Virus record (IMG/VR): IMGVR_UViG_3300047289_000040
Coordinates: 1 to 21,587 of that record
From: a virus
Length of the DNA: 21,587 nucleotides
Reading direction: 5' to 3' (one strand)
Part shown: positions 1 to 21,587 of the stretch, piece after piece
Numbering within the stretch: position 1 is the stretch's first letter
Layout: each line of letters begins with the position of its first letter
Program-made: the position numbers and the translations under genes
Notes under the pieces: generated by a model
Databases searched by the model: none
The model's input: only the letters and a program-made list of their open reading frames with translations
Told to the model about the DNA's origin: nothing

Positions 1-12
1 TTACAATATAAT

Positions 13-1035
13 ATGCTATACATTGATGCTAAGTACGCCAACATGCTTGCGCCTCGCTTGCGCAACTTTAAGCAGAAGAAAGATTATCTCTGGAACTATT
101 CCTGCCCAGTCTGCGGCGATAGTACCACAAACAAACTAAAGGCACGTGGCTTCATCTATCGAAAGAAGTCAGACCTGTTTGTGATGTGCCACAACTGCGG
201 GTACGGTACAAACATTGGTAACTTCATCAAGTTTGTCGATCAAACACTCTACGATGAATACGTCATCGAACGATATAAGTCTGGCACCGTAAGGTATCAT
301 TCTCATAAGGATGTCACACCCCTGTTCAAAGAGGAGCGTAAACCAGAAGTTGTATTGGAAGACTCAGTGTTGAAAGACCTGAAGCGTTTGGATAAACTTC
401 CAGAAGACCACCCTGCAGTCAAGTATGTTCTAGATCGAAAGATCCCCAAGGACAAACTTGAACTGATGTATTTCTGCACGAAGTTTAAGAAGTGGACCAA
501 CAGCGTACACTTCAAGTTCTCCAATGAAGAGAACGACCATCCTCGTCTAATCTTTCCATTCTTCAATGCTCATGGTAAAGTATTTGCGTTTAGTGGTCGT
601 GCCTTTGGTCCAGAGGAACCTAAGTATTACACCATCAAGCTACAAGAGGATGCTGACAAGGTTTACGGTCTGGAGAGGGTTGACTTTGCTAAGCACATCT
701 ATGTTGTGGAGGGTCAGGTAGACTCTTTGTTCCTACCGAACTGTATTGCGGTGGCAGGTGCCAGTTTCGACATCGATACGATCCAAAAGATCAAGACGAA
801 CTGCACGGTGGTTATGGATAACGAACCACGCAACAAAGACATCTGCAAGCAATTGAATAAATACATCACCGCTGGCTATAAAGTGTGTATGATGCCTGAG
901 ACGGTGGAACAAAAAGATATCAATGAAATGGTAATGTCTGGAAAGACAATCGAAGAGGTTGTAGATTTAATAAATACAAACTCATATAGTGGCTTAGAAG
1001 CGCAAATGCATTTTGCGTCATGGAAGAAATGTTGA
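13..1035 (+). CDS. DNA primase, T4 gp61-like
   Basis: Primase that would lay RNA primers for lagging-strand synthesis with the phage replicative helicase. The 340-aa length matches T4 gp61 (about 340 aa). An N-terminal zinc-binding domain has CPVC at residues 31-34 and CHNC at 59-62, typical of CHC2-like primase fingers. A C-terminal Toprim-like region has the acidic EG at 233-234 in VVEGQVDS, an Asp at 269 in VVMDNE, and KDINE at 301-305. The start at 13 gives the full domain, but only 12 bases precede it and no clear ribosome-binding site is visible. An AT-rich TATAAT sits at 7-12, directly against the start codon. ThyX follows 8 bases later. Family assignment is confident; the primase-helicase interaction is inferred from T4. 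Confidence 0.9.
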   Translation: MLYIDAKYANMLAPRLRNFKQKKDYLWNYSCPVCGDSTTNKLKARGFIYRKKSDLFVMCHNCGYGTNIGNFIKFVDQTLYDEYVIERYKSGTVRYHSHKDVTPLFKEERKPEVVLEDSVLKDLKRLDKLPEDHPAVKYVLDRKIPKDKLELMYFCTKFKKWTNSVHFKFSNEENDHPRLIFPFFNAHGKVFAFSGRAFGPEEPKYYTIKLQEDADKVYGLERVDFAKHIYVVEGQVDSLFLPNCIAVAGASFDIDTIQKIKTNCTVVMDNEPRNKDICKQLNKYITAGYKVCMMPETVEQKDINEMVMSGKTIEEVVDLINTNSYSGLEAQMHFASWKKC

Positions 1036-1043
1036 GGTAGAAT

Positions 1044-1715
1044 ATGGACGTGAAACTTATTAGTTACAGTAAACCTTCTCGTGAGATGTACGAAGAAGGA
1101 TTGATGGATATCCAAGAACTGGTTGCATTCTGTGCACGAGTTAGTAACCCATCGAATCAAATGAATATGGCAACAGCGGATAAACTTATCCGTTATCTCA
1201 TTAACAACAAACATTGGTCACCACTAGAAATGGTGTCCGCATGTCTTGAGGTGACCACCACTCGAGACATTGCTCGCCAGATGTTGCGTCATCGCTCTTT
1301 CTCTTTTCAAGAATTCTCTCAGCGTTATGCTGACCCGACACAAGATCTAGACTTTGTCCTCCGAGAGGCACGTCTTCAAGATACTAAGAATAGACAGAAT
1401 TCAATCGAGACAAGTGATGCGGAACTTCAGGTATGGTGGAATGCTAAACAGCAATTTATCATCAACTACGTAAAAGAGACTTATGCCGAAGCTATCGCAA
1501 AAGGATTAGCCAAGGAACAGGCAAGAGCAATTCTGCCTGAGGGAAACACAGTATCTCGACTATACGTAAACGGTACGCTACGTTCATGGATTCACTTCAT
1601 TGAACTTAGAAGCGGACACGGCACACAGAAAGAACACATGGAAGTTGCACGAGAGTGCGCAAGAGTTATTGCCGAGGTATTCCCTATGGCATCAGAGTTC
1701 GTAAATAATAATTAA
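1044..1715 (+). CDS. thyX: Flavin-dependent thymidylate synthase ThyX
   Basis: Converts dUMP to dTMP using FAD, NADPH and methylene-tetrahydrofolate, independent of the ThyA chemistry used by T4. The 223-aa product has the signature RHRxxSxxxxSxR at residues 82-94 (R82, H83, R84, S87, S92, R94), which binds FAD and dUMP. Length is normal for the family (about 210-250 aa). The ending region, with LRSWIHFIELR and HGTQKEHMEVA, also fits ThyX. It lies between primase and NrdA, within a dNTP-supply operon that also has a distal dCMP deaminase making dUMP. A purine-rich stretch GAGGTAGAAT precedes the start. No missing catalytic residue was seen. Confidence 0.95.
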   Translation: MDVKLISYSKPSREMYEEGLMDIQELVAFCARVSNPSNQMNMATADKLIRYLINNKHWSPLEMVSACLEVTTTRDIARQMLRHRSFSFQEFSQRYADPTQDLDFVLREARLQDTKNRQNSIETSDAELQVWWNAKQQFIINYVKETYAEAIAKGLAKEQARAILPEGNTVSRLYVNGTLRSWIHFIELRSGHGTQKEHMEVARECARVIAEVFPMASEFVNNN

Positions 1716-1728
1716 AATTGGAGTAAGT

Positions 1729-3525
1729 ATGCAAGATATTGTGCATGGCATAAGGGTTGACTATTCGCGTGATGAATTGTTCGACGTGTTGGGAAAGATC
1801 CGACTACGTGAATCCTACATGAAGGAAGAAGAACAATCGCCACAGGAGAGGTTTGCGTTTGTGTCCAGTACCTTTGGTAGCAATCCTGAACATGCTCAGA
1901 GATTGTATGATCACGCAAGCAAGCATTGGTTGTCCTACTCTACGCCCATCCTATCATTTGGTCGTAGCAAACGTGGCATGCCAATCAGCTGCTTTTTAAA
2001 CTACATCGAAGACACTGCGGAGGGACTAGTTGATAACCTTAGCGAAACTAACTGGCTTAGTATGCTTGGTGGCGGCGTTGGCATTGGTTTTGGTATTCGC
2101 TCTGCTGATGACAAATCTACTGGCGTTATGCCCCACCTTAAGATGTACGATGCGTCCTCTTTGGCTTATCGCCAAGGTCGCACTCGTCGTGGCTCTTACG
2201 CTGCTTATCTTGACATATCTCACCCTGATATTATTCCATTTCTAGAGTTGCGTAAACCAACTGGCGACCAGAACATGCGTTGCTTGAATCTACATCACGG
2301 CATTAACATCCCTGATGCGTTCATGGAAATCATTGAGCGTTGCATGATCGACCCGAATGAGGACGACAGCTGGCAATTGGTTGACCCACATAGTGGTGAA
2401 CATCGTGAGACTGTATCGGCACGTGAGTTGTGGCAGAAGATTCTAGAGTTGCGTATGCAAACTGGCGAGCCATACCTGCACTTTATCGATGAGTCTAACC
2501 GCAAGTTGCCTCAGTGGTTGAAGGACAAGGGTTTGAAGGTTCATCAGTCTAACTTGTGTTCAGAAATTATCCTACCAACAAACGAAGAACGTACAGCTGT
2601 TTGTTGTTTGTCTTCATTGAACTTGGAGTACTACGATGAATGGAAAGACCATCCTACTTTCTTGCGTGATGTCGCTGAAATGCTTGACAATGTTCTTGAG
2701 TATTTCATTCTTCATGCACCTTCCTCCATTGAACGTGCAAGGTATTCTGCCATACGTGAGCGCAGCATTGGTGTCGGTGCTTTGGGTTTCCATGCTTACC
2801 TTCAGCGAAACAATATTCCCTTCGAAGGAGTAATGGCTAAGGTAGCGAACCGTTCGATGTTCAGTAAGATAAGGATTAAGCTAAATGAGGCAAATAGACA
2901 ACTTGGATCTGAAAGAGGCGAAGCGCCAGATGCAGCTGGTACTGGTTTACGTTTTAGTCACCTTATGGCTATTGCTCCCAATGCTTCTTCTTCCATTCTT
3001 ATGGGCAATACTAGTCCTAGCGTTGAACCTTATCGTGCCAATGCTTATCGCCAAGATACTCTATCAGGCTCTCACCTGAACAAGAATCGTTATCTAGATG
3101 CAATCATCAAAGGAGCATGTGAAAATGACACTAAGTTGGAGTATAACGAAATCTGGAGCAGTATCATCGCCAACGATGGCTCCGTTCAACATCTCACCTT
3201 CCTTGACGAACTACAGCGTGATGTCTTTAAAACATCCATGGAAATTGACCAACGATGGGTCATTGAGCATGCAGCTGACAGACAAGAGTTCATTGACCAA
3301 GCACAATCGATCAACGTTTTCTTCCGACCAGACGTCAACGTCAAGTATCTACATGCTGTCCATTTCCAAGCATGGAAGCAGAAACTCAAGACGTTGTATT
3401 ACTGCAGATCTGAAAAGATTGGTAAAGCAGATAAAGTCTCTAAGAGAATTGAGCGAGAAGTTATCCAAGAGATCGACTTGAGAGCATTGGCTGAAGGTCA
3501 AGACTGTCTAGCGTGTGAGGGATAA
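1729..3525 (+). CDS. nrdA: Ribonucleotide reductase class I, large subunit (NrdA), without ATP-cone
   Basis: Catalytic subunit reducing ribonucleoside diphosphates to deoxy forms with NrdB. Visible residues are the redox Cys88 in SCFLN, the thiyl-radical site NLCSE at 275-279 (Cys277), the partner Cys292 in the CCLSSLNL segment, the paired radical-transfer tyrosines 557-558 (LYYC), and the mobile C-terminal pair C593/C596 (CLACEG) that accepts electrons from thioredoxin or glutaredoxin. The protein has 598 aa against about 760 in E. coli. The N-terminal ATP-cone, which senses dATP and switches the enzyme off, is not recognisable, so overall feedback inhibition is probably lost. GGAG lies 7-8 bases before the ATG. 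The next gene starts immediately after the stop (TAAATG). Confidence 0.95.
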   Translation: MQDIVHGIRVDYSRDELFDVLGKIRLRESYMKEEEQSPQERFAFVSSTFGSNPEHAQRLYDHASKHWLSYSTPILSFGRSKRGMPISCFLNYIEDTAEGLVDNLSETNWLSMLGGGVGIGFGIRSADDKSTGVMPHLKMYDASSLAYRQGRTRRGSYAAYLDISHPDIIPFLELRKPTGDQNMRCLNLHHGINIPDAFMEIIERCMIDPNEDDSWQLVDPHSGEHRETVSARELWQKILELRMQTGEPYLHFIDESNRKLPQWLKDKGLKVHQSNLCSEIILPTNEERTAVCCLSSLNLEYYDEWKDHPTFLRDVAEMLDNVLEYFILHAPSSIERARYSAIRERSIGVGALGFHAYLQRNNIPFEGVMAKVANRSMFSKIRIKLNEANRQLGSERGEAPDAAGTGLRFSHLMAIAPNASSSILMGNTSPSVEPYRANAYRQDTLSGSHLNKNRYLDAIIKGACENDTKLEYNEIWSSIIANDGSVQHLTFLDELQRDVFKTSMEIDQRWVIEHAADRQEFIDQAQSINVFFRPDVNVKYLHAVHFQAWKQKLKTLYYCRSEKIGKADKVSKRIEREVIQEIDLRALAEGQDCLACEG

Positions 3526-4041
3526 ATGGAACTGCAAGAGACTGAAAAGCAGAGATTGAATGAAGCAATGGTCAACGAAAGTTGGCTATTCATGGAAGAT
3601 GCCATGCCAGTTGACTTTGGCTGGGATCTTCCTGTATACTATCTACAGTATTGCGCAGATAATGAGATTGGTAGCCCCAACGGTATCATGAGTTATCAAC
3701 TGCAAGGTGCAGAGAACATCAAGGATATCAATGGTGTTATCGAAGAGCTAAATAAACACCTGCGCCATAAAGTGAACGGCGCAGACATTCTATTGAGTTT
3801 TGCCAAGAGATCAGTTAGCCAACCACTAGACACTGAACCACATAATGTATTGCTGTGGCAAGTGTTGGGTGTTGCTGAGCTTACTGTGTTTATCGACGGC
3901 AACAAGATAACTAGAGAATTGAATCAAGGCGATATGGTTTATCTTCCATGGAATCAGGAGCATGAAGTTACTCCTGTTACCGCAAGAGCAACTGTGTCGT
4001 TTGGACTAGAAACACCTAAGGAGATTATCGATGGAGCATAA
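3526..4041 (+). CDS. Cupin/JmjC-like protein between nrdA and nrdB
   Basis: 171-aa protein of unknown role. Residues 100-160 read like a double-stranded beta-helix: D102 and H106 in LDTEPHNVLLW, then a Gly-turn (GVAELTVFIDG), then GDMVYLPWNQEHE with H146, in the order seen in cupin or JmjC-like folds (L..GD..Y.P....H.V). The possible metal ligands are D102 or E104, H106 and H146. The N-terminal 90 residues are not recognised. It abuts NrdA (TAAATG, no gap) and is translationally linked to it, so a role near nucleotide reduction is possible but not shown. The fold call rests on pattern reading only; a structural prediction would decide it. Confidence 0.65.
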   Translation: MELQETEKQRLNEAMVNESWLFMEDAMPVDFGWDLPVYYLQYCADNEIGSPNGIMSYQLQGAENIKDINGVIEELNKHLRHKVNGADILLSFAKRSVSQPLDTEPHNVLLWQVLGVAELTVFIDGNKITRELNQGDMVYLPWNQEHEVTPVTARATVSFGLETPKEIIDGA

Positions 4042-4345
4042 CGAAGACGAGATGGCAGCAGTCCAGTTGAATGGATTGATTGAGAAAGAAATTGCTGTCA
4101 AAGAACTTATCCCTTCGCTTGGTGCAGATTATGGTATGGAAGACTATGAGTACGCTGATGTTACTTACAAGTACTTTATCGCCAACGTGGACGATGAGAC
4201 TGTTGCAATCAGCCAGTTGAAGATTCTCGAAACGCCAGACGAAGAACAAAAACAACACCAAGAGCAAGCCACTTTCCACATCCAAAAAGATGCATTCAAA
4301 GTGTTTGCTGAAATGATTGCTGAGTTTTCAGCATCGAAAGAATAA
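4031..4345 (+). CDS. Hypothetical acidic protein in the nrd operon
   Basis: 104-aa protein, not recognised. It is rich in Glu and Asp, with no membrane segment, Cys cluster or known motif. The pattern (beta-strand-like VTYKYFIANVDDETVAISQL, then a charged linker of Glu/Gln at 75-85, then an amphipathic C-terminal helix) suggests a small alpha/beta protein. Its start overlaps the cupin-like gene by 11 bases. AAGGAG at 4018-4023 gives a good ribosome-binding site 7 bases upstream of ATG 4031. It sits between the large and small reductase subunit genes. Confidence 0.7.
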   Translation: MEHNEDEMAAVQLNGLIEKEIAVKELIPSLGADYGMEDYEYADVTYKYFIANVDDETVAISQLKILETPDEEQKQHQEQATFHIQKDAFKVFAEMIAEFSASKE

Positions 4346-4346
4346 A

Positions 4347-5345
4347 ATGGTTAAGAAAGAAAAACAAAAAGTAAAACTAACAGACGACCGTTCGTCGTTT
4401 AAACCATTCCACTATCCATGGGCATATGAGGCATGGCTAATGCACGAGCAGTCACACTGGATGCACACCGAAGTGCCTATGGCTGAAGACGTCAAGGACT
4501 GGAAGAACAAGCTAACTGAACCACAGAAGCACTTCTTGACTAACATCTTCCGCTTCTTTACGCAAGGCGACATTGACGTTGCTGGTGGTTATGTCACCAA
4601 CTACCTACCACACTTCAAGCAACCAGAAGTGCGCATGATGTTGTTGGGTTTCGCAGCACGTGAAGCACTACATATTGCAGCATACAGTCACTTGATCGAG
4701 ACTCTTGGTATGCCAGACAGCACTTACGCTGAGTTCCTTGAGTATGCAGAAATGCGTGAGAAGCATGACTACTTCATGGATCTATCCCTAAAGGATGGCA
4801 CCACTGAATCCGTTGCAACTAACATCGCTGCTTTCTCTGCTTTCACTGAAGGTATGCAGTTGTTCAGTTCGTTCATTATGCTCTTGAATATGCCACGTCA
4901 TGGTTTGATGAAGGGTATGGGGCAGATCGTTACTTGGTCTATTGTTGACGAAACTCAACATGCTGAGAACATGATCAAGCTATTCCGCACTTACATTGAA
5001 GAGAACAAGGAAATTTGGAATGACGACCTTAAAGGAAAGATTTACACAATTGCTGAACGGATGGTTGAGCTCGAAGATAAATTTATTGATCTTGCTTTTA
5101 GCATGGGCGACATGCCAGATCTTACTCCTGAAGACGTTAAGCGCTATATTCGCTACATTGCTGATCGTAGGCTTATTTCCCTTGGTCTTAAAGGAATTTT
5201 TAAAGTTAAACGCAACCCGCTACCGTGGGTAGAGGAAATGATTAACGCACCAACTCATGGTAACTTCTTTGAGAACCGTGTGACCGATTATGCCAAAGGT
5301 GCACTGAAAGGTGACTGGCAAGACGTTTGGGGAAAGGTAGCATAA
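4347..5345 (+). CDS. nrdB: Ribonucleotide reductase class I, small subunit (NrdB)
   Basis: Radical-generating diiron subunit that pairs with NrdA. With ATG 4347 the product has 332 aa. An earlier in-frame ATG at 4317 lies inside the previous gene and adds a poor tail, so 4347 is chosen. Metal ligands visible: Asp75 or Asp77 in TQGDIDVAGG, E106 and H109 in REALH, E168 in FTEG, E202 and H205 in DETQH. The radical tyrosine equivalent to E. coli Y122 is present (Y113, four residues after H109), so this is a classical tyrosyl-radical enzyme. The gene overlaps the zinc-ribbon gene by one base (TAATG). All key residues appear intact. Confidence 0.95.
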   Translation: MVKKEKQKVKLTDDRSSFKPFHYPWAYEAWLMHEQSHWMHTEVPMAEDVKDWKNKLTEPQKHFLTNIFRFFTQGDIDVAGGYVTNYLPHFKQPEVRMMLLGFAAREALHIAAYSHLIETLGMPDSTYAEFLEYAEMREKHDYFMDLSLKDGTTESVATNIAAFSAFTEGMQLFSSFIMLLNMPRHGLMKGMGQIVTWSIVDETQHAENMIKLFRTYIEENKEIWNDDLKGKIYTIAERMVELEDKFIDLAFSMGDMPDLTPEDVKRYIRYIADRRLISLGLKGIFKVKRNPLPWVEEMINAPTHGNFFENRVTDYAKGALKGDWQDVWGKVA

Positions 5346-5497
5346 TGGCAACTACAAAGGCATTCGAGTGTGAAGATTGTGGAGCAATCGGCAACATTAA
5401 ATTAAAGGGTGACGAGTACAAACATCAGGACGTGGTGTTCTGTCCAGTTTGTGGTCACGATATTTTTGAAGAGGAAGACATAGATGAGGATTCTTAA
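5345..5497 (+). CDS. Small zinc-ribbon protein
   Basis: 50-aa protein reading MATTKAFECEDCG at the start and CPVCG at residues 33-37, so a CxxC pair (C9, C12) and a second CxxC pair (C33, C36) form a likely one-zinc ribbon of about 30 residues. The C-terminus is a run of acidic residues (EEEDIDEDS). It overlaps the nrdB stop (TAATG) and its own end overlaps the thioredoxin start by 14 bases, so it is embedded in the reductase-thioredoxin operon. Function is unknown. Zinc ribbons of this size may bind nucleic acid or proteins; nothing in the sequence decides between these. Confidence 0.8.
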   Translation: MATTKAFECEDCGAIGNIKLKGDEYKHQDVVFCPVCGHDIFEEEDIDEDS

Positions 5498-5738
5498 ATT
5501 TCAAGCTACATGGTGTGGACCATGTAAAGCATTATCAATGGTTGTTGCTAACGCTGCTGACAAACTAACAGTGCCAGTCCAAGAGATTGACATTGAAGCT
5601 GATGAGGCAGTTGCCATTCGTTACGGTATCCGTGGTGTTCCAACCATGGTATTGCTTGATGATAACGACAAAGAAATTGCTCGCAAGGTTGGTTTGGTCG
5701 ACGAGCAACATCTTCTAGAATTTGCTTCTCAGAGGTGA
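5484..5738 (+). CDS. Thioredoxin
   Basis: 84-aa thioredoxin with the canonical active site WCGPC at residues 10-14 and the cis-proline in GVPT at 51-54. It is shorter than E. coli TrxA (about 109 aa); the first helix and strand before the active site are trimmed, as in many phage thioredoxins. Its place just downstream of nrdB suggests it is the electron donor re-reducing the C-terminal CxxC of NrdA. The start overlaps the end of the zinc-ribbon gene; GAAGAGGAAG lies upstream as a ribosome-binding site. It could also work as a general disulphide reductase. Confidence 0.93.
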   Translation: MRILKFQATWCGPCKALSMVVANAADKLTVPVQEIDIEADEAVAIRYGIRGVPTMVLLDDNDKEIARKVGLVDEQHLLEFASQR

Positions 5739-5754
5739 TGATAAATAGTCCATT

Positions 5755-6180
5755 ATGTGGACTTATCAAAACCAAATTGTAGAAGAATTACCAGAAGACT
5801 GTGTGGGGTTTGTGTATAACATCACAAACCTCATTTCAGGTAGACAGTACATCGGCAAGAAGTTGTCGAAGTTTTCAAAGACCAGTTACAAGACTGTGAC
5901 TCTGAAGAACGGTACGAAAAAGAAAAAGAAGATCAAGTCAAAGATCGACTCAGATTGGATGACTTACTATGGTTCAAGCATTGAACTAAACAAGGATGTA
6001 GAATCACTTGGCAAAGATAACTTCAAGCGTGAGATTCTATACTATTGTAACTCAAAGGCACTGTGTTCATACATAGAAGCCAGAGAACAATTCACAAGAA
6101 AGGTGTTGGAGTCAGACGACTACTACAACGGACAAATCTCCGTTCGTGTTCATGGCTCACATATCAAAACTAAATTATGA
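5755..6180 (+). CDS. GIY-YIG nuclease-domain protein
   Basis: 141-aa protein with a GIY-YIG-type core: GFVYNITN at 18-25 and the YIG half as QYIGKK at 31-36. A conserved acidic helix carries EAREQF (R110, E111), and a late Asn (N125) completes the usual catalytic set. A very Lys-rich insertion at 55-63 may contact DNA. There is no separate DNA-binding module such as NUMOD, so this is a minimal nuclease, perhaps a homing enzyme remnant, a mobile gene, or a host-DNA degrading enzyme in the manner of T4 DenA (function by analogy only). The gene overlaps the next by 4 bases (ATGA). The first GIY motif is divergent (FVY). Confidence 0.75.
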   Translation: MWTYQNQIVEELPEDCVGFVYNITNLISGRQYIGKKLSKFSKTSYKTVTLKNGTKKKKKIKSKIDSDWMTYYGSSIELNKDVESLGKDNFKREILYYCNSKALCSYIEAREQFTRKVLESDDYYNGQISVRVHGSHIKTKL

Positions 6181-7346
6181 TGACATACTTACTACTATCA
6201 ACAGCGTTAACTCTTTCTGCCATCGCAGCTTACTATGCAGTAGCTGGTCTGATGGCAATTTTCGCTGCGTCTGCCATCCCCATTATGATTATGGGTGGCA
6301 CACTAGAAGCATCCAAGCTAGTTGTGGCTTCTTGGTTGTACAGAAATTGGAAACAGATTCCCTTTCTGATGAAGAGTTACTTCACCACCGCATTAGTGAT
6401 TCTGATGTTGTTAACAAGCATGGGCATCTTTGGCTATCTGTCAAAGGCACACTTGGATCAGGCAATCCCATCGGGAGATGTTGCCTCTAAATTGAATTTA
6501 ATAGATGAGAAAATCAAGACACAAAAAGACAACGTTGACACGTCACGCAAAGCCATCCAACAAATGGATGCTCAAGTCGATCAAACTCTTTCGAGAAGTG
6601 ATGATACCAAGGGTGCTGAACGTGCCGTTGTTATCCGTAGACAGCAACAAAAAGAGCGAGCAATCCTCTTGGCAGACATCGGCGCTGCCCAAAAAGAAAT
6701 CGCCAAACTAAACGAAGAACGTGCTCCGATTGCAGCTGAAGTGCGTAAGGTAGAAGCTGAGGTTGGTCCAATCAAGTACATCGCTGCATTGCTGTACGAT
6801 CAAACTGACGAAGGTATGCTAGAAAAGTCTGTGCGTATCGTTATTATCATGATCGTGCTGGTATTCGATCCGTTGGCTGTGTTAATGCTGATCGCTTACA
6901 ACCGTGAAGTGCGTATGGAAGAGGAAAGAAATCGACCACCAGACATTAATCTGGGTTCGATTCCAAAGGTCAAGTCTTACGTTAGCCCAAAGACCCATAT
7001 CGTTGTCCCACCTCCAGTATCGGAGCCAGCAGTCGACTTAACTGCGTTTGTAGAAGAAGTACCTACTGAGCCAGCACCATTCTACATCGACCCTAAAGTT
7101 GAGGAAGTTCAAGCCGATCCTATTGTGGAGCCACAAGAACAGTGGTCTCCAGAACTTTATGTGCACGGTGTTCCTCCTCAAGAAACAGCCCTTTTCCTAA
7201 ATAAAGTTCAGGAGATCGTTTCTACACCAACTACACCAGAAACGGCTACCACAGAACCAGAGGTTAGTGAGGAATTCACTATCTCCTCCGACGTCAAAGA
7301 GATTGTTAAGTCTCCTAGACACGGAAGACCCGAAAGGTTCAAGTAA
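6177..7346 (+). CDS. Large coiled-coil membrane protein
   Basis: 389-aa integral membrane protein, unknown function. Hydrophobic spans are near 3-24, 26-52, 68-90 and 221-245. Between them, residues 100-205 are charged and heptad-like (KIKTQKDNVDTSRKAIQQMD and following), a long coiled coil presumably on one side of the membrane. After the last span comes a roughly 140-residue Pro/Glu/Val-rich tail ending in a basic patch (SPRHGRPERFK). From memory, similar proteins recur in uncultured aquatic phage genomes; this is unverified. It begins the membrane-protein module ending at 9014. ATGA overlap couples it to the nuclease gene. It might be a superinfection-exclusion or host-envelope-remodelling factor, but the sequence does not prove either. 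Confidence 0.85.
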   Translation: MMTYLLLSTALTLSAIAAYYAVAGLMAIFAASAIPIMIMGGTLEASKLVVASWLYRNWKQIPFLMKSYFTTALVILMLLTSMGIFGYLSKAHLDQAIPSGDVASKLNLIDEKIKTQKDNVDTSRKAIQQMDAQVDQTLSRSDDTKGAERAVVIRRQQQKERAILLADIGAAQKEIAKLNEERAPIAAEVRKVEAEVGPIKYIAALLYDQTDEGMLEKSVRIVIIMIVLVFDPLAVLMLIAYNREVRMEEERNRPPDINLGSIPKVKSYVSPKTHIVVPPPVSEPAVDLTAFVEEVPTEPAPFYIDPKVEEVQADPIVEPQEQWSPELYVHGVPPQETALFLNKVQEIVSTPTTPETATTEPEVSEEFTISSDVKEIVKSPRHGRPERFK

Positions 7347-7370
7347 ACTGACTTGAAAGATGGCAATCTA

Positions 7371-7419
7371 CCTTTGTTATTCATTACTATGGAGCAACCC
7401 AGAAATAGAATAACAAAGG
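7371..7419 (+). promoter_or_regulatory. 12-bp inverted repeat covering the ribosome-binding site of the next gene
   Basis: The left arm CCTTTGTTATTC (7371-7382) and right arm GAATAACAAAGG (7408-7419) are perfect inverted repeats with a 25-nt loop. The right arm contains most of the Shine-Dalgarno AAAGGG (7415-7420), which is 5 bases before ATG 7426. In RNA the stem would hide the ribosome-binding site, so translation of the 260-aa membrane protein would need melting or protein binding. There is no T-run, so it does not look like a terminator. It could equally be a DNA operator. Confidence 0.7.
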
Positions 7420-7425
7420 GTAATC

Positions 7426-8208
7426 ATGGATCCGCTAACACTATTTGCGTTAGCCAATGGAGCAGTAAGTGCAGTCAAGGCTGGATGTAAACTCTATAAA
7501 GACATAAAAGGTGCAGCTGGGGAAGTTAAAGACGTACTTAAAGATCTCGACGATCAATTCAAGAAACTACATCCACCTGAGAAACCTGCGACTGTTGAGC
7601 AACGCAACCAATTCGTCAAAGAAAAGAATCAAGTCATTGAGCTTAACAAGAAAGCCAATGAAGGACAACATCAAGGTATCTACCAAGAAATTGGGGATCA
7701 CCTTGGTACGTATTATGATAACTTCTATAAGTGCATGGCAATTATGGAAGAAGAAGAGCGACGTGCCGAAACCGAAGTTTATACAGGCGATGCCTCTTTA
7801 GGTAAACGTGCCTTACAACGTGTTCTAATGCGCAAGCAGTTAGAACAAATGTCAGTCGACCTACGTGAGTTGATGGTTTACCAATCACCTCCCGAACTAG
7901 GTGCTCTCTACACTGAAGTAGAAGAGATGATGAAAAAGATGGGTGCCACTCAGCGCATCCTGATCTCCAAAAGAATGCGTGAAGAACAACGTGCTTCTAT
8001 ACGAAGAAAGCAACGTCTGATAAAGCTGCGCACAGAGATCGCCATTGGAATTGCTGGAATAGTCATGGCATTCTGTATTGGTATGATATTCGTTTATGTC
8101 ATTAATGATCGAATAGAAAAATACCCGCACTTAGGGACAGGTTGGATCCCTAAGACAGAATACCAAAGACAATTGGACGCTGCTCCAAAGAAATGGACAG
8201 GCAGATAA
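7426..8208 (+). CDS. Single-pass membrane protein, second of the membrane module
   Basis: 260-aa protein, not assigned to a function. The N-terminus (MDPLTLFALANGAVSAVKAG) is hydrophobic and Ala/Gly-rich and may dip into the membrane or form an amphipathic helix. Residues about 25-205 are highly charged and helical (EEEERRAETE; RMREEQRASIRRKQRLIK). One clear transmembrane span lies at about 207-230 (IAIGIAGIVMAFCIGMIFVY), followed by a 30-residue tail. By the positive-inside rule, the Arg/Lys-rich helix before the span suggests the large domain is cytoplasmic. It forms a pair with the coiled-coil protein upstream and is separated by 79 bases holding the inverted repeat, so its translation may be controlled on its own. 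Confidence 0.85.
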   Translation: MDPLTLFALANGAVSAVKAGCKLYKDIKGAAGEVKDVLKDLDDQFKKLHPPEKPATVEQRNQFVKEKNQVIELNKKANEGQHQGIYQEIGDHLGTYYDNFYKCMAIMEEEERRAETEVYTGDASLGKRALQRVLMRKQLEQMSVDLRELMVYQSPPELGALYTEVEEMMKKMGATQRILISKRMREEQRASIRRKQRLIKLRTEIAIGIAGIVMAFCIGMIFVYVINDRIEKYPHLGTGWIPKTEYQRQLDAAPKKWTGR

Positions 8209-8210
8209 TC

Positions 8211-8360
8211 ATGGCGACATTAAAAAAAAGATGGGACGAGATACTTAAATATAGCGTGGCACTCGCAACAGTTTTGTTCATGGTTTTTTGTGGGTTAGGT
8301 TTACTGTTGGTAGTTGGTGCAGCTGTTATTGTAACTAAGATCCTGTGGTTCATAAAATAG
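8211..8360 (+). CDS. 49-aa single-span membrane mini-protein
   Basis: A small gene starting two bases after the previous stop. The product begins with a basic head (MATLKKRWDE) and then carries one long hydrophobic stretch (residues 14-43: SVALATVLFMVFCGLGLLLV and following) ending KILWFIK. This is a typical small membrane protein with its N-terminus predicted in the cytoplasm. Purine-rich GGACAGGCAG lies upstream. No homologue is recalled. It is supported by coding-dense spacing and membrane-module context. Holin-like behaviour cannot be excluded, but there is no endolysin nearby. Confidence 0.65.
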   Translation: MATLKKRWDEILKYSVALATVLFMVFCGLGLLLVVGAAVIVTKILWFIK

Positions 8361-8368
8361 GACACTCA

Positions 8369-8494
8369 ATGACACCATCGCAACTAGCTGATAAATATGC
8401 ATATTGGTACCTACAATGGTACTTTGCACCTTATTTTGTATTAGGAGGAAAAACGAATGAGTTCTCAATCTGTAGACCAGAAACCCGAAGCTAA
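8369..8494 (+). CDS. Possible 41-aa aromatic-rich mini-protein
   Basis: Candidate small gene: ATG 8369 with AGGA 6 bases upstream, product MTPSQLADKYAYWYLQWYFA and on to PYFVLGG, then a tail read through the start of the DUF4337-like gene in another frame. The Trp/Tyr/Phe content (seven Tyr or Trp in the first 22 residues) is unusual for random sequence and suits an interfacial membrane peptide. It overlaps the next gene by 38 bases, and its last residues are probably just a by-product. Without this gene there would be a 96-base gap. Moderate to low confidence. Confidence 0.4.
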   Translation: MTPSQLADKYAYWYLQWYFAPYFVLGGKTNEFSICRPETRS

Positions 8495-9014
8495 ACCACT
8501 ATCACGCTCAGAGCGTGAAGCACTTATCAAAGACAAAGCAGGTTTCGTTATCGTTATCATGGCTTTGTTCTTGGCAGGTAACACATACCTAGCGAACGGA
8601 TTCAGCGGTACTGCCCAAACCAAATTGCTACAAGCATCAAACACTTATGGCTTCTATCAGTCCAAGTCTATCAAGCAATCTATTGCTGAAGGGCAGTTGG
8701 AAGAAGCTAAGGCTAAGGGCAATCAAGAACGTGTAGCCAAGCTACAAAGCAAAATTGATCGCTACGAATCTGAGCCAGCAACTGGCGAAGGTAAGAAAGA
8801 GTTGCTTGCAAAGGCACGTGCTCAAGAAGCTGAACGTGAAGCAGCAAGAGCGCATGGACCATGGCTAACGTTTAGTGGTATGTTGTTCCAGCTGGCGATC
8901 GTCTTGTTGTCTGCATCTATTCTTGCCGTCAATATTCGAATGTACTGGGCTAGTTTAGGTGTGGGTGCGCTTGCTGCGCTCATCATGGCTCAGGGATACT
9001 GGCTAGTGATTTAA
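8457..9014 (+). CDS. DUF4337-like membrane protein
   Basis: 185-aa protein resembling the DUF4337 family: a cytoplasmic N-tail, one membrane span at about 29-48 (AGFVIVIMALFLAGNTYLAN), then the motif NTYGFYQSKSIKQS (residues 62-75) followed by a charged helical hairpin (EEAKAKGNQERVAKLQSKID and on to 130), then two further spans near 137-158 and 160-184. The tyrosine-glutamine-Ser-Lys segment after the first span is the family mark. Function of the family is unknown. Strong ribosome-binding site TTAGGAGG lies upstream. It is the last gene of the long operon, and stacked hairpins and a terminator follow the stop. Confidence 0.82.
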   Translation: MSSQSVDQKPEAKPLSRSEREALIKDKAGFVIVIMALFLAGNTYLANGFSGTAQTKLLQASNTYGFYQSKSIKQSIAEGQLEEAKAKGNQERVAKLQSKIDRYESEPATGEGKKELLAKARAQEAEREAARAHGPWLTFSGMLFQLAIVLLSASILAVNIRMYWASLGVGALAALIMAQGYWLVI

Positions 9015-9023
9015 GCCTTCAAA

Positions 9024-9042
9024 ACCCTCTAGTCTAGAGGGT
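9024..9042 (+). terminator. Hairpin after the membrane module
   Basis: Perfect inverted repeat ACCCTCTAG / CTAGAGGGT around a single T, ten bases beyond the stop of the DUF4337-like gene. It forms a stem of 6-7 pairs once a loop is allowed. No T-run follows, so by itself it is probably an RNA 3' stabiliser or processing structure. It is the first of three hairpins in this intergenic space. Confidence 0.55.
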
Positions 9043-9048
9043 CTTCGG

Positions 9049-9066
9049 CGTTGTTTTTACGCAACG
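9049..9066 (+). repeat. CGTTG...CAACG hairpin, cassette copy 1
   Basis: Five-base arms CGTTG (9049-9053) and CAACG (9062-9066) around TTTTTACG. The same element, with a six-base stem, occurs at 19500-19517, in both cases directly upstream of an AACCCCAC/GTGGGGTT terminator and a promoter. Its conservation in both cassette copies suggests it matters. Confidence 0.5.
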
Positions 9067-9069
9067 AAT

Positions 9070-9092
9070 AACCCCACCTTGTGTGGGGTTTT
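9070..9092 (+). terminator. Intrinsic terminator, cassette copy 1
   Basis: Eight-pair stem AACCCCAC (9070-9077) / GTGGGGTT (9083-9090) with loop CTTGT, followed by a short TTTT (9089-9092). This would end transcripts of the long left-hand operon. A nearly identical terminator lies at 19524-19546 with a different loop but the same stem, showing the stem is under selection. Confidence 0.8.
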
Positions 9093-9104
9093 GTCATTTA
9101 GTTG

Positions 9105-9133
9105 TTGTCGTTTATTCCAAAGTGCTGTATAAT
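9105..9133 (+). promoter_or_regulatory. Sigma70-type promoter P1
   Basis: -35 TTGTCG (9105-9110, 4 of 6 to consensus), 17-base spacer starting TTTATT, and a perfect -10 TATAAT (9128-9133). The predicted start is near 9140, giving a roughly 24-nt leader with GATTAGGAAAGG before ATG 9164. It belongs to the promoter family with TTTATT after the -35 box. Confidence 0.8.
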
Positions 9134-9163
9134 AACTACAGTTGATTAGGAAAGGTAAACGAA

Positions 9164-9340
9164 ATGTGGAATGACTTTACGGATTTTGAGATTGCAGAAC
9201 TAGCGTTCAAGTATAATCTCGACTCTACAGTAAAGTTTGACTTGTCTAAAGACTATTTCAAACTGGCGAATCGTGGCGAAGTTGAGTGTTTGATTGAAGA
9301 AGCTGAGTACCACTTGGCATTTGATAAGGAATCAGTATGA
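9164..9340 (+). CDS. 58-aa hypothetical protein
   Basis: First gene behind promoter P1. AGGAAAGG lies 8-15 bases upstream. The acidic product (MWNDFTDFEIAELAFKYNLD and on) is probably all-helical and has no metal-binding or membrane motif. Its end overlaps the next gene by 4 bases (ATGA), which supports it as a real translated gene. Not recognised. Proteins of this size at the head of phage early operons often act on host machinery, but no evidence in the sequence shows that here. Confidence 0.75.
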   Translation: MWNDFTDFEIAELAFKYNLDSTVKFDLSKDYFKLANRGEVECLIEEAEYHLAFDKESV

Positions 9341-10032
9341 GTTTATTGACTGTTGGCAACCCTAAGTTGATGAAGGGTACGAAGAAAGGTTACTTGTCTT
9401 CTGTGTTGCACTTTGCGCCAGCTGACTTGTCTGGCAAAGAAGTTTGTCCAAAGCGCACTGCTGGCTGTACAGCTGCATGCCTGAACACTGCTGGACGTGG
9501 TGGTATCTTCAAGAAGGGTGAGACCACTAACGTGATTCAGCAAGCACGTATCCGTAAGACAAAATATTTCTTCGAGGATCGTCGTGCATTCTTGAATGAG
9601 TTGACAGTTGAGATTGTCAAGACAGTTGCTAAGGCTGAGAAGCTGGGGTTGATTCCTGTCTTTCGTTTGAATGGTACTTCAGACTTGGCATGGGAAAAGT
9701 ACGAAGTGGCAGCTGGAAAGAATATTTTCCAGATGTTCCCTAACGTGCAATTCTACGACTACACCAAAGTCAATAACCGTAAGGTTTCTCACATCGGTAA
9801 CTACCACCTGACTTTCAGCAAAGCAGATGGTAACGACATGGACGTGCGCATTGCCTTGTCCAACGGCATGAACGTGGCTGCAGTATTCCACGAAGTGCCA
9901 GAGACTTATCTTGGTCGCAAAGTCATCAACGGTGATGAAACAGACTTGCGTTTCTTGGATGAGAAGAATGTGATTGTTGGTCTGAAGGCTAAAGGTAAAG
10001 CCAAGAAAGACACAACTGGTTTTGTAATTTAA
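9337..10032 (+). CDS. Conserved phage protein with N-terminal Cys cluster
   Basis: 231-aa soluble protein of a family that I recall from many phages (sometimes grouped with mycobacteriophage gene product 88), with no known activity. Conserved blocks visible: an N-terminal LTVGNPKLMKG, a Cys cluster C37-x6-C44-x3-C48 in CPKRTAGCTAACLNTAGRGG, RIRKTKYFFED at 71-81, VFRLNGTSDLAWE at 108-120, the segment FYDYTK at 139-144, and a basic C-terminus (GLKAKGKAKKDTTGFVI). Three close cysteines could bind zinc or an iron-sulphur cluster (inference). It is coupled by ATGA to the 58-aa gene and followed 12 bases later by the MGLDMYL protein, with AGGAG between them. Confidence 0.8.
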   Translation: MSLLTVGNPKLMKGTKKGYLSSVLHFAPADLSGKEVCPKRTAGCTAACLNTAGRGGIFKKGETTNVIQQARIRKTKYFFEDRRAFLNELTVEIVKTVAKAEKLGLIPVFRLNGTSDLAWEKYEVAAGKNIFQMFPNVQFYDYTKVNNRKVSHIGNYHLTFSKADGNDMDVRIALSNGMNVAAVFHEVPETYLGRKVINGDETDLRFLDEKNVIVGLKAKGKAKKDTTGFVI

Positions 10033-10044
10033 TAGGAGATAGAC

Positions 10045-10509
10045 ATGGGTTTAGATATGTACCTGAGCAACAAGGTTTACTTGAGCAAATACATGGACAA
10101 GGATGATTCGCAACGTGTCGAAAAGATCAACGATGTGTTTGGTCTTGCTGGTGATGAAGACGGTGACTACGGTGCTAAACAAGTAGAATTCCGTGTAGCG
10201 TACTGGCGCAAGGCTAACGCTATCCATGCATGGTTCGTGAAGAATGTGCAGGAAGGTAAGGACGAATGTCAAGAGTCTTGGGTCTCACGAGAGCAGCTGG
10301 AAGAATTGGTCGAAACGTGTAAACAGGTTATTGAGAAACCTGCGATGGCGCTCAACTTACTGCCACCACAGTCTGGTTTCTTCTTTGGTGGCACTGATGT
10401 GGACGAATGGTATCTCCAAGACTTGGAGCACACCGTAAAGACCTTAGAGAAGGCACTAGCTGAACCAACCTTCAAGAAGGGTGACTTCTACTACCAAGCA
10501 AGCTGGTAA
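10045..10509 (+). CDS. MGLDMYL-type conserved hypothetical protein
   Basis: 154-aa member of a widespread phage and bacterial family that opens with MGLDMYL and shares VAYWRKANAIHAWFV at 65-79 and the glycine/aromatic block QSGFFFGGTDVDEWY at 109-123. No activity is known to me. The conserved YWRK.N.IH.W suggests a small ligand or protein-binding surface. AATAGGAGATAGAC provides the ribosome-binding site. It is the last gene of the P1 operon, and a weak CCCT/AGGG hairpin at about 10512-10529 lies between its stop and promoter P2. Confidence 0.85.
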   Translation: MGLDMYLSNKVYLSKYMDKDDSQRVEKINDVFGLAGDEDGDYGAKQVEFRVAYWRKANAIHAWFVKNVQEGKDECQESWVSREQLEELVETCKQVIEKPAMALNLLPPQSGFFFGGTDVDEWYLQDLEHTVKTLEKALAEPTFKKGDFYYQASW

Positions 10510-10535
10510 TCCCCTCAAATCGGTAGGGTTATTGG

Positions 10536-10564
10536 TTGACAAATATTGCAAGTTGATGTATAAT
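10536..10564 (+). promoter_or_regulatory. Consensus sigma70 promoter P2
   Basis: Perfect -35 TTGACA (10536-10541), 17-base spacer, perfect -10 TATAAT (10559-10564). The predicted start near 10571 gives a 17-nt leader containing GATTAGGAG before ATG 10588. Drives the phosphatase-ligase operon. Confidence 0.92.
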
Positions 10565-10587
10565 AACTGTACTGATTAGGAGAAAAG

Positions 10588-10755
10588 ATGACTTACGATA
10601 CATACGAACAAGGTGCGAATGACGCTAGGGTTGATTTAAGCGAAGGCTGGGTGCCTGAGTTTATCACAGCGTCTGCTATCCGCAACCAACTACAAAAGAT
10701 GGTTGGTGCCACTGAAGAATATATCCAAGGTTATCTGTCCGTTTTGGGGGAATGA
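10588..10755 (+). CDS. 55-aa hypothetical protein
   Basis: Lead gene of the P2 operon, with a strong ribosome-binding site TTAGGAG. The product (MTYDTYEQGANDARVDLSEG and on to EYIQGYLSVLGE) is a soluble, probably two-helix peptide. The YEQGANDAR..L.EGW pattern resembles a short helical module I cannot name. It overlaps the phosphatase gene (start at 10752 or 10755), consistent with translational coupling. Unknown function. Confidence 0.75.
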   Translation: MTYDTYEQGANDARVDLSEGWVPEFITASAIRNQLQKMVGATEEYIQGYLSVLGE

Positions 10756-11249
10756 TGAGTCAAAGGTTTATCGAAAACGTAAGCAAGGATGATGTGAAGA
10801 ATGGTCATCACTACGATCCAGGTCCAAACTCTATGCTGATTCGTATTCAGGATCCAGCCACTGAGTTTGGTCGTATCAAGTATCCCTTCAATGAAAGCTA
10901 TGAGTTTGAATTCTTGGACGCTGAAGATACCGATGGGTTTCCTGATGAATGTAAGATTAGTGACGAACAAGCAGCTGAGATTGTTGGTTTGCTCCAACGT
11001 GCCATTGACTGTCATATGAACGTAGTGGTGCACTGCCACGCTGGCATCTGTCGTTCGGGTGCTGTGGTTGAAGTGGCAACAATGATGGGATTCACATCCA
11101 CTGATCGTTTCCGTCAGCCAAACTTGCGAGTGAAGCACAAGATGATGAAAGTGCTTGGATTGACATACGACAGCGACGAGAAGACCACTTCGACTGGTGG
11201 TTATATTAGTAATGACGGCATTTGGTTGCCAAACAACTTTGGAGTTTGA
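10752..11249 (+). CDS. Cys-dependent protein phosphatase (tyrosine/dual-specificity type)
   Basis: 165-aa protein with the P-loop signature HCxxGxxRS: H94-C95-H-A-G98-I-C-R101-S102 (VVHCHAGICRSG), preceded by a hydrophobic strand (MNVVVHC) as in tyrosine/dual-specificity phosphatases. Cys95 would be the nucleophile and Arg101 the phosphate-binding residue. A general-acid Asp could lie in DAEDTDGFPDE (residues 56-66). It may dephosphorylate host proteins or a nucleotide; substrate is unknown. It is compact compared with most DSPs. Two in-frame ATGs at 10752 and 10755 are both plausible; GGGGG lies just upstream. Its neighbour downstream is the DNA ligase. Confidence 0.85.
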   Translation: MMSQRFIENVSKDDVKNGHHYDPGPNSMLIRIQDPATEFGRIKYPFNESYEFEFLDAEDTDGFPDECKISDEQAAEIVGLLQRAIDCHMNVVVHCHAGICRSGAVVEVATMMGFTSTDRFRQPNLRVKHKMMKVLGLTYDSDEKTTSTGGYISNDGIWLPNNFGV

Positions 11250-11251
11250 TA

Positions 11252-12556
11252 ATGAATCTGAATAAGTTTTTCGAGAGCCTAGCTGCCAACGCATCACGCA
11301 ATTTCAAAATTGAGCAACTAGAATTGAACCGCAATAACGAAACCCTACGTGAAGTTGTGCGCTTGGCTCTCGATCCCTTTACTCAATTCTACATTCGCAA
11401 GATTCCAAAGTACACTCCGAACGAACACTCAATTGGTGGACTTCAGAATGGTTTGGATATGTTGTTTGATTTATCGTCACGAACAGTTACGGGTCATGCT
11501 GCTATTTTCCATCTGACTACGATTCTTTCTGGATTAAGCGAAGACGACGCAAAGGTTATCGAACGTATTATCGCAAAGGATCTGAAATGTGGAGTCTCAG
11601 TGTCAACCGCAAACACCGTGTGGACTGGCTTGGTGCACGAATATCCAGTGATGTTGTGCAGCCAGTTCGAGCAAAAGTTGGTGGACAAAATCAAGTTCCC
11701 AGCTTACGTCCAACTCAAGATGGACGGCATGCGCTTCAACGCTATCGTCAAAGATGGTAAGTGCGAATTCCGCTCACGTAACGGTAAAGAGATTCAGCTG
11801 TTGGGTAACTTAGAAAAAGAGTTCATCGCAATGGCAGGTGACGTTGATTGCGTCTTCGATGGCGAGTTGCTTGTAATGCCTGAAGGTGACTATCAATTTG
11901 CAGATCGTCAAACAGGTAACGGTATCCTTAACAAAGCAAACAAGGGTACTATCTCTGAGAAAGAAGCTGCAACTGTCCACGCCACTGTGTGGGACGTTAT
12001 TCCATACATCTTGTTTATTGAGGGTGAGTGTCCTGTTCCATACTCTACACGATTCGCATCGTTGGAGGTTTTGGTAAACAAGCAGCCAGCCAAAGACAAG
12101 AAGGTTTGGTTGGTGGCAAGCGAGATTGTCCAGACGCAAGAAGAAGCTAATACCATTTTCCAGAAATATCTTGATCAAGGTTTGGAAGGTACTATCCTGA
12201 AAGACGGTTCTGGTATCTGGGAAAACAAACGTGCCAAGCACCAGATCAAATTCAAAGGTGAGTTGGAATGTGACTTGAAGATTGTTGGCATCGAGATGGG
12301 TACAGGCAAGTACGAAGGTATGCTTGGTGCCATTATCTGCGAATCTGCTGATGGTGTTATCAAGACCAACGTTGGCTCTGGATTCAGTGACGCACAACGC
12401 AAAAGTCTCGGTGACGAGATCGTTGGTAAAATTGCTGCCATCAAATACAACATGCGCAGTAAAAACAAACAAGGAGAGGAATCTCTGTTCTTGCCTATCG
12501 TTTTGGAGATCCGTGACGATAAAGAAGTAGCAGACAGTTCCACTGACATCAAATGA
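11252..12556 (+). CDS. ATP-dependent DNA ligase, T4 gp30-type
   Basis: Seals nicks between Okazaki fragments and in repair. Start at ATG 11252 (GGAG eleven bases upstream) gives 434 aa; the extended frame from 11222 would run into the phosphatase gene. Motif I is KMDGMR with the adenylated Lys156; FRSRNG (173-178) is motif Ia/III-like; FDGE (202-205) supplies the acidic motif III; EGTILK (312-317) is motif IV; QIKFK (331-335) is motif V. T4 gp30 is 487 aa, so this one is slightly short. The N-terminal helical DNA-binding domain (1-130) appears present. The stop overlaps the next gene (ATGA). Confidence 0.95.
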   Translation: MNLNKFFESLAANASRNFKIEQLELNRNNETLREVVRLALDPFTQFYIRKIPKYTPNEHSIGGLQNGLDMLFDLSSRTVTGHAAIFHLTTILSGLSEDDAKVIERIIAKDLKCGVSVSTANTVWTGLVHEYPVMLCSQFEQKLVDKIKFPAYVQLKMDGMRFNAIVKDGKCEFRSRNGKEIQLLGNLEKEFIAMAGDVDCVFDGELLVMPEGDYQFADRQTGNGILNKANKGTISEKEAATVHATVWDVIPYILFIEGECPVPYSTRFASLEVLVNKQPAKDKKVWLVASEIVQTQEEANTIFQKYLDQGLEGTILKDGSGIWENKRAKHQIKFKGELECDLKIVGIEMGTGKYEGMLGAIICESADGVIKTNVGSGFSDAQRKSLGDEIVGKIAAIKYNMRSKNKQGEESLFLPIVLEIRDDKEVADSSTDIK

Positions 12557-13236
12557 AACCAACAGGTGAATTTTTCCAGTCTCTTGGTCAATACGTATAC
12601 CAATACCTTGACAAAGAGACAGGTGTCCCATACTACACTGGAAAGGGTAACGGTGATCGTTGCTATTCCCACGTGGCTGATAAGGGATTCAACCCAGAAG
12701 ACTGCTACATCGTGGCTAGAAATCTGGAGAAGTTTGAAGACAAGAAAGACTGGCAGTCGTTTTTGTTGGAATCGTATTTAATCACAACTCAAAATCCAGA
12801 CGGCAATAGCGTCGCTGGTCATTACAAGGAATGTTTTACTATGGCTGCTCTGTCCTCTATGTTTGATGATTTTCAAATTGACCAACACGATATGTTCGAG
12901 ACGTTTCCAGACTGGTACGTTGAAAACTACGATACATTCCGTGGCAAGCTGCGAGAGGTTAACATTAATGCCACCACTGCTTACTTCTTGAGTAATGCTC
13001 GACGTAAGATGTACATGATGTGGTGGTGGAATCATAGTTCAACGGATCCAATCAAAGTAACATTTGAGATTAATGCCAAAGGCGAAGAGTTGGTAGCACT
13101 GCAGAAGACTCTGAAAACTTGGATTAAGGGTGAGGGGTTTTCAAAGACCCACGCAGACGGTAAAGACCAGAAGATTGCCATCTTCTGTGATACCATTGAA
13201 GATGTGGTAAGGTTGTTCAACAACTTTATGGCTTAA
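12553..13236 (+). CDS. LEM-3-like GIY-YIG nuclease protein
   Basis: 227-aa protein whose first 45 residues match the GIY-YIG variant seen in LEM-3-like proteins: QYVYQYLDKETG (13-24), then PYYTGKGNGDRCYSH (26-40), where YTG-KG-x-G-x-R carries the Arg. A Glu in FLLESYLI (about residue 73) is the likely metal ligand. The C-terminal 120 residues are not recognised and include an aromatic run (MYMMWWWNH). It is coupled to the ligase (ATGA overlap), so a repair or recombination role is plausible, though a selfish nuclease cannot be excluded. No ribosome-binding site of its own is visible. Confidence 0.75.
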   Translation: MKPTGEFFQSLGQYVYQYLDKETGVPYYTGKGNGDRCYSHVADKGFNPEDCYIVARNLEKFEDKKDWQSFLLESYLITTQNPDGNSVAGHYKECFTMAALSSMFDDFQIDQHDMFETFPDWYVENYDTFRGKLREVNINATTAYFLSNARRKMYMMWWWNHSSTDPIKVTFEINAKGEELVALQKTLKTWIKGEGFSKTHADGKDQKIAIFCDTIEDVVRLFNNFMA

Positions 13237-13253
13237 TTTTTTAGGAGTATATC

Positions 13254-13655
13254 ATGGGTAAATTAGCAACAGTAATCGCAGCACCGATCGAAGGTTCACT
13301 GAAGAATGTAATCAACGTTGGAGACACCGTCATGGTCGTCACCACTGGCTACTCGCATCGTGTGCGTGTCACTAAAGGTAAGTATGTGGGCTATATCGAG
13401 AGCCAATCTTACTACGGTAAACATAAACGTGCTCGTATTGAGGTTGAGGAACAACGTTCATATCAGGTTAAACCTGATGGTACTCGCTTCGACTGGAACA
13501 AAGACTACAATTCAGCTACTTGGGAAGAAGTCAAACAAACTCTGACACGCCGATATGAACCATATATCCGCAAGGCAACTTTGAATCTGAACCGCATTGC
13601 GACAATCAAAGAGGCAGATCATGGAATCGTCGAAACTGTTGGAAAGCTGGTTTGA
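13254..13655 (+). CDS. Hypothetical basic, beta-rich protein
   Basis: 133-aa soluble protein, not recognised. The N-terminal 60 residues read as alternating beta-strands (NVGDTVMVVTTGYSHRVRVT), compatible with a small barrel (Sm/SH3-like), then a charged middle and an Arg/Lys-rich end. Good ribosome-binding site TTTAGGAG. Its stop codon TGA at 13653-13655 lies inside the -35 box of promoter P3. Last gene of the P2 operon. Confidence 0.7.
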   Translation: MGKLATVIAAPIEGSLKNVINVGDTVMVVTTGYSHRVRVTKGKYVGYIESQSYYGKHKRARIEVEEQRSYQVKPDGTRFDWNKDYNSATWEEVKQTLTRRYEPYIRKATLNLNRIATIKEADHGIVETVGKLV

Positions 13656-13680
13656 CAAATAACAACGCATAGGGTATAAT
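13652..13680 (+). promoter_or_regulatory. Consensus sigma70 promoter P3 with start on the ATG
   Basis: TTGACA (13652-13657), 17-base spacer, TATAAT (13675-13680). The stop codon of the preceding gene is within the -35 box. The usual start, 7 bases after the -10 box, falls on position 13687, which is the A of the next ATG, so the first gene is predicted leaderless. Confidence 0.9.
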
Positions 13681-13686
13681 AAGTGT

Positions 13687-13836
13687 ATGAAGATCGAACT
13701 TGAACAAACAAAGCCACGCAATTGGATTGCTCGTGATCTTCGCACACCCAAATATCATATGCGTGTTGTGAAGAGCAAGAAGTCTTACAAGCGTGTGACG
13801 AAAACTGAATTGAAGAAGGAGTTGGAGAATGCCTAA
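13687..13836 (+). CDS. 49-aa basic protein, predicted leaderless
   Basis: Small, strongly basic protein (MKIELEQTKPRNWIARDLRT, then many Lys: VVKSKKSYKRVTKTELKKEL), perhaps nucleic-acid binding. It is placed by ATG at the predicted transcription start of P3 and by an 8-base overlap with the Api92-like gene (ATGCCTAA). There is no Shine-Dalgarno sequence within 15 bases, which fits leaderless translation. Not recognised. Confidence 0.7.
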   Translation: MKIELEQTKPRNWIARDLRTPKYHMRVVKSKKSYKRVTKTELKKELENA

Positions 13837-14569
13837 TTGGTGCGATAACCGAATGACGCTAACGAACGATGACGTGTCCAAGATTGATGCGTTAGAAGCA
13901 GAGTTGCAAAAGAAGAATGACGAAGGTCGTTTCATGGCTCAAGTATTCAATCACCTTCGCCCACAACCAGCTGATGTTGGTGACGATTGGTATGGTTGGA
14001 ACTGCACTAACTGGGGTACAAAGTGGGACGTGAATCTTATCGACTACGATCGTGCCGACGACAATACAATTACCATTTACTGCGACACAGCATGGTCGCC
14101 ACCAATTGCATTGTACGAGTATCTGACTGAAGAAGGTTGGACTGTCGATGCTGTCTATCACGAATGCGGTATGTGCTACGCTGGCACTTATACTAGCGAC
14201 GATGGAGATAACTACTATGAGTATGACATCACCGATTCTTATTCTATTGAAGAATTGCCATCAGAGGTTCAAGACTTTGCTGGTCTTGAAGATGCTCATG
14301 CGAATTGGAAAGAAGAAGCCATCAATGAGTATATGGGGGACTTGGACCGCACGGACTGGTTTCCTGCGAAAACGAAACCTGTCCATGTGGGACGGTATGA
14401 AGTTACTACTAAGGGTTGGAATTATCCACATTGGTGCGAGTGGACTGGTGAAAAGTGGCAACGCTGGAATGGCGACGACATCAAAGTCGCACAATGGCGA
14501 GGTCTGACCGAAGAATTCACAGACGTTAAATACCAAGAAATGTTGGACACAATTGCGGAGAACAACTGA
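13829..14569 (+). CDS. Api92-like ferredoxin-fold phage protein
   Basis: 246-aa protein matching the widely found Api92-like family (ferredoxin-like domain): MPNWCDNRM at the start, then WYGWNCTNWGTKWDV at 55-69 and YCDTAWSPP at 84-92. These tryptophan-rich blocks are the family mark. The function is unknown. The N-terminal 125 residues form the domain, and the remaining part has a second Trp-rich segment (GWNYPHWCEWTGEKWQRWNG at 194-213) that resembles no catalytic motif. GGAG lies just upstream. Overlaps the 49-aa gene by 8 bases and the next gene by one base. Confidence 0.85.
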   Translation: MPNWCDNRMTLTNDDVSKIDALEAELQKKNDEGRFMAQVFNHLRPQPADVGDDWYGWNCTNWGTKWDVNLIDYDRADDNTITIYCDTAWSPPIALYEYLTEEGWTVDAVYHECGMCYAGTYTSDDGDNYYEYDITDSYSIEELPSEVQDFAGLEDAHANWKEEAINEYMGDLDRTDWFPAKTKPVHVGRYEVTTKGWNYPHWCEWTGEKWQRWNGDDIKVAQWRGLTEEFTDVKYQEMLDTIAENN

Positions 14570-15216
14570 TGAAGGTTTACATCAACAAGTATCGAGACCA
14601 CTGGCTATCGCCTTATGTGGTTTTGGAGAAGGTGTTGTTTTGGAAAGACTGGGAAACCATCGACTACAATACACCATGGGTCGAGACTTGGTCCAATCGC
14701 ATTCTACCATTCAGCCAAGCATTGCAGAAGTTTCTAGACAAGATTCATCCAAAGGTAGACTACGTTAAAATTGACTACTGGGACACTTGGAGTATGGACC
14801 ACACCTTGTCCATTATTATTCTACCAATGCTCAAGCAGCTGAAGGCAACTAAGCATGGTGCACCAAACGTGGACGATGAAGACGTACCTGAAGAATTAAA
14901 GTCGACTTCTGCTCCAGCAAAAGAGAACGAATGGGATACTGACGAAAATCACTTTAAGCGTTGGGACTGGATTCTTGATGAGATGATCTGGGCGCATGAG
15001 CAGAAAGGTGCTGACTGGCAGGAACAATACTATACTGGTGTGTCTGACTACGTTCATATCGAAGAAGATGACGAGAAGTATGGTAAAGTCTTTAGACTTG
15101 GTCATGGTCCAAACCATACGCAAAAGATTGACTGGGACGGTATGACCAAACACCAGAATCGAATCGATAACGGTATGCGACTTTTCGGTAAATACTATCA
15201 AGCACTATGGGATTAA
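14569..15216 (+). CDS. Conserved phage hypothetical protein
   Basis: 215-aa soluble protein, unknown. It shows blocks I recall from many phage genomes: SPYVVLEKVLFWKDW (14-28), DTWSMDHTLSIIILPML (71-87), KQLKATKHGAPNVDDEDVPE (88-107), then WDWILDEMIWAHEQ. The HGAP-x-VDDEDVPEEL segment is very conserved in that set and probably marks an active or binding surface. Trp content is high. It begins one base into the previous stop (TGATG), with GCGGAG upstream. No catalytic motif can be named. Confidence 0.82.
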   Translation: MKVYINKYRDHWLSPYVVLEKVLFWKDWETIDYNTPWVETWSNRILPFSQALQKFLDKIHPKVDYVKIDYWDTWSMDHTLSIIILPMLKQLKATKHGAPNVDDEDVPEELKSTSAPAKENEWDTDENHFKRWDWILDEMIWAHEQKGADWQEQYYTGVSDYVHIEEDDEKYGKVFRLGHGPNHTQKIDWDGMTKHQNRIDNGMRLFGKYYQALWD

Positions 15217-15217
15217 T

Positions 15218-15406
15218 ATGAGTCAGCAAATTGCAGCATTATTGAAACCAAAGCCACGTGAGTCTGAGATCACAACCACTAGCACGAAGACTAAATTTGC
15301 ATTCGTTCAGGTAGTTGACTTCCAGAACATTGGAGTTAAAGACGTCAACCTTAGAGCAAACGGCATCACAAGAGATGTATTAAAAGTGAAAGTGAGTTTA
15401 GCATGA
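15218..15406 (+). CDS. 62-aa hypothetical protein
   Basis: Small protein (MSQQIAALLKPKPRESEITT and on), mainly a Lys/Thr-rich start and a beta-like second half (KFAFVQVVDFQNIGVKDVNL). Not recognised. It starts two bases after the previous stop and overlaps the next gene by 4 bases (ATGA), and these junctions are the main evidence that it is translated. Ribosome-binding site is weak (GGGAT). Confidence 0.7.
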   Translation: MSQQIAALLKPKPRESEITTTSTKTKFAFVQVVDFQNIGVKDVNLRANGITRDVLKVKVSLA

Positions 15407-15603
15407 AAGAGTTAGTGTTAAAATTTACAGACCCAGCTTACACGATTACAGTGACTAAAGCTGAAACGGCTGGACTGACGCATGTCATCTTCACACCGAA
15501 GATTGATAGCAGAGTTGGAGAGAAACCAACACCACAAAACAAATTTGAGATGTTCTTGGATGAAGAGAATGTCAAATCATTAATGAATTTATTGGGAGAA
15601 TGA
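15403..15603 (+). CDS. 66-aa hypothetical protein
   Basis: Small acidic protein with a strand-rich start (MKELVLKFTDPAYTITVTKA) and an amphipathic C-terminal helix (FEMFLDEENVKSLMNLLGE). Not recognised. Coupled to both neighbours through 4-base overlaps. Could form a complex with the adjacent WYL_2-like protein, but that is only context. Confidence 0.7.
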   Translation: MKELVLKFTDPAYTITVTKAETAGLTHVIFTPKIDSRVGEKPTPQNKFEMFLDEENVKSLMNLLGE

Positions 15604-15605
15604 GT

Positions 15606-15944
15606 ATGATCGCATCGAATAGCGGAGTTGACTTTATCACAGCAACTAAAATGGCAGGTGGTGATGTAGCAGAGTTGCTGGCATCGCCAGAGTTTAAAGA
15701 GTGGATGCTTGAGCATCTTGCTGAGAGTGAAGTGACTATCACGTTCACCAAGAAAGACGGTAGCGATCGTGTAATGCGTTGTACACGTAACGTGGCATCT
15801 ATCCCAGTCGAGCACGCACCCAAGAACGAGAAGCCATCTACAGTTAAGACTGATGCCATCGCAGCATACGACTTGGACATTAGCGAATGGCGCTCATTCA
15901 ACTTGTCTGCAGTTACACGTATTGATTGGAACCTTGATGCCTAA
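15606..15944 (+). CDS. WYL_2/Sm-fold-like protein
   Basis: Protein of 112 aa. The C-terminal 75 residues fit the small Sm/SH3-like barrel family seen in T4-like phages (WYL_2, formerly DUF2693): EVTITFTKKDGSDRVMRCTR, then VKTDAIAAYDLDISEWRSFN, with the typical YDLD-x-S-x-WRSFNL ending. Two starts are possible: ATG 15600 overlaps the previous stop, while ATG 15606 has GGGAG at a better distance (about 7 bases) and is preferred. The barrel may bind RNA, DNA or a small ligand. The next gene overlaps by 8 bases (ATGCCTAA). Confidence 0.75.
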   Translation: MIASNSGVDFITATKMAGGDVAELLASPEFKEWMLEHLAESEVTITFTKKDGSDRVMRCTRNVASIPVEHAPKNEKPSTVKTDAIAAYDLDISEWRSFNLSAVTRIDWNLDA

Positions 15945-16257
15945 TTTCTCACTAGCCAACAACCTTCTTATCAGCAAGAATGTTAAGTCAACGTTGTCTG
16001 CTGAGGAATGGAAACTGGACACACACAAACACTCTACGTTCATGATGAACAAGATTGCAACCTACCTCAACAAACGTCTTGAGAGTGGGTTTAACAATGG
16101 CTTACGCCAAGAAGAGATTCGTGCCATCATGCTTGGTTTGATGCACGAGTTTCGATTATATGGTGCTGCGAAGAAAGAAACCGAAAAGGTTCTCGACGAA
16201 GTACTTGGACGAATTTTTCCCAAAGGATCTTTACATGAATCTCAATTCCAATACTAA
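15937..16257 (+). CDS. 106-aa helical hypothetical protein
   Basis: Start chosen at ATG 15937, which overlaps the previous stop by 8 bases; the longer frame from 15853 would be read inside the WYL_2-like gene. Product begins MPNFSLANNLLISKNVKSTL and is mostly helical, with charged helix-rich middle (FRLYGAAKKETEKVLDEVLG). No motif recognised. The end overlaps the following membrane protein gene by 23 bases, in which AAGGA serves as that gene's ribosome-binding site. Confidence 0.75.
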   Translation: MPNFSLANNLLISKNVKSTLSAEEWKLDTHKHSTFMMNKIATYLNKRLESGFNNGLRQEEIRAIMLGLMHEFRLYGAAKKETEKVLDEVLGRIFPKGSLHESQFQY

Positions 16258-16444
16258 AGTGACTGCTGGTCTGATCGTTATTGCACTTGCAATTGCTGCA
16301 GTTGTAGTTGGACCACTGGTAACAATCTGGGCAGTGAACACACTATTCAGTCTTACAATTCCATACACTCTTGAAACTTGGTTTGCAACCCTAATCATGG
16401 GCGCATTCGTTCGTGGAGAGAGCATTCTTAGCTTTAAGAAGTAA
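16235..16444 (+). CDS. 69-aa two-helix membrane protein
   Basis: Start at ATG 16235 with AAGGATCT upstream; upstream frame at 16160 lies in the preceding gene and is rejected. Two hydrophobic segments are clear: residues 9-33 (TAGLIVIALAIAAVVVGPLV...) and 38-59 (FSLTIPYTLETWFATLIMGA), joined by a short loop, with a basic tail (SFKK). A small hairpin membrane protein; similar ones are common in phages but unassigned. The stop codon (16442-16444) lies within the left arm of the terminator-like hairpin. Confidence 0.8.
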   Translation: MNLNSNTKVTAGLIVIALAIAAVVVGPLVTIWAVNTLFSLTIPYTLETWFATLIMGAFVRGESILSFKK

Positions 16445-16466
16445 CCCTACGGTTTGCAGGGTTACT
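16440..16466 (+). terminator. Hairpin fused to promoter P4
   Basis: AGTAACCCT (16440-16448) / AGGGTTACT (16458-16466), nine-pair stem and nine-base loop. The last base is the first T of the -35 box of P4, and the left arm holds the stop codon of the preceding gene. No run of T follows the stem, so as a terminator it is weak; it may instead stabilise the 3' end of the P3 transcript. Confidence 0.6.
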
Positions 16467-16494
16467 TGACATTTATTTGTAAATAGGGTATAAT
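16466..16494 (+). promoter_or_regulatory. Consensus sigma70 promoter P4
   Basis: TTGACA (16466-16471), 17-base spacer beginning TTTATTTG, TATAAT (16489-16494). Predicted start 16501; 13-nt leader ATTAGGAGAAAAC precedes ATG 16514. Drives the 368-aa gene to 19469. Confidence 0.93.
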
Positions 16495-16513
16495 AACTCT
16501 ATTAGGAGAAAAC

Positions 16514-17620
16514 ATGACGAACACTGCAAAACGTAAGGCATATCTTGCCAAGGCTGAACAGGCAAGAATGGACAAAGAGCCAAAGTTGTCCGAAGACAAC
16601 TACAATCGTGACATCCTTATTGCACTCAACTACTACAACAGCGAGTATGATGCAAAGACCAAAAAGACTTGGGCACTAGACCACTTAGCTGGCAGTCAAC
16701 CCCAACTGGCAGATAAAATCTCCAAAGTGGACGACTACTACTTTAACCAATATGGGGTACTATGTCGTCTTATGACTCGTGGTCAAGTGCTGTCCGAAGC
16801 ACACATTGGTAAAATGAAAGAACTGTTGGATGTCATCAAAACTAAAATTCCGATGCCAGTGGCTGCTACACCAGCGCAATTCGCAAAGACGGCAGCAGCT
16901 GTCGTGGGCATTCAAGAAAGAATCCTTGAGAAGTCCAGAGAGTTCGCTGGCGAGGTTGATGGCGATATCGATGACTTTATTCAGGCAGGATGTCCCAAAG
17001 ACTTCAAAATCAAAACTCCGATTAAGGCAGCGTCTCCTCCGATCCTCAAGTACCTATCAACTCATCTCGCGAAGACTGCTAAAGAGTTATCTGAAGCAAT
17101 TGAAGGTAACGACGCTCAACTGGTAGAGGGTTACTCTCACCTAAAGAAAGTTGAGCTAAAGCGTTATCTTGCATTCATCGAGTCGTTGATCCAAACGTGC
17201 CAACAACAAGTCGTAGTTGCCAAAGGTTCACGCAAGCCACGTGCACGCAAAGCCAAGCCAGCTGCAGTCGTTGCTGCAAAGGTTAAGTACATGGCAACAT
17301 CAGAAGAATTCAAAATCAAGTCTGAAGTGCCAGCCAAGATGGTTGACTCCGAGGAAGTTTGGATTTTCAATACCAAGACTCGCAAGCTGACTGTCTACAA
17401 ACCTGCCAATGGTGGTTTGCTAGGCATCAAAGGCACAACTATCACCAACTTCGATATCGCAGCATCTATGACCAAGACCCTGCGTAAACCTGAATTGGTG
17501 AAAGACTACGCAACACTGACCAAGCGTCCGTTGAATACTGCATTCAAAGCACTCACTACAAAACCTTCTGTGCCTAACGGACGCATCAATGAAGAATGTA
17601 TCATCTTGAAAGTATTTTAA
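16514..17620 (+). CDS. Conserved 368-aa phage protein, unknown function
   Basis: Large soluble protein at the head of the P4 operon, with a strong ribosome-binding site (TTAGGAG). The N-terminal two-thirds are helical (e.g. RDILIALNYYNSEYDAKTKK at 29-48). A Lys/Arg-rich linker at about 240-254 (KGSRKPRARKAKPAAV) leads to a C-terminal domain with VWIFNTKTRKLTVYKP and LLGIKGTTITNFD. From memory, similar proteins occur in aquatic T4-like phages, but no enzymatic motif can be named. The KPRARK linker and the following beta-rich domain suggest nucleic-acid contact (inference). Its stop overlaps the MazG gene by one base. Confidence 0.8.
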   Translation: MTNTAKRKAYLAKAEQARMDKEPKLSEDNYNRDILIALNYYNSEYDAKTKKTWALDHLAGSQPQLADKISKVDDYYFNQYGVLCRLMTRGQVLSEAHIGKMKELLDVIKTKIPMPVAATPAQFAKTAAAVVGIQERILEKSREFAGEVDGDIDDFIQAGCPKDFKIKTPIKAASPPILKYLSTHLAKTAKELSEAIEGNDAQLVEGYSHLKKVELKRYLAFIESLIQTCQQQVVVAKGSRKPRARKAKPAAVVAAKVKYMATSEEFKIKSEVPAKMVDSEEVWIFNTKTRKLTVYKPANGGLLGIKGTTITNFDIAASMTKTLRKPELVKDYATLTKRPLNTAFKALTTKPSVPNGRINEECIILKVF

Positions 17621-17904
17621 TGGAAAAGACAAACCACACTGAGATTATGCTCATTGCACAAGAAGAATGTGCCGAAGTTACCCAAGCTATCTCCAAAGTT
17701 TTTCGCTTTGGAATTGATGGTGTACATAATGGCAACACCAATCGTGCACGTCTAACTGAAGAAGTTGGAGATCTAAAGTGCATGATTGACCTGATGTGTC
17801 AAACAGGTATAATTGATGAAGCTGAGATGAACGAAGCTGCCGAAGCAAAGCTGAAGAAGCTGAAGCGTTGGTCCACCATTTTTGGAATGCCAGAGAACTA
17901 CTAA
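17620..17904 (+). CDS. MazG-like nucleotide pyrophosphohydrolase
   Basis: 94-aa all-alpha NTP pyrophosphohydrolase-like protein. Start ATG 17620 overlaps the previous stop (TAATG); a longer frame from 17596 is not needed. The family signature EExxE(n)ExxD is present: E15-E16-x-x-E19 (EECAEV) and E48-V-G-D51 (TEEVGDL). It would hydrolyse NTPs or dNTPs to the monophosphate and pyrophosphate, or tune (p)ppGpp-like alarmones, as proposed for cyanophage MazG. Length is as in single-domain members (about 100 aa). It belongs to the dNTP control set with ThyX, NrdAB and dCMP deaminase. Confidence 0.88.
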   Translation: MEKTNHTEIMLIAQEECAEVTQAISKVFRFGIDGVHNGNTNRARLTEEVGDLKCMIDLMCQTGIIDEAEMNEAAEAKLKKLKRWSTIFGMPENY

Positions 17905-17905
17905 T

Positions 17906-18784
17906 ATGATACTAATTGACTACAGCCAAGTTGCACTTGCCAACCTTCTTGCTTTCCAGAAGGACTTGAAAGCAGGTTCAGAGTCAGACGTGGAGAATTT
18001 GATTCGCCACACGACTCTGTCCACAATCCAATTTTATAAGAAGAAGTACCACAAGGAGTATGGGGACGTAGTCATCTGTTGCGATGGTCGTAACTACTGG
18101 AGACGTTCGTACTTCGAGCACTACAAAGCATCACGCAAGAAGAATCGTGAAGCCAGCGATCTGAACTGGAATCAAATCTTCGACATCTTGTCCAAGATTC
18201 GTGATGAGATCAAAGCCAACTTTCCTTATAAAGTTGTACACATTGACGCAGCTGAGGCTGACGACATCATTGCTGTACTGACTGCACAAGCGCAAGAGTT
18301 CGGCAGCTACGAGAAAGTCATGATTGTCTCTTCAGACAAAGACTTCAAACAACTACATCCACTAGGTGATGTTAAGCAATTCAGCCCAATGCACAAAAAG
18401 CTAGTTGTTAGCAAACACGACGAGGTCAAACGTCAACTGATCGAGCACATCGTTAAGGGTGATGCTGGTGACGGCATCCCTAACATCATGAGTAAAGACG
18501 ACCACTTTGTCCGTGAAGACGCTGGTCGTCAAGCCATGGTCAGCGCCAAACGTTTGCAAGAATTCTACGACAAAGGTATCGATGCATGCCGTAACGAAGA
18601 AGAAACTCGCAACTGGCATCGTAACCAGACTCTGGTCGACTTCAACTACATCCCTGATAGTTTGCGAGAAGAGATCCTAAATGACTACCTAAATAATAAA
18701 CCTACTGCTGACAAGATGAGCATCATGACTTACTTGATGAACCATCGTTGCAGATTGTTGCTTGAATCATTGGAGGATTTTTAA
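17906..18784 (+). CDS. RNase H, T4 Rnh/FEN-type 5' nuclease
   Basis: Removes RNA primers on the lagging strand. ATG 17906 (just after the MazG stop) gives 292 aa, close to T4 RNase H at 305. The acidic metal sites are visible: D5 in ILIDYS, D60 in CCDGR, E117-D119-D120 in AEADD, D144 and D146 in SSDKD, and D186/D189 in GDAGDG. RRSYFEHYKASRK (66-78) is the flexible arch/helix region that threads 5' flaps. It acts with primase and ligase found elsewhere in the window. No sign of damage. Confidence 0.92.
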   Translation: MILIDYSQVALANLLAFQKDLKAGSESDVENLIRHTTLSTIQFYKKKYHKEYGDVVICCDGRNYWRRSYFEHYKASRKKNREASDLNWNQIFDILSKIRDEIKANFPYKVVHIDAAEADDIIAVLTAQAQEFGSYEKVMIVSSDKDFKQLHPLGDVKQFSPMHKKLVVSKHDEVKRQLIEHIVKGDAGDGIPNIMSKDDHFVREDAGRQAMVSAKRLQEFYDKGIDACRNEEETRNWHRNQTLVDFNYIPDSLREEILNDYLNNKPTADKMSIMTYLMNHRCRLLLESLEDF

Positions 18785-19182
18785 TGGCTACAAAATTATT
18801 TTTCGAGATGCTGGACGAAGTGAACGCTGACGTGTCTCTACTGAAATCAAAGTATGCGCAGAGTGGCGCACTCAAACTATTGTTCGGACATGCGTTCGAT
18901 CCTGAGAAGAAGTTTCATCTACCTGAGACTGATCCACCTTACAAAGAAGACAAGCATCCGATAGGTATGGCACCAACAACTCTATTGCACGAGGTCAAAC
19001 GCCTGTATGTATTCACACGTGCAGACTTGACTAAGTTAAAGCGTGAAGGATTGTTCATTGACTTACTAGAGTCGATTGACAAGAACGATGCGAAGATTCT
19101 GTTGGCAGTTAAGAACCAGCAGCTGCACAAGCTGTTCCCTAAGATAACCAAGAAGGTTGTCACAGAAGCAGGATTCGTATGA
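18784..19182 (+). CDS. Conserved phage hypothetical (DUF6433-like)
   Basis: 132-aa helical protein. It resembles a family I recall from T4-like aquatic phages (about 140-150 aa): MATKLFFEMLDEV at the start, ALKLLFGHAFDPEKKFHLPE at 29-48 with DPPYKEDKHPIGM following, TTLLHEVKRLYVF (65-77), then a helix ending DAKILLAVKNQQLHKLFP and LTEAGF-like closing residues. Function unknown. Directly coupled to RNase H (TAATG) and to the next gene (ATGA), so co-translation is likely. The family label is from memory. Confidence 0.7.
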   Translation: MATKLFFEMLDEVNADVSLLKSKYAQSGALKLLFGHAFDPEKKFHLPETDPPYKEDKHPIGMAPTTLLHEVKRLYVFTRADLTKLKREGLFIDLLESIDKNDAKILLAVKNQQLHKLFPKITKKVVTEAGFV

Positions 19183-19469
19183 ACTATCTAAACATCACTA
19201 ACATTGCAGACGGTACGACGATCACCACAGAGGTCAGAAACGTAGTTCTGAATCGCTCAGTGATGGTGATTCATCGTGCATTCGATACGTCCAAAATGTA
19301 TCAAATCACGTTGGATTATGATGAAGAGTCAAAGACCTACGTTAGCCAAGAGTACACCGTGGATGCTGAATCGGTGTTCAAAATTGTAACCCCAGAGAGG
19401 CTTGTAAGGGTCTCTAGAGCGGGTAAAGGCTACTGGGGTGGTAGTGGGTGCTCAGACGGCACTTGCTAG
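19179..19469 (+). CDS. 96-aa hypothetical, Gly/Cys C-terminus
   Basis: Soluble, beta-rich protein (MNYLNITNIADGTTITTEVR and on), not recognised. Its last 20 residues are unusual: RAGKGYWGGSGCSDGTC, glycine-rich with two cysteines four residues apart (C91 and C96). These may bind metal or form a disulphide. Coupled to the previous gene by ATGA. Followed at once by three hairpins and a terminator, so it is the last gene of the P4 operon. Confidence 0.72.
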   Translation: MNYLNITNIADGTTITTEVRNVVLNRSVMVIHRAFDTSKMYQITLDYDEESKTYVSQEYTVDAESVFKIVTPERLVRVSRAGKGYWGGSGCSDGTC

Positions 19470-19473
19470 GCTC

Positions 19474-19495
19474 TAGAGGGCTTTAAACGCCCCTA
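19474..19495 (+). terminator. Hairpin after the P4 operon
   Basis: TAG-A-GGGC (19474-19481) pairs with GCCC-CTA (19489-19495): seven pairs with a bulged A, loop TTTAAAC. It holds the same place in the intergenic region as 9024-9042 (first of three hairpins), and shares the CTCTAGAGGG word with it. No T-run. Confidence 0.5.
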
Positions 19496-19499
19496 AATC

Positions 19500-19517
19500 C
19501 GTTGCTTTTACGCAACG
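19500..19517 (+). repeat. CGTTGC...GCAACG hairpin, cassette copy 2
   Basis: Six-base arms CGTTGC (19500-19505) and GCAACG (19512-19517) around TTTTAC. Matches 9049-9066. The change at base 19505 (C instead of T) is matched by pairing with G19512, so the stem is improved here. Confidence 0.5.
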
Positions 19518-19523
19518 AACAAT

Positions 19524-19546
19524 AACCCCACCAAGAGTGGGGTTTT
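19524..19546 (+). terminator. Intrinsic terminator, cassette copy 2
   Basis: Eight-pair stem AACCCCAC (19524-19531) / GTGGGGTT (19537-19544), loop CAAGA, then TTTT. The loop has changed from CTTGT in copy 1, while every stem base is kept. Ends the P4 operon. Confidence 0.82.
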
Positions 19547-19558
19547 CGCATTTACTTG

Positions 19559-19587
19559 TTGCCTTTTATTCACCCTTGCTGTATAAT
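19559..19587 (+). promoter_or_regulatory. Sigma70-type promoter P5
   Basis: -35 TTGCCT (19559-19564, 4 of 6), 17-base spacer beginning TTTATTC, -10 TATAAT (19582-19587). Duplicate of P1. Start predicted near 19594, leader with TTAGGAAGAAGG. Confidence 0.8.
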
Positions 19588-19612
19588 AACTACAGTTGAT
19601 TAGGAAGAAGGA

Positions 19613-19804
19613 ATGAAAATGGAAAAGCTGCCTCGTAATGTGTTGTCCGTGACTATCGTCAACGGTGTCAAAACCACAGTGTACAAACCACGCAAGGCTC
19701 CAAAGCCAACTATGCGTTCGGTTTCTTCTCGTGGCTTCGTGCAGGGTTCGGGTGGTATCGCCACTGGTTTCCCTTCAACAGTAAAATTTGTTGGAACTGC
19801 TTGA
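19613..19804 (+). CDS. 63-aa basic hypothetical protein
   Basis: Single gene between promoters P5 and P6. Strong ribosome-binding site AGGAAGAAGG. A second in-frame ATG at 19619 is also possible. The product is basic and Ser/Gly/Thr-rich (KLPRNVLSVTIVNGVKTTVY, then KPRKAPKPTMRSVSSRGFVQ), probably poorly structured except for the first beta-hairpin, compatible with nucleic-acid or host-protein binding. Not recognised. Its TGA stop (19802-19804) lies in the -35 box of P6. Confidence 0.7.
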   Translation: MKMEKLPRNVLSVTIVNGVKTTVYKPRKAPKPTMRSVSSRGFVQGSGGIATGFPSTVKFVGTA

Positions 19805-19829
19805 CATTTATTTGACTTTGAGACATAAT
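19801..19829 (+). promoter_or_regulatory. Sigma70-type promoter P6
   Basis: TTGACA (19801-19806), 17-base spacer starting TTTATTTG, -10 CATAAT (19824-19829, 5 of 6). Predicted start near 19836. Contains the stop codon of the preceding gene. Confidence 0.85.
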
Positions 19830-19860
19830 AACGGTGTCGGGTTTGAAGAAGGGATTAGTA

Positions 19861-20181
19861 ATGACTAAGTTTAAGATGGGTGGTAGTGTGAATGGTACTT
19901 GTCTACAAGGCTATGTAGCTACCACTTACTCAGATCTGGTTGCAATCTTTGGAGAGCCAACTTATCGTGGTGACGACAAAACCACTGCAGAGTGGGTCGT
20001 GACCTTTGGTCGTGGCAAAGACAAAGTTGTAGCTACAATCTATGACTGGAAAGAAGACGAAACACCAATGTGTGAGTACGACTGGCATATCGGTGGACAT
20101 AGCACCAAAGCAGTTGATCTTGTCTGTGGTGTTGTAGCTGAGTATCAAAGCATGGTTTGTGAACAACTTTCTGGAGCATAA
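19861..20181 (+). CDS. Conserved small phage protein, unknown
   Basis: 106-aa protein. Start ATG 19861 chosen: it has GAAGAAGGGATTAG upstream, whereas the frame's earlier GTG at 19834 coincides with the predicted transcription start of P6. Conserved-looking blocks: GYVATTYSDLVAIFGEPTYR (18-37), TAEWVVTF, ATIYDWKED and YDWHIGG. From memory such proteins recur in phages and some plasmids without known activity. It looks like a compact alpha/beta domain. No catalytic residue set is apparent. Confidence 0.8.
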   Translation: MTKFKMGGSVNGTCLQGYVATTYSDLVAIFGEPTYRGDDKTTAEWVVTFGRGKDKVVATIYDWKEDETPMCEYDWHIGGHSTKAVDLVCGVVAEYQSMVCEQLSGA

Positions 20182-20183
20182 GT

Positions 20184-20420
20184 ATGAATGATTGGGATCG
20201 AGATAATCTGGAGTTTCTGTTATCAGCCAACAAGCAAGTTCTTGATGACTGGTACAAGACTCTCACTCCCGATGACTTACTATACGCATTTGAACTCTTA
20301 TCGAAGCATCGTGACGAGTTGACTGAGCGTATCGAAGAATTAGAGTTAGCTGAGAAAGAGGAAGAAGGTTTCCCCGAAGCAGTTAGCGTGTTGGAAAAGT
20401 TTGTTACAGGAGAACGATAA
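20184..20420 (+). CDS. 78-aa acidic coiled-coil protein
   Basis: Small, highly acidic, helical protein (MNDWDRDNLEFLLSANKQVL, then ERIEELELAEKEEEGFPEAV). The middle (residues 40-60) has heptad spacing, so a short coiled coil is likely. Not recognised. Starts two bases after the previous stop and overlaps the secreted-protein gene by one base (TAATG). Confidence 0.72.
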   Translation: MNDWDRDNLEFLLSANKQVLDDWYKTLTPDDLLYAFELLSKHRDELTERIEELELAEKEEEGFPEAVSVLEKFVTGER

Positions 20421-20725
20421 TGAAGAAAGTTGTAGCAGGTCTAGTGGTAGCGTTATGTGCATCAACAGCAATGGCTGATGGTGGATATCGTGGTCATCAT
20501 GGTTACCATGGTGGTGGCGGTAATGTATTGATTCCAATGGTCATCGGCGGTATCGTCGGATACGGTGTGAGTCGTGCTCAGCAACCACAGGTGATTGTGC
20601 AACAACAGCCAGTGTATGTTCAACCACAGCCATATTACTCTCTGCCTCCACAACAAGTTTGTGAGTTGCGCAGCGAAGTGGTGAATGGTCAAATCATACA
20701 AGGCAACTTCTGTTACTACCGATGA
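20420..20725 (+). CDS. Secreted Gly/His/Gln-rich protein
   Basis: 101-aa protein with a clear Sec signal peptide: basic MKK, hydrophobic VVAGLVVALCASTAMA, predicted cleavage after AMA (about residue 19). The mature part starts with Gly/His-rich DGGYRGHHGYHGGGG, a glycine-zipper-like segment NVLIPMVIGGIVGYGVSRA (residues 35-53), then a Gln/Pro/Tyr-rich stretch, and ends with two Cys (C81, C97) that could form a disulphide. Resembles host outer-membrane or periplasmic glycine-zipper proteins rather than standard phage genes. Could alter the envelope or block superinfection; both are inference. GGAG lies 8-11 bases before the ATG. Confidence 0.8.
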   Translation: MKKVVAGLVVALCASTAMADGGYRGHHGYHGGGGNVLIPMVIGGIVGYGVSRAQQPQVIVQQQPVYVQPQPYYSLPPQQVCELRSEVVNGQIIQGNFCYYR

Positions 20726-21177
20726 AACAAAAATGGATTGAAGCATTCATGGACACAGCAGAGCGTTTTGCTCAGTTGAGTTCTGCGGTGCGATTGAAGG
20801 TTGGTGCTGTTGTCGTCAAAGACAATCGTATCATCTCTATTGGTTACAATGGTATGCCGTCTGGTTGGACCAATGTGTGTGAAGATGTCGTTGACGTCCC
20901 ACCCACTGATCCTCGCTATGACTACTATCACTTCAACAAAGAGTTGAAAACGAAAGACGAAGTGATCCATGCAGAAGCGAATGCGATTCTGAAACTTGCC
21001 AGAGATGGAGAGAGTGGATCGGGTGCTGATGTGTTTGTGACTCATGCTCCATGCATCAACTGTGCAAAGTTGATCTACGGTGCAGGGATACGAAACATCT
21101 ACTATCGTCATGCTTACAGGGATCGTGGAGGTCTTGACTTTCTCGAGAAGTGCGGTATACTAAGTGAACAAGTCTGA
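20722..21177 (+). CDS. dCMP deaminase
   Basis: 151-aa zinc enzyme making dUMP from dCMP, the substrate for ThyX. Zinc site: HAE at 83-85 (in VIHAEANAI) with E85 the proton shuttle, and PCxxC at 110-114 (APCINCAKL). GYNGMPSGW (41-49) and VRLKVGAVVVKDNRIIS (23-39) are typical of T4 Cd and related enzymes. Shorter than T4 Cd (193 aa). Coupled to the secreted-protein gene by ATGA. It closes the P6 operon, though no terminator is seen before promoter P7 begins at 21216. Confidence 0.93.
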   Translation: MKQKWIEAFMDTAERFAQLSSAVRLKVGAVVVKDNRIISIGYNGMPSGWTNVCEDVVDVPPTDPRYDYYHFNKELKTKDEVIHAEANAILKLARDGESGSGADVFVTHAPCINCAKLIYGAGIRNIYYRHAYRDRGGLDFLEKCGILSEQV

Positions 21178-21215
21178 CAAATTATTTCAAAAAAGATTGA
21201 AACTTGTTGGATAAG

Positions 21216-21244
21216 TTGACTAAATAAATAACATGCGGTAGAAT
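21216..21244 (+). promoter_or_regulatory. Sigma70-type promoter P7
   Basis: -35 TTGACT (21216-21221, 5 of 6), 17-base spacer, -10 TAGAAT (21239-21244, 5 of 6). Start predicted near 21251. Directs the RNA candidate. Confidence 0.75.
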
Positions 21245-21276
21245 AGGTCTATCGCAAAAACTATCAAAGGCATTAA

Positions 21277-21426
21277 GTGATAACTCTCTTAAGATCATCG
21301 TCCAAACAGCATCAACCGTTGAATAACGGCTGGTCAAACACACGTAGTGTATTTACGTGCGTGATGGCGATTGAGGGATCTGGTTATGCGATTGATAGTT
21401 CTGAGGGTTTTGGTAAGATGAAGTAA
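21277..21426 (+). CDS. Possible leader peptide ORF (GTG start)
   Basis: In-frame from GTG 21277 to TAA 21426: 49 residues ending GYAIDSSEGFGKMK. AAAGG at 21266-21270 sits six bases before the GTG, a usable ribosome-binding site. The last third lies in the left arm (21403-21417) of the hairpin that competes with the terminator, so a translating ribosome would open it. There is no recognised domain and the ORF may be chance; an internal ATG at 21364 would give just 20 residues. Confidence 0.22.
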   Translation: MITLLRSSSKQHQPLNNGWSNTRSVFTCVMAIEGSGYAIDSSEGFGKMK

Positions 21427-21455
21427 CTGTATACAGTCTACTTACCCAAACCCTC
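21403..21455 (+). promoter_or_regulatory. Alternative hairpin competing with the terminator
   Basis: GAGGGTTT-T-GGTAAG (21403-21417) pairs with CTTACC-C-AAACCCTC (21441-21455), 14 pairs around one mismatch. Its right arm contains 8 of the 10 bases of the terminator's left arm (21448-21457), so only one of the two structures can form. A 12-base perfect palindrome, ACTGTATACAGT (21426-21437), sits in its loop. Confidence 0.65.
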
Positions 21456-21481
21456 GATGATGAAAGTCTCGAGGGTTTTTT
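21448..21481 (+). terminator. Strong intrinsic terminator
   Basis: Ten-pair stem AAACCCTCGA (21448-21457) / TCGAGGGTTT (21469-21478), 11-base loop, with six T at 21476-21481. Ends the P7 transcript just before promoter P8. Confidence 0.88.
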
Positions 21482-21493
21482 GTTTGTAAGGTG

Positions 21494-21522
21494 TTGACAT
21501 TTATTCGCTGTTGCGATAAGAT
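21494..21522 (+). promoter_or_regulatory. Sigma70-type promoter P8
   Basis: TTGACA (21494-21499), 17-base spacer beginning TTTATTCG, -10 TAAGAT (21517-21522, 4 of 6). Start near 21529, directed out of the window. The 12 bases TTGACATTTATT are identical to those in P4 and P6. Confidence 0.75.
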
Positions 21523-21587
21523 TCAATCCCTTCGTTGATGTGGTCTTTACTGCTCAACATACGATCTTTTAAAATTTAGTCCAATTG

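Follow-up and report, generated by a model that had tools for sequence, protein, structure and literature searches.

The right end of the window (by which we mean the whole viral stretch analysed, a record of 21.6 kb ending at position 21587) carries an RNA region that can fold in two incompatible ways. The question raised by this locus is what such a switch could sense and which genes it could control. The features needed to address it are the following:

20722–21177, plus strand: dCMP deaminase gene of a T4-like nucleotide-metabolism block (PHROG 174, E = 1.1e-52)
21216–21244, plus strand: promoter of the leader, sigma-70-like TTGACT-17-TAGAAT (10/12 match; +1 near 21251)
21266–21270, plus strand: Shine-Dalgarno-like AAAGG, 6 nt before the GTG (from the sequence)
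21277–21426, plus strand: leader ORF, GTG at 21277 to TAA at 21426, 49 aa, MITLLRSSSKQHQPLNNGWSNTRSVFTCVMAIEGSGYAIDSSEGFGKMK (homologous small ORFs in about 78 distinct leaders)
21403–21417, plus strand: 5' arm of the antiterminator, codons for EGFGK (GAG GGT TTT GGT AAG) (pairing, relatives)
21441–21455, plus strand: 3' arm of the antiterminator, overlapping the 5' arm of the terminator (pairing, relatives)
21448–21481, plus strand: intrinsic terminator, 10-bp stem 21448–21457/21469–21478 and T tract 21476–21481 (sequence, relatives)
21494–21522, plus strand: second promoter, TTGACA-17-TAAGAT, 3' of the terminator (class II layout; promoter match)
21563–21577, plus strand: boxA-like element GATCTTTTAAAATTT (from the sequence; directly before tRNA-Gln in relatives)

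Two competing hairpins and a leader ORF in the window

Both hairpins described by the first-pass annotation are present. The larger one joins 21403–21417 (GAGGGTTTTGGTAAG) to 21441–21455 (CTTACCCAAACCCTC) by 14 of 15 pairs; the terminator joins 21448–21457 (AAACCCTCGA) to 21469–21478 (TCGAGGGTTT) by 10 pairs and is followed by six Ts. They exclude each other as had been proposed, both stems using positions 21448–21455. A further nine-pair closure, of the 5' end on 21392–21400, is apparently specific to the window; in most homologues transcription starts at or beside the ATG. The 241-nt RNA has a folding energy of -71.8 against -56.2 kcal/mol (z = -3.6), better than 200 of 200 dinucleotide shuffles. 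The minus strand gives a larger z-score (-6.6) but was rejected as the functional strand, the ORF, the promoter and the T tract all being on the plus strand. No named RNA family had been recognised, and Rfam likewise returned no match by cmscan at the gathering threshold, the E-value mode giving three chance-level hits below gathering.

The region had been thought to accommodate no gene. This was wrong: it is occupied by the 49-codon leader ORF, whose final codons form the 5' arm of the alternative hairpin and which already encodes all 20 amino acids 5' of that arm. For the window alone this composition is not extreme, since 0.5% of the windows of its own proteins hold all 20 in 42 aa, and the case for a "pangram" leader therefore rests on relatives.

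On the other side of the terminator, the record ends ten bases past the boxA-like element. The tRNA array of the window is thus predicted rather than seen, because the contig stops short of the expected tRNA-Gln. We also observed, beside the dCMP deaminase gene (20420–20725), an ORF whose small product is rich in Gly, His and Gln and resembles a signal peptide at its start (MKKVVAGLVVALCASTAMADGG); similar ORFs (MKKIALSLMFLAVAGSATAHGYYRGG) lie 5' of the leader in 20 related loci.

Leaders before phage tRNA arrays

First homologues were taken from IMG/VR contigs, in the region downstream of the dCMP deaminase gene, and a pattern scan for the paired arms gave 108 contigs. The conserved part of the homologues is the open reading frame; the stretch 5' of the ORF end aligns poorly among relatives. 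In the IMG/VR relatives the module lies about 85–600 nt upstream of phage tRNA arrays, which comprise up to 31 tRNA genes and nearly always begin with tRNA-Gln(UUG). The distance from the end of the -10 box to the start codon is 6–7 nt in 61 of 86 relatives, so that the transcript is probably leaderless.

A second scan used boxA and tRNA-Gln as its only criterion, without regard to composition, and added leaders unlike the first set (e.g. MHLCHISYSVKFNGLNDQAIARTFSPEWSVRV and MQNISHFFKLSGATLWQVESRPCSINTSADYGTRWGFC). Grouped with phmmer, the 128 distinct leaders that contain 18 or more amino acids form nine families. The pangram property is shared by at least nine leader families that have no sequence relationship to one another. 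A pattern search of GTDB genomes gave eight stretches, while BLASTN of the region and tblastn of a family leader against annotated phages gave no significant match.

Could the ORF simply encode a small functional phage protein followed by an ordinary terminator, with no meaning in its composition or in the alternative hairpin? Recognisable peptide families conserved by descent, such as LPL..GW..RP..AIE, speak in its favour. But this explanation has to account for at least nine unrelated families with the same composition at the same position, and no convincing match of the leader peptides was found in Pfam or PHROG. Moreover, in some relatives the C-terminus is frameshifted (GLDKK, GLAST, VRVRQVN, GVLVSR) while the RNA arm is retained. 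We regard the small-protein explanation as very unlikely. The C-terminus of the leader is conserved as RNA and not as protein.

The layout is also found in cultured phages. KVP40 has a 37-aa leader (NC_005083, about 178804–178917, minus strand) with 19 of the 20 amino acids, 130 nt before 27 tRNAs. A leader of this type, either unannotated or labelled a hypothetical protein, is present in fifty Vibrio phage records, among them nt-1 and QD01 on V. natriegens; nine that we examined contain 18–20 amino acids, that of PVA8 all 20. Here too the terminator arm pairs with the stop-codon region, the layout being the same and the leader sequence unrelated. The Vibrio set is nevertheless weaker evidence than the main set, because at least 19 amino acids are reached in 37 aa by chance in about 2.5% of cases and because most of these phages are close relatives. 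As KVP40-type phages, including the Vibrio natriegens isolates, can be cultured, the system is testable now. The arrays of T4, T5, AM24, Aeh1, S-PM2, CbK, XacN1 and Aeromonas phage 65 showed no clear leader.

Between terminator and array, most intervals contain the boxA-like motif GTTCTTTAAAAATTT. When the intervals of at most 120 nt are considered, 27 of 73 have no convincing promoter and 46 have a good one, as does the window; read-through in the latter cases would therefore only supplement other transcription. A hairpin with a conserved loop, CATCGT or CATCGA, is found between the leader terminator and the first tRNA in 55 of 128 intervals (e.g. L033, L036 and L003), often just 5' of the boxA-like motif. 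Its stems vary but match (TAGC/GCTA, GGG/CCC, TGGC/GCCA, CTAC/GTAG, GGAG/CTCC), and hairpin and boxA are possibly a boxB/boxA antitermination element.

Two observations concern the arrays themselves. At L019 and L023 only 3–4 tRNAs follow and the leaders are not pangrams; leader breadth may correlate with array size. In the arrays of L132 (9715–9790), L095 (2827–2902) and L155 (1924–1998), ARAGORN finds tRNAs with a CTA anticodon ("tRNA-Pyl"), which are possible amber-suppressor tRNAs; in that of L178 it finds one with anticodon TTA.

Amino-acid content of the leaders and pairing of the arms

All 20 amino acids are encoded 5' of the arm (a part with a mean length of 35.7 residues) in 58 of 78 distinct family members, and at least 19 in all 78, with a small bias because the set was picked by the hairpin and a loose motif containing Pro and Trp/Tyr. 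Length-matched protein windows of the same phages contain on average 15.6 distinct amino acids, and 0.17% of them contain all 20. An unrestricted search for pangram ORFs of up to 56 aa was discarded: it gave many chance hits, and ORF length and position before the array were therefore restricted. With this restriction, the best small ORF at 159 distinct array starts has 20 of 20 in 106 cases and 19 or more in 146. On the antisense strand this procedure gave 20 in no case and 19 in 9; at 491 other places in the same contigs it gave 20 in no case and at least 19 in 2.5–8%.

The largest family (61 leaders with all 20) allows the content to be separated from the order. Shuffling within alignment columns brings the mean number of distinct amino acids down to 17.74 from 19.73 (no more than 18.07 in any of 2000 shuffles) and leaves at most 12 leaders with all 20. 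An amino acid lost at one position is thus regained at another. Only 4 of 54 columns of this alignment are conserved at 90% or more, and the other families have no motif in common with it. These last figures bear on whether the nascent chain itself stalls the ribosome, with or without a ligand. Leader peptides can indeed regulate through nascent-chain arrest of the TnaC type, but such poor conservation makes an arrest peptide extremely unlikely here.

The property is confined to the translated frame, with 19.6 distinct amino acids against 15.0–16.7 in the other five (the set having been filtered on frame 0). It extends to codons: leaders use 26.6 of 33 decoding classes, gene windows 18.9, and the same peptides with redrawn codons 24.7. 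A leader has about one ATA, one ATT, one AGA and one CGC codon, and three Ser codon classes are nearly always present; there is one each of D, Y, W, H, F and C, against several of Ser, Leu and Arg. Taken together, these comparisons indicate that selection acts on the amino-acid content of the leader, and does so in a single reading frame. Selection on a peptide for having every amino acid, and not for their order, is an unusual form of selection.

The proposal that the locus is a riboswitch or a regulatory small RNA of about 230 nt has to be judged against this result. The stable fold, the promoter and the terminator would suit an untranslated RNA. Selection on a translated frame would not, nor would the poor alignment 5' of the ORF end or the absence of an Rfam match; we see almost no chance that this explanation is correct.

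Both hairpins are conserved in about 70 distinct homologues and so are not chance structures. In 52 of these homologues 93.6% of antiterminator cells and 96.7% of terminator cells are paired. The mean energy is -22.8 kcal/mol for antiterminator hairpins and -18.1 kcal/mol for terminators. Synonymous recodings of the arm seldom fold as well (median 4%), which suggests that the arm codons are chosen for pairing.

The first-pass annotation had made compensatory changes in both hairpins the test of its proposal. Within the window family they are modest. Covariation in the antiterminator scores 0.068, a value matched by 1 of 500 shuffles, but a single pair is changed on both sides, which 273 of 500 shuffles equal or exceed; this modest signal is explained by the near invariance of the arms in this family. 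Covariation is clearer in the terminator (0 of 500 shuffles as high). The Gly wobble codon is perfectly associated with the 3' arm (GGA with TTTCCC/CTTCCC, 27/27; GGC with CTTACC, 16/16; GGT with TTACC types, 23/23); we did not count this link as compensatory pairing, as two of the three classes give mismatches.

Between unrelated families the compensation is clearer. In nine of nine families the 5' arm of the terminator pairs with the end of the ORF, about 3–21 nt before the end of the stop codon, and in all nine this pairing beats on average at least 97.5% of shuffles. Arms of the same family pair at -14.5 kcal/mol on average, against -11.0 kcal/mol for arms swapped between families, although one family, a singleton, gains almost nothing from having its own arms. 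In all families the 5' arm occupies the region expected to lie under a ribosome that has reached the stop codon.

A predicted attenuator and its known counterparts

The attenuator arrangement was the part of the earlier proposal that matters, and it was right. From the ORF, its composition, the competing hairpins and their place before tRNA arrays, we infer that the module is very probably a ribosome-mediated transcription attenuator and a near-universal amino-acid sensor. RNA polymerase would transcribe a leader of about 40 codons. With all tRNAs available, the ribosome would reach the stop codon and cover the last codons, i.e. the 5' arm; the 3' segment would then fold as the intrinsic terminator and the tRNA array would receive no read-through. 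If one aminoacyl-tRNA became scarce, the ribosome would stall at the matching codon and leave the 5' arm free to form the antiterminator with the 3' segment, and the polymerase would run on into the tRNA array, which can hold up to 31 genes. In this way the leader would act as a universal sensor of tRNA supply, driving the expression of replacement tRNAs.

The inputs would not be equivalent. With about 2 codons between it and the arm, Asp is geometrically the weakest input; Asp, and sometimes Glu and Tyr, are found within 4 codons, and a ribosome stalled at one of them might still cover the arm. Pairing of the arm with the upstream leader, as in a protector (1:2, trp-type) hairpin, was not above that of shuffles. 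Given this negative result for a protector hairpin, a leader that is not translated should likewise keep its 5' arm free and permit read-through.

This last prediction also suits a translation-coupled terminator that reports ribosome availability or initiation in general, read-through being then the response to an untranslated leader; that many leaders look leaderless is a further point for it. It would leave unexplained the presence of all 20 amino acids, the many isoacceptor codons and the compensation between positions, and we consider a general reporter of translation unlikely, if the least unlikely of the alternatives.

For the amino-acid sensor, the trigger would be a fall in host tRNAs caused by defence nucleases or by shut-off of the host. 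Cleavage or depletion of tRNAs is a host defence against which phage-encoded tRNAs act (PMC10264068; PMC11555353), and this gives a phage a reason to sense tRNA depletion. A more specific version, to which we give even chances, is that T4-like phages have repeatedly evolved a pan-amino-acid attenuator, each with an unrelated peptide, as an alarm for host tRNA destruction (anticodon nucleases, retron effectors, host shut-off), inducing a near-complete set of replacement tRNAs. A search of PMC10264068 and PMC11555353 by terms found no mention of attenuation or of a leader. In the open-access literature we found no description of tRNA-array attenuation.

Several known systems can be compared with this module. 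The attenuators of amino-acid operons in enterobacteria (trp, his, leu, ilv, thr, phe) have leaders in which codons for a single amino acid, or for a few, are repeated, and they control biosynthesis. The phage module resembles them in its short leader ORF, in a 5' arm lying under a ribosome at the stop codon, in an antiterminator overlapping the terminator and in a target that would relieve the shortage sensed. It differs in that its leader samples about 26 decoding classes and almost every one of the 20 amino acids, in that its target is a tRNA array and its genome that of a phage, and in that no protector hairpin was found; such a hairpin is not universal among attenuators. T-box riboswitches also sense tRNA charging and control termination, but they bind the tRNA directly, without translation, whereas the phage leader is an ORF and has no Rfam match. 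With the boxA/Nus antitermination of rRNA operons the module shares the boxA-like motif, which would act on the polymerase after the attenuator and not as a sensor. The breadth of the input and the tRNA-array target appear to be new, while the working logic would be that of a known ribosome-mediated attenuator. The attenuators described so far respond to one amino acid or to a few, and we know of no earlier universal sensor of tRNA supply of this kind; if the leaders do sense essentially all amino acids, they would be the first.
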